Of a DNA stretch of 64,000 bases, positions 1 to 64,000 are shown piece by piece. Made by a program: the position numbers and the translations under genes. The stretch's first letter is position 1. The number at the start of each line of letters is the position of its first letter. This DNA comes from Candidatus Stoquefichus sp. SB1 (GTDB lineage: Bacteria; Bacillota_I; Bacilli_A; Erysipelotrichales; Coprobacillaceae): positions 310,001-374,000 of the forward strand of contig NZ_LN852695.1 in the NCBI RefSeq assembly GCF_001244545.1, written 5' to 3'. The notes below the pieces were generated by a model that saw nothing but the letters and a program-made list of their open reading frames with translations, did no database searches and was not told the DNA's origin.

Positions 1-231
1 TTACCTTTTGAAAATCAGATTGCTGATTATGTGAAAGAGACAGGCAATCATGTTTTATATCGTGTGACACCTATCTATGAAGATGATAATCTGGTTGCTG
101 ATGGTGTTTTAATGGAAGCAATGTCAGTTGAAGATCAGGGGTTAGATATTGAGTTTAATGTTTTTGTCTATAATGTACAGCCTGGCGTTACAATTAACTA
201 TAAAAATGGTGAAAGTCATATTACAAAATAG
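1..231 (+). CDS. DNA/RNA non-specific endonuclease, C-terminal part (partial)
   Basis: The reading frame is open from base 1, so the gene starts before the window; the GTG at 31 is internal. The visible 76 residues begin LPFENQIADYVKETGNHVLY and continue RVTPIY...LVADGVLMEA...DIEFNVFVYNVQPGVTINY. This matches the end of the DNA/RNA non-specific endonuclease family (DNA-entry nuclease or EndA-like), usually secreted or membrane-anchored enzymes that cut double-stranded DNA. The catalytic His-Asn-His region lies upstream and cannot be checked. The gene converges on mupG across a shared hairpin. Confidence 0.85.
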   Translation, partial: LPFENQIADYVKETGNHVLYRVTPIYEDDNLVADGVLMEAMSVEDQGLDIEFNVFVYNVQPGVTINYKNGESHITK

Positions 232-257
232 GTCTGAGATAAAAAATCTCAGACCTA
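229..257. terminator. Bidirectional intrinsic terminator
   Basis: A perfect 12-bp stem TAGGTCTGAGAT/ATCTCAGACCTA closes an AAAAA loop between two convergent genes. It includes the stop codon of the nuclease and is flanked by A/T-rich tracts on both sides, so it can end both transcripts. Confidence 0.85.
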
Positions 258-265
258 TATATTTT

Positions 266-1417
266 CTATTTTAAAATTTTAAAATGATGTCCTGGTTTAA
301 TGAATTCTAATAACATTAATTCTTCAGGTTTAATAGTTGCAACTAAGTTACGTTCACCATCATTTGGAATTTCAGTAAGTACGATTTCTAATTCTCCTCG
401 ATAATGAGCAAGATTATCATTAACAATCAAGACATCTCCACGAGTAAACATTTTCTTACCTGGATCTCTATAAGGGATTGATTGAGATTCAACATCTGAA
501 CTCATACCACCAGAGATTGGACCATCTTGAACACTCTTTTGTTCTTTAAACCAAACTCTAGGCATTGATGAACGAAGCATGAATGTAGAATGATCATAAC
601 GATCCCAATGTGGAGCATAATCATACATAATCATTTTTTCATTATCAGAAATACCTTCAGCTTCATCTACTTTAATTTCAATGGCTTGTAAATTAACTTT
701 TGATAAAGCTTCTAATTCTTCATCACTTGCTGGATAATTTCCAATTAAAACATCATCAACATCTCCAGTAGCTAATAAATAACGTGCTTGTAAATCAATT
801 GGTAAACCACGCATAATTTCAACTGTAGGTAAACCACAGAATACTTGCCATGGTCCAATTGTATTTTCATTGTTTGATGAAACAAAAGCAGCAGTGTGTA
901 AATTCAATTCTTTCCAATAACGGTTATATTCCATAAATAAATCAAAATCTAACCCACTATAACGTTCTGGGAAGAAGTTATGGCACATAATGATTTGATC
1001 TTTATTACCACCATTATTAATTAATAACTCTACACCCATATCCATACTTGCATTAAATTCAATCTTAATATTATATGGATTACGAGTTAACTGAATATCA
1101 CCTTGAGTCCCAAAGTTACCATCCATTCTAATAATATCAAGTCCTAAATCAGCAAATGGTTTTAAATTTCCAGGTGTTGCTCCAATTAAATCAAATACAG
1201 CAGGATTTGTATCAGCAGCAACCTCAAATCCTAAATCATGAGCTTTTGTCATAAATTCCTTAAATTCAACCAAATAAGTTTCTCTTTGATCTTCAGGAAT
1301 AGATAAGAAACATGTAAAAATTCTGCTATATCCCAACTTAGCAGCTTTCTCCATGTAAGCGTATACCTCTTCTTTTGGTGATTTGTCTGGGTATACAGAA
1401 ATACCTAATTTATGCAT
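266..1417 (-). CDS. mupG: MupG-type 6-phospho-N-acetylmuramidase (DUF871 family)
   Basis: This 383-residue cytoplasmic protein has the MupG/DUF871 plan: an N-terminal TIM barrel starting MHKLGISVYPDKSPKEE, with the internal signatures DTNPAVFDLIG, LDIIRMDGNFG and MCHNFFPERYSGLD, then a beta-rich C-terminal domain of about 110 residues. Characterised members hydrolyse MurNAc-6-phosphate-GlcNAc, which enters by phosphotransfer during cell-wall recycling. On the minus strand a purine-rich GGAGGAAAAC precedes the ATG, supporting the start. No other muropeptide-recycling gene is adjacent, so it is probably monocistronic. The family assignment is strong; the exact substrate is inferred. Confidence 0.85.
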   Translation of the reverse strand: MHKLGISVYPDKSPKEEVYAYMEKAAKLGYSRIFTCFLSIPEDQRETYLVEFKEFMTKAHDLGFEVAADTNPAVFDLIGATPGNLKPFADLGLDIIRMDGNFGTQGDIQLTRNPYNIKIEFNASMDMGVELLINNGGNKDQIIMCHNFFPERYSGLDFDLFMEYNRYWKELNLHTAAFVSSNNENTIGPWQVFCGLPTVEIMRGLPIDLQARYLLATGDVDDVLIGNYPASDEELEALSKVNLQAIEIKVDEAEGISDNEKMIMYDYAPHWDRYDHSTFMLRSSMPRVWFKEQKSVQDGPISGGMSSDVESQSIPYRDPGKKMFTRGDVLIVNDNLAHYRGELEIVLTEIPNDGERNLVATIKPEELMLLEFIKPGHHFKILK

Positions 1418-1541
1418 ATTCGTTTTCCTCCTTGTACGTTCACATTATACCATTAATCATAGAAATAATTAAGGGTAAAAAAGATTTTCTATAAATTTCC
1501 TTCAATTTGTAATATAATACTTACAAGAAAGGAGCATGGAT

Positions 1542-3245
1542 ATGAGTTTAGAAATATGTTTATCTTTTGTTGTAACATTTATTATAAGCCTAATGCTTGT
1601 TCCCATTGTTAGTAAAATATCAAAAAAACTTGGTATCATTGCTCATACAAACCGACGAACAATCCATAAAGGAATTATTGCCAGAACTGGTGGTTATGCC
1701 ATCTATGCAAGTTTTTTGATTGGGACAATGATTTTTTTGAAAACTGATACTCAAATTAATGCTATATTGATTGGTGGATTTATTATTTTTCTCACTGGTT
1801 TTTATGATGATATTCATGATTTATCTCCAAAACTAAAAATGCTTGGACAGATTATTGCTGCACTGGTTGTTATTTGTTATGGAGATATTGCCTTAAAAGG
1901 ATTTACTTTACCATTTTTACCTGCTTTTATTTCCCAGGCAATTGCAATCTTTGTAACAATTGGATGGATTGTAGGAATTAGTAATGCTGTTAATTTGATT
2001 GATGGATTAGATGGACTTTGTGGTGGAATATCTATTATTGTACTTGTCACTATTTCATTAACATCTTTAACATATGGACGTACCGATATTTCTTCATTAT
2101 CATTATTGTTAGCTGGTGCTATTGGAGGTTTTCTGGTTTATAATTTTCATCCAGCATCAATATTTCTAGGTGATTGTGGTGCCCTTTTCATAGGTTATAT
2201 GATAGCAGTGATTTCATTGTTAGGCTTTGGTTATAAGAGTTCTTCTTTCTTTACCTTAGGAGCACCCATTGTGGTTTTAATGGTACCTATTATGGATACA
2301 TTAATAGCTATTATTAGGCGTAAAGTCCATCATAAAAGTTTCAGTGAAGCAGATAAAGGACATTTACATCATAAATTAATGTTCTCATTAGAATTAGGAC
2401 AAACGAAGAGTGTTTTAATTTTATATGCTGTTACGATTCTATTTTCACTTTGTTCTTACATTTATTTATTTGATAAAATTGCAGCAACCATTCTCTTTTT
2501 AACATTAATGTTATTATTTGAGGTTTTTGTTGAAGCAACAAATATGATTGATCGAAAATACAAACCGGTTTTAACAATTATGAATATATTTATAAAGAGT
2601 GAATATTTACCTTCTATTAAGGATACAAAACCTTATCGTAAAATTGTTAAACGTGCGAAAAAGAAATATGCTGTTATTTTTGTTGTGATATTAGCTATTG
2701 TATTTTCACTCGTATTTGTGATTAATAAAGAAGATAAAAAACAAACAATAAAAAGACCTGTTACAGTTGAATATACGCAAAGTCAAAAAGAAACAGCATT
2801 AATGAGTAATATATATAATCAATTAGAAACAGCAATTACAAGAAATAATAAAAATGATATAAGACAATTAGTTGCAGCTTATTTTGTTGCTGATTATTTT
2901 ACACTTTCCAATAAATCTGAAAATGAAATTGGTGGTATTGATTATTTCTATAAAGATAAAAAAGATGATTTTACAGCTTATGCTAAAAATGGTTACTACA
3001 AAGATGCTAATACAATGATTCAAAATCATACCAATACTCAAGAAGTTATACAATATGATGTTCTATCTAATGAATTATCTAGCAATAAGGCTTTGGTTGG
3101 ATTAGAAGATTATAGTTATTATGATGTGAAGATTCAAATCACATTCCAACAAAATAATAGTATTTTAAATACAATAGAGTATACAACAACAGTGACATTG
3201 ATTGAAAAAGATCAAAGATTTAGTGTTGTTGCTATGGAAGAATAG
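1542..3245 (+). CDS. tagO: Undecaprenyl-phosphate sugar-1-phosphate transferase (TagO/WecA type) with extra C-terminal domain
   Basis: The first ~330 residues form a polytopic MraY/WecA/TagO-family enzyme, which transfers a sugar-1-phosphate (GlcNAc-1-P in TagO) to undecaprenyl phosphate to start teichoic acid or other wall glycans. Visible motifs are TNRRTIHKG, the Asp-rich FYDDIHD, NAVNLIDGLDGLCGG, GDCGALFIGY and HLHHKL near the membrane. After a basic stretch, one more membrane helix (AVIFVVILAIVFSLVFVI) leads to a ~180-residue polar domain absent from ordinary TagO, with NTF2-like-looking hydrophobicity. I place the start at the ATG at 1542, 7 bases after AAAGGAG; the ATG at 1536 is too close. 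fluC begins one base after the stop. Confidence 0.85.
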   Translation: MSLEICLSFVVTFIISLMLVPIVSKISKKLGIIAHTNRRTIHKGIIARTGGYAIYASFLIGTMIFLKTDTQINAILIGGFIIFLTGFYDDIHDLSPKLKMLGQIIAALVVICYGDIALKGFTLPFLPAFISQAIAIFVTIGWIVGISNAVNLIDGLDGLCGGISIIVLVTISLTSLTYGRTDISSLSLLLAGAIGGFLVYNFHPASIFLGDCGALFIGYMIAVISLLGFGYKSSSFFTLGAPIVVLMVPIMDTLIAIIRRKVHHKSFSEADKGHLHHKLMFSLELGQTKSVLILYAVTILFSLCSYIYLFDKIAATILFLTLMLLFEVFVEATNMIDRKYKPVLTIMNIFIKSEYLPSIKDTKPYRKIVKRAKKKYAVIFVVILAIVFSLVFVINKEDKKQTIKRPVTVEYTQSQKETALMSNIYNQLETAITRNNKNDIRQLVAAYFVADYFTLSNKSENEIGGIDYFYKDKKDDFTAYAKNGYYKDANTMIQNHTNTQEVIQYDVLSNELSSNKALVGLEDYSYYDVKIQITFQQNNSILNTIEYTTTVTLIEKDQRFSVVAMEE

Positions 3246-3246
3246 T

Positions 3247-3609
3247 GTGAAAGATATATTATTAGTTGGTTTAGGTGGTGGAATAGGAGCCATCCTAAGA
3301 TATTTATTGAGTTTAGTATCAATAAAATTAGAGTTTCCATTGATAACTTTTATAACAAATATTGTAGGGGCTATTTTCATTGGTATCATTGTTGGAATAT
3401 TTGAGAGAAATCAGATTTCTGAATCTTTCCTTTTATTTTTTAAGACTGGAGTTTGTGGAGGTTTTACAACATTCTCAACATTTTCATTGGAGTCATTATC
3501 ATTATTAGAAGACAAGAAATATGGAATCGCAAGTGTTTATATTGGATTGAGTGTGTTATGTTGTATTTTAGGTGTAATGATTGGAAAGTATATAAGTCGA
3601 TATATATAG
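3247..3609 (+). CDS. fluC: Fluoride channel FluC (CrcB)
   Basis: This 120-residue four-helix membrane protein has the FluC/CrcB marks: GLGGGIGAILRY at the N-terminus, TNIVGAIFIG in the second helix and GGFTTFSTFS in the third, which supplies the Phe/Thr fluoride path. FluC works as a dual-topology dimer that lets fluoride leave the cytoplasm. I start it at the GTG at 3247, one base after the tagO-like stop, with GGAAG a few bases upstream; a TTG at 3202 would overlap tagO by 44 bases. There is a single copy here, so a homodimer is expected. No fluoride riboswitch is visible; it appears co-transcribed with tagO. Confidence 0.88.
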   Translation: MKDILLVGLGGGIGAILRYLLSLVSIKLEFPLITFITNIVGAIFIGIIVGIFERNQISESFLLFFKTGVCGGFTTFSTFSLESLSLLEDKKYGIASVYIGLSVLCCILGVMIGKYISRYI

Positions 3610-3634
3610 GGAACACATTTTGTGTTCCTTTTGT
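3610..3634 (+). terminator. Intrinsic terminator after fluC
   Basis: The stem GGAACACA/TGTGTTCC with a TTT loop is followed by TTTTGTG. It ends the tagO-fluC unit and isolates the cobalamin riboswitch transcript downstream. Confidence 0.85.
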
Positions 3635-3696
3635 GTGAAAAGACTATCTAAATGTAGTTTTTTATTATATAATAGGCGCGTAAAAGTTTATAAATT

Positions 3697-3851
3697 TGTT
3701 GGTTAAAATATAATTTTATATTTTATGAAATTGGAATCAGGTGTAAAACCTGAGCTGTCCCGCAGCCGTAAGATGGAGTTAAAGCAAGAATGTCACTGGG
3801 AAACTGGGAAGACGCTAAGACGTTGAAATCGAGCCGGAATACAAGCCAACA
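3697..3851 (+). promoter_or_regulatory. Cobalamin (B12) riboswitch
   Basis: The core carries the conserved cobalamin-riboswitch elements: GGAATCAGGTGTAAAACCTG, then AGCTGTCCCGCAGCCGTAAG, CACTGGGAAACTGGGAAG and the B12-box-like GAGCCGGAATACAAGCC. The closing helix P1 can form between TGTTGG (3697-3702) and CCAACA (3846-3851). A TATAAT at 3668-3673 is a plausible -10. The class normally shuts off downstream genes when adenosyl- or methylcobalamin binds, so the three-gene operon that follows should be expressed under B12 starvation. Confidence 0.93.
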
Positions 3852-3884
3852 TCTGAGAATACACTTTACGGAGTATAAAGTCGT

Positions 3885-3925
3885 TCTAGTATGAATTTAG
3901 GAGAATATCCTATTTTTTGTCTAGA
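3885..3925 (+). terminator. Candidate riboswitch expression platform
   Basis: Downstream of the aptamer, TAGGA/TCCTA (loop GAATA) is followed by TTTTTTG, a short terminator-like hairpin. An outer pairing TCTAG/CTAGA encloses it. The ATG at 3891 lies inside this structure and is rejected as a start. Ligand-dependent formation is inferred from position; the inner stem is only 5-6 bp. Confidence 0.5.
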
Positions 3926-3944
3926 CTTCAACAAGGAGGACAAA

Positions 3945-5027
3945 ATGAAGAAAATTTTTACAAGTTTTATTGTTGTGGCAATGATGGTTTTATGTGGATT
4001 AAGTCCAGTTAAGGGCTTGTCATATGATGAAAGCTATCAAGCTACAAAAGATTATTATGCAAAGAAAACAGAGTTACAGGGAGCTTCAGAAGTGACTGCT
4101 TATGCATCTTTAGGATTAGATGCGAGTCATGTCAAAATGGACAATGTCATTAATACTGATTATGCTTCATCAATTGCACAAACAGTTATTTCTTTAGTAT
4201 TACATGGTGATGATCCAAGAAATTATAAAGATATCAATTATGTAGAAATGCTAGAAAAATGTGTTCAAGAAAATGGTGCTTTTGATAAAACAAAACAAGA
4301 GGCATTTGCGAATTATCAAATATATGGAGTTTATGCTTTATATATCGTTAATTCTCAAAAATTAGAGATAGCTGCAAACTATCTGGCATCATTGCAAAGC
4401 CAAACTGGTGCATTTGGATCAAGTTGGGGAGAAAGTGTTGATATTACAGCATGGAGTATTGAAGCTTTAAGTTTAGCTAATAAAACAAAATATCAATCTG
4501 TTATTGATAAAGCGATTGCTTATATGAATTTATCACTTGATGGAGAAGCTGGATATAAAGACAGTTATTCTGGTGTTAATGTTAATACACAAGCATGTGC
4601 TTTAATCGGATTATTGGCTTATGATGCCCAAGGTGTTAAAAACGGAAAATATAATCAGGAACAATTCAACCCTTATGATGTCTTATTAAGATACCAAAAT
4701 AGTAATGGAAGTTTCTGGTATAGTGAACAAGGTGAAGAGAATTATTATGCAACAACACAAGCAGCACAAGCTGTTGGTTATTATTATAATGGTTCTGTTT
4801 ATGCAAAAGCACATGAACTTTATTTGAAGTTAATCAATAAAACAGAAGAAGAGAAAACTGATGAAACCAAACCAGTGACACCACCTAAAGAAGATATGAA
4901 AGATCAAAATCAATACAATAAAAGAAAAGTTGTGGAAACAGCAGATTCTTCAGATATATTATTATATTCAGGATTAATGATGATGAGTGCATTTGTTATC
5001 TTGAAAGGAAAGAGAAGATTTGAATAA
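3945..5027 (+). CDS. B12-regulated exported alpha-alpha-toroid (prenyltransferase/transcobalamin-like) surface protein
   Basis: The ATG at 3945 follows AAGGAGG by five bases and gives a 360-residue protein with a signal peptide (MKKIFTSFIVVAMMVLCGLS). The mature part has repeats of the alpha-alpha toroid type seen in prenyltransferase/squalene-oxidase-repeat proteins and in the N-terminal domain of intrinsic factor: SLQSQTGAFGSSWGESVDIT, TAWSIEALSLAN, VNVNTQACALIGLLAY and YQNSNGSFWYSEQGEENY. A Thr/Pro/Lys-rich linker leads to a C-terminal membrane helix (SDILLYSGLMMMSAFVILKG) and a basic tail, so it is cell-surface tethered. It is first in the cobalamin-riboswitch operon and overlaps the DUF4430 gene. 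A role in capturing corrinoids is inferred; a structural or enzymatic role remains possible. Confidence 0.75.
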   Translation: MKKIFTSFIVVAMMVLCGLSPVKGLSYDESYQATKDYYAKKTELQGASEVTAYASLGLDASHVKMDNVINTDYASSIAQTVISLVLHGDDPRNYKDINYVEMLEKCVQENGAFDKTKQEAFANYQIYGVYALYIVNSQKLEIAANYLASLQSQTGAFGSSWGESVDITAWSIEALSLANKTKYQSVIDKAIAYMNLSLDGEAGYKDSYSGVNVNTQACALIGLLAYDAQGVKNGKYNQEQFNPYDVLLRYQNSNGSFWYSEQGEENYYATTQAAQAVGYYYNGSVYAKAHELYLKLINKTEEEKTDETKPVTPPKEDMKDQNQYNKRKVVETADSSDILLYSGLMMMSAFVILKGKRRFE

Positions 5028-5679
5028 AACAAAAAAATATACAATTATATTTATTATTGTATGTTTTGTATTTATAGGTGGAATGGGTATATGGAATACC
5101 CATTTTCCATCTCAACCAAAAGAAGAAATCACTCATCAAGAAACAACAGTATCAAATGAAATAAATTCTCAAAAAGAAGAAACACAACAAGATAAAACAC
5201 AAACATCAAATGATACAACAAAACAAGAACAAACACAAAAAAAGACACAGTCTCAGACTCAAAAAGAGACAACTCAGAAAACACAAGACAATTCAAAAAC
5301 AGAAACAACAAAAACACCTGAAAATAAAACTCAATCTTCACAAGATAATGAAAGTCAGCCAGAACAAAAAAGTTATGCTGAAATAACTATTACTGGAATA
5401 GATTCAACAATTGTTCAAGATAAAGTGAGTATAGAAGATAATCAAAGTGTTTATGATGTTTTAAAAACAATAACGAATCAAAAAGGAATAGAATTAAAAA
5501 CAAATGGATTTGGTCCAACGATTTATATCGTTGGTATTCATGGTTTAAATGAATTTGATAATGGACCACGCTCAGGCTGGAAATATAAAGTGAATGGAAA
5601 ATATCCAAGTCAAAGTGCAGGATCTTATAAAGTTAAAGATGGTGATCATATTGAATGGATCTATACAACAAATGGGTAA
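5020..5679 (+). CDS. DUF4430 (transcobalamin C-terminal-like) exported protein
   Basis: This starts at TTG 5020, just after the purine-rich GAAAGGAAAGAG, and overlaps the upstream gene by 8 bases. The 219-residue product has an N-terminal membrane anchor (IIFIIVCFVFIGGMGIW), a ~85-residue Gln/Thr/Lys low-complexity stalk and a C-terminal DUF4430 domain. The latter shows the usual order: VYDVLKTI, GFGPTIYIVGIHGL, GPRSGWKYKVNGKYPSQSAG and VKDGDHIEWIYT. DUF4430 is the family that includes the C-terminal domain of intrinsic factor and transcobalamin. With the riboswitch, this points to extracellular cobalamin binding, but binding is not shown by sequence alone. Confidence 0.78.
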   Translation: MNKTKKYTIIFIIVCFVFIGGMGIWNTHFPSQPKEEITHQETTVSNEINSQKEETQQDKTQTSNDTTKQEQTQKKTQSQTQKETTQKTQDNSKTETTKTPENKTQSSQDNESQPEQKSYAEITITGIDSTIVQDKVSIEDNQSVYDVLKTITNQKGIELKTNGFGPTIYIVGIHGLNEFDNGPRSGWKYKVNGKYPSQSAGSYKVKDGDHIEWIYTTNG

Positions 5680-6202
5680 AGTCAAAGAAATAAGTTTAAT
5701 AGGTATATTGGCAGCAGTAAATATTGCTTCACGAATAGCATTACAGGGATTACCTAATATTAAGCCGGTGACATCAATTATTATTATTTCAGTTATGATT
5801 TTTGGATTGGCTTTTGGAATAAAGCTAACCATTGTGACAACATTAGTTTCTAATATTTATTTAGGAATGGGAATTTGGACATTTTTTCAGATATTAGCAT
5901 GGATAGTCATATGCCTGCTTATTCAGATAGTGATAGATTTCTTTAAAAAGTTCAACAAAGAACCGCATTTGATAGTCATGGCTATATTTGCTTTTATGAT
6001 GGGATATGTGTTTGGATTCATTGTTTCAATGGAAAAACTTGTTGTTGGAGGACCATCGCTGTTTATTGTTTATTATCTTGCTGGATTATTTTTTGATACT
6101 TTGCATGCTGTTGGGAATTTCTTCTTTTATCTTATATGTGCACCACTACTTATGCGCATATTTGCTAAAGAGCGAAGAATGCTTTCAAAAATGAGTCAAT
6201 AG
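5672..6202 (+). CDS. ECF transporter S component, probably for cobalamin
   Basis: This 176-residue protein has about six hydrophobic helices in the ECF substrate-specific (S) component arrangement, starting MGKVKEISLIGILAAVNIAS, with LPNIKPVTSIIII, LGMGIWTFFQILAW and LAGLFFDTLHAVGNF typical of the family. S components bind the vitamin and work with a shared EcfT-EcfA-EcfA' energising module; none is encoded here, which fits a group II system. The ATG at 5672 overlaps the DUF4430 stop by 8 bases; upstream in-frame ATGs (5594, 5639) lack better ribosome sites. The cobalamin-riboswitch operon makes a corrinoid the likely substrate. Confidence 0.78.
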   Translation: MGKVKEISLIGILAAVNIASRIALQGLPNIKPVTSIIIISVMIFGLAFGIKLTIVTTLVSNIYLGMGIWTFFQILAWIVICLLIQIVIDFFKKFNKEPHLIVMAIFAFMMGYVFGFIVSMEKLVVGGPSLFIVYYLAGLFFDTLHAVGNFFFYLICAPLLMRIFAKERRMLSKMSQ

Positions 6203-6282
6203 AAAAGTATTGTATTTTTAATGATGTTGTGGTATCATAGCAATGCTAGTGTATAAAAGTTTAAAGAAAAGGAGGTACTACA

Positions 6283-6504
6283 ATGATTTTGAATATATTA
6301 TTAATGATTGTTTCAGTTGCTCTCATTATTGTATGCCTTATGCAAAGCGGGAAATCAGATGGTATCGTTAATGCCTTAACTGGTCAAAGTTCTAATCTTT
6401 TTGCTCATCAAAAAGAAAGAGGAGCAGATTTGGTACTTTCTCGATTAACTGTTGGACTTGCAGTTGCATTCTTTGTTATTGCAATTCTTATTAGAATGGG
6501 TTAA
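6283..6504 (+). CDS. secG: Preprotein translocase subunit SecG
   Basis: This 73-residue protein has two membrane helices (residues 1-20 and 53-71) and the SecG middle segment: CLMQSGKSDGIVNALTGQSS followed by a loop with an Asp/Arg pair. SecG assists SecYE in secretion. A strong AAAGGAGG lies 8 bases before the ATG. secG followed by rnr, smpB and ssrA is a conserved order in Firmicutes, which supports the call. A terminator separates it from rnr. Confidence 0.92.
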   Translation: MILNILLMIVSVALIIVCLMQSGKSDGIVNALTGQSSNLFAHQKERGADLVLSRLTVGLAVAFFVIAILIRMG

Positions 6505-6507
6505 ACA

Positions 6508-6536
6508 AATAGGGCACAATGTGTCCTATTTTTATT
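6508..6536 (+). terminator. Terminator between secG and rnr
   Basis: AATAGGGCACA pairs with TGTGTCCTATT (one G-T pair) around a short loop, followed by TTTTATTT. Confidence 0.8.
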
Positions 6537-6569
6537 TCAAATGGGTAAAATATTGAAGGAGGTGAAGTT

Positions 6570-8777
6570 ATGAAAGAAAAAATACTTGAATTATTAAAAG
6601 ATCAGACTTATACAAGAAGAAAGATTGATGAACTTGCTGAATATTTTCATATGACTTCAACAGAGAACTATGTTCAATTTATTAAATTATTGAATAGTAT
6701 GGAAGATGAAGGGTTGATTATCAGAAGTCAGTATCATGATTATTATTTAATTAATCAATTACAATTTTATAAAGGTGTTATTAATTTAAATAAAAAAGGT
6801 TTTGCTTTTGTAAAAGTTGATGAAGAAAGAGAATTTTATATTAATGAATCAAATATGAAAGATGCTTACAATAAAGATGTAGTGCTGATTGAAAAGATTC
6901 GTTCACATGGGAGTAAAGAAGAGGCGCGTGTTGTTCGTGTTTTAGAACGTGGACAAATGCGTTATGTAGGTGAAGTAAAAAGAGGCAAGAGAGATTTTTA
7001 TGTTGCTGTTGATGATAGTAAATTTAACAAACAAATTTTTGTTGATAGTGCTCATATGCATGGAGCAGTAGTTGGACATAAGGTTGTTGTTGAAATTAAA
7101 ACTTTTAAACCACAGATTAAAGGTAATATTATCAAAATCATTGGACATAGAAATGATCCAGGTGTAGATATTTTATCAATTGTTCATGCTCATGATGTAG
7201 ATATAGAGTTTCCTGAAGATGTTTATAAACAAATTGATGATATTTCAGATGAGATTGATCCAAGTGATATTAAAAATAGGGTTGATTTAAGAAATGAATT
7301 AATTGTAACAATTGATGGTGATGATGCTAAGGATCTTGATGATGCGATTTCATTAAAGAAATTAGCAAATGGAAACTATCAATTAGGTGTTCATATTGCT
7401 GATGTTTCTTATTATGTTACAGAAGGATCACCTTTAGATAAAGAAGCAGTTAAAAGAGGAACATCAATTTATTTAGTAGATAGAGTTATTCCAATGTTAC
7501 CACATAAGTTATCAAATGGTATTTGTTCATTAAATCCTCATACAGACCGTTATACAATCAGTTGTATTATGGAAGTGGATAAAAATGGTGAAGTTATTAA
7601 TCATGATATTATTCCATCAGTTATTCATTCAAGTTATCGTATGACTTATCATAATGTCAATGCTATATTAGATGGTGATATGCCATTACAAAGACAGTAT
7701 GAAGAAGTTGTTCCATTGTTTTTCTTAATGCAGGAATTAGCAGATTTATTTATGCAGAAAAAAGCAGAAAGAGGAGCTATTAATTTTGATGTGAATGAAG
7801 CGAAGGTTTTGGTTGATGATAAAGGAAAACCAACTGATGTAGTTTTAAGAACAAGAGGAGCTTCAGATAAAATTATTGAAGAATTCATGTTAAAAGCCAA
7901 TGAAACAGTAGCCCAACATTTTAAATGGATGGATTTACCTTTTATTTATCGTGTTCATGAACAGCCAAAACTCAAGAAACTGCAACAGTTTGCTACTATT
8001 GTAAAACCATTAGGATATACAATTAAAGGTTCATTAGAACATATTTATCCAAATGAATTAAATCATATTATAGAAGCATCAATTGGAACAGAAGAACATA
8101 CTGTTATTTCAACATTATTATTAAGATGTATGCAAAAGGCACGTTATGATCGACAATGTTTAGGACATTTTGGATTAGCTGATGAATATTATACACATTT
8201 TACATCGCCAATTCGTCGTTATCCTGATTTACTTGTTCATAGATGTATTAGAACTTTCTTGTTTGAACATCAATTAGATGAAACAGCACATTTTGAGGAA
8301 GTTATTCCTTATTTGGCAGAACAATCATCTTTTAGAGAAAGAGAATCAATTGATATTGAACGTGAAGTTGATGATATGAAGATGGCTGAATATATGGAAG
8401 GTCATATTGGTGAAGAATTTGAAGGTGTTATATCATCAATTACTCAATTTGGATTTTTTGTTGAATTACCAAATACAATTGATGGACTTGTTCATATGAC
8501 AGAATTAACTGATGATTTCTATCATTATGATGATAAGAATATCATGTTAGTTGGAGAAAGAACTGGAAAAACTTTTAAATTATCTGATAAAGTGAAAGTA
8601 AAGGTTATAGGAGCAAGTAAAAAAGAGAGAACTGTTGATTTTGAAATTGTGGGAATGAAACCAAGATTAAAAAAATCAAAAATTGTTCACTTAAACGACA
8701 AAAAAGTAAAGACAAATCGTAAGAAAAAAGGTAAAATAAATAAGCCAAGAAGTTTTGCAAGAAAAAAGAAAAGATAG
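6570..8777 (+). CDS. rnr: Ribonuclease R
   Basis: This 735-residue 3'-5' exoribonuclease has the RNase R domain order: an N-terminal winged helix (~1-65), cold-shock OB domains (~65-220), an RNB catalytic domain (~235-570), S1 (~625-705) and a Lys/Arg tail. The catalytic acidic cluster reads TIDGDDAKDLDDAISL, and HFTSPIRRYPDLLVHR is present near the end of RNB. It degrades structured RNA and acts with tmRNA-SmpB, which follow directly. AGGAGGTGAAG precedes the ATG. Length is normal and no mutation is visible. Confidence 0.95.
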   Translation: MKEKILELLKDQTYTRRKIDELAEYFHMTSTENYVQFIKLLNSMEDEGLIIRSQYHDYYLINQLQFYKGVINLNKKGFAFVKVDEEREFYINESNMKDAYNKDVVLIEKIRSHGSKEEARVVRVLERGQMRYVGEVKRGKRDFYVAVDDSKFNKQIFVDSAHMHGAVVGHKVVVEIKTFKPQIKGNIIKIIGHRNDPGVDILSIVHAHDVDIEFPEDVYKQIDDISDEIDPSDIKNRVDLRNELIVTIDGDDAKDLDDAISLKKLANGNYQLGVHIADVSYYVTEGSPLDKEAVKRGTSIYLVDRVIPMLPHKLSNGICSLNPHTDRYTISCIMEVDKNGEVINHDIIPSVIHSSYRMTYHNVNAILDGDMPLQRQYEEVVPLFFLMQELADLFMQKKAERGAINFDVNEAKVLVDDKGKPTDVVLRTRGASDKIIEEFMLKANETVAQHFKWMDLPFIYRVHEQPKLKKLQQFATIVKPLGYTIKGSLEHIYPNELNHIIEASIGTEEHTVISTLLLRCMQKARYDRQCLGHFGLADEYYTHFTSPIRRYPDLLVHRCIRTFLFEHQLDETAHFEEVIPYLAEQSSFRERESIDIEREVDDMKMAEYMEGHIGEEFEGVISSITQFGFFVELPNTIDGLVHMTELTDDFYHYDDKNIMLVGERTGKTFKLSDKVKVKVIGASKKERTVDFEIVGMKPRLKKSKIVHLNDKKVKTNRKKKGKINKPRSFARKKKR

Positions 8778-8792
8778 AAAGGAGGGATATGC

Positions 8793-9239
8793 ATGAAAAT
8801 AGTTGCACAGAATAAGAAAGCATACCATGATTTCTTTATACTTGATACATTTGAAGCAGGTATAGAGTTACAAGGGACTGAAATTAAATCTGTTCGTAAA
8901 GGGAGCGTCAATTTAAAAGATTCATTTATTCGTATTAAAAATGATGAAGCCTATATAGAAAACATGCATATTGCTCCTTATGAACAGGGCAATCGATTTA
9001 ATCATGAACCACTTCGAACAAGAAAACTTTTATTGCATAAAAAAGAAATTAAAAAATTGCAAAAAGAAGTGAAAGAAAGTGGATTAACGATTGTTCCTAC
9101 AAAACTTTATTTTAATACAGCAAAACTAAAAGTAGAAATTGCTTTGGCAAGAGGTAAGAAGTTATACGATAAACGTCAAGATCTGAAAGAAAAAGATTCA
9201 AAACGTGATATTGAAAGAGCATTGAAAAATGCTTACTAA
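8793..9239 (+). CDS. smpB: SsrA-binding protein SmpB
   Basis: This 148-residue protein starts [20 protein letters not shown], with [20 protein letters not shown], the OB-fold core and the basic tail [19 protein letters not shown] that enters the ribosomal A site. SmpB binds tmRNA and makes trans-translation possible. AAAGGAGGGATATGC gives a good ribosome site, 15 bases after rnr. ssrA begins two bases after its stop codon, so the partners are physically adjacent. Confidence 0.95.
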
Positions 9240-9240
9240 T

Positions 9241-9592
9241 GGGGGCGTCTTGGATTCGACAGGGGTCAGTTTGAATGAAATTGCAGCCGTGGACACACGT
9301 TACATGTAAAAACAAATATCTGGAAACAGACAAACTAATTACGCTTTCGCATAGTCGACATAGACATGAAAGCTGCCACTATTTAGCGTGCCTATAGCTA
9401 GATAACTGGTAACATAACTCATAGGATAAGGAGATAAGGAGTCTGGACTTATGTCACGAAAATCAACAGAATCGCTAAGCGAAAGATTGCTTGTGGATCG
9501 TAACTTAGTTAAACTCATTCTACAAGATAAGCTGTAGACGTTTCATATGGGACGGCTTTTGGACGCGGGTTCGATTCCCGCCGCCTCCACCA
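9241..9592 (+). ncRNA. ssrA: tmRNA (ssrA)
   Basis: The 5' end GGGGGCGTCTTGGATTCGAC and 3' end GGTTCGATTCCCGCC...CTCCACCA pair into the tRNA-like acceptor and T arm with an encoded CCA. The tag frame ends at TAG 9352-9354 and reads KQISGNRQTNYAFA if it starts at AAA 9310; a TAA lies just before it. The NYAFA ending resembles mycoplasma tags rather than the common Firmicute ALAA ending. Pseudoknot-forming segments fill the rest. tmRNA rescues stalled ribosomes with SmpB. Accessory DNA starts immediately after it. Confidence 0.95.
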
Positions 9593-9780
9593 GAAAGATG
9601 AAGTGATTTGGATGTCATCGAAAAAACAACGATGAAATCAACACTTTTTATATAAATTGAATATTAGCAAAAAGCTCTATTTTGATGGATGTCACCACTA
9701 AAAATAGGGCTTTTTTGTAAAAGAGATGAGGTGAAATGGATGTCATTAAATAAAAATTAATAGAATAAATATATTTATTA
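9593..9780 (+). repeat. Dispersed repeat, copy 1 (directly after ssrA)
   Basis: The segment beginning GAAAGATGAAGTGATTTGG right after the tmRNA CCA, including CACTTTTTATATAAATTGAA (from 9641) and GATGGATGTCA, recurs in shortened form at 10803-10900 and 28006-28110. It holds no convincing gene; the ATGs in it open only 4-8 codon frames. It may be a scar of repeated insertion next to ssrA. Confidence 0.65.
9673..9716 (+). terminator. Terminator for ssrA transcript
   Basis: AGCTCTATTTT (9673-9683) pairs with AAAATAGGGCT (9701-9711, one T-G pair), followed by a run of T. Confidence 0.75.
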
Positions 9781-9789
9781 AGTTTACTC

Positions 9790-9807
9790 ATTCTCATATA
9801 TGAGAAT
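9790..9807. promoter_or_regulatory. 18-bp perfect palindrome upstream of padR promoter
   Basis: ATTCTCATATATGAGAAT is perfectly self-complementary and sits just upstream of the -35 box at 9812. It may be a dimeric regulator site, possibly not PadR's own because the PadR-like site lies downstream. Confidence 0.5.
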
Positions 9808-9811
9808 TGAT

Positions 9812-9864
9812 TTGACATATATTACGGTTAGTGATGTAATTTTATTACAGTAAACGTAATATAT
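9812..9864 (+). promoter_or_regulatory. padR promoter with overlapping inverted repeat
   Basis: TTGACA (9812-9817), a 17-base spacer and TGTAAT (9835-9840) form a strong promoter. It is embedded in a long imperfect palindrome with outer arms ATATATTACG/CGTAATATAT (9817-9864 overall) and inner TGTAAT/ATTACA. This is the arrangement expected for PadR autoregulation. Confidence 0.7.
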
Positions 9865-9876
9865 GGAGGTGGGATT

Positions 9877-10197
9877 TTGAGAGATAATGTAAAAGGTGGT
9901 GCGTTGACGGAAGTTACTTTTTTTATTTTATTATCTTTATATGTTCCAAAACACGGGTATGCAATAATGCAATTTGTTGAAAAAGAAACAAATGGCCGTC
10001 TACGATTGGGAGCCGGTTCGTTATATGGAGCAATTAATTCTTTACTTGATAAGAAGTGGATTGAATCTTTAAGTGATGATAATGCACGAAAAAAAGAATA
10101 TGTTATTACACCTTTGGGTAAAGAAATAACAAAACAGGAAATAAAAAGAATTAATGAAATAGTTAAAATTGCAACTAGAATTGTGGAGGAAAGTTAA
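9877..10197 (+). CDS. PadR-family transcriptional regulator
   Basis: This 106-residue winged-helix protein has the PadR signature: ALTEVTFFILLSLYVPKHGY, AIMQFVEKETNGRLRLGAGS and LYGAINSLLDKKWIESLS, ending with a short dimerisation helix. PadR proteins repress small operons, often drug or stress exporters. It starts at TTG 9877, eight bases after GGAGG. The gene lies two bases before a DUF2812 gene, a pairing seen often in Firmicutes, and a palindromic site overlaps its promoter. Confidence 0.88.
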   Translation: MRDNVKGGALTEVTFFILLSLYVPKHGYAIMQFVEKETNGRLRLGAGSLYGAINSLLDKKWIESLSDDNARKKEYVITPLGKEITKQEIKRINEIVKIATRIVEES

Positions 10198-10199
10198 TT

Positions 10200-10805
10200 A
10201 TGAAAAAATGTATACGATATTTTTGTGGATCTGTAAAAGCACAAGAAAAGTGGTTGAATTCAATGTCAGAGAAAGGCTATCGTCTAAAATACACAGGAAA
10301 ACTTATTTATAAGTTTGAAGAATGTGAGAGTAATAAATATATATATTGTGTAGATTTTGTTGCACATAAGTCAAATAAAGAATTAAAAAACTATAAACAG
10401 TTTTTAGAAAATATTGGATATAGGGTCATGAATAAAAATGCCAATTTAAACTTGTCAGCAGGGAAAATACGTTTACGTTTTTATGGAGATAGATATGGAA
10501 AAATTGCAACATCACCTGGTAATTACAATAAAGAACTTTTGATAGTAGAAAAGGAAAATGACAACAAGCCCTTTGAACTCCATACAACAATAGAAGATAA
10601 AATATCTTACTATAAAATACAGCGAAATGCCTATTTAACAATATTGTTGCTTATATCTTTTATTTTTCTGGCAAATTATATAATGAGTAGCTTAACGGTT
10701 AATAATATAGGTATCTTACTTATAATCATATTATCCAGTATTCCAACTATTTTGATACAAAGGGAAATAAATATTTTAAGAAAACAATCAAATTTAAATG
10801 AGTAG
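10200..10805 (+). CDS. DUF2812 membrane protein
   Basis: This 201-residue protein has a cytoplasmic DUF2812-like N-terminal part (EKWLNSMSEKGYRLKYTGKL, then YIYCVDFVAHKS) and two C-terminal membrane helices around residues 143-161 and 166-184. DUF2812 proteins are commonly encoded next to PadR regulators and their function is unknown; a sensor or modulator role is only a guess. It begins two bases after padR, so the pair is one operon. Confidence 0.75.
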   Translation: MKKCIRYFCGSVKAQEKWLNSMSEKGYRLKYTGKLIYKFEECESNKYIYCVDFVAHKSNKELKNYKQFLENIGYRVMNKNANLNLSAGKIRLRFYGDRYGKIATSPGNYNKELLIVEKENDNKPFELHTTIEDKISYYKIQRNAYLTILLLISFIFLANYIMSSLTVNNIGILLIIILSSIPTILIQREINILRKQSNLNE

Positions 10806-10900
10806 AAAGATGAGGTGATTTAAATGTCCACTTTTTATATAAATTGAATATTGGTAAAATGATTTATTTTGATGGATGTCTCCATATAACATGATAAATG
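10803..10900 (+). repeat. Dispersed repeat, copy 2
   Basis: AGAAAGATGAGGTGATTT, then CACTTTTTATATAAATTGAA and TTTATTTTGATGGATGTC match the segment after ssrA, with about 25 bases missing between the two blocks. Copies 1 and 2 flank the padR-DUF2812 pair as direct repeats. Confidence 0.65.
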
Positions 10901-11300
10901 GGACATGCAGTTTGATGTCATTAAAATGTATGAGTTACTGGACTCTACATATATAATTAGTATAAAGTTAATGAAGATGATATTATGAAATTCAAGATAA
11001 ATAAAAATTGCAATAGAGCGGTTATTGAGAATTAGATAAATAGCTATTAGCAAATTAATAGAAAACTTGAAATAAGTTTGGATGAAGCTGAGAAAGTTAA
11101 GTTTTTATTTAATAAATATGTTGAATATGAAGAACATCCACTTTTAGAATTAATTAAAATTGAAATAGCATCTGCATTAGAAAAGAAGGTATAGTTGCCA
11201 TATAAAGAAGAAAAACAAAAAATTATATATATTAAAAGAATTAAGAAATCTATAAATAATGGTTTCTTAAAAAAATCATATTTTTTAATTTATTTAGTAT
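10901..11300 (+). other. Gene-poor stretch with a decayed small ORF
   Basis: No intact gene is visible. A frame around 11061-11194 reads NRKLEISLDEAEKVKFLFNK, then YVEYEEHPLLELIKIEIASA and a stop. It lacks a start with a ribosome site and has stops just upstream. It looks like the tail of a small mobile-element gene, family not recognised. Confidence 0.4.
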
Positions 11301-11430
11301 TTGACTTTCATTTATGTATAAACTATAAGGTAAGTGAGAAAAGGAATAGCTGATAAGCTGTTATGCCTTGGATTTGCTAAGTAGAATAACTACCTCACAG
11401 TTTACCAGCGCATGAGGTAGTTATTTTTTT
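11301..11430 (+). ncRNA. Candidate type I antitoxin RNA with its promoter
   Basis: TTGACT (11301-11306), 17 bases, then TATAAG (11324-11329) form a strong promoter with no ORF behind it. A transcript from about 11336 would fold AATAGCT/AGCTGTT and end at the terminator ATAACTACCTCA...TGAGGTAGTTAT followed by seven T, near 11430. The terminator overlaps the 3' end of the toxin-like ORF on the other strand, the layout of convergent antitoxin RNAs such as RatA or SR4. Confidence 0.5.
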
Positions 11431-11522
11431 GCTTTAAATTCCTTACCTATAATGACAAGAAGCAATTTGACAATTATTCCTACGACAGTCATAACAAATG
11501 CCAAACAAGTTAGCATCACCAT
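11421..11522 (-). CDS. Small holin-like hydrophobic peptide, candidate type I toxin
   Basis: On the minus strand a 33-codon frame from the ATG at 11522 encodes MVMLTCLAFVMTVVGIIVKL, continuing with a hydrophobic stretch and the basic tail GKEFKAKK. Preceding in-frame residues YPYET make the whole resemble Firmicute putative holin-like toxins, which often begin around ET-LMLM. One membrane helix plus a charged tail is typical of type I toxins. No clear ribosome site precedes this ATG; the frame is open to 11570, so the true start may be further out or lost. The 3' end converges with the candidate antitoxin RNA. Confidence 0.45.
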   Translation of the reverse strand: MVMLTCLAFVMTVVGIIVKLLLVIIGKEFKAKK

Positions 11523-11546
11523 AACCGTTTCATATGGATAAAATAG

Positions 11547-11969
11547 TTTCTTTGTGGATTTGCACCAAATTCAGAAACAGCAAAAGTTATGTCTGAGAAT
11601 TTAGGTAATAAAACTGTGCTTAGTGGATTAGTCAGTAAGGGGAAGAATGACCTATCACAGTCACTTCAAATGATGCAAAGACCTTTGATGACAACTGATG
11701 AACTTAAATCAATGCCAAAAGGAAATTTTATCTTAATGAAAACAAGAAAAAATCCAATGAAAACAACTTTAAAATTGTTTATTCATTGGAAAATAAAATT
11801 TGACAAAGAGTCATATGAAGTTAATGCAAGAAGTCAGAGAGATGTTGAGTATGCAGATATATCACAAATAGAAAGAAGTATAAAATCCCAAACTGACTAT
11901 CAGAATATAGAAATAAATTTAAAAGATAGTATTAAAAAAGCTAGAAAGTCAGGAATAAAAATTGAATAA
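11547..11969 (+). pseudogene. VirD4/TraG-type conjugative coupling protein, C-terminal fragment
   Basis: The frame reads FLCGFAPNSETAKVMSENLG, then NKTVLSGLVSKGKND, QSLQMMQRPLMTTDELKSMP and KGNFILMKTRKNPMKT. This is the C-terminal ~140 residues of a VirD4-like coupling ATPase of Tn1549-type integrative conjugative elements. The Walker motifs are absent and a stop (TAG at 11544) precedes the fragment, so it cannot function. It marks decay of a conjugative element at this site. The ATG at 11589 is internal to the original protein. Confidence 0.8.
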
Positions 11970-12141
11970 AGATACATGGTCATACTATTCATCAATAGGA
12001 ACAATAGCCAAGGATACAAGTTTAAGTAAACGTACAATTATGAGGCAAATTGCTGTCTTGGAAAAGAAGAATTAATATTGAAAATACATAGAACTCGAAA
12101 AAAACAATGGTAATACAAGCAATATGCATTTTTTTAACTAG
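11962..12141 (+). pseudogene. Broken helix-turn-helix gene of a conjugative element
   Basis: A first frame reads SSIGTIAKDTSLSKRTIMRQ, then IAVLEKKN and stops at 12075. A second frame continues ELILKIHRTRKKQW and a third NNGNTSNMHFFN. Joined, they give a typical HTH plus the Asn/Gly-rich wing of replication or transfer-region regulators. Two frameshifts are therefore needed. It overlaps the end of the coupling-protein fragment, as neighbours in an element would. Confidence 0.65.
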
Positions 12142-12307
12142 TTCTTAATATAAGTTACAGAGAAAAAATAAATCTAATTATAATAAGTATATTAAAAGAG
12201 AATACAATATATAATTTTTTACTTGAGGATATCATAACATTGAAATAATTAATGAGTAAATAAAAACAAGAGATTTTGAAATCTCCTGTTTAAAGAAGTT
12301 TAGCAGT

Positions 12308-12733
12308 TTATTTATTTGAATAAATTTGCTTGTTTATTTCTTTGATAAAACTGATAAGATCTAATTCGGTTTCAAGAGCCTGATTTAAAATATTATATGG
12401 ATCATCTATATTTAATGTGGAATTTTGTAAAATTTGTATAAATAATTTTAAATCATCCCTTTGTGTATTGTAGTAGGTAATAGGAATATCGTATTTGTTT
12501 TTATCAAAGGTTGTAACTTCAAGAGTAATTTGAGCTGAGTCAAATCTAACACCAGTAGTAAGTCCATAACATACCTTTACTTCCTTGATTTGAGAGTAAT
12601 TTAAAGTAGTAATCGGATTCTTTCCTTTCATTTTCTCAAATAAACTAAGATACTCATAATAAATCAGTTCGTTGTCTTTATTATTTATTAGACAACCATG
12701 TTTTTTAGTGCCCATCAATAAACAATCTATCAT
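12308..12733 (-). CDS. Hypothetical protein next to agrB
   Basis: This 141-residue soluble protein starts MIDCLLMGTKKHGCLINNKD and is preceded on its strand by AAAAAGGAGG with good spacing. Alternating hydrophobic strands (ITTLNYSQIKEVKVCYGLTT, RFDSAQITLEVTTFDKNKYD) and a C-terminal helix suggest a PH-like beta fold, but I do not recognise a family. It lies 123 bases downstream of agrB on the same strand and could be co-transcribed. No catalytic motif is seen. Confidence 0.65.
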   Translation of the reverse strand: MIDCLLMGTKKHGCLINNKDNELIYYEYLSLFEKMKGKNPITTLNYSQIKEVKVCYGLTTGVRFDSAQITLEVTTFDKNKYDIPITYYNTQRDDLKLFIQILQNSTLNIDDPYNILNQALETELDLISFIKEINKQIYSNK

Positions 12734-12856
12734 TTTATTTCCTCCTTTTTCTAATTTTTGAATAAACTGATATATCTATCCATAAAAAGTATACAAAAAA
12801 AGAATAGAAAAATACATTAATATTACATAGAAAGCATAATAGGTGAATGAAAAGCA

Positions 12857-13390
12857 CTATATGTTCTTTTTATTAATAAAATATAATATTTCTACTGTAA
12901 GCAATGCAGAAAAAATAGGAATAAAAATTTCATTTTTATTAAAGGTTATAATATAAATAATCAAAAAACAAAAAAAAGTTAAAAGATTAAAGTTTTTCAA
13001 TTTAATTGATAAAGTATTTTTTTTGGATGGATGAAGATAAATAAATATTAAAATACTAATAATAGAAAAAATTTTTAAAATGGTAAAATATATTTGATTA
13101 TTTCGCAACAATAAGTTAATTAGCATTATAGATATCATCATTAAAGTACATCTGTAAATTGTTTTTGCATGAAATCCGCCTATTGTAATTCTAAGAAAAC
13201 CAAATGTTATTAAAAAGAAAAAACCAAATGTGATATCAGAAAATAAATAAGATATAAATAAGATGGTTAAAATAGTAAAAGAATTAAAAATCAAAACTTG
13301 AAGACCATATTCCACTATTTCTTTATTATAAATATTTGAATTTGATTTTTTAATTAATAAATCAGAAATATTAGATAATATTTTCTTCAA
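12857..13390 (-). CDS. agrB: AgrB-type autoinducer-processing membrane peptidase
   Basis: This 177-residue polytopic protein has the AgrB hallmarks: FLRITIGGFHAKTIYRCTLM, containing the His and the downstream Cys of the cysteine protease pair, and IYLHPSKKNTLS. AgrB cuts the C-terminal tail of AgrD and forms the thiolactone or lactone autoinducer. Its start overlaps the end of the XRE regulator by 20 bases on the same strand. The substrate gene agrD is divergent, 450 bases away, rather than directly downstream as in classical agr loci. Confidence 0.88.
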   Translation of the reverse strand: MKKILSNISDLLIKKSNSNIYNKEIVEYGLQVLIFNSFTILTILFISYLFSDITFGFFFLITFGFLRITIGGFHAKTIYRCTLMMISIMLINLLLRNNQIYFTILKIFSIISILIFIYLHPSKKNTLSIKLKNFNLLTFFCFLIIYIITFNKNEIFIPIFSALLTVEILYFINKKNI

Positions 13391-13667
13391 ATTCTTGTTT
13401 ATCCTTTACTAATATTAGAATTTTATAGTATGTTTGGTCATCAACATCAGTTGTATCAATAAATCTTCTTTCTGAATTACCACATAAATAATCTATGCTA
13501 ACTTTATATAATCTAGCTAATATTATAAGGTTGTCATAGCTTGGTTTTCTTTCACCTCGTTCATATGCAGAAATTGTACTTCTATCAATTCCTGTGATTT
13601 TTTCTACAATGATTTGAGTATAGCCACGATCTTTTCTAATTTTCTTTAGTCTTTTTCCAAATCCCAT
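13371..13667 (-). CDS. XRE-family regulator coupled to agrB
   Basis: The ATG at 13667 has GGTGA eight bases upstream and gives 98 residues; TTG and GTG starts at 13679 and 13676 are possible. It begins MGFGKRLKKIRKDRGYTQ and has a Cro/C1-type helix-turn-helix, with TGIDRSTISAYERGERKPSY as recognition region, then a short C-terminal segment of unknown role. It overlaps agrB, so it is translationally coupled to signal production. The divergent region 13668-13837 is its likely operator zone. Confidence 0.85.
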   Translation of the reverse strand: MGFGKRLKKIRKDRGYTQIIVEKITGIDRSTISAYERGERKPSYDNLIILARLYKVSIDYLCGNSERRFIDTTDVDDQTYYKILILVKDKQEFEENII

Positions 13668-13682
13668 ATTTATCACCAAATT

Positions 13683-13708
13683 TAGAGTACACTAATAGGT
13701 GTCACTCT
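13683..13708. promoter_or_regulatory. Candidate operator in the divergent agr region
   Basis: AGAGTACAC and GTGTCACTCT form an imperfect inverted repeat around TAATAG, directly upstream of the XRE gene. It is a plausible autoregulatory site; there is no experimental support. Confidence 0.4.
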
Positions 13709-13740
13709 AGGTAACATTGCCACTAAAAGTAACTTTTTTA

Positions 13741-13800
13741 ACGTTTAATCAATGATATTTGTATTTAATAATTATAAAATAGATAAAAAATAAGTATAGT
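13741..13800 (+). promoter_or_regulatory. Candidate LytTR-controlled promoter of agrD
   Basis: ACGTTTAAT (13741-13749) and GTATTTAAT (13761-13769) are direct repeats exactly 20 bases apart, about two helical turns, as LytTR regulators bind. TATAGT at 13795-13800 (or TATAAA at 13806) may be the -10; no good -35 is seen, consistent with activation. The same 20-base spacing recurs at 33351, 37612 and 43283. Confidence 0.5.
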
Positions 13801-13837
13801 GCTAGTATAAATATATAAAGAGGAGGTAACTAATATT

Positions 13838-13951
13838 ATGTTTTTTAAATCTATTTGTACTTTCCTAGATAAGTTGGCTAGAACAGCTTGTTACTCACAT
13901 TCGTTTATTGGATGCTATGAACCAGAAAAGCCAAAAATTTTAGAAAAGTAA
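13838..13951 (+). CDS. agrD: AgrD-like autoinducer precursor peptide
   Basis: This short ORF encodes 37 residues, MFFKSICTFLDKLARTAC then YSHSFIGCYEPEKPKILEK. It has the three parts of AgrD: an amphipathic N-terminal helix, a hydrophobic Cys-containing core, and a charged tail with EPEKP, the AgrB recognition and cleavage region. C18 is the likely ring cysteine, with the ring closing near Y27; C26 is also in the core. AGAGGAGG lies 10 bases before the ATG. A perfect palindromic terminator follows directly. It is divergent from agrB and upstream of the LytTR regulator and sensor. Confidence 0.85.
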   Translation: MFFKSICTFLDKLARTACYSHSFIGCYEPEKPKILEK

Positions 13952-13958
13952 TATTTGT

Positions 13959-13988
13959 AAAAAAACATTTCTTAAGAAATGTTTTTTT
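13959..13988 (+). terminator. Terminator after agrD
   Basis: A perfect 15-bp-arm palindrome centred on CTTAAG, with arms of A7-CATTT and AAATG-T7, should limit read-through from agrD into the regulator gene 57 bases downstream. Confidence 0.8.
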
Positions 13989-14045
13989 ATCTATATAAAA
14001 TACTATATATGGTATACTAATTAAATAAGGAGAGGTGATAATAAC

Positions 14046-14747
14046 ATGCGAATAATGATTGTTGATGATGATATAGAATTTTCTAGTAATCTATCAAATG
14101 AGATTAAAATTTATTTTAATAAACTAGTTGATACAATAGATATGGAAATAATTTCAAAAGATTTTTCTTTAGATATGAAAATAAATGCAGATGTTGTTTT
14201 TATTGATATAGATCTAAATGGTAAAAATGGAATTGCTTTAGCTAAATATATAAAAAGTGTTTCACCTAAGACATTGATTATTTTTATTTCATCTAAAGAG
14301 GAATTGGTTTTTAATGCATTATCTGTTACAACTTTTCAGTTTATTAGAAAAGCTAAATTTAAAGAGGACAGTATTAGAGTTTTTAAACAATTATATCAAT
14401 ATATACAAGAAAATGAAAAAAAGATTATTTTAGAGATAAATGGAAGAAAAAATGTTATTAAAATTAATGAAATACAATTTATTCTATCGTTTGGTAGGGA
14501 TTTACTAATAAAAACAATTTTACATGAATATGTTTTAGTTTCAACAATTAAAGAAATTATTGATTTATTAAGAACTAAATCATATTATGATATTGTTCAA
14601 ATCAGTAGAAATGTTGCTATTAATCTAAATTATATTTCAAATATAGAAGCAAATACTGTTATTTTGCAAGATGAAACATCTCATACAATCGGAAGAATAT
14701 ATAAATCAAATTTGATAAAAAAATATGAGGAGTTTTTATTAAGATGA
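14046..14747 (+). CDS. AgrA-like LytTR response regulator
   Basis: This 233-residue protein has a receiver domain (MRIMIVDDDIEF; phospho-acceptor D54 in VVFIDIDL; switch region IIFISSKEELVFNALS) and a C-terminal LytTR DNA-binding domain (LEINGRKNVIKINEIQFILS through SRNVAINLNYISNIEAN). AgrA-type regulators activate quorum-controlled promoters through paired direct repeats. The stop overlaps the start of the sensor gene by four bases. GGAGAGGTGATAATAAC precedes the ATG. Its likely targets are the agrD and lanA promoters. It is a close paralogue of the regulator at 46864. Confidence 0.9.
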   Translation: MRIMIVDDDIEFSSNLSNEIKIYFNKLVDTIDMEIISKDFSLDMKINADVVFIDIDLNGKNGIALAKYIKSVSPKTLIIFISSKEELVFNALSVTTFQFIRKAKFKEDSIRVFKQLYQYIQENEKKIILEINGRKNVIKINEIQFILSFGRDLLIKTILHEYVLVSTIKEIIDLLRTKSYYDIVQISRNVAINLNYISNIEANTVILQDETSHTIGRIYKSNLIKKYEEFLLR

Positions 14748-15970
14748 TTTTCTTTGACTTGTTAATGACCGTATTTGAAGATTTCGTAATTTCTTATTTT
14801 TTAATATCATTCTTTTTTGAAGAAAAAAGGTTTAGATTATCATCTATATTAACATTTATTTGTGTTATAGAAACATTTATATTGAATAATTATTTCAAGA
14901 ATAATGAGCTACTCTTTTTTTCATTAGTATTAACATGTATGGCTATGCTTTGTATTATAAAAAGAAAAGTAAATTGGTTTTATTTAGTCATACCGTGTTT
15001 ATTGATAGGATTATTGTTAGTATCAAATATTACTTCATTTTATATAGTTTCATTATTAACTAACATAAAGATTAATGATATATCAAATAATCTTTATATG
15101 CTAGTTTTGACAATTCTTCTCTCACGTTTAATTTTTTTAATAACAAGTATATATTTATACAATAGTTTAAAATCATTAAGAATAAAAAGAGATCAATATG
15201 CTTTTATTGAGTATAAATCATTTATAATTTTTATTTTGTGTTTATTTTCTATTGTAACAACAATAGGAGAAAGCATAGTGTATGGTATTTTTGACTATAA
15301 AATATACTTATTGTTGATTATAGAATTTTTATTAATGTGTATTTCATCAATTGTTTTATTTATTAATATACAAAACAATTATAAAAATCAATTAAAAATG
15401 CAATCAGAAGTAATACAATTAAAATATTCTCGTCAGATGTATTTTGAAACATGTAAATTGTCCTATCAATTATCCCAAGATAAGCATGATTTATATTATT
15501 TATTGAAAAAAATTGAAGATGCTATTATTAAAAAAAATAATAATGAAGGACTATATTTGATACAAAATGCAATAGGCCAAATAAATAAAGTTGACATTTC
15601 ATACACATCTTCGAATCCATTATTTGATTATATGATTACAAAGAAAATAAAAAATTTAAAATTATTTAAGTACGACGTTATATATACTGCAAACATATCT
15701 CAAAAGGAACTACTAAATGATTTAACGTTAATAGACAATTTAGAGAGATATATAGATTGTCTAACATTAAATAATACTAAATCAATAGGAAAATATTTAG
15801 AAGTTAGTATTTATGAAAAAAATAATTATATAATTTTTGATTTAAGAATTAATAAAAATATGGAACTTTCTAACTCTATATTTAACTTCGAAAATAAGTC
15901 AGAACATATATTACAAGAGAGTTTGAACTGTGAAAGCAGTAGCACAGGTATTAAAGTATTAATTAAATAA
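14744..15970 (+). CDS. AgrC-like sensor with degenerate ATPase domain
   Basis: This 408-residue protein has about six hydrophobic helices in residues 1-205, as in peptide-sensing AgrC proteins, then a cytoplasmic part with the candidate phospho-His H248 in LSQDKHDLYYLLKK, a DHp-like coiled region and a reduced ATPase-like end. Where AgrC-family kinases carry an N-box such as DNAIEA and glycine boxes, this protein reads LTLIDNLERYIDCL and has no GxG motif; it also ends early (STGIKVLIK). It may sense the AgrD product, but self-kinase activity is doubtful. It overlaps the regulator gene and ends before a forked terminator. Confidence 0.75.
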   Translation: MIFFDLLMTVFEDFVISYFLISFFFEEKRFRLSSILTFICVIETFILNNYFKNNELLFFSLVLTCMAMLCIIKRKVNWFYLVIPCLLIGLLLVSNITSFYIVSLLTNIKINDISNNLYMLVLTILLSRLIFLITSIYLYNSLKSLRIKRDQYAFIEYKSFIIFILCLFSIVTTIGESIVYGIFDYKIYLLLIIEFLLMCISSIVLFINIQNNYKNQLKMQSEVIQLKYSRQMYFETCKLSYQLSQDKHDLYYLLKKIEDAIIKKNNNEGLYLIQNAIGQINKVDISYTSSNPLFDYMITKKIKNLKLFKYDVIYTANISQKELLNDLTLIDNLERYIDCLTLNNTKSIGKYLEVSIYEKNNYIIFDLRINKNMELSNSIFNFENKSEHILQESLNCESSSTGIKVLIK

Positions 15971-15977
15971 ATTTATT

Positions 15978-16034
15978 AAAGGTTTAATATAAAAGTGGTT
16001 CATAGAAGAACCTAATAAGTTGTTAAACCTTTTT
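15978..16034 (+). terminator. Forked terminator after the agr sensor gene
   Basis: AAAGGTTTAA (15978-15987) pairs with TTAAACCTTT (16023-16032), followed by TT; an inner hairpin GGTTC/GAACC lies between them. It separates the regulatory genes from lanA, which must have its own promoter in 16035-16160. Confidence 0.7.
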
Positions 16035-16181
16035 GTATCGTTAATAATGACACATAGAGTAACATAATTGTGCTTTTATTTAAAATAATTGTTGAACATC
16101 TACATAAAATGGAAAAATATAAAAATGTTTAATATCATATAGGTACAGTAGTACTACACAAAAAGAAAGGAGGAAATTATT

Positions 16182-16376
16182 GTGAGTAAGGATTTAAGTA
16201 AGGATTTTGATTTAAATGCTGGTGGAGATGACAATAATCCAGAAAATCCAAATGGTCGAAGTGTTATTTCGTGGATTACTGCATCATTAGTTATGTCAAC
16301 AGGCGATTTAATTTCTGCAATTACACCTGGCTGGACACAAGGCCCTGGATACACGGAAAATGAAGAATGTTGGTAA
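16182..16376 (+). CDS. Class I lanthipeptide-type precursor peptide (Cys-poor)
   Basis: GTG 16182, eight bases after AAAGGAGG, encodes 64 residues: leader MSKDLSKDFDLNAGG, a Asp/Asn/Pro linker ending NPNGR (26), then core SVISWITASLVMSTGDLISA, ITPGWTQGPGYTENEECW. FDLN at 9-12 matches the class I FNLD box recognised by LanB. The core has ten Ser/Thr but one Cys (C63, second to last). ITPGWTQG resembles the CTPGC ring of nisin-type lantibiotics with both Cys replaced. Cleavage after R26 is a guess; no LanP is present. It is followed by a strong hairpin and the modification genes. The product is likely dehydrated, perhaps reduced or glycosylated, with at most one thioether ring. Confidence 0.85.
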   Translation: MSKDLSKDFDLNAGGDDNNPENPNGRSVISWITASLVMSTGDLISAITPGWTQGPGYTENEECW

Positions 16377-16389
16377 AATAAAAGTAGTT

Positions 16390-16432
16390 AGAGCCTGATT
16401 ATAAATGGAAGTTTATTATTGGGCTCTTTCTT
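16390..16432 (+). terminator. Stem-loop between precursor and modification genes
   Basis: AGAGCCTGATTATAAA pairs with TTTATTATTGGGCTCT (one mismatch, two G-T pairs) around the loop TGGAAG, followed by TTCTTCT. As in other lanthipeptide operons it probably attenuates read-through so the precursor is made in excess over its enzymes. Confidence 0.75.
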
Positions 16433-16453
16433 CTATAAGAAAGGATATACATT

Positions 16454-17212
16454 ATGGTGAAGATATATGGATTAATAGGAAGTAATAAAAAAAACGGCAC
16501 TTGTTATTCTTTAGTAATTGAATTAATTAAACTGATTGAAAGAATTTTCTCTATTAAAGGTATTGAAGTAATATATAAGATTGATTATGTATGTGATTTT
16601 AACATTAAGGAATGTAAGGGATGCTGTAATTGTTTTAAAAATGGAAAGTGTATGATTAATGATGATATGGCAAATATTAAAAAAAATATATTAGAAAGTG
16701 ATCTTCTTATTATTGCTTCACCTGTTTATCTTAATCAAATAACTGGAACATTAAAAAAAGTTTTGGATCGTATTGCATATTGGACACATTTAATGCCTTT
16801 AATAGGGAAAAGAGGAATAATAATAACTAATTCTTCATTCAGCGGAAATAAAGAAAGTACAGATTATCTAGAATTAATATTGAATCATTTAGGAGTATCT
16901 GTAGATTATGTTTTTAAATATAAAGGCAATGGATTAAACAAAAATCAACAACATTATAATAAAAAGGAACTATTAGTCTATTCAAATATTTTTCAAAATC
17001 TAGATTTTAAAATAGATAAAAGAGTAACGCAAATATTTGATACATATTCCAAATGGTATAGCCAACTCATAAAAGAGAATGTTGATATTGACAGTAATAA
17101 TGAACTTATTTTTTGGAATAAAAATTATTTAGGAAAATCAATAGATGTGGTCCATAAAAAAAATATACAAAATTTAAAAAAGAGGTATAAAAAGAATGAA
17201 TATAAAAAATGA
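16454..17212 (+). CDS. Flavodoxin-fold FMN-dependent oxidoreductase of the lanthipeptide cluster
   Basis: This 252-residue protein has an NADPH-dependent FMN reductase/flavodoxin fold: the N-terminal phosphate loop IYGLIGSNKKNGTCYSLVIE, a Cys-rich CKGCCNCFKNGKC segment typical of iron-sulfur-flavoprotein relatives, and IIASPVYLNQITGTLKKVLD. The last ~90 residues are an extra tail of unknown role. It starts at ATG 16454 after AAAGGATAT and overlaps lanB by 17 bases, so it belongs to the biosynthetic operon. A flavin reductase here could hydrogenate dehydroalanine or dehydrobutyrine to D-amino acids, but other redox chemistry is possible. Confidence 0.75.
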   Translation: MVKIYGLIGSNKKNGTCYSLVIELIKLIERIFSIKGIEVIYKIDYVCDFNIKECKGCCNCFKNGKCMINDDMANIKKNILESDLLIIASPVYLNQITGTLKKVLDRIAYWTHLMPLIGKRGIIITNSSFSGNKESTDYLELILNHLGVSVDYVFKYKGNGLNKNQQHYNKKELLVYSNIFQNLDFKIDKRVTQIFDTYSKWYSQLIKENVDIDSNNELIFWNKNYLGKSIDVVHKKNIQNLKKRYKKNEYKK

Positions 17213-20057
17213 ATTTTATGTAAGATTGCCCTATTTTAATATTTTAGATTATAAAAAATTTTGTAATATGAATTGTGAAGATTTAGTAAATTTTAGCAAA
17301 AATAATTTTTTAGAAGGACTATTAATAGAATCATTTGATCTATATAAATCCATAATGGAAGAAAAAGAACCAATAGAAACTTTGTCACATTCTATAAATA
17401 AATATTTATTGAGAAGTGCCACAAGAACAACACCACACGGATTAAGTGTAAAAATATTGAAAGGTAGCTTTAATGTAAAGTCTAAAAAAACATTCAATGA
17501 AATTAACAACTATAGAGCAATAGAATTGGATTTTGAGTGGTGCCAAGGTGTACTAAAAAAAGTTGAAAATAACAATTTTGAAAAATTGAAAGTTAGATTA
17601 AACAGTCATATTGAAATTAACAAAGATACGATCTTTAATGAGTGGATAGACTGCAATTGTGAAAGAAAAGAAGAAAAATTAAATATTGTTATTGATAAAA
17701 AAGCTCCATTAGAAAAAATAGTTAATTTATTGAATAATAGATCTATGGAAATAAAAGCAATTAAAAAATATTTGCTAAATGAATATGAATATGCTCAAGA
17801 AGAACAAATTAATAAATTTTTAAAGGAGTTGTTAGATAATCAAATTTTATGCTCAGATTTAAGAATAAATATGCTCAGTGTACGAACAATTAATTGGCTT
17901 ATAGAAAAAATAAGCTTATATGAAGATACAGAGAGTATAATTGATCAACTAAAAAACATATATAATGAACTGGAAAATTATCAAAATGACCTCATCAATC
18001 AAGGAAATAAAAAATTAGAGTATATTATAGAATTAATGGAGGCTATTTATTCTTGTAAAAATTATTTATGTATAACTTTATATAATAAGGAAGAAATATT
18101 TTTAGAAAATACAGTAAAAGATGATTTAAAAGATTATGTGAATTTTTTGAATGTAATAGCACTCGGAAAAAATAAAGTTGATAATTATTACCATAAGTTT
18201 ATTGATAAATATGGATTTCAGGCAATAAATATTAAAGAAGTAGTGGATCCAATAAATGGTATAGGACTACCAAAATCAACGGATGTTAAAGATAATATGT
18301 ACTATCAAAAAATAAAAAATTATATATTTGAAAATAATAGTGATGAAGTTGATATATCTGAAATATTTGGCATACTTCCTCCAGTGGATAATCAATTTGA
18401 AGAGTTTGAGTTGGCTTTTAGAATTTATGAAAAAAATAGGAAAAATATCTATGAAGTAACACCAGTTGTTGGAAGTAATCAAATGTATAAGATAATGGGT
18501 AGATTTAAAGAAATAGAGAAAATAACATTTTCAAATAGTAGCTATGATAAAGTAGAAGTTATTTATTATCCAAAAATTGAAAAAGTAGGGAATGTACTTA
18601 GTTGCTCTACAACAGCTGAATATGTTTTAGATTATGGAAATTCGGATATATCTAATAAACAAGAGATAGGATTAAATGATATATATGTGTTTCCTCTTAA
18701 AGGTAATCTTGTTCTTATTAATAAAAACAATGGTAGAAGACTAAAGTTTATTAATACAAATATGACAACATTTAATTTAATGCCAGATATATTGAAAACC
18801 TTAATAAATATATCAAATAGATATGAACCAGATCCATTTTCATTAAATCATATATTACAGGATATTTTTAAAGGGTTTACTTTTCAAAAAAAAATAGTAT
18901 ATAAAAATTTTGTCATAAAACCTAAAACATTAGAAATAGATAAAGAAGAAATAAAAAATAAAGATATAATAAATTATATTTTTTCAAGATTACATAAATC
19001 AATTCTTTTTTGTGGAATTAGGGATAATTTACTTTTATTAAATTTAAATGTAGAGTCACATAAAGATATTCTAAAAAAAATGATTGATCAATACGAGACA
19101 GTTCTGATTCAAGATACAGATATATATGACCATTTAAATAAAAAAAATGAGGAAAATGGAAGTTTTATAAATGAATATATATTTGAATTTTATAATACTA
19201 ATAAAATTTATGATATACTGCCCAACATTCAATATATGGAGTATCCAGATAACTACGAAAACAGTAATGATATATGGCTAAGTTTTAAACTATATATGTG
19301 TACAGCATACATGAATAAATTCATAATTAATCAGTTAATTGAATTTGTAAAAAGTCTTAAGCAAAGTCAGTTAATAATGAAATTTTTCTATATAAGATAT
19401 TTTGATGATGCTGCACACCTTCGGATTAGATTTTTAGTTAATAAAAAAAATATAGGGGAGCTATTTCAGGTTTGTTATGAATATTTACATTATCAAAAAA
19501 GTTTAGGTTATGTTAAAAGATTTGTTTTAGATGAATATATCCCAGAATTAGTAAGATATGGGGGTAAATCAAATATAGCATACATTGAAAATATATTTGA
19601 CTTATCATCGAAATATTGTATCGATGAAATAAAATATGGAGAGTCAAAAGAAAGATTATATGAAAACTATATATTATTTGTATACTACATTTCCTCTAAA
19701 ATTAACTATGATTTTAAACTAGTTTTAAATGAGTTTAGTAAGTATATACCATATTATCATAGAAATAATCTTGCTGATTCAGTTAGAAGAAAGATAGTTT
19801 TGTTTGAAAAAGGTAAATTACCAATTAATTTATTATTTACTAGTAATGAATTTATTATTATAGAAAAGATAATTGATGAAATAAATCTAATGTTAAAAAA
19901 TAAAACAATTAATTATGTGGAAGTTCCATCAATGTTAACTAGCCTTTTTCATATGCATTTTAATAGATTGATAGGAATAAACAGATTAATTGAAAATCAA
20001 TTAAATGGAAACATAGAAAATATTATGTATACAATTAAAAAATTGAAACTATTATAG
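17196..20057 (+). CDS. lanB: Class I lanthipeptide dehydratase LanB
   Basis: This 953-residue full-length LanB has an N-terminal glutamylation domain beginning YVRLPYFNILDYKKF, with the family mark YLLRSATRTTPHGLSV near residue 75, and a C-terminal thiopeptide-type elimination (SpaB_C) domain with FFYIRYFDDAAHLRIRFLV and ELVRYGGKSNIAYIENIF. LanB enzymes use glutamyl-tRNA to glutamylate Ser/Thr, then eliminate glutamate to give Dha/Dhb. It overlaps the flavoprotein gene by 17 bases and is followed after six bases by the glycosyltransferase. The domains look complete, so the peptide is expected to be dehydrated. Confidence 0.92.
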   Translation: MNIKNEFYVRLPYFNILDYKKFCNMNCEDLVNFSKNNFLEGLLIESFDLYKSIMEEKEPIETLSHSINKYLLRSATRTTPHGLSVKILKGSFNVKSKKTFNEINNYRAIELDFEWCQGVLKKVENNNFEKLKVRLNSHIEINKDTIFNEWIDCNCERKEEKLNIVIDKKAPLEKIVNLLNNRSMEIKAIKKYLLNEYEYAQEEQINKFLKELLDNQILCSDLRINMLSVRTINWLIEKISLYEDTESIIDQLKNIYNELENYQNDLINQGNKKLEYIIELMEAIYSCKNYLCITLYNKEEIFLENTVKDDLKDYVNFLNVIALGKNKVDNYYHKFIDKYGFQAINIKEVVDPINGIGLPKSTDVKDNMYYQKIKNYIFENNSDEVDISEIFGILPPVDNQFEEFELAFRIYEKNRKNIYEVTPVVGSNQMYKIMGRFKEIEKITFSNSSYDKVEVIYYPKIEKVGNVLSCSTTAEYVLDYGNSDISNKQEIGLNDIYVFPLKGNLVLINKNNGRRLKFINTNMTTFNLMPDILKTLINISNRYEPDPFSLNHILQDIFKGFTFQKKIVYKNFVIKPKTLEIDKEEIKNKDIINYIFSRLHKSILFCGIRDNLLLLNLNVESHKDILKKMIDQYETVLIQDTDIYDHLNKKNEENGSFINEYIFEFYNTNKIYDILPNIQYMEYPDNYENSNDIWLSFKLYMCTAYMNKFIINQLIEFVKSLKQSQLIMKFFYIRYFDDAAHLRIRFLVNKKNIGELFQVCYEYLHYQKSLGYVKRFVLDEYIPELVRYGGKSNIAYIENIFDLSSKYCIDEIKYGESKERLYENYILFVYYISSKINYDFKLVLNEFSKYIPYYHRNNLADSVRRKIVLFEKGKLPINLLFTSNEFIIIEKIIDEINLMLKNKTINYVEVPSMLTSLFHMHFNRLIGINRLIENQLNGNIENIMYTIKKLKLL

Positions 20058-20069
20058 GAGATAATGAAA

Positions 20070-21371
20070 ATGAAAAAAATAATATTTTTAACTGGATATT
20101 CTATTAGCCATATATATCCATTAGAAACAATGATCAAATTTCTAAAAAATAAATATGAATTATATATTATATGTACATATAAGAATAAGTGGTTACCAGA
20201 AAAGTGGGGAGTAAATGTAATTATCTATCCAGAAAAATATTGGAAATGTAAGCATGAAAATAAAATAAAATCACAAAGAGAAGATAATGAGTTATTGTAT
20301 CAAAATGAATCTATACAAGAAAAATATATATCATTTTTGCAAAATGATGCATTATCTACGTTTAATTTTTATGAAGATGTAGTTCAGTTTTTAAAAAAAA
20401 CCATTAATGAAATTAATCCGTCTGTCGTTTTTAAAGATTCAACAGATATTTATTGGGATGTAATAAGAAAAGAATTTAATTCAATAAAAACTATCGGATT
20501 TATAACAAATAATTTATACTCATGGAAATATTTACAAAATAAAGAAATCTTATTGCACTTTCTAGGTATACTAGACATAGAAAAAGAATTAAGTCCTGTA
20601 TTTATAGATAACTTTAAAGACATTATTGATGATATATATAAACAAATATCTTTACAATTAGGAGAAAGATTTCTTCGAAGCTATTATCAATATGATCCAC
20701 AAGAGGAAGTAAATATTATTTTTTCAATGCCATTTTTCCAACCAATTGAATCTTTAGAACAAAAATATAATAATTACATAGTGACTCCACAACTTGAAAA
20801 TTTTACAGTAGAGAGTATAATTCCTCAAAAATTAATAACCTTTATTGGACAAGAAAAAGTTATTTATATTTCCACAGGATCTTTTATAACAAAAAATATA
20901 GAATATTATATTAAATTAATTCAACTATTAACTTATGACCAAACTAATAAAATAATAATTTCTGGTGGAAAGCAGACTGATGAAATAAATAAGTACATTT
21001 TAGAAAACTCATTAGAAGACAATGCAATTGTATTTCAACATGTACCTCAAAAATATGTTTTATCAAACTGTAAATTGTTTATATCTACAGGGGGATTTAA
21101 TAGTGTGAAAGAAGCAATATATTTTAAAGTTCCAATGTTAGTCATTCCTATAACTTGTGAGCAAAGATTAAATGGATTAATAATAGAAAAACTAGGAATA
21201 GGGCATACGCTATACAAGAGAAATCAGAAAACAATAGATATATTGATTAAAGATTTATTAGATAATGAAAGTTTCTCTCAAAAATTACAGTATTATAGCA
21301 ATAATATTATAGATAATGATATGAACTATAAATGTTTCAAGGAAATAGAAGAGTGGATAACAAATGAATAA
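20070..21371 (+). CDS. GT1/MGT-type glycosyltransferase in the lanthipeptide operon
   Basis: This protein of about 433 residues has the GT-B fold of UDP-glycosyltransferases: N-terminal FLTGYSISHIYPLETMIKF and a C-terminal donor-binding half with VIYISTGSFI, FQHVPQKYVLSNCKLFISTG and GGFNSVKEAIYFKVPMLVIP, matching the HGGxxS-containing signature with His replaced by Thr. The ATG at 20070 is nine bases from AGGAG; the ATG at 20064 is too close. It lies between lanB and lanC, overlapping lanC by eight bases, which makes the precursor peptide its likely acceptor. A role in self-protection by glycosylation is an alternative. Confidence 0.82.
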   Translation: MKKIIFLTGYSISHIYPLETMIKFLKNKYELYIICTYKNKWLPEKWGVNVIIYPEKYWKCKHENKIKSQREDNELLYQNESIQEKYISFLQNDALSTFNFYEDVVQFLKKTINEINPSVVFKDSTDIYWDVIRKEFNSIKTIGFITNNLYSWKYLQNKEILLHFLGILDIEKELSPVFIDNFKDIIDDIYKQISLQLGERFLRSYYQYDPQEEVNIIFSMPFFQPIESLEQKYNNYIVTPQLENFTVESIIPQKLITFIGQEKVIYISTGSFITKNIEYYIKLIQLLTYDQTNKIIISGGKQTDEINKYILENSLEDNAIVFQHVPQKYVLSNCKLFISTGGFNSVKEAIYFKVPMLVIPITCEQRLNGLIIEKLGIGHTLYKRNQKTIDILIKDLLDNESFSQKLQYYSNNIIDNDMNYKCFKEIEEWITNE

Positions 21372-22407
21372 GAAATACGAATTTTCTTATAAAAATTATC
21401 AATTCTATATACAAAATCGTGATATCTATGAAGAATTATATACATTACGAGATTTAAATATATTTTACTCATTAATTAATTTAGATAATAGATTTAAAAA
21501 TACTATTGTAGAGTACGAAAAAAGGATAAAAACTATTGTTAATGAAGTTACGTTAGACTGTTCACTTGGCTCAGGATTGTGTGGGTTAGGATATATGTAT
21601 CATTTTATGTCAATTACAAATTCTAAATATAAAAATGAAAAAAGTAAAATAGATACTCTTTTAAAAAAATTAGTAGTTACATTTATAGATAGTAATATTC
21701 CTATTATTGATTCAACAGGAAATTTTAACATTCTATATGACTATTTTAAAGGTATGTCTGGAATATTTGCATATGTAATACAAACTTCAAATGATTTAAA
21801 TGTTCAAAGAATGATTATAGATTATTTAATATATGAGATATCTCAAATAGATTATAATGAAATCCATGCTAATTTAGGCATTGCACATGGATTATCATGT
21901 TTATTAAATATATTAAGACTAGATAATAATTATTGCTATTCAAAAAATGATATTAATATTATAAAGAAGTTAATGTTAATTATTGAATATAATTTAAGAA
22001 ATAATTTAAAAAAATCAAAAAGAATTTCCTTGTCTTGGGGCAATGGAGATTTTGGTATAGTGTTTTCAATTTTAAGCATATCTAAAAAAATGAATATAGA
22101 AATATCAACTGACTTATATGAACTTATAAAATTCATAATTAATAAGGGAGATAGAATTATATATGAAAAATTAAATCCTTGTAATGGGGTATTTGGATAT
22201 AAAAGAATGTTACAAATTATTACATTTGATGATAAAGAGATATGGTTACATGATAACCAAGATATAGCAATCATAGGAGACGTTATAGTACATAGTAACC
22301 TTAAGGGAAGAGATATTTCCATAATAGATGGTTTGCTCTCAAAAATATTGATTAATAATATTTGCAAAATGCACCTCGATGAATATTATAAGTTATTTAT
22401 GTTATAG
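21364..22407 (+). CDS. lanC: LanC-like cyclase with altered zinc ligands
   Basis: This 347-residue alpha-toroid protein shows LanC repeats: LGSGLCGLGYMYHF, YFKGMSGIFAYVI, NLGIAHGLSCLLNIL (H175, the catalytic-acid position), SLSWGNGDFGIVFS and LNPCNGVFGYKRML. Canonical LanC has WCYGDPG and CHG supplying Cys, Cys and His to zinc. Here the first Cys is G226 and the His is N274; only C273 remains. Zinc-dependent thiol activation therefore looks impaired. The protein is shorter than NisC (about 418). It overlaps the glycosyltransferase gene. It may be a non-catalytic partner or use another mechanism on the nearly Cys-free peptide. Confidence 0.8.
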   Translation: MNKKYEFSYKNYQFYIQNRDIYEELYTLRDLNIFYSLINLDNRFKNTIVEYEKRIKTIVNEVTLDCSLGSGLCGLGYMYHFMSITNSKYKNEKSKIDTLLKKLVVTFIDSNIPIIDSTGNFNILYDYFKGMSGIFAYVIQTSNDLNVQRMIIDYLIYEISQIDYNEIHANLGIAHGLSCLLNILRLDNNYCYSKNDINIIKKLMLIIEYNLRNNLKKSKRISLSWGNGDFGIVFSILSISKKMNIEISTDLYELIKFIINKGDRIIYEKLNPCNGVFGYKRMLQIITFDDKEIWLHDNQDIAIIGDVIVHSNLKGRDISIIDGLLSKILINNICKMHLDEYYKLFML

Positions 22408-22423
22408 GAAGGAAGTTAATATT

Positions 22424-24184
22424 ATGGATAATATAAAAAAAGTGTTTAGTAGAGTTGGATATATTATAGACTTGGTTAAAAGATATAAGTTTCAACTGGT
22501 CATCATTCTTTTATTTGTTAGCATCATCAATTCAATTATTCCATATGCTACAATGATTAATACTCAAATTCTTATTAATAAAATTCAAATGACACAATCA
22601 TTGGAGAATATTATAGTTAACATAATATTCTATGGTATATTAGGGCTCCTATCAATGATCTTTTTAAATTTATATAACTACATGCTTATAAAATATAGAG
22701 AATATTTATATTTACACTTAAATGTATTGATATTAGAGGAAACAAAAAAATTTAAATTGAGTGATTATGAAAATCCAACAGTATATGATTTAATTCAGAG
22801 AGCTGAGCAAGATATTGGTATGCGACCATATAATATAATAGTTTCGATATTAAGTTTGTTTAGTGGTGTGATTAATTTCTTTATTGCTATTTTAATTATG
22901 ACAACATGGCATTGGTGGATAGTAATAGTATTCATGTTTTTGCCGTTTGTTTCATTTAAATACTTTAATAATATAACAAAATATGAATATGAAATTATTT
23001 ATAATCGTGCACAAAATGAAAGAAAATCATGGTATATATCACATTTATTAACAAAAGATGATTATATAAAAGAAATTAGAAATTTAGGATTGCATGATTA
23101 TTTAATGAATCGGTTCAAAAAACTCAGAAAATTATTTTTTATACAAAATATTAATATTAATAAGAAAAAAACGTTTTTCACTGCCTTATATGACTTATTA
23201 AATTTATTGATTTCCTTTTCTATTGTCATATTAGCAAGTTTTGAAGCAGTGACAGGTGTAATTTTAGTCGGAAATCTTATGACATATATAAATACATCTT
23301 CAAAAATTGAGACATCGATTAGAAATATAGTTAATGCAATGTTTAGTCTATATCAAGAGGCAATGTATGTTGATAATATATCTAATTATTTATCATATGA
23401 TGTGAATAATGATGAAGGAACAACACAAATCTCAACTATTGATACAATTGAGTTTAGAAATGTAAGTTTTAAATACCAAAATCAAAATAAGTATGCACTT
23501 AGAGGAATTAATTTGAAAATAAAAAAAGGAGATACTATAGCACTTGTGGGGAAAAATGGATCAGGGAAATCTACCCTAATAAAGATATTATCTGGTCAGT
23601 ACAGTGATTTTGAAGGTGAGGTATTGATTAACAACATTGATATAAAACAAATAGATAAACAATCTTTATTTAAACAAATAAATATTTTATTTCAGGATTT
23701 TAATAAATTCCAATTTACTATTAAAGAAAATATAGGGTTTGGTAATTTGGATGAATTAGACAATTTATCTAAAATAAAAGAATGTGCAAATATATCTGGA
23801 GCCAATGAATTTATTGATAAACTTGAAGACGGCTATTTGCAACAAGTTGGATCATGGTTTAATGATGGGGTTCAATTATCTGGTGGTGAGTGGCAAAAAT
23901 TGGGAATAAGTAGATTACTAATGAAAAATGGTGATTGTTATATTTTAGATGAGCCTACTGCAGCATTAGATCCAGTTTCAGAATATGAATTTTTTATAAG
24001 ATTGAAAAATAATTTAAATAATAAAATTGGAATTTTTATAACACATAGGTTTATAAATGCAAAATTTGCTACAAAAATTTTGGTTATTGAAGAAGGAGAA
24101 ATTCGAGAATATGGAACACATGTAGAATTAATTAAATCTGATGGTTTGTATGCAAAAATGTTTAAATTACAAAATGAATTATAA
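22424..24184 (+). CDS. lanT: Lanthipeptide ABC exporter LanT (no peptidase domain)
   Basis: The ATG at 22424 after AGGAAGGAAG gives 586 residues; an upstream ATG at 22379 would overlap lanC and lacks a site. Six membrane helices occupy roughly residues 20-310, then a nucleotide-binding domain with Walker A LVGKNGSGKSTLIK, signature LSGGEWQKLGISR, Walker B CYILDEPTAALDP and the H-loop ITHR. There is no N-terminal C39 peptidase, so leader removal needs another protease, as for NisT systems. It ends the cluster; no LanFEG or LanI immunity gene follows directly. Confidence 0.88.
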   Translation: MDNIKKVFSRVGYIIDLVKRYKFQLVIILLFVSIINSIIPYATMINTQILINKIQMTQSLENIIVNIIFYGILGLLSMIFLNLYNYMLIKYREYLYLHLNVLILEETKKFKLSDYENPTVYDLIQRAEQDIGMRPYNIIVSILSLFSGVINFFIAILIMTTWHWWIVIVFMFLPFVSFKYFNNITKYEYEIIYNRAQNERKSWYISHLLTKDDYIKEIRNLGLHDYLMNRFKKLRKLFFIQNININKKKTFFTALYDLLNLLISFSIVILASFEAVTGVILVGNLMTYINTSSKIETSIRNIVNAMFSLYQEAMYVDNISNYLSYDVNNDEGTTQISTIDTIEFRNVSFKYQNQNKYALRGINLKIKKGDTIALVGKNGSGKSTLIKILSGQYSDFEGEVLINNIDIKQIDKQSLFKQINILFQDFNKFQFTIKENIGFGNLDELDNLSKIKECANISGANEFIDKLEDGYLQQVGSWFNDGVQLSGGEWQKLGISRLLMKNGDCYILDEPTAALDPVSEYEFFIRLKNNLNNKIGIFITHRFINAKFATKILVIEEGEIREYGTHVELIKSDGLYAKMFKLQNEL

Positions 24185-24356
24185 AGCTTTTTGATGCTAT
24201 ATGGTTTGAAATGTTAGTTGCTAATTTGTATAGTAACAGTAAAAAATACTATTTAATATTTATAAAGACTGTCTTAAACAATTATAGTTAAGTTATATGA
24301 TTTTAAAATATATTTAATTCTGATTAATATTATTAAAATAAAATATTAGAAAACAT

Positions 24357-24388
24357 AAAACCTTTCTCGGATATGGGAGAGGTTTTTT
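24357..24388 (+). terminator. Terminator ahead of the sigma-like gene
   Basis: AAAACCTTTCTC pairs with GAGAGGTTTT (two-base bulge), followed by TTATG. It closes the 170-base gene-free region after lanT. Just downstream a second hairpin, TTTTCATTTC/GAAATGAAAA (24414-24440), ends one base before the GGAGG of the next gene and may hide or regulate its ribosome site. Confidence 0.65.
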
Positions 24389-24454
24389 ATGCTTTGGATT
24401 AGAGCCCCCTTCGTTTTCATTTCAAAAATAGAAATGAAAATGGAGGAAAAAAGA

Positions 24455-24919
24455 ATGAAAAATGATTATAAAAGAAATTACTTCTGGATACGACCAGATG
24501 AGTATGGAAATAGAAAATATTACTTCAACATTAAAGGGGATTTTATTGAAGTAGAAAAGGATGTATTTAATGTCTGTTACAATTCATATAAAAAACAGTT
24601 AAGGGATCAGAAAAAAGATAATAATGTAGCTTTAGTTAATCTGGAAGATATGAATAAAGATGGTATTGAGTTAATTGACTTTGTTGGTATTGATACTGAT
24701 TATGTAACTGATTTATATAATCAGGAACGTATTACCCAAATAATGAAATGTATTAATGAACTAGATGAAAAAGATAAAGTGTTAATTACTCATCTTCTTA
24801 TTAAGGAGAAAACTGAGCGAGAATTAGCTGAGTTGAATAATGTAACTCAACCTGCTATTCATAAGAGAAAAAATCTAATTATAAAAAAGATGAGAGAGAA
24901 ACTAAAAAATAATTTTTAA
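24455..24919 (+). CDS. Sigma-70 region 4-like protein of mobile-element type
   Basis: The ATG at 24455, eight bases after GGAGG, gives 154 residues. The N-terminal half (NYFWIRPDEYGNRKYYFNIK) is typical of small sigma-like proteins carried by integrative conjugative elements. The C-terminal ~60 residues form a sigma region-4 helix-turn-helix (INELDEKDKVLITHLLIKEK, LAELNNVTQPAIHKRKNLII). Region 2 is not recognisable. Such genes often sit near recombination or transfer modules, so it may be a remnant of the same element as the VirD4 fragment. Confidence 0.75.
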   Translation: MKNDYKRNYFWIRPDEYGNRKYYFNIKGDFIEVEKDVFNVCYNSYKKQLRDQKKDNNVALVNLEDMNKDGIELIDFVGIDTDYVTDLYNQERITQIMKCINELDEKDKVLITHLLIKEKTERELAELNNVTQPAIHKRKNLIIKKMREKLKNNF

Positions 24920-25377
24920 TAATATAGGAAAGATTATAACCAATAAGTAATTTATGTGGATGTAATCTTTTTTGTAGATGATTTGTTTTTAGAAACTAAA
25001 AGAATAAAAAAGCAGATTAACTTGAAATAAATAGGACTGTTGGAAGAAATTTTAAAGTTGAAAATTAGATGAAATGAGAAAAAATATGGAGATGTTTATG
25101 ACAAACAAGAGATGTTATATTTCAAAACTTTTTATCAGTAAAAACTATCAAGAATGAGAAGCGATTGAATAACTACGAAAAATAGTCGTGCTTGGCATAG
25201 AAACACTCTGAAGCAAGTTATAAATCAGGTGGGAGTATTGAAAATAATTTCTTTTCTTGCTTACTAAAACTATAGTTTCTGTGGTATGATGACATCATTA
25301 CATAATAATGATCAAATATAGAAGTAAGGTTATTATCATGAAATACTTTACTTTTAAATAATGGGAGTGGAAATATA
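24920..25377. other. Intergenic region before rarA
   Basis: No gene, RNA or mobile-element end is recognisable over 458 bases. Several short frames carry stops. GTGGTATGATGACAT near 25280 contains a -10-like TATGAT that may serve rarA, whose ribosome site is GGGAGTGG just before 25378. Confidence 0.5.
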
Positions 25378-26700
25378 ATGGAACAGACATCTTTATTTGA
25401 ACAACCTACGAGTGAGCCGTTAGCATCTCGTATGCGCCCAACAAAATTAGAAGATTATGTTGGGCAAAAACATTTATTAGGTAAAGGTAAGATATTAAGA
25501 AATTTAATTGAAAATGATAAGATTTCATCAATGATATTTTGGGGACCTCCTGGTGTTGGAAAAACAACACTTGCTAGAATTATTGCTCATCATACAAATT
25601 GCAGGTTTGTTGATTTTTCTGCAGTAACAGCAGGAATAAAAGAGATCAGAGCAGTAATGCAAGAGGCAGAAGAAAATAGAAGACTAGGTATAAGAACAAT
25701 TTTATTTATAGATGAGATTCATAGATTTAATAAAGCACAACAAGATGCGTTTTTGCCATTTGTAGAAAAAGGTTCAATTATCTTAATCGGTGCTACAACA
25801 GAAAATCCATCATTTGAATTGAATGGGGCTTTATTATCTCGTCTTAGAGTATTAGTACTAAAACAATTAAGTGAAGATGACTTAGTAGAACTTCTTAAAA
25901 GAGCTTTGAAGACAGATATTGTATTTAAGAATATACAAATAGAAATGCCAGAAGATACTTTAAAAATTATTGCGGAGTTTTCTAAAGGAGATGCAAGAAC
26001 TGCCTTAAGTACTCTAGAAATTGTTGTAACAAATGGGAATTTGGAAGATAATTTTATTAAGATAACAAAAGAAACTTTATTAGATTCTATCACAAGAAAA
26101 TCACTTATATATGACAAAAATGGTGAAGAACATCATCAAGTTATTTCTGCTTTTCATGAATCAATGCGAAATAGTGATGTAAACGCTGCTTTATTTTGGC
26201 TTGCAAGAATGTTAGAATCTGGAGAAGATCCGATTTGGATTGCAAGAAGAATAACCGTGTCAGCATCTGTGGATGTAGGATTGGCAGATACGAATGCTTT
26301 AAATGTGGCAGTGAATGCTTTTAATGCTACAAAGTTAGTGGGGATGCCAGAGTGCAGTGTGTTTTTAACGGAAGCGGTTATTTATATATGTTTAGCTCCA
26401 AAATCTGATAGTTCTTATTTAGCTTATGGAAAGGCAAAAGCTGATGCGATAAAATATGATAAGGAGCCTATACCGTTAAATATCATGGCTGCGTATACAA
26501 ATTTGCAAAAAGAAATTGGATATGGAAAAGGATTTTTAAATCCACATAAAGCAAAAGAAAAAATAACAGCAATGCAATGTATGCCTGACAGGCTGGTAGG
26601 GAAAGAGTATTACACTCCTACAGAGCAAGGTGTTGAAGCACGAATGAAGACAAGATATGAAGCTATAGAGCAATGGAAAAAAAGTCATAATAAAAAATGA
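25378..26700 (+). CDS. rarA: Replication-associated recombination protein RarA (MgsA)
   Basis: This 440-residue AAA+ ATPase has the RarA layout: N-terminal SRMRPTKLEDYVGQKHLLG, Walker A FWGPPGVGKTTLAR, Walker B TILFIDEIHRFNKAQQD, sensor 1 GATTENPSFE, and the C-terminal tetramerisation part with YGKGFLNPHKAKEK. It acts at stalled replication forks and interacts with SSB. Length and motifs are normal. It is a core gene that interrupts otherwise accessory DNA, so the flanking islands are probably separate insertions. Confidence 0.93.
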   Translation: MEQTSLFEQPTSEPLASRMRPTKLEDYVGQKHLLGKGKILRNLIENDKISSMIFWGPPGVGKTTLARIIAHHTNCRFVDFSAVTAGIKEIRAVMQEAEENRRLGIRTILFIDEIHRFNKAQQDAFLPFVEKGSIILIGATTENPSFELNGALLSRLRVLVLKQLSEDDLVELLKRALKTDIVFKNIQIEMPEDTLKIIAEFSKGDARTALSTLEIVVTNGNLEDNFIKITKETLLDSITRKSLIYDKNGEEHHQVISAFHESMRNSDVNAALFWLARMLESGEDPIWIARRITVSASVDVGLADTNALNVAVNAFNATKLVGMPECSVFLTEAVIYICLAPKSDSSYLAYGKAKADAIKYDKEPIPLNIMAAYTNLQKEIGYGKGFLNPHKAKEKITAMQCMPDRLVGKEYYTPTEQGVEARMKTRYEAIEQWKKSHNKK

Positions 26701-26865
26701 GATAACATTTTTTGTTGTAAAAACACTATGCACTCGGTAATTGGTGCTCTTGTTATGAAAATTTATTAAAGCGAATTGTGAATATTTAAGTCAATAAAAT
26801 GGTGAAGTAGAACACATTAAATTGATAGATAATCTTATTAAAATAGCTAAGTGAAGGATGATTAT

Positions 26866-27000
26866 ATGGAGAAAAATTATGACTTTAAGCAAACACTAGT
26901 AGAAGAGATATCAGTATTTATTAAGCATATAGTTGTTACAAGAGAGAAACTTCAAGTAACGACAATGGATGAACAATTACAAGAAACTGAATTGAACTAA
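26866..27000 (+). CDS. Small hypothetical ORF upstream of fic
   Basis: A 44-codon frame begins MEKNYDFKQTLVEEISVFIK and ends EQLQETELN, with GTGAAGGATG upstream. The composition is plausible for a small coding gene, helical and acidic at the end. I do not recognise a family; it lacks the SxxxEG motif of known Fic antitoxins such as VbhA. It may be chance. Confidence 0.35.
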   Translation: MEKNYDFKQTLVEEISVFIKHIVVTREKLQVTTMDEQLQETELN

Positions 27001-27320
27001 GTTATGTAGAAAATAGTAAATATATTATTCAATGAGAAGTTATATGTTGAAATATAGCTTCTTACTTTGCAAATAAGATTTGTATATGCAAAGACCCTAT
27101 GATAAAATCCTTAAAAAGGATAAGGAAAAAATTTAAAATCAATCCTTAATTATTTTTCAATTCCTCATCTAACATTGATTAGATTTATGCACTTCGTTCG
27201 ATGGGAAAGTAGGTATGTATGCTATCTATTTTACCTCTTCATTCCAGAGCCATTAAATTGTTAATGGTTGAGGTGAAGGTGAAAGGAATTTTTTTGTATA
27301 TAAGAAAGGAGCAGAATAAA
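27001..27320. other. Intergenic region before fic
   Basis: No supported gene. The fic frame stays open upstream to 27219 (through [15 protein letters not shown]), but this extension has no ribosome site and does not resemble Fic proteins. Confidence 0.45.
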
Positions 27321-27926
27321 GTGTTAAAAAATAAATTTGGTATAAATAATTCAGCAGAACTTGCTCGAAAAGAAGAACAAATCAGTAAAATTAAAGCAGT
27401 AGAATTATTTGAAAACGGATTACTTGATACTTTTGAAGTTGGTACTTTTAAAGGCTTAGCTGAAATACATCATTATCTTTTTAATGATATTTATGATTTT
27501 GCTGGGAAAATCAGAGATGTCAATATTGCTAAGGGTGGATTTCGTTTCGCTCCTGTTATGTATTTAGGGGCAGCGTTAGAAAATATTGATAAAATGCCAC
27601 AATCAAATTTTGATGAAATTATTGAAAAATATGTAGAAATGAATATAGCGCATCCATTTCGAGATGGGAATGGTCGTAGTACAAGAATTTGGTTAGATTG
27701 TATTTTAAAGAAAGAATTAAAATATGTCATTGATTGGAATGAAGTCGATAAAGAAGATTATTTGTTGGCTATAGAGCGAAGTCCAATTAAAGATGTTGAA
27801 ATTAAATTTTTATTAAAGAGAGCATTAACAGATAGGATTGATGATTGTGAAGTGTATATGAAGGGAATTGATGCTAGTTACTATTATGAGGGATATAATA
27901 TTTATAAGGCAGAATATGTAAAATAA
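27321..27926 (+). CDS. Class III Fic-family AMPylase
   Basis: GTG 27321, ten bases after AAAGGAG, gives 201 residues closely patterned on Neisseria NmFic: [40 protein letters not shown] and the catalytic loop [14 protein letters not shown] with the general-base His. The C-terminal autoinhibitory helix is present as ASYYYEGY (SxxxEG). Class III Fic proteins AMPylate targets such as gyrase when oligomerisation-dependent inhibition is relieved. No separate antitoxin is required. All catalytic residues are intact, in contrast to the second Fic gene at 32346. Confidence 0.9.
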
Positions 27927-28005
27927 TAAGATTTACTTTTTTAATTGGTGAAATAATGGAATAATGATGTATCAAGATACTCCAATTGTATGTTAACTCT
28001 TGAAA

Positions 28006-28110
28006 GATGAAATAATTTGGGTGTCATTAAAAAATAACAATGAAATTAACACTTTTTACATAAAATATGGATATATGTATGTCAATTAATAAAAATGAAT
28101 AGATATTTTT
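28006..28110 (+). repeat. Dispersed repeat, copy 3
   Basis: TGAAAGATGAAATAATTTGG, GTGTCATTAAAAAATAACAA, GAAATTAACACTTTTTACAT and later GTCAATTAATAAAAATGAAT follow the order of the post-ssrA segment with an internal deletion. Copies 1 and 3 bracket about 18 kb, but this includes rarA. Confidence 0.5.
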
Positions 28111-28200
28111 AGAGTTAAAGAATAAATTGTGTTTTCATTGCATTATGTTAAAATCATTATAAAAGAAAACTTATATCATAAAATAAAAAAGGGGAACAGT

Positions 28201-28791
28201 ATGGGAAATAAGAAGCGCTCATCAACAGATTATGTGTTTATTGCAGGTATATTGTTTTGTTTCTTTTTCTGTTTTCTGATATTAAGATCAAGATTTTTAT
28301 CAGTGTTTTATTTGTTTCCACTAATTATTTGCGTTTGCTTCCTGATTAAATATATAGGTAATAAAAATGGTGACTATGTTTGGGAAGAAATGAGAAAGTA
28401 TATCTTAGTAAGTGGGTTTGTTTTCTGTGTATTAAGTTTTACATCAAAATACATTTTTAATAGTTTTGAATTTTTAGCAAGTGGATATGGATATGTAAAG
28501 ACAGTTGTTTTGAAGATTTCAGATTATGAAAAGATAGATTTTTCAAAGAATATAAAAAATCAGATTGGACATAAAGATAAAATAAATATAAACAGAGACC
28601 TTTATATAGTCAAAAAATGTGATGAAAAAGTAACGTTACAATATATTGATGAAATCGTGGGTTTTAAAGAAATGCCTACAAAAAAGAAAAACACTGATAA
28701 TAAATATGAAGCCAATACAAAGAAATATGGAATAATTTGGTTTACAATCCATTTGAATGATAAATATAATTTAGTAGAAATTCATACTTAG
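28201..28791 (+). CDS. Hypothetical membrane protein
   Basis: The ATG at 28201 follows AAAGGGGAACAGT and gives 196 residues. It has about three hydrophobic helices (DYVFIAGILFCFFFCFLILR, SVFYLFPLIICVCFLIKYIG, ILVSGFVFCVLSFTSKYIF) and a ~90-residue polar C-terminal domain with alternating strands. I do not recognise the family. It stands alone after copy 3 of the repeat. Confidence 0.65.
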   Translation: MGNKKRSSTDYVFIAGILFCFFFCFLILRSRFLSVFYLFPLIICVCFLIKYIGNKNGDYVWEEMRKYILVSGFVFCVLSFTSKYIFNSFEFLASGYGYVKTVVLKISDYEKIDFSKNIKNQIGHKDKININRDLYIVKKCDEKVTLQYIDEIVGFKEMPTKKKNTDNKYEANTKKYGIIWFTIHLNDKYNLVEIHT

Positions 28792-29356
28792 AATTCAAGA
28801 ATATACACAATGTAAAAATCAAGAATTTTACTAAGCATTTTAACTTGATTTGGTTTATAAGAATATTCAAAAATAAGGAATGACAAGTTTATAGATAATT
28901 AATATTATAAATGAGACCTATAAAAGTGATGAACAACCTTATGTAATGGTTTTGGACTCATTTGTTAGTGAAGTGATTATGTCTTAGGCAAGAAAAAATG
29001 AGAAGGATAAAAATAAACAAAAAAACAATAATTTGTCAGAATTACAATATTATGGATTAGTAGATGAAAGATGGAAATGAATTGGAACGGTCAATGTTAA
29101 AACCATACAGAACGCAATGAAATTATTAGAAACTTGTTTAAACTTCACCCAACAGCTATGGAAAAAGAAATTGCTTATTATGTATTAGAACTAATAAATC
29201 TATTTAAACTCAAATCATTTCTTTTTTTGATCAATTGGTAGAATGAATGGACGAAACAAGGATATATCATGGTTGATTTTCTATTTCCTTGTAAAATGTA
29301 TATAAACGTATTATATTTATATGTAATAATAGTAGTTAAACCAGAAAGGAAATATA
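28792..29356. other. Gene-poor stretch with decayed coding debris
   Basis: Short frames read PYVMVLDSFVSEVIMS (stop) RKNEKDKNKQKNNNLSELQY then YGLVDERWK (stop), and another RNLFKLHPTAMEKEIAYYVL. These have coding-like composition but stops and frame changes, with no ribosome site. I take them as remains of a lost gene of unknown family. Confidence 0.4.
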
Positions 29357-29965
29357 ATGAAAATCAACGAGGTAGAAAAACGGACAGGTATTACCAGTCA
29401 CAATATTCGTTTTTATGAAAAAGAGGGACTAATAAATCCGTCCCGTAATCTTTCTAATGGATATAGAGAATATACAGAAACAGATATTAAACGAATAAAC
29501 TACATTAAGTTATTAAGAATGTTGGATATTTCCATAAAGGATATTAAAGTATGTTTGAATGATGAAGAAAAACTATCTGATATTTTAGAAAAACATCTAA
29601 GAAATTTGAAAGAAGAAGAAAATCGAATTAAGGAAAACTTAGTCTTATGTCAAGAAATTGTTGATATGGGAATTGATGATTTGTCTGAAAATATGATAGA
29701 ACAAATCATTCATGATAAAGAAGCTTATGCAATTAACTTAGAAAAGATAAAAAAGCAAGATAAAATTCAGCATTTATTATTTACTTCCAAACAACTTTTT
29801 TGTATTATTGGCTGGCTAATAATAATTATTCTTACAATATATTTTTATATTACAATATGCTTTGCATATATGAATAGATTATCACAAATTATTATATTGT
29901 TGCTTGCGATATTCTTATTTGGATATATGTTTAGAATAATATATTTTAACGAAAAAAGAAATTAA
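29357..29965 (+). CDS. MerR-family regulator with C-terminal membrane helices
   Basis: This 202-residue protein begins MKINEVEKRTGITSHNIRFY, the MerR winged helix-turn-helix (KEGLINPSRNLSNGYREYTE), then a coiled-coil dimerisation helix to about residue 125. Two hydrophobic helices follow (residues ~146-172 and ~178-196), so it is probably membrane-anchored in place of a ligand domain. A MerR-type promoter (30077-30107) lies before the downstream ABC operon, its likely target. AGAAAGGAAATATA precedes the ATG. Confidence 0.85.
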   Translation: MKINEVEKRTGITSHNIRFYEKEGLINPSRNLSNGYREYTETDIKRINYIKLLRMLDISIKDIKVCLNDEEKLSDILEKHLRNLKEEENRIKENLVLCQEIVDMGIDDLSENMIEQIIHDKEAYAINLEKIKKQDKIQHLLFTSKQLFCIIGWLIIIILTIYFYITICFAYMNRLSQIIILLLAIFLFGYMFRIIYFNEKRN

Positions 29966-30040
29966 AACTAAAAACCAGTATTTCTAAAGTGTTATCATAC
30001 AAATATTAGTGGAATTATATATTGTGTGTTTCTCAAAGGC

Positions 30041-30073
30041 GGTTTAAAAATAAACCTGTCTTTTTTGTTTTTT
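30041..30073 (+). terminator. Terminator after the merR-type gene
   Basis: GGTTTA/TAAACC with an AAAA loop is followed by TGTCTTTTTTG. It isolates the regulator from the ABC operon. Confidence 0.6.
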
Positions 30074-30076
30074 CTC

Positions 30077-30107
30077 TTGACCTTAACCTTTCTCTAAGGT
30101 TTAAGCT
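30077..30107 (+). promoter_or_regulatory. MerR-type promoter of the ABC operon
   Basis: TTGACC and TAAGCT are separated by a 19-base spacer containing TTAACCTT/AAGGTT in inverted orientation. The overlong spacer with a central dyad is the mark of promoters activated by MerR proteins through DNA untwisting. Confidence 0.7.
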
Positions 30108-30148
30108 GATGATAAAGAAAGCAATTTATGAAAGCGGAGGAAAACATT

Positions 30149-30859
30149 ATGTACTTAGAATTAAATGATGTGAGTTTTTCATATGATGAAATACCTGTCT
30201 TAATTGATATTACTTGTGGTATATGCCGTGGAGAAATTACGGGATTGGTTGGAGCCAATGGAACAGGAAAGACCACTACAATTTATAGTATTATCAAAAA
30301 GATACAACCACAGAAAGGTGAAATAAAAATAGCTGGGGAAAATATATATTCTTTAAGAGGAGACACATTCCCTGTTACTTATATACCTGATACACCTTTA
30401 TATTATGAAGAATTGACAGTTATTGAACATTTATATTTTGTAAAGGCTCTATACCCTAAAAGTGAAGCAAATATTGATACATTGATAGAAAAACTTGATT
30501 TGAAGGAGCATTTGTATAAAGTACCAGGAATGTTATCCAAAGGAACGTTACAGAAACTGATGATAGCTATTTCACTATTAAGGCAATATGAAATATTTAT
30601 AGCAGATGAACCTTTTAATGGTCTTGATCCAAGGCAAATGAGTATTTTTAAAGACATTTTAAATGAAATGCGTCAGCAAAATAAAGCCATTTTAATTTCA
30701 ACACATTTATTAGATATAGCAGAAAACATATGCGATAAATATATATTTTTACATGACGGAAAAGTTCTTGCAATGGGAACAAAAGAAGAATTGATAAAAA
30801 AATATAACTTGCCTAATCATTCAAGTTTAGAAAATATATATTTATCCTTGATACATTAA
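30149..30859 (+). CDS. ABC transporter ATP-binding protein
   Basis: The ATG at 30149 follows GGAGG by eight bases and gives 236 residues. Motifs are Walker A LVGANGTGKTTTIYSI, Q-loop region VTYIPDTPLYYEELT, signature MLSKGTLQKLMIAISL, Walker B IFIADEPFNGLDP and H-loop STHLLD. The signature deviates from LSGGQ but the rest is intact. It pairs with the membrane protein that follows after 11 bases, an ABC-2-like exporter of unknown substrate, and has a MerR-type promoter upstream. Confidence 0.88.
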   Translation: MYLELNDVSFSYDEIPVLIDITCGICRGEITGLVGANGTGKTTTIYSIIKKIQPQKGEIKIAGENIYSLRGDTFPVTYIPDTPLYYEELTVIEHLYFVKALYPKSEANIDTLIEKLDLKEHLYKVPGMLSKGTLQKLMIAISLLRQYEIFIADEPFNGLDPRQMSIFKDILNEMRQQNKAILISTHLLDIAENICDKYIFLHDGKVLAMGTKEELIKKYNLPNHSSLENIYLSLIH

Positions 30860-30870
30860 GAAGGTATGCT

Positions 30871-32157
30871 ATGTACGTTTATAAAATGCTATGTATTAAT
30901 CGCTTTAGAGAATACAAATGCCTCATTCGTAATATGCTATTTCCTTTTCTTTCAATATTACTTGTAATAGGAATTGGTACTTATCAGATGATTATTTATT
31001 CTTTTCCTGTTTTGAAAGAAATAGATCAAGTCAATTTTAAAGGATTGTTTTATATACATTTATTCCTATTACTCTATTCCTTTTATCGCTGTTTCATTAA
31101 GGTCAAACCATTTCTGATTGTCAAGCCTGCAACATTATATTTATTCGAAGAAAAGAAAATCAAAAAACTATTAATGCTTAAAATGATTGGAAAAATAATC
31201 AAGCATTTAATCATTTCTTTCTGTCTTTCTATGATTGTAACTGGTTTTAATTTTAATATAGATTTTTTTGTAATTCTCCTTTTCTTGTTCTGCTTGCAGG
31301 AAATCATGGCTTTATTAAGCTGGGAAATCTATCATGATAAAACAAAAAATAACCACATAATAAGAATAATTTGGCTATTTCTCTGCATTACTATTTTCTT
31401 ATCACACCTTTTATTCTATATAGTGATACTTAGCTTAATGGTATGGTTGATTTTACTAATTCATTCATTATTTGTATTGGATTTAGATATACCAAAATAT
31501 GAAGCTGAAATGATATTTATGGAAAAAATATTAGTTGCACAGAACCATAATAATACTTTTCTATTAAGTCAATATGCACAGGAGAAAAAATTATTATCTC
31601 TTTCACATCAGAATAAAATTATAAATCAAAAATTTATTTCAAAATATCCTTTAATGTGGAAAGCAAAAACATCAATCTTTCGATTGGAAAAAGATAAAAT
31701 TCTGATAGGAGTTGTCATATTTATGATTACTTTTTTGATATATAAAAGCCCTATATTTTGGACATTTATGTTTTTAGAACAAGATGGAATAAGATACTCT
31801 TTACTTATATTTGGTATGCTGATGGTCTTTCAACAAACAGTTCAAAGCATGCTACATCAGTTAGATAGTATTTTGGAAAAGGCAAAAGATGGATTATTTT
31901 TACCAGTTTCTGATAAAGAAATAGTGACTCAGTTTACAGTCATTCCTGTTATTGTTATGATTTGCATTCTGGGTATGATAACTCTTATTTTGAAGAGTAG
32001 CATAATACAATTCTTTTTAGCTGCAGTCATTTTGAGTATCATAACAATCCTTTTGTTTTATATGCAATTAAAGTACAAAAAGCAATTACCAAAATATTAT
32101 TTTGTAATAACTATTGTAATTTTAGCAGTGTCCTTTTTAATATCTTATCAATTATGA
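30871..32157 (+). CDS. ABC-2-like permease partner
   Basis: This 428-residue hydrophobic protein has around ten membrane helices, for example FPFLSILLVIGIGTYQMIIY, and a long cytoplasmic loop near residues 205-270. It follows its ATPase gene by 11 bases with AGAAGG as ribosome site. The architecture suits an exporter subunit; the substrate cannot be told. It resembles permeases of small drug or bacteriocin-resistance transporters only in general layout. Confidence 0.75.
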   Translation: MYVYKMLCINRFREYKCLIRNMLFPFLSILLVIGIGTYQMIIYSFPVLKEIDQVNFKGLFYIHLFLLLYSFYRCFIKVKPFLIVKPATLYLFEEKKIKKLLMLKMIGKIIKHLIISFCLSMIVTGFNFNIDFFVILLFLFCLQEIMALLSWEIYHDKTKNNHIIRIIWLFLCITIFLSHLLFYIVILSLMVWLILLIHSLFVLDLDIPKYEAEMIFMEKILVAQNHNNTFLLSQYAQEKKLLSLSHQNKIINQKFISKYPLMWKAKTSIFRLEKDKILIGVVIFMITFLIYKSPIFWTFMFLEQDGIRYSLLIFGMLMVFQQTVQSMLHQLDSILEKAKDGLFLPVSDKEIVTQFTVIPVIVMICILGMITLILKSSIIQFFLAAVILSIITILLFYMQLKYKKQLPKYYFVITIVILAVSFLISYQL

Positions 32158-32345
32158 AATTTTAGATTGATGATACGAGAAGTATCGATTATTTATTAAA
32201 ACCTATACTATAAAATAGTTGATTGAATTTTAAAAGAATGTGAAGTCTTTAAAATAAGAGTTAAAAATATACAAAGAAATAGTTTTATCTAATTCTTATC
32301 AAATAATGGTATAATAAGTAGTAATTAAAGAAAGGTGAAGTAGTC

Positions 32346-33090
32346 ATGATTTTTATAACAGAGGTATTAAAATACTTAAAGGATACACCTAATTCTGCAT
32401 ATGAAAGTGTTAAAACAGAGTTTTTGTATCATTCCAATAAATTAGAGGGTAGTACATTTACAAAAGAAAATTTAGAAAAAAATCTACAGGAAAATATTAT
32501 TGAGGGAAGTCACAAGATAGATGATGTTTATGAAACGATCAACTCTACTCAACTATTTGATTTTGTAGTTGATACATTAGAAGAACCTCTGTCAAAAAGA
32601 ATTATGCTTGAATTTCATCGTATGTTAAAAGATAAAACATTCGATCATGAAAGAAGTTTTGCAGGATGTTGAAAAAAATCTCAAATATGATACCAGGTGT
32701 GAACTTAAAATTAGCATAGCCTTGGGAAGTAGAATTCAGGATAGGATAGAAGTATTTCTCAAACAATGGGAAGATTCACAAAAAACATTCAAAGATATTA
32801 TAATATTTCATACTCAATTTGATAATATTCATCCCTATCAAGATGGTAACGGGCGGATAGGAAGATTTATTATGCTAAAACAGTGTGTAGAAAATGATGT
32901 GGATCTTATCTTAATTGATGATCAGTATTCAAAAGAATATAAGAAAGCATTGTATATTGCACAATCAAAAAAAGATTACTCAATGTTAAATAATGTATTT
33001 AAAAAATGTCAATATTTATTAAAAAAATTAAAATTATTAAAAGAAACAATTGAATATATCTATCAAAATCAAATAGAAATTAATAAATAA
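32346..33090 (+). pseudogene. Fic-family gene broken by frameshifts
   Basis: The first frame (32346-32672) has SNKLEGSTFTKENLEKNL, an N-terminal inhibitory helix (SxxxEG), and ends RSFAGC. A middle frame continues KKISNMIPGVNLKLA, a stop, then PWEVEFRIG. The third frame (to 33090) has DRIEVFLKQWEDSQKTFKD, IHPYQDGNGRIGRFI (Fic motif) and the tail. Joined they form a normal Fic protein of about 240 residues, so at least two frameshifts and one nonsense codon have inactivated it. AAAGGTGAAG and a TATAAT near 32310 remain upstream. Confidence 0.85.
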
Positions 33091-33350
33091 CTTATGTAAT
33101 AAAAATGACTTGTGAACGTATCATAAGTCGTTTTATTATCTATTTCTTGTATTGGATATGAGAAATACTTGTATAATATCCAATACGTCAGCTTAATTTG
33201 TTTTTAGCTAACTTACTTAGGAAAGTACAAATGGAATAAATGTTATCGTAACAGTTTTCAATGTTGTTATTTTAACTCATTTAAAATAAACATTAGCAAT
33301 ATTAAAGATAGAATTGTCTATAATGAAATAATTGAAAAACATATGATGTG
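33091..33350. other. Intergenic region with terminator
   Basis: AAATGACTTGTGA (33103-33115) pairs with TCATAAGTCGTTT (33121-33133, two wobble pairs) followed by TATT, ending the broken Fic transcript. The rest shows no gene. Confidence 0.6.
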
Positions 33351-33413
33351 TTCAATGCTTTAAAAATGTATTTTATGTATAAAATATGGAAACGTGAAAC
33401 TTCTTGTTATAAT
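33351..33413 (+). promoter_or_regulatory. Shared promoter block, copy A
   Basis: TTCAATGC (33351) and TTTTATGT (33371) are 20 bases apart, followed by ATAAAATATGGAAA, TTCTTGT and the -10 TATAAT (33408-33413). No good -35 exists, as in activator-dependent promoters. Nearly identical blocks occur at 37612 and 43283. It should drive the two fused transporters; 114 bases of leader precede the ATG at 33528. Confidence 0.75.
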
Positions 33414-33527
33414 CTAAATAGGGTTTTGTTCTACTAGAGGATAGTGATATAATAAATTTAAGATAGATAATATTAATACTGAGCTTTAGTTAAAATTGAA
33501 TAATTAGAAAATGAAGGAGGTATCATT

Positions 33528-35492
33528 ATGTTCTCTATTAAGCAGTTATCTTTTTGTTATCAAGATAAAGTTATTTTTAAGGATGCACAAGTAGAGTTTA
33601 ATGATACCTCGCTTGTTTGTATTCATGGGAAAAGTGGTTGTGGAAAAACAACATTATTAAAAATACTTATTTTTGATTTATATGCGGATAATGAGATTAT
33701 TCAATATAATAATGAAACGATAAATAAAGAGATATCACAAGAATTTTTATTTAATCATATAACATATATTGATCAAGAATGTACGTGTTTAAATAATATG
33801 ACGTTATATCAACATTTTGAATTTTATGCTCAATTATATGGAAAGAGCATAAATGATGAAATCATTCAAGACTATTTAGAGTTAGTTCATTTAAAAGATA
33901 TTAATCTCAAGAAATATCCAGCATATTTATCAACTGGAGAAAGAAAAAGGTTTATGATAGCATTGGGAATTATGACTGGTAAAAATATTCTTTTGCTTGA
34001 TGAACCAACAGCCTCATTGGATACTCAGAACAAAATACAATTAATAGATGTTTTGAAAGAACTTTCTAAGAAGTGTTTAATTATTTGTACATCTCATGAT
34101 GAATATCTTTTAAAGAATGCTGATGAAATATATGAAATTAAAGATCATCAAATAATTGAACAGAAAAGAATTGAATCTTCACATGAACCAGAAATTCATA
34201 AATCAAGTCCAAAGAAAGTACATTATTTTAAGTATAAAAATTTAAAACTTAAATTTTTATTTAGTATTCTTATTATTTTGAGTTGTTTATTAAGTTTCTT
34301 TATACCTTTTTTAGTAAGTCTAAGCATCGATTTAACAGATGATGTAAACGAAAAACAAAAGTCTGTACAGTCAACAGGTTTGCTTTTTTATAAGTTACCT
34401 GATGCAAGAGGAATGCCTTTTAATGAAACTGATTTTTTAACTAAAGATGAATTAAAAGAAGTTTCAGAAGTTTCTGGAATCAGATCAATCCAGCCATATT
34501 ATTGTCTCTTAGATGGTAAATATAGAGGAGCATATGATTCTATGGAACTGGTATCACAAGATGGACAGAAGCGTGAAAAGAGTTATTATTGGGAAAAATT
34601 AAGTCGAAGTTATGGTATAGATTTTTATGCTCAGATTGCTATAATGTCATATTCATCAGATCAAAATATAATGATTGACGGAAAGAAAATAGATGGAATC
34701 TATATTGATGAAACTTTTCAAACTATTTTAGGAGAAAAAGTTGAAGGAGCACAGCTCAATTTTAAATTTAAATTACCAGTAAAATTTGAATTAACATCTA
34801 ATGATAATGTTGGTAAACATTGGAATCAAATATTTGAAGAATATGAACTGTCTTTTGGAATAGATGGTGTCATGCCTAATAAAGTTTATTCAGATGAAAA
34901 TGGAAATAGTCGTATAAGTGATAATTATGTAAGAATATATATGCCCGTTGAGCAAGTACAGAGTTTACTGGGAAAATATGCTCTGAAGGGAAAACATATA
35001 TATAATAATCCAATGACGTATCTTGTTTTATGTGAAGATGGTGAAAAGGATAATGTTAAAATGAATATAGAAAAAATAAATGAATTGTATCAAGTTCATT
35101 ATCAAGTTGAAGGAGTTCAATATTCAGAAACGACAGATTCTTCTTCGCATTATATGGTTTTATTTATGTGTGGTCTTTCTACTTTGAGTTTTATAGTTTT
35201 ATCTTATTATCATCTTTATTCAAGAAGAAAAGAAATGGTTGTTTTAAAACATATAGGAATAGAAAAGCAAATCAGAAAATATTACATGAAAGATTATATC
35301 TATATGAGCATTTTTGGTATTATTTCATCAATTTTGTCATGTGCTGTCTTTATACACACGTTCCAGTTTAAAGAACTCAACATAATGTCAGTTTGCATGT
35401 ATTGGAGTTTAATGACAGTTATCATTATTATATTTGTTATAGCAGTAGGATATCATGGAATACATGTAATGACAAAGAGGAATCAGATATGA
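33528..35492 (+). CDS. ATPase-FtsX fusion ABC transporter 1
   Basis: This 654-residue protein joins an N-terminal ABC ATPase (Walker A IHGKSGCGKTTLLK, signature LSTGERKRFMIALG, Walker B ILLLDEPTASLDT, ~1-215) to a MacB/FtsX-like permease: one helix near 240-262, a ~270-residue extracellular domain and three helices in the last 120 residues with the FtsX-type LKHIGIEKQIRKYY. AAGGAGG lies eight bases before the ATG. It overlaps transporter 2 by ATGA. Such fusions often export or detoxify peptides; a role with bacteriocin-like peptides is suggested by the regulatory context. Confidence 0.85.
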   Translation: MFSIKQLSFCYQDKVIFKDAQVEFNDTSLVCIHGKSGCGKTTLLKILIFDLYADNEIIQYNNETINKEISQEFLFNHITYIDQECTCLNNMTLYQHFEFYAQLYGKSINDEIIQDYLELVHLKDINLKKYPAYLSTGERKRFMIALGIMTGKNILLLDEPTASLDTQNKIQLIDVLKELSKKCLIICTSHDEYLLKNADEIYEIKDHQIIEQKRIESSHEPEIHKSSPKKVHYFKYKNLKLKFLFSILIILSCLLSFFIPFLVSLSIDLTDDVNEKQKSVQSTGLLFYKLPDARGMPFNETDFLTKDELKEVSEVSGIRSIQPYYCLLDGKYRGAYDSMELVSQDGQKREKSYYWEKLSRSYGIDFYAQIAIMSYSSDQNIMIDGKKIDGIYIDETFQTILGEKVEGAQLNFKFKLPVKFELTSNDNVGKHWNQIFEEYELSFGIDGVMPNKVYSDENGNSRISDNYVRIYMPVEQVQSLLGKYALKGKHIYNNPMTYLVLCEDGEKDNVKMNIEKINELYQVHYQVEGVQYSETTDSSSHYMVLFMCGLSTLSFIVLSYYHLYSRRKEMVVLKHIGIEKQIRKYYMKDYIYMSIFGIISSILSCAVFIHTFQFKELNIMSVCMYWSLMTVIIIIFVIAVGYHGIHVMTKRNQI

Positions 35493-37255
35493 TTAAGTTA
35501 TCAGATATTTGTTTATCATTTGACAATAATATACTTATTGAGAAAAGTGATATGGATATACCATATGGCATTGTGACACTCTTAAAAGGAGAGAGCGGCT
35601 GTGGGAAATCTTCCTTATTAATGAATATTGGATTATTGAGTCGACAAGCAAACATGAATTATTATTTTGATGATATAAATATCAATAAAGTTAATGAAAA
35701 AACATTATGCAGTATGAAACAAAGTTCAATATCATTTGTTTTTCAAGAGACTTATCTTTTTGAACATTTAAATCTTATTGAAAATATACAGTTTTATGCA
35801 AGTTTATCCCATCGAAATGTGGATAATGATTATATTAGGGAACAGCTTGATTTTGTAGGACTTGATTTGGATTTTAATACACGTATCAGTTCTATGTCGG
35901 GTGGTGAAAAACAGAGATTAGCTGTTGTTTGTGGTATTTTAAAAGATGCTAAGCTTTTTATATTTGATGAGCCAACAGCATATCTTGATGAAGAAAATAA
36001 ACAAATTATTATTTCTATTATCAAAAGATTGGCACATGAAAAAAATAAAATGGTGCTTATAGCTTCACACGATGAAGTACTTGTAAACATATCAGATCAG
36101 ATATATGAATTTCAGAATCATCATATCATATGTACGAAAAGTTCAGATTATGAAGAAATCAAAACTGAATTCATACAAGAGCCAATGAATATAAAGTCAC
36201 TTTATTCTTATGTCTATCATAAATATATAATCTCATCAGTATTTATAAGTATTATCTTAGGTATCGTGTTATCTGGCTTTACAATCTCTTTCATATATGG
36301 ATATTTTTATGAAAATCATGATGAGAAAGTTCTATTGAATAATATTCATCATGAAGTATATATTGTAAAATCAGATGAAACAAAAATAAGTGCTATAGAA
36401 CAAGTTAAACTACAGAATGTATTTGAAGAATACCAATTGTATTCATATATTGATTTTAATGGAAATGTTCAATTCAATAATAAGGTTTTAGAAAATATCC
36501 AGATACGACCATCTACTCCTCATTCCATTGATGATACACATATAATGAAATCCTACAGTGAAAAAAATTTTGAAAGTATTTATGCTTCATATGAAATCTA
36601 TCATTATTTTAAAACAGATATTCAAAATCACATGAAACTCAATAATCAAGCAATAGAAATAAGTGGAATATTAAAACCAACTTATAATTCACAACCAATA
36701 TTGTATTTATCATATGACAAATACAAACAATTATTAGAAGAAAGTCATATTGAGTTAGGGAATATTCCAGTTGATAAGTTAATAATAGAGGTTAATTCAT
36801 TAAATGATTATTCCTTTATAAAACGAAATATACCAGATGATTATAGATTTGTGACAGATGTTGATATTGAACCTCAAGTTAATATGTTATCATTTTTTAA
36901 TTCTCGATATCTGACAATTATTTGGATTGTAGCTATTATTATTTTCATTATCTATAAAACATATCGTGTTATTGATGATAAGAAGAATATTGCATTGTTA
37001 AAAACACTAGGAGTTAATTCAAAGCAACTTATGGAAATGAAAGTTATTGAAGAATTAATGACATTCATACCAATGGGAATAATTGCTTTCATCATTTCCA
37101 ATGTGAGTATGTACATGTTGTTTATTGAAGCCTTGAATATGAAAATGATTGGAATTGTTATTTTGATTAATGTTTTTGGTATGGGAATAGTTAACATTAT
37201 TATTTATTATATTATTATAAAAAAATATTCGGCTGCTAGTCTAATGAAAAGTTAA
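35489..37255 (+). CDS. ATPase-FtsX fusion ABC transporter 2
   Basis: The ATG at 35489 overlaps the previous stop (ATGA) with AGAGGA upstream, giving 588 residues. It is a paralogue of transporter 1: Walker A LLKGESGCGKSSLL, signature SMSGGEKQRLAVV, Walker B LFIFDEPTAYLDE, then a helix at ~245-270, an extracellular domain and C-terminal FtsX-like helices with LLKTLGVNSKQLMEM. The two fusions probably form a heterodimer, since each has one ATPase and one permease half. The substrate is unknown. Confidence 0.85.
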   Translation: MIKLSDICLSFDNNILIEKSDMDIPYGIVTLLKGESGCGKSSLLMNIGLLSRQANMNYYFDDININKVNEKTLCSMKQSSISFVFQETYLFEHLNLIENIQFYASLSHRNVDNDYIREQLDFVGLDLDFNTRISSMSGGEKQRLAVVCGILKDAKLFIFDEPTAYLDEENKQIIISIIKRLAHEKNKMVLIASHDEVLVNISDQIYEFQNHHIICTKSSDYEEIKTEFIQEPMNIKSLYSYVYHKYIISSVFISIILGIVLSGFTISFIYGYFYENHDEKVLLNNIHHEVYIVKSDETKISAIEQVKLQNVFEEYQLYSYIDFNGNVQFNNKVLENIQIRPSTPHSIDDTHIMKSYSEKNFESIYASYEIYHYFKTDIQNHMKLNNQAIEISGILKPTYNSQPILYLSYDKYKQLLEESHIELGNIPVDKLIIEVNSLNDYSFIKRNIPDDYRFVTDVDIEPQVNMLSFFNSRYLTIIWIVAIIIFIIYKTYRVIDDKKNIALLKTLGVNSKQLMEMKVIEELMTFIPMGIIAFIISNVSMYMLFIEALNMKMIGIVILINVFGMGIVNIIIYYIIIKKYSAASLMKS

Positions 37256-37289
37256 TAATAAATATAGAGTTTTCTAAGAAAAGTGATAT

Positions 37290-37607
37290 ATGAATATATT
37301 GCTTTTTTTAGTAAATAAATTTTTTCCTGGATTAATATTAAGATATTTTATTTCAAAGAAACAAAATATGAATACAAATAATTTAATAAAAATGAGTATT
37401 ATAATATGGATAACAACATTTCTAACTATGTATATTAATGGTATAGATGGTTTTATGGCATATGAGCTGTTTAATGCATATCATAATATATTTGATGAAT
37501 CCTTTTATTTTCCTGCTTTTGTTTTAACTCTCTTATTTGAAATAACTTGTTTAATACAAATAAAGTGTCATAAGTGTAAGGTATTAAATGAAAATAAAAA
37601 TATATGA
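37290..37607 (+). CDS. Small hypothetical membrane protein
   Basis: This 105-residue protein has about three hydrophobic segments (NILLFLVNKFFPGLILRYFI, IIIWITTFLTMYINGIDGFM, FYFPAFVLTLLFEITCLIQI). It follows transporter 2 by 34 bases on the same strand, with only a weak AAGAAAAGTG ahead of the ATG, so it may be read through translational coupling. I do not recognise it; size and position would fit an accessory or self-protection protein. Confidence 0.55.
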   Translation: MNILLFLVNKFFPGLILRYFISKKQNMNTNNLIKMSIIIWITTFLTMYINGIDGFMAYELFNAYHNIFDESFYFPAFVLTLLFEITCLIQIKCHKCKVLNENKNI

Positions 37608-37611
37608 TATA

Positions 37612-37675
37612 TTCTATGCGAATAAAATGTAATTTATGTTCAAAATATAGAAAAAGCAATGCTTCTTGTTATAAT
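37612..37675 (+). promoter_or_regulatory. Shared promoter block, copy B
   Basis: TTCTATGC (37612) and ATTTATGT (37632) repeat at 20 bases, followed by CAAAATATAGAAAA, CTTCTTGT and -10 TATAAT (37670-37675), as in copies A and C. It precedes the ATPase/permease operon by about 190 bases. Confidence 0.75.
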
Positions 37676-37867
37676 ATAAATAGAAGATAAGTTAAATTTT
37701 TATCAAAAGATTAAGAATAAATTTATTATCTCAATTCAATGTTTTATCTGAGTTTTCTGTTTGTAAGCACTGTTTAATAATGACTATCAAAGAAAACTAA
37801 AAAATGACTTATATTTTTATTGCTAAAATAAGAAATTCTTTTTTTGTTGTGAGGGAGGAGCCAATTT

Positions 37868-38485
37868 ATGATTGAAATTAATAAAATTACACTTGTTACA
37901 AGACATACAATATTAGATAACGTAAGCTATACTTTTCATGATAATAGTATATATGGTATTGTTGCTGAAAATGGATCTGGTAAGACAACACTATTTCGGG
38001 CAATGGTGAATTTAATTGGAATAGAAAATGGGAATATATCATTTGATCATCATTCTGTTGAGGATAATCTTCATCAAATATTTTATTTTGAAAACGAAGA
38101 ATGGTTAGATAAAAATTTGAGTGGAATGGATTATTTAAAGTTTGTACAAAGAATGTGGAATTCAAAGATAGACATAGATGATATTATTCAAGTATGGAAT
38201 ATGAAGGAATATATTCATGTTTCTATAAAAAAGTATTCTCTAGGGATGAAACAACGATTAATTATTGCTATGTATATATTAAGTGATGCAAAGTATATGA
38301 TTATGGATGAAATAACTAATGGTTTAGATGAAGAAAATAGAAAATTGTTTTTTGATATGATTATTGAGTTAAAAAACAAAGGTAAAACAATACTTATCTC
38401 TTCGCATTATAAAGATGAAATCATAGCATACTGTGATATTGTTTTACAAATTAAAGATCATAAACTGTGTGAGGTGATTTCATGA
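37868..38485 (+). CDS. ABC transporter ATP-binding protein
   Basis: This 205-residue ATPase has Walker A VAENGSGKTTLFRAM, signature KYSLGMKQRLIIAM, Walker B YMIMDEITNGLDEE and H-loop SSHYKDE. GAGGGAGGAGCC stands before the ATG at 37868. The next gene overlaps by four bases. With two permease genes behind it, this is a complete ABC-2-type exporter resembling lantibiotic self-protection (LanFEG-like) transporters in layout; that resemblance is by gene order only. Confidence 0.85.
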   Translation: MIEINKITLVTRHTILDNVSYTFHDNSIYGIVAENGSGKTTLFRAMVNLIGIENGNISFDHHSVEDNLHQIFYFENEEWLDKNLSGMDYLKFVQRMWNSKIDIDDIIQVWNMKEYIHVSIKKYSLGMKQRLIIAMYILSDAKYMIMDEITNGLDEENRKLFFDMIIELKNKGKTILISSHYKDEIIAYCDIVLQIKDHKLCEVIS

Positions 38486-39657
38486 GTTATGCAAGTCTTT
38501 TGTTGAGCAAAATTTATAAAAATAAACTGAATATCATTCCTTTTGCTTTAATTGTTATATTCATAGTTGTTTTATATGTAGGTAATCATATGTCGGCTTA
38601 TGCAGAGTTGAATGATCCTCTTTATTCTGGTGAACAAGAAATAAAAGAAATTGAAACAGACATTACAAAATTTCAAAAAGAAATAACTAATTATGAAACA
38701 TCAACACAAGAATATCAAATAACAAATGATAACTTAATGATAGCTAAACAAAGAAAGAAATTACTTGAACAAAAGTTAGAAGCCGTCCATAAAAAAGATT
38801 GGAAAGAATATTATAAAAATGATATGGCATTAAATCAAATAGCATTAAAAGCAGTTGAATCAGATGCAGAAAGTTATGGTGAAGAAGTTATTAGTTCACT
38901 AAAACAAAAACAACTATTTAATCAACACATGTTGAATTATGGTTTAGGCTATGATGATCGTTTTGCATCAACTCAGGGTATTTCATATATGCTTCAAGTC
39001 ACAAAAGATTTTATGCCTATATTAATGGAAATACTAATTATCTTTATAGTATCATCAATATACTGTTCTTGCTTTAAAAACAATCTAAATATACATCAAT
39101 TGATTCCAAATTCATGTTTAAATAAGCAGACTGTAAGATTTATAACAGGGACTTTAATAGGAGTATTGATTGTTTTATTAATAGAATTGATTGCATATGT
39201 ATGTGGTCTTATAGGAAATAGTTCAGGTAATTTGAATACGCCAGTATACATATACTCTTTAGAAGGTATTGGAACATATAAAGCACTTATAGGATTTATA
39301 CCACAACTAGGCTTCCTTATTGTTTTATCAGTAGCATTTATTGTTAATGTTATTTCTATAATCTCTACATTTGTTAAAAGAAATATGACATGCTTAATTA
39401 TATCATTTATTATAATTGTTGGAACAACATTGGCTATAACAGAAATTGTACCACTTCATTCATTTGCACATATTTTCCCAATGACATATTTAAATTTTTA
39501 TAAAGTTATTACAGGTGAGCTTACTTCCATAACAAGCAACACAAACATTTCCTTTTTAACAGGAGTCATAGTTCTTATGATATCTAATATAGTTTTATTT
39601 GTATTGAGTTATACTCTTTCTCAATATCAGACTAAAAAAGGAGCGAAACTTGTATGA
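38482..39657 (+). CDS. ABC-2-type permease with extracellular coiled coil, paralogue 1
   Basis: This 391-residue protein has one N-terminal helix (~18-36), a ~130-residue extracellular segment rich in Glu/Lys/Gln heptads (EQEIKEIETDITKFQKEITN), then about five helices. It overlaps both the ATPase gene and the second permease by four bases, so the three proteins are likely made in fixed ratio. Its N-terminal architecture repeats in the next gene, implying duplication and a heterodimeric membrane channel. Confidence 0.78.
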   Translation: MSYASLLLSKIYKNKLNIIPFALIVIFIVVLYVGNHMSAYAELNDPLYSGEQEIKEIETDITKFQKEITNYETSTQEYQITNDNLMIAKQRKKLLEQKLEAVHKKDWKEYYKNDMALNQIALKAVESDAESYGEEVISSLKQKQLFNQHMLNYGLGYDDRFASTQGISYMLQVTKDFMPILMEILIIFIVSSIYCSCFKNNLNIHQLIPNSCLNKQTVRFITGTLIGVLIVLLIELIAYVCGLIGNSSGNLNTPVYIYSLEGIGTYKALIGFIPQLGFLIVLSVAFIVNVISIISTFVKRNMTCLIISFIIIVGTTLAITEIVPLHSFAHIFPMTYLNFYKVITGELTSITSNTNISFLTGVIVLMISNIVLFVLSYTLSQYQTKKGAKLV

Positions 39658-40820
39658 AAACATATGCATTGTTTTTGCTAAAAAGAATTGTACATCGAAA
39701 ATCAAACTTATTTTTATTGCTTGGAATTGTCCTTTTCATATTTACTTATCTTATGATGAATATGAATTCACAGGATATTTTAAGAGATACATTAGTAGAT
39801 CAAATTAAGACAGAAAATGAAACAATAGAAACAAGTCAAGAAAAAATGTCTCATCTAGAAGATAATCAAACAGAATATAAATCTTATAAAGAATCTATTC
39901 AAATAAGTAAGGCACATATTTTACAATATGAAGAATCGTTATCTTTTTATGATCAAAAAAATTGGTCTGAATTTTATTCATCATATATTCAAATATTAAA
40001 CCAGCAAAAACAAATAAATGAAGATACATTAAAATTAAGTAATGAAAATGATTTAACCATGAAAGACATGTCATCATATATTGATAAACAATTAACGTAT
40101 ATACAATATTTAGAAGCAAATCAATTAGACTATGAAAATATAGACTATCCAGTTTTCGGATTAAGTTTTATGACATCAATTTCTCAAGTTATTTTACCAT
40201 TGATAACTACAATTTGTTGTATCTATATTTTGACACAATGTTTTACAATGAACTATAGAACGAATATAAATATTGATCATATTATTCCAATGAGCAAAAG
40301 AAAAATATTAATAACAAAAAGTATAGTGGGTATAAGTATATCGTTATTTATTTATATGTTTTTCTTATTATCTGCATTTATACTTGCATCAGTATTTAAT
40401 CAAAATATGGGTATTCATTATCCTATAATGATGCAAAATAGTACGAATTGCTGGGTGGCAAATAGTTTACTTTTTGTGCTTAAACAGTGGTCAATACTAG
40501 GAGTGCTTTTCTACATTGGGTTAAGTTTGTTAATATATATTTTTTCATTTTTTATAAAAGAAGAAAGCCCGCTTTTGATTACGGGGATATGTATTATTTT
40601 GGGTTTCGTCTATCTTCCTCATTTTGTGAGTTTCATTGGGCAAATAAGCCATTTATCTCCAATCACATATTTTAATTATGTAAATGTGGTCATAGGAAAT
40701 CTTGCTGTGCAATTAAACAATTTAAATATAACATATGATATAGGTATGATTGTGTTATTCGTATTTATTGTTATTGAATGTATTTGTATTTACACAATGA
40801 ATTTTATAAAAGAATATTAA
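39654..40820 (+). CDS. ABC-2-type permease with extracellular coiled coil, paralogue 2
   Basis: This 388-residue protein has the same plan as its upstream neighbour: a first helix (FLLLGIVLFIFTYLMMNMNS), a coiled extracellular region (ENETIETSQEKMSHLEDNQT) and five C-terminal helices, ending NFIKEY. Both share SxxFxxxYxxY-like and PITYFNYVNVV/PMTYLNFYKVI segments near the end. It ends just before a strong terminator whose near-copy is found at 45784. Confidence 0.78.
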   Translation: MKTYALFLLKRIVHRKSNLFLLLGIVLFIFTYLMMNMNSQDILRDTLVDQIKTENETIETSQEKMSHLEDNQTEYKSYKESIQISKAHILQYEESLSFYDQKNWSEFYSSYIQILNQQKQINEDTLKLSNENDLTMKDMSSYIDKQLTYIQYLEANQLDYENIDYPVFGLSFMTSISQVILPLITTICCIYILTQCFTMNYRTNINIDHIIPMSKRKILITKSIVGISISLFIYMFFLLSAFILASVFNQNMGIHYPIMMQNSTNCWVANSLLFVLKQWSILGVLFYIGLSLLIYIFSFFIKEESPLLITGICIILGFVYLPHFVSFIGQISHLSPITYFNYVNVVIGNLAVQLNNLNITYDIGMIVLFVFIVIECICIYTMNFIKEY

Positions 40821-40823
40821 CAT

Positions 40824-40867
40824 AAAACCACTTATCAGCTTAAGTAAGCTTTGATAAGTGGTTTTTT
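40824..40867 (+). terminator. Terminator after the permease operon
   Basis: AAAACCACTTATC pairs with GATAAGTGGTTTT; an inner AGCTTA/TAAGCT extends the stem. Seven T follow. Confidence 0.88.
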
Positions 40868-41042
40868 AAATAATATTTTTTAAAAAATTGATATAATTTT
40901 CTAATTGTGATTTACCATCTGAGCAGTTGCATAAATCTTTTAATGAAGAATATGCTAAATCTGATACATATAGCGATGATAATATTTGAATGCGTGTTTT
41001 TGACTCAAATACCTTAGGTATATCATTGAAATTTTTGAACAT
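40866..41042 (-). pseudogene. Truncated winged-helix regulator fragment
   Basis: Minus-strand frame of 58 residues: MFKNFNDIPKVFESKTRIQI, LSSLYVSDLAYSSLKDLCNC, SDGKSQLENYINFLKN, ending in the terminator region. It resembles the N-terminal half of winged-helix transcriptional regulators (HTH with SxLxxLxxxxxGxLxxxL) and stops where the wing should be. No ribosome site is present and a long palindrome abuts its start, so I take it as a fragment. Confidence 0.5.
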
Positions 41043-41049
41043 GTTTATA

Positions 41050-41105
41050 ATCCAAATACATATTAGATTATGGAAAGATTTCCATAATCTAATATGTATT
41101 TGGAT
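41050..41105. repeat. 56-bp palindrome with 27-bp perfect arms
   Basis: The arms 41050-41076 and 41079-41105 are perfectly complementary around a GA centre; each begins ATCCAAATACATATTAGATT when read inward. No T-run follows, so it is not a normal terminator. It lies between a gene fragment and the broken transposase and may be a transposon end, MITE or an inverted duplication. Confidence 0.85.
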
Positions 41106-41189
41106 GCGTCAGGAAATATAGGATAGATAAAGAAAAAATCCAACTTCAATGTTGGATTTTATTCATAAGTAGCTGAAAAAGTGTAATGT

Positions 41190-41438
41190 TTATTTGAGTC
41201 TTCTCATTGCACCATTACATCGCGGACATTCTATTTCAACTTCTCCATCTTTTCCTAATGCTTTGTTTTCTCCGGCAAATTCTCCAAGTATCCAGTCTGG
41301 AACTTTGGCGATATGACCACATTTGATACATTTCATTTCTATAAGCACATCTTCGGCTATGAATGCATCAATTTCTTCGTCTGTCCAGCCACATTCTTCT
41401 GGATTCGTTAAGACACCTTTCTCGGTATTGTCTGTCAT
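41190..41438 (-). CDS. Small zinc-ribbon protein downstream of transposase
   Basis: Starting at ATG 41438 with GAAGGAGGTACACC upstream, the product has 82 residues: MTDNTEKGVLTNPEECGW, DEEIDAFIAEDVLIEMKCIK and two CxxC pairs (KCIKCGH and ECPRCNG) typical of a zinc ribbon. It overlaps the 3' end of the transposase frame and probably travels with that element. Function unknown; DNA or RNA binding is plausible. Confidence 0.65.
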   Translation of the reverse strand: MTDNTEKGVLTNPEECGWTDEEIDAFIAEDVLIEMKCIKCGHIAKVPDWILGEFAGENKALGKDGEVEIECPRCNGAMRRLK

Positions 41439-42788
41439 TAGGTGTACCTCCTTCAAAAGGATCATATGTATATTCATATTTCATGAATGCACCACAGGTG
41501 CATAGTAAAGGATCCCTTGCATATGATTCTATCATATGTGTACGAAATTTGAGATGATTAAGTTTTATTTTGAGTTCTTTTTTTCTTTCATTTATATTTC
41601 TGATGTGTTTTTTCTTTTTGATTCCATAAAGCTGATAAACCTTTTCTAGTAAATTCCTTATTTTTATTTGAATAAAAGCCATAATATCTCACCATTTTAA
41701 AATTTTCCTCAGGACAGTGGAGGATAAGGTCATTAAGAAAGTCTTCAACTTTCTGATAGACTTCTACATACTGATCGTCTTCATGACGATTATACCACCA
41801 TCTTATCATTTTCTTATCATCTTCATATTTGATGATACGGCTCTCAGCCATGGCAGGTCTGGAAGTGTAGCGAGTGATATATTTGACACATTCTTCAATA
41901 TTATCATCATCCTGATTTTCTCTTTTTTTGGCATAGACATAGAAGCCTTCATATAACTCCTTATAGCACTTTGTTTTGAGATAATGGAATCCCTTTAAGT
42001 TTTCTTTTGAGAGGAGATCAAGAAGCTGAAACATCCAAGTTTTTCTCAATTTTTCATAGGACATAAAGGAGAAGTTTTTCCATTTTATCCTTAAGAGTAT
42101 CATAAGCTTCTTCACAGACAAGACAGTGAATATGAGGGTTCCATTTTAAATCTCTTCCAAAAGTGTGAAGAGTCATAACAGAACCAAAAATGATTTTGTC
42201 TCTATCATTCTTATAGGCATATTTATTCATAACATGTTTTTTGGAAAAATATTTCTTTTTTGTTTTCCTAAACTTAGCATCATTAAAAAGGCAGGCGAGA
42301 GTATTACGAGCGGCTATAAAAAGAAGATTAAGAAGATTTCTGTCAGCAATAAAGTATCTTCTCAGTTCTTTGGGTATGGTAAAGACAATATGACGATGGT
42401 GAGCATCAAGAGCCATAGAGGAAATACGAGCAGCACGCTGTTTGGTTTTTTTAGAACCGCAGGTAGTACAGAACTTAGAATGACATCTATGAGGAATGAT
42501 TGATTCTTTACCACATACAGGGCATACATAGAGATCATAGCCTAAATAAACAGAGCCACAAAGAATTGTTTTTTGGATATTGTCATAAGTGACATTTCTG
42601 AGCTTACCAGAATTATATAGAGATCTTAAATAATTAAGGTTATCAAAAAAGATATAAGAAATGGATTCCTTGGTTCTGGGTTTTAAATTCTGAATAAAGT
42701 TATAGGAAGAGGAAGTGTTAGAATAATTATAAATATCTATCATAGAATCACCGATATATATTATATAACGAAAAAGGGTGATAATCAC
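41368..42788 (-). pseudogene. IS91-family-type HUH transposase, frameshifted
   Basis: Three overlapping frames together make one protein. 42788-42054 holds the zinc finger (YVCPVCGKES...CHSKFCTTCGSKKTKQ) and the HUH motif WNPHIHCLVCEE. 42121-41588 continues YEKLRKTWMFQLL and YITRYTSRPAMAESRIIKYE with the catalytic Tyr region, then NFKMVRYYGFYSNKNK. 41682-41368 ends with the C-terminal ribbon ARDPLLCTCGAFMKYEYTYD. Two frameshifts lie near 42070 and 41620, so the element is probably immobile unless the first is programmed. IS91-type elements move by rolling circle without target duplication. Confidence 0.78.
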
Positions 42789-42810
42789 TTTATATGATTA
42801 ATCACCCAGT

Positions 42811-42837
42811 GGACAAAATTTATTTTGTCCCTTTTTT
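42811..42837. terminator. Hairpin beside the transposase gene
   Basis: GGACAAAA/TTTTGTCC is followed by CTTTTTT. Just before it, GGGTGATAATCA and TGATTAATCACCC (42775-42807) form a second near-palindrome. Together these may be the element's terminal structure rather than a gene terminator. Confidence 0.5.
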
Positions 42838-43282
42838 ACAAATAAAAAGTATATTCACATAATTGGTAAATTATTCTAGCGATGCTAATTATCTAAAATG
42901 ACTATATACTAAATCTAATCTTTAGCTAAGGACGTATTAGAAATATCTAATATCTATTGTCAAAATATATTTTAACAGCTTCAGAACTAAAATATGATAT
43001 CGCTCCTATTATTTTTGCGTTTCTTTTTTATTGTTCTACATCGTATTATTAGTACAAATCTATATTTTATTATATCTGCTTGCTATGCTAGTTGTATTAA
43101 CAATAACAAACTAATTGAGTCTATAATGATACCATATAAATAAAACTGATATCATTGGACGTAATTAAAATGATTAATTTATGCATCATCACAATGTTGT
43201 GATGATGCCACCCGTCTATTAACACGGGGTGTTTATTAAACTGAAATATTCATATTGATTTAATAAAAAACAAAATAACGTA
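42838..43282. other. Gene-free stretch with a pair of hairpins
   Basis: No gene is visible. At 43183-43208 GCATCATCACAA/TTGTGATGATGC forms a 12-bp stem, followed at once by CACCCG/CGGGGTG (43209-43231). Such paired hairpins are reminiscent of IS200/IS605-type right ends, but no transposase remains, so this is only a resemblance. Confidence 0.4.
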
Positions 43283-43346
43283 TTCTATGCTTCAAAAATG
43301 TATTTTATGTATAAAATATGGAAAAAAAGATATTTCTTGTTATGTT
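43283..43346 (+). promoter_or_regulatory. Shared promoter block, copy C
   Basis: TTCTATGC (43283) and TTTTATGT (43303), 20 bases apart, are followed by ATAAAATATGGAAAA, TTCTTGT and TATGTT (43341-43346) at the -10 position. The block matches copies A and B except in the -10. It lies 200 bases before the amidase-like gene. Confidence 0.7.
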
Positions 43347-43547
43347 ATGAACATAAACATATGAAATTCATATAATTAATAATATAGGAATGGGTTTGTA
43401 ATAATTTATGAAATGATCAATTATAATGAGAAAAGAGGTGTGTCTATTATTTAATTAAGATTGTTTTGAAATAAATAATCTCATATATATTGTGTAAACA
43501 CATATATTATAACTGGTCACAAAATTTTATATAAGGGGAAAATTATT

Positions 43548-44588
43548 ATGAAAAAATTATTTATATTTTTATTATCTATAATATTATGTATGCAATCACA
43601 AATAAGTTTGTCATATGCAACTGATACATGTCCTTATCACCAAATTTCATCAGAAATAAGTTTGGTTCCTGGACCTAAAGTTACTCTTAATGGTGAAATT
43701 AATGATACATATTGGGTTTTTGAAAGGAATTTAGATGCATTTAATAAAATAAATATAATTGAAAGTGAAATAATTAGTAATTTAGCTTTAATTTATGGGT
43801 TGTCCTCTCTTAGTATGGAAACATGGTATGATTATCAAACAGCACTTGATTCTTACTATCAAGATGACAACATAAGTTTCGATCAATATCAAGATTCAAA
43901 ATTAAGAATTTTTTTAGAGGTTTGTGATAATATAGAGAGAAATAATAGAATTATTCAATTATATAATAAAGAAAATTTTGATGAAGAAGATAAAGAAGAA
44001 ATGGCAATGTTATTACCTTATTTCTCTCCTTACTATAAAGATTATGCTGAGAAAAATGCAAATAACAAAAGTTCTAGAGCAAGTTTAAATTTAACAAATA
44101 TGATTAATTATGCTGAAACATGGAGCATTAATTATAATCCAGGATTTAGAAAACAGTCTTCTGACTGTACAAATTATGTTTCGCAGATTGCTAGGGCAGG
44201 AAACGCAAAGGATACACCAACAACTTCTGATACTATTAATTCTTGGTGGTGGAAGAGTTATGATGAGTATTCAATATCTTGGGTTCGTGCGGATTGGTTT
44301 GTTAAGCATTTTGGTGTTGCATATTCGTATACAAGCTTTTATGATTTTAGTATGAAAGCTTATAAAGGTGCATTTATAGCACTAGATAGTGAATTAGATG
44401 GAAAATGGAATCATTGTGCTTTTGTTACTGCAGTAGGTACAGTAGCAAACTATGGTGGCAAGACATATAGAGATTTAAAAATTTCTCAGCATACAAAAAA
44501 CTATCATGCATGGGTTAGTTCTGCTACTAATGATTGGGAAAATGCTGGAGGTATCAAAGCTGTTTTAAATGCACCAGCTGTTAAGTGA
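43548..44588 (+). CDS. Secreted amidase-domain protein (Amidase_6 type)
   Basis: This 346-residue protein has a signal peptide (MKKLFIFLLSIILCMQSQIS, cut near SYA-TD), a ~160-residue helical region and a C-terminal papain-like amidase domain: INYAETWSINYNPGFRKQSS, then DCTNYVSQIARAGN with the nucleophile Cys, and WNHCAFVTAVG supplying the His. Family members are putative wall or peptide amidases. AAGGGGAAAATT precedes the ATG. It leads a row of small exported proteins and carries promoter block C. A role in peptide processing or wall protection is possible. Confidence 0.82.
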   Translation: MKKLFIFLLSIILCMQSQISLSYATDTCPYHQISSEISLVPGPKVTLNGEINDTYWVFERNLDAFNKINIIESEIISNLALIYGLSSLSMETWYDYQTALDSYYQDDNISFDQYQDSKLRIFLEVCDNIERNNRIIQLYNKENFDEEDKEEMAMLLPYFSPYYKDYAEKNANNKSSRASLNLTNMINYAETWSINYNPGFRKQSSDCTNYVSQIARAGNAKDTPTTSDTINSWWWKSYDEYSISWVRADWFVKHFGVAYSYTSFYDFSMKAYKGAFIALDSELDGKWNHCAFVTAVGTVANYGGKTYRDLKISQHTKNYHAWVSSATNDWENAGGIKAVLNAPAVK

Positions 44589-44611
44589 TTGCTAGAAAGA
44601 GAGGATTATTT

Positions 44612-45175
44612 ATGGTAAGTAAAAAAGTGAAAATCAAACGAACTATTATTGCAGTTGTTATAATTGCAAGTATCCTTTCTTTTCTTTGGGTTTATGATTA
44701 TTATGATAATGTGACAGTTGAGCTTCCTAAGAATTTAGAAAATCTCATAAATGAAAAATTACAAGGATGGGAGTATTCTAATATGGTTATAGATGTTTCT
44801 GATAGAGTCTTTACTAGTGTATCACATAGAGTAATAAAGATTGATAAACAAAAAGATCAAACTATTGTTTATGGGCTTTTTGAGATAATGAGTTATACTC
44901 ATAGCATCGTTGAAGAAATTAAAGAAACGAAAGAATATGGTATTTATGCAGATGGCAGTAGAGAATGGCTTAAGATATATATTAAGAATGATAAGCAGGA
45001 TAAAGAATATATATCAGATATATGGTATTCAACAGGACCGGATTATGAGTTTAAACTTATGATGGAATTTCCAATAACGACATGGAGTCAATTATTTATC
45101 AGCAAAGATAAATATTATGAACAATTATACATTGAAAGTATTCAACAATTTAAAGATTATATTGGAAACAACTAA
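44612..45175 (+). CDS. Membrane-anchored hypothetical protein, paralogue 1
   Basis: The ATG at 44612 follows GAGAGG and gives 187 residues: a basic start, one helix (IIAVVIIASILSFLWVYDYY) and an extracellular domain with VFTSVSHRVIKIDKQKDQTI, VYGLFEIMSYT and MEFPITTWSQLFISKDKYYE. The same pattern is found in the next gene. It follows the amidase gene by 23 bases. The family is not recognised; lipoprotein-like immunity function is conceivable. Confidence 0.65.
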   Translation: MVSKKVKIKRTIIAVVIIASILSFLWVYDYYDNVTVELPKNLENLINEKLQGWEYSNMVIDVSDRVFTSVSHRVIKIDKQKDQTIVYGLFEIMSYTHSIVEEIKETKEYGIYADGSREWLKIYIKNDKQDKEYISDIWYSTGPDYEFKLMMEFPITTWSQLFISKDKYYEQLYIESIQQFKDYIGNN

Positions 45176-45218
45176 ATTTATATAGGTTATTAGTACAAGA
45201 TAAAAGAGAGGTGTCAGT

Positions 45219-45725
45219 ATGAATAAAAAGAAAGGGTTAATTGTTATAATTATATTTTCATTTTTAATTGGTTTATTCATTTATTTTGATAATTCTCTTG
45301 TCAAAAGTACACAAGAATTTGAAAATGAATTGAGAGAGCTTATTGTAGAGTGGAATAGTAATCCAAATCATTATGCTGATTTCACATCTGAATCTCATCG
45401 TATCTTTAAAATAAAAGAAAATGAAAATGAAAAGATTATATATGGAAGATTTTGTATAATAGAATACACGTTCTTTGAAGATGATAAAACATTACATGAG
45501 AGCGGAAGTTATAATGATTTGTTAGTTGTATATTTAGATAAAAAGAATGGAAAAATTACAAATGTATGGACACCTCAAGATGGGGATAATTATGTAAGTT
45601 CAGTTTTATCTAAGTTTCCTTTTGTTACATGGAGTAGAGCATTAATAAGATCAGAGAGATATACAGAAGCTATGCTAGAGGAATGTAACAAACAAATACT
45701 TGAATATCAATCAAAAAATAAATAA
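45219..45725 (+). CDS. Membrane-anchored hypothetical protein, paralogue 2
   Basis: This 168-residue protein has one N-terminal helix (LIVIIIFSFLIGLFIYF) and an extracellular domain with DFTSESHRIFKIKENENEKI, IYGRFCIIEYTFF and SKFPFVTWSRALIRSERYTE, matching the upstream gene throughout. AAAAGAGAGGTGTCAGT precedes the ATG. The duplication suggests a dosage-dependent or partner-specific role in the same operon. Confidence 0.65.
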   Translation: MNKKKGLIVIIIFSFLIGLFIYFDNSLVKSTQEFENELRELIVEWNSNPNHYADFTSESHRIFKIKENENEKIIYGRFCIIEYTFFEDDKTLHESGSYNDLLVVYLDKKNGKITNVWTPQDGDNYVSSVLSKFPFVTWSRALIRSERYTEAMLEECNKQILEYQSKNK

Positions 45726-45740
45726 AAGTGAGGTGGTTTC

Positions 45741-45827
45741 ATGTTAATCATTGAGGATAAAGGAATAAAAGAATATTAACATCAAAACCACTTATCAGCT
45801 TAGATAAACTTTGATAAGAGGTTATTT
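45741..45827 (+). pseudogene. Relic of a permease 3' end with its terminator
   Basis: A 12-codon frame MLIIEDKGIKEY (45741-45779) ends like the permease at 40820 (IKEY), and the following AAAACCACTTATC...GATAAGAGGTT hairpin (45784-45822) is a near copy of the terminator at 40824. GTGAGGTGGTTTC before the ATG resembles a ribosome site. This appears to be the stump of a third copy of the ABC operon lost by deletion. Confidence 0.6.
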
Positions 45828-46025
45828 TGATTAATATATTTTTGATAGTAAAAATGACTAATAACGATAGATATATAAATCAAATTATCTATTAGCAGTG
45901 ATAATAAAAAAGTAATTGATAAAGAACTTTACAAAACAAAATAGAGTACATATACTAAAGATAGAGATAGGTTTGTAATTAAGATAATTTACAATAATAA
46001 ATTTTATATGATCAGGAGGGGAACT
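45828..46025. other. Intergenic region before lipoprotein gene
   Basis: No gene is seen. AT-rich sequence; no copy of the 20-base-spaced promoter block is present here. Confidence 0.5.
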
Positions 46026-46529
46026 ATGAAAAAAATAATTATATTATTGTGTGTAATGTTTGTTTTAGTTGGATGTAATAAGGAAAAAGAAAAAGATAAT
46101 GATGTGGTAGATACACAAACAAGTCCGACAGATGTTCAACCAAATCCAACAGATAAAGACTCTGACACAAATGAAGTTATTGAAATACCGAGTGTAGCAT
46201 CTATAGCAAAGAAATTAAATATGTCTAAAAAAGATATGAATATTATTGAACAAAAGAAAAATCATTTGTTATTTTGTTTTTTTAGTGATGATTTTTCATC
46301 TTCATCTATTATTGATAATCATGCAAAAGAGTTAGAAAAAGATGGATATCAAATGACATTATATGATGGGACAATATCGTCTACTTTTGTTTTAAAAAAG
46401 GGAAATCAAACAATTTCAATCACATACATCAGTGCATTAGATGAATGGAAAGAAGTACATAAAGATGAAATGAATGTAAATGCAATTAAAGATAATGAAA
46501 ATTGTGTTTATGAAATTGTCAATCAATAG
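46026..46529 (+). CDS. Lipoprotein of unknown function
   Basis: The ATG at 46026 after AGGAGGGG gives 167 residues with a clear lipobox: MKKIIILLCVMFVLVGC, so lipidation is expected at C17. An acidic, Pro/Thr/Asp-rich linker follows, then a ~100-residue domain (VASIAKKLNMSKKDMNIIEQ ... LVLKKGNQTISITYIS-like). No family is recognised. It sits between the amidase operon and the second LytTR pair, so it may take part in the same surface response. Confidence 0.72.
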   Translation: MKKIIILLCVMFVLVGCNKEKEKDNDVVDTQTSPTDVQPNPTDKDSDTNEVIEIPSVASIAKKLNMSKKDMNIIEQKKNHLLFCFFSDDFSSSSIIDNHAKELEKDGYQMTLYDGTISSTFVLKKGNQTISITYISALDEWKEVHKDEMNVNAIKDNENCVYEIVNQ

Positions 46530-46569
46530 AGATCTGATTAAAAAAATAAAGTCATAAATTGAATTTTAT

Positions 46570-46680
46570 TTGAAATGGCAAATTGTCAAAAATGTTTGTA
46601 GTTTTTTTAATGGTTTGGCTTATACAGCAAGTTCCTCATATTCTTTTGTAATCCTATATGAGTTACATATACGAACATAA
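46570..46680 (+). pseudogene. Decayed agrD-like gene
   Basis: In frame to TAA 46680 the sequence reads LKWQIVKNVCSFFNGLAYTA, then SSSYSFVILYELHIRT. Aligned with the agrD product at 13838, K4-E28 matches K7-E31 with 12 of 25 identities (K..C.F..LA.TA..S.SF...YE). Both core cysteines are replaced (by S21 and L29), the EPEKP tail is lost, and there is no ATG or ribosome site. It lies 184 bases before the second LytTR gene, where agrD would be expected. Confidence 0.68.
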
Positions 46681-46716
46681 CTTCAAGAAAAAGTTAATTC
46701 AAAAATAAATCTATGA

Positions 46717-46777
46717 TATAATGAATGTGAAATGAAAATTTGATTCTGTTTTATGAATCAAAAAATCATTTCACATT
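46717..46777 (+). promoter_or_regulatory. Promoter-proximal long hairpin before the second LytTR gene
   Basis: A -10-like TATAAT (46717-46722) is followed at once by AATGTGAAATGA (46724-46735) and its exact complement (46766-46777), with inner TTTGATTC/GAATCAAA. The hairpin would form at the very 5' end of the transcript or act as an operator. About 85 bases of leader follow to the GTG at 46864. Confidence 0.55.
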
Positions 46778-46863
46778 TGTTATATAAAGATATATACAAA
46801 GATAAACTTTTGCACAATAATAACTGAAATAAATTCATACTCATAAATGGCAGGTGAAGAATT

Positions 46864-47562
46864 GTGAATATACTTATTATAGATGATGATTTGTGTTTTT
46901 CTAAGATAATAAAAAAAGATATTTTAAGCTTTTTTTCTGATTTTTATGATGATATTTCGATAGAAGTAATTAATACGGATTTTAAGAAAGTCGTTGAATA
47001 TTCGACTATTGATTTGATATTTTTAGATATAGATTTAAAAACAAAATATAATGGTATCAATATTGGACAATATATTCAATCTAATTTTCCAAAAGCTATA
47101 ATTGTTTTTGTTTCATCTCATGAAGAACTTGTTTTCTCTGCTCTTTCTGTTAGATTTTTTCAATTTGTTCGGAAATCTAAATATCAAACAGATATTATAA
47201 AAGTTTTAAAACAGATAAAAAAACATATAGATGAAAATATTAAAAAAACTGTAATAAGAGTTAATGGAAGAAGTCATGTTATAAAAATCAGTGAAATCAT
47301 ATATTTAATGTCTATAGGACACGATCTCATTATTAAAACTATAAATAATGAATTTACTATTTATAGTTCATTAGTCAAATTTATGAATGAAGTTGATTAT
47401 AAAGAATTAGTTCAGATTCAAAGAAATATGGTAATAAATTTAAATTTTACGAAAGATGTTACAAGAATAAAAGTGATAATGTTTGATGATGTAGAGCATA
47501 ATGTTGGTAGAAAATATCAGAATAATCTGATAGAAAAATATGAGGAGTATTTATTAAAATGA
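46864..47562 (+). CDS. AgrA-like LytTR response regulator (second)
   Basis: GTG 46864, eight bases after AGGTGA, gives 232 residues. The receiver has NILIIDDDLCF, phospho-acceptor D55 in LIFLDIDLK and the switch FVSSHEELVFSALS; the LytTR domain runs from RVNGRSHVIKISEIIYLMS to QIQRNMVINLNF. It is a full-length paralogue of the regulator at 14046. It overlaps its sensor gene by four bases. The three promoter blocks at 33351, 37612 and 43283 are its best candidate targets because they surround this gene pair and have LytTR-like repeat spacing. Confidence 0.88.
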   Translation: MNILIIDDDLCFSKIIKKDILSFFSDFYDDISIEVINTDFKKVVEYSTIDLIFLDIDLKTKYNGINIGQYIQSNFPKAIIVFVSSHEELVFSALSVRFFQFVRKSKYQTDIIKVLKQIKKHIDENIKKTVIRVNGRSHVIKISEIIYLMSIGHDLIIKTINNEFTIYSSLVKFMNEVDYKELVQIQRNMVINLNFTKDVTRIKVIMFDDVEHNVGRKYQNNLIEKYEEYLLK

Positions 47563-48785
47563 TTTTATTTGATACTATAATGACAATAATAGAAAGTGTT
47601 ATTTTATCTTATTTTAGTTTTAAAATTCTAGAAATTGAGAATAAAAAATTATTATTATTTTTTGATATCATTATTTGCTTTAGCGAAATAATGATATTTA
47701 ATTACTTTACATTGAATAATTTTATTGTATTATTTTTATTAATTTCAACCAATTTTATAATTATTTATTTAATAACAAAAGAATTTAATTTATATTATTT
47801 TATCATTCCTTCAATATTAATAGCAATCCTGCTTCTATCTGATACTCTGTCATTAGTTTTTGTTTCTTATTTATTTCAAATAAATCCAAAAGATATAGGT
47901 CTAGAAAATAATGCCATAATAGCTGTGTCCTTGGTTTCACGAGTTATTTATCTATTATTAAGTTTACTTTTTTATTTTATAGAAGAGAAACTTAATAGAA
48001 GTAAAAAAGTCATTTTAAATAAAGGTTATTGGATTATCTTTTGTGTTTTTACATTTGTCTTTTTGGGTATCTATACGATCTTATATGAATCCATTTTTTA
48101 TAATACAATTGACAATATGGTTATTTATAAAGTTTTATTTTTATTTATTATATTAATTATTTCATTTTTTATATTATATTTCCGTATACAAAAAGATTAT
48201 TATGATCATATTTTGATTAACAATGAATTGATGAAAAGTCATTATACTGAAGAAATTTATAAGGAAACAAATAAGTTATCATATAAAATACATCAAGACA
48301 AGCATCAAATGTTTTATATATTAATTAAAATTAATAATCTTTTAAAAAATAATAATCTAGATGAAGCGAGTGTGTTTATTGAAGAAGTTATTCAAAATTA
48401 TCAAACACATGAACTCTCGCAAACATTGAATAATCCAGTTTTTGATTATCATATACTCAATTATATGAATTTATTAAAGAAAAAAGGATATATTATAACT
48501 ACAATAATAACTATAAGTAATAACGAGATTTTAGAAAATATGCAAATTATTGAAATTATAAAAGATTGTATTGAAGTCATTGCTCAATATTGCATTAATG
48601 ATAAAGAATTTCATTTACAATTATATGATAACAATTCTTATTTAATTTTAAAGATGAGAACTCAAAAACAAAATCATCAAGTTCCATTATTGCAATTAAA
48701 TAAGATAAATATTATAAGAAAAGCTGAAATTATAACCAATGGAGACAATGAAATTGAACTAAGAGTATTATTGTTTACTGAATAA
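47559..48785 (+). CDS. AgrC-like sensor with degenerate ATPase domain (second)
   Basis: This 408-residue protein matches the first AgrC-like sensor in length and plan: six helices in ~1-210, then the candidate phospho-His H249 in KIHQDKHQMFYILIK and a long helical part. The expected N-box is replaced by IIEIIKDCIEVIAQYC and no glycine boxes are seen, so it too lacks a recognisable ATP site. With no intact agrB or agrD beside it, its ligand is unknown; it could listen to the AgrD product from 13838 or to a foreign peptide. Confidence 0.75.
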   Translation: MILFDTIMTIIESVILSYFSFKILEIENKKLLLFFDIIICFSEIMIFNYFTLNNFIVLFLLISTNFIIIYLITKEFNLYYFIIPSILIAILLLSDTLSLVFVSYLFQINPKDIGLENNAIIAVSLVSRVIYLLLSLLFYFIEEKLNRSKKVILNKGYWIIFCVFTFVFLGIYTILYESIFYNTIDNMVIYKVLFLFIILIISFFILYFRIQKDYYDHILINNELMKSHYTEEIYKETNKLSYKIHQDKHQMFYILIKINNLLKNNNLDEASVFIEEVIQNYQTHELSQTLNNPVFDYHILNYMNLLKKKGYIITTIITISNNEILENMQIIEIIKDCIEVIAQYCINDKEFHLQLYDNNSYLILKMRTQKQNHQVPLLQLNKINIIRKAEIITNGDNEIELRVLLFTE

Positions 48786-48836
48786 AAGTTCTAAAGATAT
48801 GAAAAACAGTCAAATAGTTATTGAGTATATAAAAGA

Positions 48837-48871
48837 AAATTCCCTTGCTAAATAAATCAGCGAGGGAATTT
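48837..48871. terminator. Bidirectional terminator
   Basis: AAATTCCCTTGCT pairs with AGCGAGGGAATTT (one wobble) around AAATAAATC. It ends the second agr-like pair and faces the minus-strand gene. Confidence 0.8.
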
Positions 48872-48940
48872 ATGTTATAAAATATAAAAGTTTAACTACA
48901 TATAAAATTATTAGTAATAAGATTAAAAGATATTTAAATG

Positions 48941-49357
48941 TTAGTCAACAATATACAATTTATCCGTATAAAGTAATTGATTTCCATTTTCATATTGACC
49001 AACAACAGCATGTTTTCCATTAACAAATTCACCAGTAAATGTAAAAGACATTTGCTGATCATTATCATAACCAACAACCTTAGCTGCAATCATTGTAAGT
49101 GGAGTCCCACCTTTAGGATTTGTGATTTTTTTAAGAGCATTTAAAACACTTAAAAAACTTATATTGCTTTCAAAATCAATCCATTTTGATAAATCTATTG
49201 GTAAACAAAGTTTATCATCAATGATTTGTAAATCTTCTTCTTTAATGATTTGTAATGATCTACAATTATATTGAAAGACATCCAATACTTTACGTTTAGA
49301 TAGTGTTTCAAATTCGAAACGAGAATGACTTATATTTTGAATCATATGTTCTTTCAT
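48941..49357 (-). CDS. Hypothetical protein
   Basis: This 138-residue soluble protein starts MKEHMIQNISHSRFEFETLS with AAAGGAGATAGC upstream on its strand. It has a mixed alpha/beta look, with LSVLNALKKITNPKGGTPLT and MSFTFTGEFVNGKHAVVGQY as the most characteristic stretches. I do not recognise a family. It stands alone between a terminator and a divergent gene. Confidence 0.65.
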   Translation of the reverse strand: MKEHMIQNISHSRFEFETLSKRKVLDVFQYNCRSLQIIKEEDLQIIDDKLCLPIDLSKWIDFESNISFLSVLNALKKITNPKGGTPLTMIAAKVVGYDNDQQMSFTFTGEFVNGKHAVVGQYENGNQLLYTDKLYIVD

Positions 49358-49514
49358 AGCTATCTCCTTTGTTATTATCTATGATAATTATATCATGAAT
49401 AATAATGAAATGACTTAAAAATATTGGAAATATATATTTCTAAAGATAAGTCAAATGATTTCATTGTTGAGATTATATTTCTATGATAAAATTTATTGAG
49501 AAAGAAGGGCTAAA

Positions 49515-49880
49515 ATGATCATTGATTATAAAAGAAATGAAGATTATTACAAAGATTATGTTCCTTGTGATTGTGAACTCTGTCAAAATTATTATCGTCA
49601 TATTGTAAATTGTTATCCTAAAGTCGCAGAATATTTAGACTCAATGGGAGTAGATGTTTTGAAACCATTTGAATTAGTGCCTATTGAATATGAAGAAAAG
49701 AAAATGATAGAGTATATTGGTTGTCAATATGTTGTTTTTGGTGAATGTGATAATCATGTTAAAAAGAATATAGATAATATACGATTTTATTATAATATTG
49801 ATACTCATCCTTCAGATGAACATATTAAAGATAAACATTTTATTATAGAGTTTGGTCCTATTGTATTAGAGTGGAGGTAG
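49515..49880 (+). CDS. Hypothetical cysteine-motif protein
   Basis: This 121-residue protein has a CDCELCQNYYRHI motif near residue 19 and YPKVAEYLDSMGVDVLKPFE, a pattern I have seen in uncharacterised small Firmicute proteins but cannot name. The three clustered cysteines could bind metal. AGAAAGAAGGGCTAAA precedes the ATG, and it ends four bases before the glucosidase gene, so they are probably co-transcribed. Confidence 0.65.
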   Translation: MIIDYKRNEDYYKDYVPCDCELCQNYYRHIVNCYPKVAEYLDSMGVDVLKPFELVPIEYEEKKMIEYIGCQYVVFGECDNHVKKNIDNIRFYYNIDTHPSDEHIKDKHFIIEFGPIVLEWR

Positions 49881-49884
49881 AAAA

Positions 49885-51546
49885 ATGAAAGCATGGTGGA
49901 AAGAAAGTGTTATTTATCAGATTTATCCAAAGAGTTTTTGTGATAGTAATGGGGATGGAATAGGGGATATTCCAGGAATTATATCTAAGTTAGATTATTT
50001 AAAGGATTTAGGAATTGATATTATATGGTTATCACCTGTTTATCAGTCACCTCAAGTAGATAATGGATATGATATTAGTAATTATGAGGCTATTTCTAAA
50101 GATTTTGGAACAATGGAAGATTTTAAATGTTTACTTAAGGAAGCCCATGATCGTAAGATAAAAATAGTCATGGATTTGGTTGTTAATCATACATCTGATG
50201 AGCATCAATGGTTTATTGAAAGTCGAAAAAGCAAGAATAATCAATATCGAGATTATTATATTTGGAAAGAAGGCAAGAACCATCAAGAACCTAATAATTG
50301 GGCTTCTGTTTTTTCTGGTTCAGCATGGCAGTATGATAAGACAACAGATATGTACTACTTACATTTGTATTCATCTAAACAACCTGATTTGAATTGGGAA
50401 AACGAAACATTGCGTAAAGAGATATATCATATGATGCGATGGTGGTTAGATAAAGGAATTGATGGCTTTAGAATGGATGTCATTAATAAAATCAGTAAAG
50501 TGCAAACTTATGAAGATGTTTTACCACAAACACAACAATATATGAGACCATCAAAATATGTTAGTAATGGACCACGCATTCATGAATTCCTTAAAGAAAT
50601 GAATAAAGAGGTTTTATCTTTATATGATGTTATGACTGTTGGTGAAATTACTGCTTGTTCAATTGAAGAAGCCAAACAATATACAGGTGATCAAGAACAT
50701 GAACTAAGCATGTTGTTTCAATTTGAACATATGGATGTTGATTTAGGAGAGTATGGGAAATGGAGCCCTCTGCCATTAAATTTAGTTAAACTTAAACAAG
50801 TGCTTACAAAGTGGCAATGTGGATTAGCTGATTATGGATGGAATAGTTTATTTTGGGATAATCATGATCAGCCACGTGTTGTGTCAAGATTTGGTAATAC
50901 TGAAAAATATTGGAAGCAATCTGCTAAAATGCTTGCGACTGCATTACATTTTCTCAAAGGAACACCTTATATTTATCAAGGTGAGGAATTAGGAATGACC
51001 AATTATCCATTTTGCTCTTTGGAAGAATGTCAAGATGTTGAAGTCTTCAATGCTTATCAAGAATTAGTTGTAGAAAAAAAGGTTTTAAGTCATGAGGAAA
51101 TGATGCAAGGCATTTGTGCAAATAGCCGTGATAATGCCAGAACACCAATGCAATGGAATAATCAGGGAAATGCTGGATTTACAAGTGGTATACCATGGAT
51201 GAAAGTTAATCCTAATTATCAAAAGATTAATGCTAAGGCACAGATAGATGATCCTGATTCCATCTATCACTATTATCAAAAACTTATCCAATTGCGCCAT
51301 ACTATGCCTATTATGGTTTATGGGAAATATACATTATTAGAAGAAAGTCATCCTGATCTCTATATTTATACACGTGAGTATGAAAATGAGAAAATCATAG
51401 TTATAACGAATTTCTCAGAAAATGAATATGAGTATGAATTAGGTGAATATTGTTTTGGAACATTATTAATTGCAAATGAAGATATTGAAGTTCAAGAAAA
51501 ACTCCATATACATCCTTATGGTGCTTATGTCATTAAACGTCTATAA
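49885..51546 (+). CDS. malL: Oligo-1,6-glucosidase/alpha-glucosidase (GH13)
   Basis: This 553-residue cytoplasmic enzyme starts KAWWKESVIYQIYPKSFCDS, with the GH13 conserved regions DLVVNHTSDEH, DGFRMDVINKIS (nucleophile Asp), VGEITACS (acid Glu) and WDNHDQPRVVSRFG (third Asp). The VIN after the nucleophile and the overall length match oligo-1,6-glucosidases that cleave isomaltose-type sugars; trehalose-6-phosphate hydrolase is a related alternative. GTGGAGG stands before the ATG. No transporter is adjacent. Confidence 0.9.
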   Translation: MKAWWKESVIYQIYPKSFCDSNGDGIGDIPGIISKLDYLKDLGIDIIWLSPVYQSPQVDNGYDISNYEAISKDFGTMEDFKCLLKEAHDRKIKIVMDLVVNHTSDEHQWFIESRKSKNNQYRDYYIWKEGKNHQEPNNWASVFSGSAWQYDKTTDMYYLHLYSSKQPDLNWENETLRKEIYHMMRWWLDKGIDGFRMDVINKISKVQTYEDVLPQTQQYMRPSKYVSNGPRIHEFLKEMNKEVLSLYDVMTVGEITACSIEEAKQYTGDQEHELSMLFQFEHMDVDLGEYGKWSPLPLNLVKLKQVLTKWQCGLADYGWNSLFWDNHDQPRVVSRFGNTEKYWKQSAKMLATALHFLKGTPYIYQGEELGMTNYPFCSLEECQDVEVFNAYQELVVEKKVLSHEEMMQGICANSRDNARTPMQWNNQGNAGFTSGIPWMKVNPNYQKINAKAQIDDPDSIYHYYQKLIQLRHTMPIMVYGKYTLLEESHPDLYIYTREYENEKIIVITNFSENEYEYELGEYCFGTLLIANEDIEVQEKLHIHPYGAYVIKRL

Positions 51547-51565
51547 ATGTTGATTGATAATAGGA

Positions 51566-51600
51566 ATATTGGGCATGCTTCAAAGGAGTATGCCCAATAT
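51566..51600 (+). terminator. Hairpin after the glucosidase gene
   Basis: ATATTGGGCAT pairs perfectly with ATGCCCAATAT; a weak T-rich tract follows. Confidence 0.65.
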
Positions 51601-51704
51601 TTAAAAATCTTTGATATTGTTTGTCTTAAACTCTCTATTATATATAGGAAAAGAGAGGAAGAACTGAATGAATTATGATAGAGTATATAAAGGAGTTTGA
51701 TAGA

Positions 51705-52553
51705 ATGGATGATTTGAATCGGGCAATGGAATATATTGAAGAACATTTAACACAAACAATAGATTATCAGCAACTGGCAATAATTGCTAATTGCCCCATC
51801 TATTATTTTCAAAGAATATTCTTTTTTATGACTCAAATGACATTAAATGAATACATACGTAAACGTCGTATGTCACTTGCGATTGCTGACTTACAATACA
51901 CTCATAACAAAATTATAGATATTGCTATGAAATATGGATATGAGTCACCAACAGCATTTAATCGTGCTTTTCAATCTGTACATGGTTGTGCACCTTCTTT
52001 GGTTAGAAAATGTGATGTAGCATTAAAATCATATCCTATGATAAAATTCAATCTTTCACTTCAAGGCGACAAACCATTAGAGTATAAGATAGTTCATAAA
52101 GAATGTTTTCATATTATTGGAAAAAGTTATCCATTAAGTCGAAATCTATTAGAGAACTTTAAGCATATCCCAACGAAATGGGATCGAGCTCAAGCATGTG
52201 GAATGTTAAATCAACTGAAAGTTCTTAACAATCAAGAACCTTATGCAATGTTAGGGATAAGCATTCATCATAATGACGATTGGCGTTATATGATTGGAAC
52301 TTCATCAACACATAAACATTGTCAGTTTGAAAATTATCTCATTCCTCAGGCAACTTGGGCTGTGTTTTCAGGACATGGAACAAACAAGGATTTACAAGAA
52401 CTTGAACGTCGTATTATTGTTGAATGGTTACCAACATCAGGTTATCAATATGCCCAGATTCCTGATATCGAAGTTTATATTCAAGCAGATCCTAATGATA
52501 CTATTTATGAGTATTGGCTACCTATTATAAAAAAACAAGGAGAATCGTTATGA
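51705..52553 (+). CDS. AraC-type regulator with GyrI-like effector domain
   Basis: The ATG at 51705 is nine bases after AAAGGAG and gives 282 residues; an upstream start at 51675 lacks a site. The N-terminal ~100 residues are an AraC double helix-turn-helix (AIIANCPIYYFQRIFFFMTQ, IDIAMKYGYESPTAFNRAFQ). Residues ~125-280 are a GyrI-like small-molecule domain (CFHIIGKSYPLSRN, WAVFSGHG, DIEVYIQADP). Such proteins respond to drugs or metabolites. It overlaps the SRPBCC gene by ATGA. Confidence 0.88.
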   Translation: MDDLNRAMEYIEEHLTQTIDYQQLAIIANCPIYYFQRIFFFMTQMTLNEYIRKRRMSLAIADLQYTHNKIIDIAMKYGYESPTAFNRAFQSVHGCAPSLVRKCDVALKSYPMIKFNLSLQGDKPLEYKIVHKECFHIIGKSYPLSRNLLENFKHIPTKWDRAQACGMLNQLKVLNNQEPYAMLGISIHHNDDWRYMIGTSSTHKHCQFENYLIPQATWAVFSGHGTNKDLQELERRIIVEWLPTSGYQYAQIPDIEVYIQADPNDTIYEYWLPIIKKQGESL

Positions 52554-52960
52554 CACAATCAAATATCAAAGCAACCTTTTCATGTGATATTAAAAAAATA
52601 TGGGATATTGTAACGTCATTAGATCACTATCAATGGCGTACAGATATCAACAGAATTGAAATCATTGAACCTCATAAAGTATTTATAGAATATACCCATG
52701 ATAACTTTCCAACACGTTTCACTATTACTGTTTTTGAACCCTATCAAAGATATGAATTTGATATAGAAAATGATAATATAAAAGGGCATTGGATAGGATT
52801 ATTTAAAGAATCACAAGGGATTGTCACTATTGATTTTACTGAAATTATAACAAGTCAAAAAATATGGATGAAACCTTTTATAAAATCTTATTTAAAAAAA
52901 CAACAAAACCAATATATCCATGATTTAAAGAAGATATTAGAAAATGAAAAGACTGTCTAA
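52550..52960 (+). CDS. SRPBCC-family protein
   Basis: The ATG at 52550 overlaps the regulator stop (ATGA), with AAGGAG upstream, giving 136 residues. Its start QSNIKATFSCDIKKIWDIVT and middle HWIGLFKESQGIVTIDFTEI fit the SRPBCC/polyketide-cyclase-like helix-grip fold that holds hydrophobic ligands. Coupling to a GyrI-type regulator suggests a shared small-molecule theme, inferred only. Confidence 0.78.
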   Translation: MTQSNIKATFSCDIKKIWDIVTSLDHYQWRTDINRIEIIEPHKVFIEYTHDNFPTRFTITVFEPYQRYEFDIENDNIKGHWIGLFKESQGIVTIDFTEIITSQKIWMKPFIKSYLKKQQNQYIHDLKKILENEKTV

Positions 52961-53019
52961 GTCTTTTTTTTGCTGGGAGTTTGTAGTATATTAGAAAGAA
53001 AGCAAGAAGAGGGGATTGG

Positions 53020-53964
53020 ATGGATAGTTTAATATTTAGTTTGAATGCAACTGTTCCAGTATTTTTAATGATGATATTGGGCATTGTATTAAAGAAAATA
53101 GGGTGGATAGAAGAAACATTTGCTTCACAAATGAATAAGTTTGTTTTTTTAGTACCCTTACCGGTTTTACTATTTCAAGATCTTGCGACTGTCAATTTTT
53201 CAGAAGCCTGGAATTTTAAATTTGTCATGTTTTGTTTTATGGTGACAGTTGTAAGTATTTTGATTGTTATTATCATATCATCCTTTTTAAAGGAAAGAAG
53301 TTTAAGAGGAGAATTTATACAGGCATCTTATCGAAGTAGTGCTGCACTATTAGGCGTTGCCTTAATACAGAATATTTATGGGCATTCGGTTATGGGACCA
53401 CTCATGATTATTGGGAGTGTACCGCTTTATAATGTGATTGCTGTGACAGTATTATCGTATTATCAGCCTCAAAGTGAAGGGGTACATAGAGCTATTTTAA
53501 AAAACACACTCAAAGGGATTTTAACAAATCCTATTATTATTGGGATTGTGACAGGATTACTATGGTCAATACTCAAATTACCAATGCCTGCGATTTTATC
53601 AAAAACAGTTTCACATGTAAGTGCAATGGCAACACCGATGGGATTGATTGCGATGGGAGCAAGCTTTGATATGAAAAAAGCACTGGGTAAAATGAAACCT
53701 GCTTTTGTAGCAACTTTCATTAAATTATTTGGTTTCTGTATTCTATTTTTACCAGTTGCTTTGATGTTAGGGTTTAGAAACGAAGAATTAGTTGCTATCC
53801 TCATTATGTTAGGCTCTGCAACAACAGTTACATGTTTTGTTATGGCAAAAAATATGGGGCATGCTGGTATTTTAAGTTCTAATGTTGTCATGCTAACAAC
53901 ATTGTTAAGTGGTTTTTCAATTACATTCTGGCTATATCTTTTAAAAATATTTGAATATATATAA
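53020..53964 (+). CDS. AEC-family (auxin-efflux-carrier type) transporter
   Basis: This 314-residue protein has about ten helices in two inverted halves, with the AEC starts FSLNATVPVFLMMILGIVLK and VFLVPLPVLLFQDLATVNF and the crossover LKGILTNPIIIGIVTGLLWS. AEC members export or take up organic acids such as malate. AGAGGGGATTGG precedes the ATG. The next gene follows after 14 bases. Substrate unknown. Confidence 0.85.
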   Translation: MDSLIFSLNATVPVFLMMILGIVLKKIGWIEETFASQMNKFVFLVPLPVLLFQDLATVNFSEAWNFKFVMFCFMVTVVSILIVIIISSFLKERSLRGEFIQASYRSSAALLGVALIQNIYGHSVMGPLMIIGSVPLYNVIAVTVLSYYQPQSEGVHRAILKNTLKGILTNPIIIGIVTGLLWSILKLPMPAILSKTVSHVSAMATPMGLIAMGASFDMKKALGKMKPAFVATFIKLFGFCILFLPVALMLGFRNEELVAILIMLGSATTVTCFVMAKNMGHAGILSSNVVMLTTLLSGFSITFWLYLLKIFEYI

Positions 53965-53978
53965 AATAGGAGTTATCA

Positions 53979-54530
53979 ATGAGAACAGAACAATATATAA
54001 AAGAAATTAAAATTGAAGATGTACCATGGCATAGATTAACAACTGTATATGGACGTGCCACGCTTATTCCTCAATATTTAAATGATTTATGGGAAATGCA
54101 GGATATGGAAAAAGTGAAGAGAGCTAACTATGAGATTCTGATGAATATTGAACATCAAAATACACTATGGCACGCAACACCTTTCACAATGATTTTTTTA
54201 GTACGTATCCTTGAAAAAGCAACTGAAAAATCGGCTAACAATATATGTGCAAAATTTATTGTTGGACAACTCGTGAATTTCTTTGATTATATTGAAGAAT
54301 GTTATCAATATGCTAATAGTATGGAACATGCTGAAGCATTATTGGAATTTTCTGATTTGCTTCATGAGGACTATCTATGGTCAGAGGTTTATAATGAATT
54401 AGAAGATGAAATACGTTATGAAGATAATCCATTTCCTGATGATTTGTTCTATAGCTTTTATTATTATTCGCATATAGTTCTTTTGAGTGAAAAAGAAATG
54501 ATTGCGCAAGCAAGAAAAATGTATCAATAA
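53979..54530 (+). CDS. Hypothetical helical protein
   Basis: This 183-residue acidic protein is rich in helices (PQYLNDLWEMQDMEKVKRAN, AKFIVGQLVNFFDYIEECYQ) and resembles HEAT-like or DUF-type helical bundles without a firm match. AGGAGTTATCA precedes the ATG. It follows the AEC transporter by 14 bases and ends before a strong terminator. Confidence 0.65.
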   Translation: MRTEQYIKEIKIEDVPWHRLTTVYGRATLIPQYLNDLWEMQDMEKVKRANYEILMNIEHQNTLWHATPFTMIFLVRILEKATEKSANNICAKFIVGQLVNFFDYIEECYQYANSMEHAEALLEFSDLLHEDYLWSEVYNELEDEIRYEDNPFPDDLFYSFYYYSHIVLLSEKEMIAQARKMYQ

Positions 54531-54579
54531 AAATAATAAAGTCTTCAAGATATATAAAAAGATTTATTATAAGTTATTT

Positions 54580-54620
54580 AAGGAATAGTGGTTTATATCA
54601 CCTATTCCTTTTTATTTTTT
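54580..54620 (+). terminator. Terminator ahead of the chemotaxis operon
   Basis: AAGGAATAG/CTATTCCTT with inner GTG/CAC is followed by TTTATTTTTT. The next 170 bases hold no gene; TATGATATAAT near 54650 is a candidate -10 for the chemotaxis operon. Confidence 0.8.
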
Positions 54621-54793
54621 ACATGAAATTAATATTTCTTTTTATAATATGTATGATATAATAAACATATATATGAGCAAGCTTCTTTTTTTACATAGAA
54701 TAATATCTCAATAAAAACAATATCTTTGATTGAATGATATAAAAAAATCTATCGTTTTATAATTATGATTTTATAGAAAATAAGGTGAACTTG

Positions 54794-55240
54794 ATGGAAG
54801 AGATAATAGGCAATAATGATTATTTAATAGAAATAGAATGTGGTCATATACATCTTTTATTTCCACTAGATAATATAAAAACAATTATATCAGGAAAAGA
54901 TGTCCAGAAATCTCAAATCAATGAAACAACAGCAATCTATCAAGGAAGAGAAGTTGTGGTTTATTCATTATCTATGTTATTAGAAAAGAATTCAACTGCT
55001 TATGAAAAATATGCTTTTGTTGTAGAAAATGAAGATATTGAAGCCATTGTCTATGTAGATGAAGTCAAAGGTATTCATCCATTGAAAAGTAAGCCTTATC
55101 CATTTCCAAATTGTTTAAAGCAATTAGGAGTAGATTACATTATCAATTGTTATATGCTTGAAGAAGGCTATCTCGCATTTGAAATTGACTTTATAAAGTT
55201 ACTTACAAGATTTTATAAAAAAAATATAAGAAGGAAATAA
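54794..55240 (+). CDS. CheW-like scaffold protein 1
   Basis: The ATG at 54794 lies after AAGGTG (GTG 54785 is part of that site) and gives 148 residues. The fold is CheW-like: YLIEIECGHIHLLFPLDNIK, TTAIYQGREVVVYSLSML and AFVVENEDIEAIVYVDEVKG, though divergent from standard CheW. CheW couples receptors to the CheA kinase. It opens the operon, three bases ahead of the GGDEF-EAL gene, hinting that it may serve signalling other than the main array. Confidence 0.72.
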   Translation: MEEIIGNNDYLIEIECGHIHLLFPLDNIKTIISGKDVQKSQINETTAIYQGREVVVYSLSMLLEKNSTAYEKYAFVVENEDIEAIVYVDEVKGIHPLKSKPYPFPNCLKQLGVDYIINCYMLEEGYLAFEIDFIKLLTRFYKKNIRRK

Positions 55241-55242
55241 AT

Positions 55243-57618
55243 ATGAAAGAGAATAAAATTCAAAAAATAGATAGTCTTACAAAATTATTTACATATGATG
55301 CTGCTCAAACTGAAATTAATCATTATATTCAAGATGGTAGCGGTCATGGAAAAGATACAGTTTTACTGATTCAATTGAATTGGTGGGAAGATGTCTGTCG
55401 GACAAAAGGAATATATGTAGGAAATCTTTTACTAGCTAAATTTTCATTTGTACTCACAAAAGTATTTCATAAAACAGATCTTTTTGTTCGGGTTGGTCCG
55501 GCGACTTTTTTTGTATACAGTTATGGACATATGAATCGGATAGATATTCAAAGAATTCTTTATCAGTTAAAAACATCATTAGAGAAAACCGATACATTCT
55601 TTAATGAAATAGATAATTATCAAATGAGTATAGGTGTTTGGCATGTCAAAAATGAAACATCATTTGATGAACTTTTATATCATGTTGAACAATCACTTAT
55701 ACATGCCAAAGAGACAAATCAACACGTTGTCTTTAATTATTTTAAAGAAAATAAAGATGATATAAGATCCTATCCAAAAGCTATTCCTGAATATAATATT
55801 GAATCACAAAATATAGATACACCTTATATTACAAGCATCATGAATTTCTTATTTGGATGTATGGATTTAAATTTGGGTATAGAGATGACATTATCACGCA
55901 TTTGTGATTATTTTGATACACAGCAGATTTATATTATGGAAAAAAGTTATAGCCAGGATGGGTATATGATTACACATAACTGGACGAGTCATGATACTTT
56001 GGTAGAAAATGCAAACTTTAATCGTTTACCATTATTAGTTGGTAATCAACTTCAAACAATTTACAATGAAAACAATCTATTTGTCTGTAATCAAATATCT
56101 GATTTAACAAAGTATAATGTTTTTCTTGCTTTAAGGGCAGAAATTCAAGGAGCAAAGTCTTTAATGCAATGTGCCATTTTTGATGGAGGCAAATATATTG
56201 GTTATATCTGTATGACAGATTATCAAAAAGAACGCGTATGGACACTTCATGAAATGTCTATGTTTTCTATGTTGTGTCGGATTATTAATATGAGCATTTT
56301 ACAGTTAAGAGTGACTTACATGAATCAGCATGTCATGAATTGTGATTCCCTAACACATGCATGGAATATGCATAAGTTTACTCAGGTTGCGACTGAAAAA
56401 ATCATCAATAATCATAAAAATAAAGCATTGGTTACTTTTGATATTAAAAACTTTAAATTTATTAATTCTGAGTATGGATATCAAAGTGGAAATACAATTT
56501 TAATAGCAATTGCTCAGTTCTTGAATGGTTATATAGACCAAGATGAATGTTATGCGAGAGTTGATAATGATACATTTGTATTGTTGTTATATTATGATGA
56601 TATTGATTTCTTGCAAATGAGATTATCATCTTTATTACAAAAAGTCGAACGAATACATGTAATGAGTGATAATGAAATACAGTTAATTACAATCATGGGT
56701 GTTTATCTGATTGAAAATATTCATGAAAGTTTTTCTGAAATGATGGATTATGCCAATATGGCGAGAAAGTCTATTAAAGATTCTCATCATAGCTGTTTAG
56801 CATTTTTTAATGATCAAATCAAATCGCAAAATATTAAAGAACATCATCTTGCACAAATTATGAAACAATCTTTAAAAGATGAAGAATTTATAATTTATTA
56901 TCAGCCTAAGGTCAATATATACAATCATTGCTGTATTGGTTTAGAAGCCCTTGTTCGTTGGCAAAGACCAGATGGTGAATTGATTTTTCCAAATGACTTT
57001 ATTCCATTATTTGGAAAAAATCACTTTATTTTACAATTAGATATTTATGTATTAGAAAAAGTCTGTGAACAAATAAGAGAATGGATAGACCATGATAAAA
57101 ATCCAATACCTATATCAGTCAATATTTCCAGAGTTCATTTAGAATCACAGGATATTGTTTATCAATTAACCCATCTTTGTGATAAATATTGTGTTCCTCG
57201 TCACCTTATAGAACTTGAAATTACAGAAACAGCCTTTTTAGAAAATGAAAAAATTGCAGTACAACGAGCAATTGAACTGAAACAGGCAGGTTTTATGTTA
57301 TCAATGGATGATTTTGGAACTGGTTTTTCATCATTAAGTCTATTAAAAGACTTATTTGTAGATACCTTAAAATTAGATCGAACTTTCTTTATTAAAGAAT
57401 GTGGTGAAAGAGAAAAGATTATTTTAATGAATATTATTCAAATGGCTAAACAGCTTCATGTGAGTATTATTTCTGAAGGTATTGAAACAATGAGACAAGT
57501 TGATTTCTTAAAGGAAATAGATTGTGATATTGCACAAGGTTTCTATTATTCAAGACCTTATCCAATGGATATTTTAGAAGAAAAACTATGGGCTCCTTTT
57601 TTAGGAGGAGAGATTTAA
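55243..57618 (+). CDS. Tandem degenerate GGDEF plus EAL c-di-GMP phosphodiesterase
   Basis: This 791-residue protein has an N-terminal GGDEF-like domain (motif position reads RVGPATFFVY), a GAF-like middle (~200-365), a second GGDEF-like domain (RVDNDTFVLLLYY) and a C-terminal EAL domain. The EAL part keeps the catalytic set: LEALVRWQ, SVNISRVHLES, ELEITETAFL, LSMDDFGTGFSS, LKLDRTFF and EGIETMRQ. It should hydrolyse c-di-GMP and not make it; the GGDEF domains may bind GTP as regulators. Its stop overlaps the next cheW start. Placement inside a chemotaxis operon links motility with c-di-GMP. Confidence 0.85.
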   Translation: MKENKIQKIDSLTKLFTYDAAQTEINHYIQDGSGHGKDTVLLIQLNWWEDVCRTKGIYVGNLLLAKFSFVLTKVFHKTDLFVRVGPATFFVYSYGHMNRIDIQRILYQLKTSLEKTDTFFNEIDNYQMSIGVWHVKNETSFDELLYHVEQSLIHAKETNQHVVFNYFKENKDDIRSYPKAIPEYNIESQNIDTPYITSIMNFLFGCMDLNLGIEMTLSRICDYFDTQQIYIMEKSYSQDGYMITHNWTSHDTLVENANFNRLPLLVGNQLQTIYNENNLFVCNQISDLTKYNVFLALRAEIQGAKSLMQCAIFDGGKYIGYICMTDYQKERVWTLHEMSMFSMLCRIINMSILQLRVTYMNQHVMNCDSLTHAWNMHKFTQVATEKIINNHKNKALVTFDIKNFKFINSEYGYQSGNTILIAIAQFLNGYIDQDECYARVDNDTFVLLLYYDDIDFLQMRLSSLLQKVERIHVMSDNEIQLITIMGVYLIENIHESFSEMMDYANMARKSIKDSHHSCLAFFNDQIKSQNIKEHHLAQIMKQSLKDEEFIIYYQPKVNIYNHCCIGLEALVRWQRPDGELIFPNDFIPLFGKNHFILQLDIYVLEKVCEQIREWIDHDKNPIPISVNISRVHLESQDIVYQLTHLCDKYCVPRHLIELEITETAFLENEKIAVQRAIELKQAGFMLSMDDFGTGFSSLSLLKDLFVDTLKLDRTFFIKECGEREKIILMNIIQMAKQLHVSIISEGIETMRQVDFLKEIDCDIAQGFYYSRPYPMDILEEKLWAPFLGGEI

Positions 57619-58004
57619 TGATGGATGAAACATATTTATATTTTCGCTGTGGACAGGTATATTATGCCGTTGATTATTATCGGGTTTTAAAAATTTTACC
57701 AGCGCAAGATCTTTATCAGTTACCAATTGCAGAACCATATATAAAAGGTGTATTAAAGATAGAAGAAAAAATACTTGCTGTATTTGATTTACAACAACAA
57801 GATCATGAAAACTATTATATGATTTTACAGTTTGATGATGAGTGTTTAGGAATCTGTGCAGATGAAATTATGGGTCGTAAAGTTATTAAAGATGATATCT
57901 GGATAGTTCAAGATCAGCAAGAGGAAATATATTCTTATCAGGAAGATAATCAAAATATTTATTTACTTAATCTTAATTTGATAAAGAGGAGACTTCAAAA
58001 ATGA
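57618..58004 (+). CDS. cheW: CheW-like scaffold protein 2
   Basis: The ATG at 57618 overlaps the previous stop and follows AGGAGGAGAG; the upstream ATG at 57588 is inside the EAL gene. The 128-residue product has the CheW pattern: YLYFRCGQVYYAVDYYRVLK, LPIAEPYIKGVLKIEEKILA and DDECLGICADEIMGRKVI. It is the more typical of the two CheW-like proteins, just before cheR, and overlaps it by four bases. Confidence 0.78.
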   Translation: MMDETYLYFRCGQVYYAVDYYRVLKILPAQDLYQLPIAEPYIKGVLKIEEKILAVFDLQQQDHENYYMILQFDDECLGICADEIMGRKVIKDDIWIVQDQQEEIYSYQEDNQNIYLLNLNLIKRRLQK

Positions 58005-58807
58005 TTAGATTAACAGATCAAGAGTTTCAACACATATGTCAATTTATGAGTAGTGAATATGGAATTAATCTTACAAAAAAAAGAGTTTTAATTGAGTATC
58101 GTTTAATGAATACATTGAATAAATATGGCGTTACAAATTTTAAAGATTATTTTCAAATTCTTTTTAAAGATAAAAGTGGGAAGATGATTGAAGAATTTGT
58201 GAATAAAATAACAACGAATTATACATATTTCATGCGAGAAGAGGCTCACTTTGAATTTATTGTCAAAAATATTTTACCACAGTTAGATCCTCAGCGAAGA
58301 TTTCAAATATGGATTGCTGGGTGCTCAAGTGGACAGGAGTGTTATACATTAGCGATGTATTTAGAAGATTATCGCAGGAAAGGTTATCTTCTACCACCTA
58401 TTGATATCATCGGAAGTGATATTAGTATGAAGGTATTAGAGATGGCGAAAAAAGCGGAATATCCGATTGAGGCAATAGAACGAATACCAGCCAAATGGCG
58501 ATTACATTATTGTGTTATAGCACCTGATGGAAAAACTTTTCAAATAAGAAATATTATAAAAAATCAAATCAAGTTTAGAGCACATAACTTAATGGAACCT
58601 TTTGCAAAACGAACATTTGATTTGATTATGTGTCGTAACGTCCTTATTTATTTTGATGAACCATCACGTAAACAAATTTATCATCATTTTGCTCAAAGTT
58701 TAAAACCAAAGGGTTATCTCATTTTAGGACATGCAGAGATGGTAACACAAGGGAATGAAGATTTTGACTATTTAAGATCTTCAATATATCGTTTGAAAGG
58801 AACGTGA
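58001..58807 (+). CDS. cheR: Chemotaxis methyltransferase CheR
   Basis: This 268-residue protein begins with the helical N-terminal CheR domain (EYGINLTKKRVLIEYRLMNT), then the SAM-binding domain with NKITTNYTYFMREEAHFEF, IWIAGCSSGQECYTLAMYLE, DIIGSDISMKVLEMAKKAEY and FDLIMCRNVLIYFDEPSRKQ. CheR methylates receptor glutamates, the opposite of CheB, which follows after a few bases. All SAM-site motifs are present. Confidence 0.93.
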   Translation: MIRLTDQEFQHICQFMSSEYGINLTKKRVLIEYRLMNTLNKYGVTNFKDYFQILFKDKSGKMIEEFVNKITTNYTYFMREEAHFEFIVKNILPQLDPQRRFQIWIAGCSSGQECYTLAMYLEDYRRKGYLLPPIDIIGSDISMKVLEMAKKAEYPIEAIERIPAKWRLHYCVIAPDGKTFQIRNIIKNQIKFRAHNLMEPFAKRTFDLIMCRNVLIYFDEPSRKQIYHHFAQSLKPKGYLILGHAEMVTQGNEDFDYLRSSIYRLKGT

Positions 58808-58811
58808 TTTG

Positions 58812-59810
58812 ATGAATAAACAACATATCATTCTCTATCAGAAGAATGTCATGCATCCCAAGTATATATCAACTATCCTTTTCAATGATCAGGACATTAT
58901 TCTGTATATTGTCAAAAACAATGAAGCGTTGAAAGAACGCTTAAAACTTTATCAGATAGATTGTATTTTATATGAGTGTGATTTTCTAACAAAAGAAAAT
59001 ATGATTGATATAAATATGCTTGAAAAACTTTCTATTCCTTATTTATTGGTTGTTGAAAAAATTGCTGAAAATATAAACATTGATAAACAAAAAGTCATTT
59101 TTAAACCACAAGAATTTTCTGTACATAATGTTTATACAAATCAACTTATTGTCAGAATAAAATCACTCTATCCCCAAAAAAGAGTACAACCTAAACTAGT
59201 AGGAACAATAAGTCAAAATGTCATTGGAATTGGAGCATCAACCGGTGGACCACATGCTATTTTAGAAATACTCAAACAATTACCAAATACAATGCCTGGT
59301 ATTGTGATTGTTCAGCACATGACTGATTCCAATACAATTTCCTTTGTTCAATATTTAGAAAGTCATTGTGATTTAAAAGTAAAAGTTGCAATAGAAGATG
59401 AAGTGATTAAAGATGGTGTTGTTTATGTAGCAAAACAAAAACAGCATCTTATTATTCAAAAAGAAATACAGGGATATTCTCTACATTATCAAAATGGTGA
59501 AAAAGTGAATTGTGTTTGTCCTTCTATTGATGTTTTCTTTGATTCTATGGCTCAACAGGTTGGTGAAAAGGCTATTGGAATTTTATTAACAGGGATGGGG
59601 AGTGATGGAGCAAGTGGTTTAAAGAAATTAAAAGAAAAAGGGGCTTTAACAATTATTCAAGATAAAGAAAGTAGTGAAATGGAGAGTATGCCTCAAGAAG
59701 CAAAACGATTAAAAGCACATTGTAGAGAACTTTCTTTATCTACAATAAGTGGTTATTTAATACAGTATTTTCATAAAGAGAGGAGCAGTGAAAATAATGG
59801 AAACAAATAA
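58812..59810 (+). CDS. cheB: CheB methylesterase with degenerate receiver domain
   Basis: The ATG at 58812, nine bases after AAAGGA, gives 332 residues. The C-terminal methylesterase/deamidase domain is intact: Ser in GIGASTGGPHAIL, His in VIVQHMTDSNTISF and Asp in LLTGMGSDGASGL. The N-terminal receiver has lost the acidic pocket (IILYQKN) and the phospho-Asp position appears to be Glu (ILYECDF); a Lys remains in VIFKPQEF. The activity is therefore probably not switched by phosphorylation, or is constitutively active. It overlaps cheY by 14 bases. Confidence 0.85.
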   Translation: MNKQHIILYQKNVMHPKYISTILFNDQDIILYIVKNNEALKERLKLYQIDCILYECDFLTKENMIDINMLEKLSIPYLLVVEKIAENINIDKQKVIFKPQEFSVHNVYTNQLIVRIKSLYPQKRVQPKLVGTISQNVIGIGASTGGPHAILEILKQLPNTMPGIVIVQHMTDSNTISFVQYLESHCDLKVKVAIEDEVIKDGVVYVAKQKQHLIIQKEIQGYSLHYQNGEKVNCVCPSIDVFFDSMAQQVGEKAIGILLTGMGSDGASGLKKLKEKGALTIIQDKESSEMESMPQEAKRLKAHCRELSLSTISGYLIQYFHKERSSENNGNK

Positions 59811-60162
59811 AAAGATAATGATTGTAGATGATGCTTTATTTATGCGACAACAAATCTTAAAAACTTTAAATAAGCATGGCTATACCAATGTTATACAGGC
59901 AAAAAATGGGACAGAGGGAATTGCCTTTTATACACAACATAAGCCTGATATGGTGTTATTGGATATTACAATGCCAGATAAATCAGGACTAGAAGTCTTA
60001 AAAGAAATACTTCATATCAATCAAGAAGCTATTGTTATTATGTGTTCAGCAGTTGGTCAAGAAAAAATCATAAGTGATGCATTACGATTAGGGGCAAAAG
60101 ATTTTATTGTGAAACCTTATAATGAAAATATACTAATCTCAATGATTAGTTCCTTAGAATAA
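59797..60162 (+). CDS. cheY: CheY response regulator 1
   Basis: The ATG at 59797 gives 121 residues of a stand-alone receiver: KKIMIVDDALFMRQQILKTL, phospho-Asp in DMVLLDITMPDKSG, switch Ser in VIMCSAVGQ and Lys in KDFIVKP. GAGGAG lies upstream; a GTG at 59788 is too close to it. Single-domain CheY carries the signal to flagellar or other motors. It precedes a CheC phosphatase by one base, so dephosphorylation is encoded next door. Confidence 0.9.
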   Translation: METNKKIMIVDDALFMRQQILKTLNKHGYTNVIQAKNGTEGIAFYTQHKPDMVLLDITMPDKSGLEVLKEILHINQEAIVIMCSAVGQEKIISDALRLGAKDFIVKPYNENILISMISSLE

Positions 60163-60163
60163 T

Positions 60164-60772
60164 ATGAAAAAGCTTGATTTAACACCACAAGTACAAGATA
60201 TCATTCATGAACTTGGAAATATTGGAATAGGTGCTGCTGCCACATCTTTATTTTCACTTGTACACAAACCAGTTGAGACAACAACCTCTCAACTAGAACA
60301 TATCAATAATCTTGATATGTTTAGTCATATTCAAATGCAAGAACAAGTTATTGGTATTCTCTTTCCTTTTGATAAAGAACTTTATGGTTTTGGATTGTTT
60401 ATTTTAGAAGATGAATTTATTTTAGATGTATTTAAAAGTTTTTATCATGAAAATATTGATTTTAACCATATGAATCCAGAAAATGTTGCTATCTTAGAAG
60501 AAGTGTGTAGTCTTATGATTTCTGCTTATTTAGGTAGTTTAACAAAAACCACAAAACTTATGACGAGAATAAAATTACCAGCAGTATCAATGGATATGAA
60601 AGGATCAATTGTCAATAATGGTCTTTCATTTATTCTTCAGCAGGATGTGAATTCATATTGGTTAAAGCATGAATTTAAGTTAGAAAATTCGGCACGTACG
60701 AACCATCTGCTATTTATGTTATCAGATGATTGTATTAGACAGGTTATGAAAGCTTTGGGGGTGTCAATATGA
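60164..60772 (+). CDS. cheC: CheC-type CheY phosphatase 1 (second active site altered)
   Basis: This 202-residue protein has the first CheC site intact: D12-x3-E16-x2-N19 in DIIHELGNIGIGAAATSL. At the second site the pattern reads LEEVCSLMISAYLGSLTK, with Ser in place of the essential Asn, so only one catalytic centre is expected. CheC proteins remove phosphate from CheY and are helped by CheD; an altered cheD follows with a four-base overlap. Confidence 0.85.
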   Translation: MKKLDLTPQVQDIIHELGNIGIGAAATSLFSLVHKPVETTTSQLEHINNLDMFSHIQMQEQVIGILFPFDKELYGFGLFILEDEFILDVFKSFYHENIDFNHMNPENVAILEEVCSLMISAYLGSLTKTTKLMTRIKLPAVSMDMKGSIVNNGLSFILQQDVNSYWLKHEFKLENSARTNHLLFMLSDDCIRQVMKALGVSI

Positions 60773-61242
60773 ACGAAGTTGTCGCACGGCCTGGAGAAAT
60801 TGTGATTGAAAATGAAACGAATGTGATTATTTGTTATGCATTAGGTTCAAGTTTGGGGATATGTCTATATGATGCCCATAAACAAATTGGTGGTTTTGTC
60901 AATAGTCTTTTACCAGTAAATCCAAATCAAAAGCATGATTTAAAATATGTTGATAATGCGATTGAAGCATTATATAGACAAATGCAAGAACATGGCTGTG
61001 AGCATAAAGATATTTGTGCAAAAATTATAGGTGGAGCTCATTTGTTTATCCTTCAAGATCATGGTAAAGATCATGATATAGGAAAAGCCAATATTAAAGT
61101 GGCTTATAACACATTGATGGCATTGCATATTCCTATTGCAAGTGAGGATGTTGGAGATACATATGGAAGAACACTTTATTTTCATATGGAAGATGGTAGT
61201 GTTTATATTGAAACGAGTCAAAAGAAAGTTTATCCGATATAG
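60769..61242 (+). CDS. cheD: CheD-like protein lacking catalytic residues
   Basis: This 157-residue protein has the CheD fold: [54 protein letters not shown] and [20 protein letters not shown]. In active CheD a Cys, His and Thr deamidate receptor glutamines. Here GSC is GSSLG (Ser28), the GGxxH His is Asn45 and the Thr position holds Cys22. It is probably a pseudoenzyme that keeps CheC binding. It overlaps cheC by four bases. A second CheD starts at 63949. Confidence 0.82.
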
Positions 61243-61262
61243 GGATGAGGAGGAATAAAAAA

Positions 61263-62954
61263 ATGATTAAAAAACTGAGGGATCTGAAAATATCCAAGAA
61301 ATTGTTATTGAGTTTTATTGTTGTGGTTGTATTATATATTGCAACCGTAGCAACGGCTCTTATTGGAACATCGAATATTATGAATAGTTTTAATGAGTTT
61401 CATAATGTATCTTATAATATTGTAAAAGAATCTACAAACTTCCGTTTGAATCAATATGTTGTTGCACGCAATATGTATCAGATTGCATATGAAAGAAATG
61501 TAACAGAAGCCATTGCTGATATGGAAGAAACAAAACAATGTATCGAGATAGTTGATCAGTCTGCTAAGAATTTAGAAAGTCTCTATAAAGATAAAGAAAT
61601 GGTTAGTAAAATGACTGAACTTCATGAAAAATTAATTATTCCAAGAGAAAAAGTCATGAATCTATTGGAAAATGAAAAATATGATGAAGCAATGAAGGTT
61701 TATCGAAGTGATTATGAACCAGTGGCTAAAGAAGCAAGAGCTTTTTTAAGAGATATGGAAGCCAAAACAAAAGAAGAAGCAGAAAATTATTATAATAGTA
61801 GTGAGAATAGTGGAAATTTGATGCAAACAATTTTTATTATTTTAGCAATTGTCACAATTGCTTTTGTGAGTGTTATCTGGTATTTGATTTCTATCAGCAT
61901 AACAAAACCATTAAAGGAAATTGAAATTGCAGCAAAAGAAATTTCACAAGGAAATTTACATGTTGAATTAGATTATCATTCAGAAAATGAATTAGGAATG
62001 CTTGCAAATAGTATGAGAGAAACCATTCAAACATTAAACAAATATCTTAATGAAATTGGAAAGAGTTTAATTATGTTAGGAAATGGGAAACTGAATTATA
62101 AAACGGATATGAAGTTTAAAGGTGATTTTGTAGCCATTAAAGATTCTCTTGATTGTATATCACAAATGTTAAGTGAATCTATGTTAAAGATTAATAACAG
62201 TGCTGAACAAGTTTCAGGTGGAGCCCAACAGATTTCTAATGGTGCGCAAATGTTATCACAAGGGGCAAGTGAACAATCAGGCTCTATTGAAGAACTGGCA
62301 GCCAATATTAATGAAATATCAGATAATGTAAAAAATAATGCTGATGATGCTGTTGTTGCGAGTGACTTAGCTGATCGAGTAGAAAAGGAAATTCTTGATA
62401 ATAGTCAACAGATGGATAATGTAACAAAGGCCATTGATGCGATTAAAGAGAACTCATTAAATATTACAGGTATTGTTAAAGAAATTGAAGATATTGCATT
62501 CCAAACCAATTTGTTATCTCTTAATGCAGCTGTTGAAGCAGCAAGAGCAGGTGATGCTGGACGTGGATTCTCAGTTGTTGCTGCAGAGATTAGAAAACTA
62601 GCAACCAAAGCAACAGAGGCCAGTAAGTTAACTGCTGAACTAATTCAAAAATCAACAAAATCAGTTGAAGAAGGAAGTGCTTTGATTGATATAACAGAAG
62701 AATCATTAAGACATATTGTTGATGGTGCAAGAGAAGTGGCCAATAAAATTGAAAGTATTTCACAAGCCAATATACAACAAGCTAACTTTATTATTCAAAT
62801 TCGTCAAAGTATTGAGCAAATATCAGATATTGTTCAAGGAAATTCAGCAACGTCTGAGGAAAGTGCAGCAGCAAGTGAAGAATTGGCAGCTCAAGCTCAG
62901 ATTTTAAAGGAACTGGTTAATAGTTTTGAAATTCAAGAAAAGGAAGAAATATAG
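61263..62954 (+). CDS. Methyl-accepting chemotaxis protein
   Basis: The ATG at 61263 after GAGGAGG gives 563 residues. It has a first helix ([20 protein letters not shown]), a ~150-residue four-helix-bundle-like sensor, a second helix ([20 protein letters not shown]), HAMP ([20 protein letters not shown]) and a long signalling domain with the hairpin tip [40 protein letters not shown]. The ligand is unknown. It is the only receptor in this window and lies inside the che operon, so it may be its dedicated input. Confidence 0.92.
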
Positions 62955-62956
62955 AG

Positions 62957-63319
62957 ATGAAATACAAAATTCTTGTTGTAGATGATGCCATATTTATGCG
63001 TGAAAGAATCAAGAAAATATTAAATGGAATAGATTGTGAAACAATTGAAGCAAAGAATGGAAAAGAAGGTTGTGAGCTTTTTCAAAGTACTGAACCTGAT
63101 TTGGTTCTCCTGGATATATCTATGCCTGTTATGAATGGGATAGAAGCATTATCTCAAATGATTTGTATAAATCCAAATATTCCTATTGTCATGTGTTCAG
63201 CAATAGGACAGGAATCACAAATTATGAATGCTATTGATTTAGGGGCAAAGGATTTTATTGTCAAACCCTTTAGTGAAGATTATATTATCAGGACAATTCA
63301 GAAGTTTCTCGATAAATGA
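62957..63319 (+). CDS. cheY: CheY response regulator 2
   Basis: This 120-residue stand-alone receiver reads YKILVVDDAIFMRERIKKIL, phospho-Asp in DLVLLDISMPVMNG, MCSAIGQES and KDFIVKPFSED. It is a close paralogue of the first CheY and follows the receptor by two bases, with AGAG upstream. The order cheY-cheC repeats the arrangement at 59797-60772, so a module has been duplicated. Confidence 0.9.
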   Translation: MKYKILVVDDAIFMRERIKKILNGIDCETIEAKNGKEGCELFQSTEPDLVLLDISMPVMNGIEALSQMICINPNIPIVMCSAIGQESQIMNAIDLGAKDFIVKPFSEDYIIRTIQKFLDK

Positions 63320-63332
63320 AAGGGAAAATAAT

Positions 63333-63956
63333 ATGTTAAATAAATATTCAGATTTAGATGATATTGCAAAAGATGCATTACGGGAAATAGGAAATATTGG
63401 AACTGGTCATGCTGTGACAGCATTGTCTCAAATGACGGGAAAGACGATTGATATGAATATCCCAGTGATTAAAATCGTTTCATATAAGGATGCTCCTACT
63501 TTACTAGGAGGTCCTGAAGATATTCAGGTAGGAATTTTATTAGAAGTCACACAAGGATTATCAGGGGTATTTATGTTTTTGTTAAATGAAGATTTTACAA
63601 AACTGATGCTTAAAGAATTACTTGGATGTCAGATTGAGTCTGTCAGAATACTAGATGAATTGTGTGAATCAGCTATTGCAGAAATGGGGAATATAATGTG
63701 TTGTTCATATATCAATGCATTAACCATGATATTAAAAGAAGATATTCATGTTTCTGTTCCGGCAGTATGTTGTGATATGGTAGGAGCACTTTTGAGTGTG
63801 CCAATGATTGAATATGGATGTCAATGTGATGAATTGATGTTTATTGAAAATCAATTTGAATTTAATCAAACAAGTTTCATTAGTCATATTCTTTTTCTCC
63901 CAGAATTGGGCTCTTTAAAAAATATGTTAAATACCTTGGAAATTTCTTATGAATAA
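63333..63956 (+). CDS. cheC: CheC-type CheY phosphatase 2
   Basis: The ATG at 63333 after AAAGGG gives 207 residues. Both active sites are canonical: DALREIGNIGTGHAVTAL and SAIAEMGNIMCCSYINAL, each with the [D/S]-x3-E-x2-N pattern. It therefore should be the main CheY-P phosphatase of this operon. It overlaps the following cheD start by eight bases, in contrast to the first cheC, which is paired with an altered CheD. Confidence 0.88.
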   Translation: MLNKYSDLDDIAKDALREIGNIGTGHAVTALSQMTGKTIDMNIPVIKIVSYKDAPTLLGGPEDIQVGILLEVTQGLSGVFMFLLNEDFTKLMLKELLGCQIESVRILDELCESAIAEMGNIMCCSYINALTMILKEDIHVSVPAVCCDMVGALLSVPMIEYGCQCDELMFIENQFEFNQTSFISHILFLPELGSLKNMLNTLEISYE

Positions 63957-64000
63957 GCTTGTAACAGTAGGCATTGCTGAAGGAAAAATTGCTTTTTCAG
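63949..64000 (+). CDS. cheD: Second CheD, N-terminal start only (partial)
   Basis: ATG 63949 overlaps the cheC stop and reads MNKLVTVGIAEGKIAFS before the window ends. This N-terminus matches CheD (VGIAEGKIA- type start before the catalytic TLGLGSC). The catalytic residues are outside the window, so its activity cannot be judged. Confidence 0.7.
   Translation, partial: MNKLVTVGIAEGKIAFS

Follow-up and report, generated by a model that had tools for sequence, protein, structure and literature searches.

Lantibiotic autoinduction is textbook knowledge for nisin. The placement of agr genes beside class II (LanM) lanthipeptide genes has also been published, with associations noted in C. hungatei, C. 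cellulovorans, C. saccharobutylicum and B. paralicheniformis (PMC10301443). The agr-linked clostridial systems are class II LanM or LanM-like and have six-membered thiolactone signals, and the LanM-like CA_C0082 is not required for an active AIP in C. acetobutylicum (PMC10301443). We found no report of agr genes with LanB clusters beyond these LanM cases, and in the literature examined no characterised LanB partner of a stand-alone, zinc-free LanC; 'B-Unk' combinations are listed in PMC11251773.

The locus considered here lies in Candidatus Stoquefichus sp. SB1 (GCF_001244545.1, contig NZ_LN852695.1), within an analysed stretch of 64,000 nucleotides (310,001-374,000, forward strand), hereafter the window. 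It resembles the agr-linked LanM clusters and CA_C0082 of clostridia (PMC10301443) in having agr genes immediately beside synthetase genes and a LanC-like domain that has lost zinc ligands, but differs from them in its separate LanB and LanC-like proteins, dedicated precursor, glycosyltransferase, FMN reductase, XRE regulator and Ser at the AgrD ring position. With nisin-type clusters (NisABTCRK) it shares a LanB with both domains and the NisB motifs, the LanC fold, an FNLD-type leader and a peptidase-free LanT, whereas it has no LanRK, LanP or LanFEG, a LanC short of two zinc ligands, one Cys in the precursor, an added glycosyltransferase and FMN reductase, and apparent agr and XRE control. 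The AgrB-AgrD-sensor-LytTR set and the ring-position Ser recall the agr/fsr lactone systems (S. intermedius AIP, E. faecalis GBAP), although here the presumed target is a peptide-modification cluster, the sensor kinase domain is strongly diverged and the ring chemistry is predicted. A LanC fold without the Cys-Cys-His triad is known from class III LanKC and other zinc-free LanC domains; unlike LanKC, the protein in the window stands alone and is paired with a LanB. An earlier sequence-only reading of this DNA had called the wiring unusual, which is apt for LanB clusters, but has precedent in class II clusters (PMC10301443).

Gene content of the locus

The agr and lan genes listed in that reading are contiguous, intact and recognised by domain profiles (Table 1), and AgrB, AgrD, the LytTR regulator, LanB, the LanC homologue and the peptidase-free ABC exporter are confirmed; the list needs qualification for the sensor, which has no Pfam kinase match, and for the LanC homologue, which has lost two zinc ligands. 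The left boundary of the unit was moved out to 12308, adding a gene for a 141-aa protein, so that the xre-agrB operon of the window contains a lan-operon gene. This protein matches L010:6460-6903 (30% over 136 aa, 2e-15) and L009:4480-4902 (26%, 4e-11) by BLASTP, and its homologues adjoin lan genes in L009, L010 and L012, inside the lan operons of relatives. No LanP protease, LanFEG or classical immunity genes are present among the cluster genes.

Table 1. Features of the agr-lan locus (window coordinates)
Feature	Position	Strand	Remarks
141-aa protein	12308..12733	-	No match in Pfam search; candidate immunity or accessory protein
AgrB, membrane peptidase that processes the signal peptide	12857..13390	-	PF04647 77 bits; TTG start as listed
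XRE-type HTH regulator	13371..13679	-	HTH_3 61 bits; first gene of xre-agrB operon
Palindromic operator, 17 bp	13700..13716	.	TGTCACTCTAGGTAACA; xre/agrD spacer
Weaker operator copy	13718-13734		Follows the palindrome, same spacer
AgrD, 37 aa	13838..13951	+	TIGR04223 25.8 bits (cut-off 19)
LytTR response regulator, AgrA-like	14046..14747	+	Response_reg 37 bits, LytTR 27 bits, both above cut-offs
AgrC-like sensor	14744..15970	+	Helical N-terminal part; conserved His248 on a long helix; kinase domain diverged
Second operator copy	16048..16064	-	TGTTACTCTATGTGTCA; lanA promoter region
Direct repeat, 21 bp apart	16060..16092	.	TAACATAATTGT / TAAAATAATTGT; possible LytTR box at lanA, suggestive
LanA-type precursor, 64 aa	16182..16376	+	KDFDLN box in the leader, YTENEECW at the C-terminus, single Cys
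NADPH-dependent FMN reductase	16454..17212	+	PF03358 (FMN_red) 65 bits; LanJB-type candidate
LanB dehydratase, full length	17196..20057	+	PF04738 183 bits, PF14028 126 bits; glutamylation and elimination domains
Glycosyltransferase, UDPGT/MGT-like	20064..21371	+	PF00201 38 bits
LanC-fold protein	21364..22407	+	PF05147 (LANC_like) 59 bits; WGNG, CNG replace WCYG, CHG
LanT-type ABC exporter	22379..24184	+	ABC_tran 104 bits

The AgrB sequence contains the motif GGFHAKTIYRC, with the His and Cys seven apart. In AgrD a Ser occupies the ring position, five residues before the acidic tail YEPEKP, in a column that is Ser or Cys across the loci of the family; because of this Ser the signal is predicted to be a lactone, with the ring SFIGC. 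The sensor and regulator do not correspond to a nisin-type LanRK pair, the regulator being of the LytTR rather than the OmpR type and the sensor giving no HATPase match. The kinase domain of the sensor is too diverged for Pfam, which makes phosphorylation a putative mode of signalling; His248 is invariant among the homologues compared, and in a low-confidence model (pLDDT 61) the cytoplasmic part is similar to the AgrC structures 6e95, 6e52 and 4bxi (Z about 8), with likeness to S. aureus AgrC and to DesK. On trees the LytTR proteins from lan loci group together; the AgrB copies of these loci form no single clade and are unresolved.

Precursor and modification enzymes

LanA starts at a GTG preceded by AGGAGG. 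Its FNLD-type leader has counterparts in the F[DNE]L boxes of precursors of relatives, and related precursors in L009, L010, L011 and L012 keep the C-terminal [YF]TE...C; with one Cys, LanA could form at most one ring. NisB motifs are present in the LanB alignment. The FMN reductase, situated within a lanthipeptide-type cluster, belongs to the family that PMC7268733 names for LanJB, the D-residue-forming reductases. The glycosyltransferase scores 75 bits against TIGR01426, under the cut-off of 260, and has a homologue in every related cluster, while the exporter, in which a domain search found no C39 peptidase, is 44-53% identical to the LanT proteins of relatives.

Alignment of the LanC homologue with NisC places WGNG and CNG over the zinc-binding motifs, so that the equivalents of Cys284 and His331 are gone. 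Two of the three zinc ligands are lost in this way, as they are in 4/5 relatives. The fold is kept (model pTM 0.80; Z 22.4 against MadC and 21.9 against NisC), and WGNG is identical in 5/6 homologues, which would speak for selection. The LanB domains and FNLD-type leader agree with the earlier description of a class I lanthipeptide cluster, but class I membership is not established, because two zinc ligands are lost and the core has one Cys, with FMN-reductase and glycosyltransferase genes present.

Conservation of the agr-lan association

A scan of genome contigs with a single LanB query found no relatives; with a LanB alignment instead, five lanB loci were recovered. Across 315 genomes of the order, five lanB clusters occur in four genomes of one bacterial family, and among 392 genomes of the phylum LanB scored above the cut-off nowhere outside this Stoquefichus/Faecalibacillus family. 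The best 20 matches in a plasmid search included lantibiotic dehydratases at 23-25% identity. The sequence-only reading had proposed looking for the same agrB/agrD-LytTR-lanB synteny elsewhere. The pairing of agr with lan does recur: each of the five lanB clusters has agr genes close by, although their LanB proteins are only 25-50% identical, and the linkage is therefore not due to chance. The four genomes carry 2, 5, 3 and 5 AgrB genes, and a rough estimate of the chance that all five clusters would fall within 15 kb of an AgrB gene is ~1e-7. In a same-genus relative lanB is split.

A shared operator

The xre/agrD spacer and the lanA promoter contain the only two TGNNACTCTANGTNNCA sites in the 3.59-Mb genome; allowing up to one mismatch, 0.02 occurrences of the motif were expected in the window and two were found. 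An XRE homologue occupies the equivalent place in L010, whose spacer keeps the xre/agrD copy, and strong sites are confined to the two loci encoding this XRE. The common operator probably ties agr and lan regulation together through the XRE protein, which would then probably be a second layer of control. The L010 lan operon has no strong copy, and this counts against reading agr and lan as one unit.

Canonical AgrA/LytTR consensus dimers, sought in 12 promoter regions including those of lanA and agrD, were in no case better than in shuffled sequences. The direct repeat at lanA was equalled in 1/300 shuffles of this region, one of 20 tested. It is not a family-wide box, since only the lanA promoter of the window and the Faecalibacillus agrD promoter stand out across the loci.

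A proposed circuit and its alternatives

The gene identities, the conserved linkage, the common operator and the loss of zinc ligands are computational results. From these features we infer a circuit, including its signal structure, operator-binding protein, direction of regulation, chemistry and bioactivity, that would run as follows. AgrB would cleave and cyclise AgrD, probably via the Ser, and the extracellular signal would be read by the AgrC-like sensor and LytTR regulator. Binding of the XRE protein to the operators at 13700/13718 and 16048 would couple transcription of xre-agrB, agrD and lanA. Ser and Thr residues of LanA would be dehydrated by LanB, some dehydro residues reduced to D-residues by the FMN reductase, a sugar added by the glycosyltransferase and at most one C-terminal thioether ring closed with help from the LanC-fold protein, before export by the ABC protein. 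We consider it reasonably probable that the locus is one functional unit, with agr-type quorum sensing gating the making of an exported peptide that LanB has modified. Besides the linkage and the operator, the lan-operon gene in the xre-agrB operon, the grouping of the LytTR proteins, the Ser or Cys in the AgrD ring column and the NisB motifs of LanB favour this view; the want of a significant canonical LytTR box at lanA or agrD, the diverged sensor kinase domain, the scattered AgrB copies, the lost LanC zinc site and the absence of leader-protease and classical immunity genes from the cluster speak against it. The best reading is that a separate agr signal controls the lan genes, because agr is stably attached across the family and the operator stands in both promoters and nowhere else. 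The original proposal that an AgrD peptide controls lanthipeptide production is upheld to this extent, but with a predicted Ser lactone as signal, a product whose class is not secured and an XRE protein as probable second layer.

One alternative is that agr is an independent module which happens to share a mobile island with lan, controlling itself or other genes while lan answers other signals. Remnants of a conjugative element on the flanks, the frequency of agr loci in these genomes (2-5 AgrB each) and the want of a proven LytTR site agree with such independence, but linkage at 5/5 clusters with such divergent LanB proteins, an operator common only to the agrD/xre and lanA promoters, and a lan accessory gene within the xre-agrB operon make it unlikely. 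Still less probable is control of the nisin type, in which the mature LanA product rather than AgrD would be the ligand of the sensor. That lytTR-agrC immediately precede lanA in the same orientation would suit this arrangement, as would the precedent of nisin itself; against it stand the complete AgrB/AgrD pair, kept across the family, and the LytTR-type regulator and AgrC-resembling sensor, which are unlike LanRK.

The chemistry invites two other explanations. If loss of zinc ligands and of most Cys residues meant that the pathway has stopped yielding thioether peptides and is decaying, the LanC homologue, the single Cys of LanA and the split lanB of the same-genus relative would all fit; yet every ORF in the window is intact, the recurrence of WGNG speaks for selection, and the LanB motifs and precursor C-terminus are kept, so that we regard decay as very unlikely. 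That the LanB and LanC-like enzymes modify the AgrD signal itself, as their proximity to agrD might suggest and as was raised in like form for CA_C0082 (PMC10301443), is scarcely credible, given that the cluster has its own precursor bearing an FDLN leader, that AgrD has no FNLD box and that CA_C0082 is dispensable for AIP activity (PMC10301443).

The preferred reading, of agr-gated production of a modified peptide, can be extended to a quorum-gated family of glycosylated peptides with D-residues, built by LanB and a zinc-free LanC-fold ring closer or substrate-presenting partner and switched by a Ser lactone and an XRE protein through one operator, an extension that in its entirety we hold to be doubtful. 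If agr gating is real, LanB-made peptides of gut bacteria in the Stoquefichus/Faecalibacillus family would join virulence, sporulation and LanM loci among the targets of agr control. The locus offers compact, testable cases of a LanC-fold protein that lacks its zinc site and, in gut commensals, of predicted Ser-lactone signals; its genome-unique operator pair makes the regulatory link between agr and lan directly testable.

Neighbouring genes

The locus is flanked by remnants of a conjugative element. A PIG-L deacetylase, absent from the cluster in the window, is encoded in or near the clusters of four relatives; the source genome has one PIG-L domain, on a different contig.

Association of agr genes with lanB clusters

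Judged by its sequence, the unit in the window, carried in a genome of 3.59 Mb, appears to work like an agr-controlled peptide cluster. The agr/lan pairing noticed in the sequence-only reading recurs elsewhere: a PF04738 search for lanB in 315 genomes of the order found five clusters in only four genomes, with LanB proteins of 25-50% mutual identity, and agr genes lie near all five. Because these genomes hold 2, 5, 3 and 5 AgrB genes, proximity by chance at every cluster is improbable (about 1e-7 by a rough estimate). In L017, a short contig from an uncultured bacterium, agrD also accompanies a sixth cluster; the comparison comprises six loci, five from one bacterial family. The LytTR proteins of lan loci cluster beyond label shuffles (2 of 500) with modest branch support, a grouping that fits co-inheritance, and lan-linked AgrB proteins are unresolved in the AgrB tree. 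The 141-aa gene of the xre-agrB operon has homologues within the lan operons of relatives, and the agr and lan modules are thus interleaved. Conjugative-element remnants in the window match a fuller element beside the L009 cluster (L016) at 76-83% DNA identity, and the window cluster may be cargo of a conjugative element.

Features of the window unit and of related loci
Feature	Position	Strand	Remarks
141-aa gene, agrB, xre		minus	left part of unit
agrD, lytTR, agrC-like, lanA, FMN reductase, lanB, glycosyltransferase, lanC-like, lanT	agrD ends 13951	plus	right part, left to right
Operator copy 1	13700		xre/agrD spacer
Operator copy 2	16048	opposite to copy 1	lanA promoter region
Sigma-70 region 4-like ORF	24389-24919		after lanT; homologue past end of L009 cluster (L009:3134-3586)
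tmRNA gene, then conjugative-element remnants	9241-9592 and 11297-12137		VirD4/TraG C-terminal fragment, ORF 11589-11969
agr set, L009 cluster			agrD, agrB, agrC-like, lytTR
agr set, L010 cluster (Ca. S. massiliensis)			agrD, lytTR, xre, agrB; contig stops at expected agrC place
agr set, L012/L015 cluster (Faecalibacillus intestinalis)			agrD, lytTR, agrC-like, agrB
agr set, L011/L014 cluster (same F. intestinalis genome)			agrD, lytTR, agrC-like from about 2.3 kb off last lan gene; agrB about 5 kb beyond
Small ORF beside agrD	L017:774-974		MKIMDNGYEKP...NGVAPRSIVAV...; cleavage-site-like stretch, no Cys; candidate peptide
Precursor genes of the two F. intestinalis clusters	L012:7481-8305; L011:16219-16578		four in tandem; two identical
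ORF with FNLDL leader box	L009:18972-19199		upstream of lytTR; downstream part apparently frameshifted; possibly a decayed second lanA
lanB in two ORFs (814 + 142 aa)	L010:10346-13254		reading-frame break; true mutation or assembly error
Second agr locus of host	L013:5374-17257 (G000:C5)		about 150 kb from window locus

A shared operator

The sequence TGNNACTCTAGGTNNCA is present in both xre/agrD spacers, that of the window and that of L010, with a second palindrome copy adjoining it each time. With one mismatch allowed, the palindrome pattern was found twice in the 64-kb window against 0.02 expected. A whole-genome scan with TGNNACTCTANGTNNCA returned only the same two sites, with zero matches for the reversed control; the N in TGNNACTCTANGTNNCA was chosen after the second site was known, which makes the window count the cleaner test. 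Matches of such strength are confined to the two loci encoding this XRE protein, and because the xre/agrD sites themselves supplied the scanning matrix, binding of the operator by this protein is something we infer. The matrix scan found no strong copy in the L010 lan operon, and any LytTR boxes are at most candidates. An AT-rich inverted repeat following agrD looks by eye like a terminator; it is absent from the output of a terminator scan.

The AgrD signal

The aligned AgrD tails read YEPEKP, YNPKKP, GQPKEP, YQPKKP, YNPKCP and YQPKIP, and the residue five positions ahead of the tail is Ser in five of the lan-linked AgrDs and, in that of L017, Cys (the L010 AgrD, which has no match to the family model, was identified by eye, and that of L015 is slightly under the cut-off). 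A lactone signal is likely from these residues and would not be special to lan loci, since two agr loci without lan linkage also carry Ser at this position, two others carrying Cys; such signals are already known from S. intermedius and as GBAP (PMC3673130). Other Cys and Ser residues occur in the window AgrD, so its ring assignment is one that we infer.

Precursors, enzymes and class

The LanA core is Ser/Thr-rich, and the window and related precursors share [YF]TE...C at the C-terminus. Relatives have one to three Cys; the window core has one, so its predicted product could form at most one thioether ring. No leader protease was found among the window cluster genes. The AgrC-like protein gave a low-confidence structure model. 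The FMN reductase belongs to the same family as LanJB, and a glycosyltransferase gene is present in all six clusters. The PIG-L deacetylase family acts on GlcNAc; its occurrence in or near four clusters, the window cluster having none, may point to an amino sugar in the relatives.

LanB can be aligned to NisB at the catalytic motifs. The LanC homologue is modelled with a LanC fold (pTM 0.80; MadC Z 22.4, 3.8 A across 322 residues; NisC Z 21.9), in which WCYG and CHG of NisC are replaced by WGNG and CNG. Five of the six homologues have the same WGNG; WCYG and CHG are kept in L011 alone, where the zinc triad is intact and the precursors have three Cys. The earlier designation as a class I lanthipeptide fails on one of the defining features tested, the zinc triad, so the unit is classed here as a lanthipeptide-type RiPP cluster with LanB and a LanC-fold protein. 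LanC domains without zinc are known in class III (PMC7268733), and a survey reports all remaining dehydratase-cyclase combinations, uncharacterised there, that would include LanB paired with an undefined triad (PMC11251773). Agr genes adjoining LanM clusters are already published (PMC10301443); no report of agr beside LanB clusters was found in literature mostly outside subscription journals.

The second agr locus

The host's other agr locus has genes for small secreted peptides, FtsX-like membrane proteins and ABC ATPases around it and by eye resembles lactococcin-972-type bacteriocin loci. A Pfam search of its small secreted peptides gave no match, and Ca. S. massiliensis has a comparable group of genes (L052).
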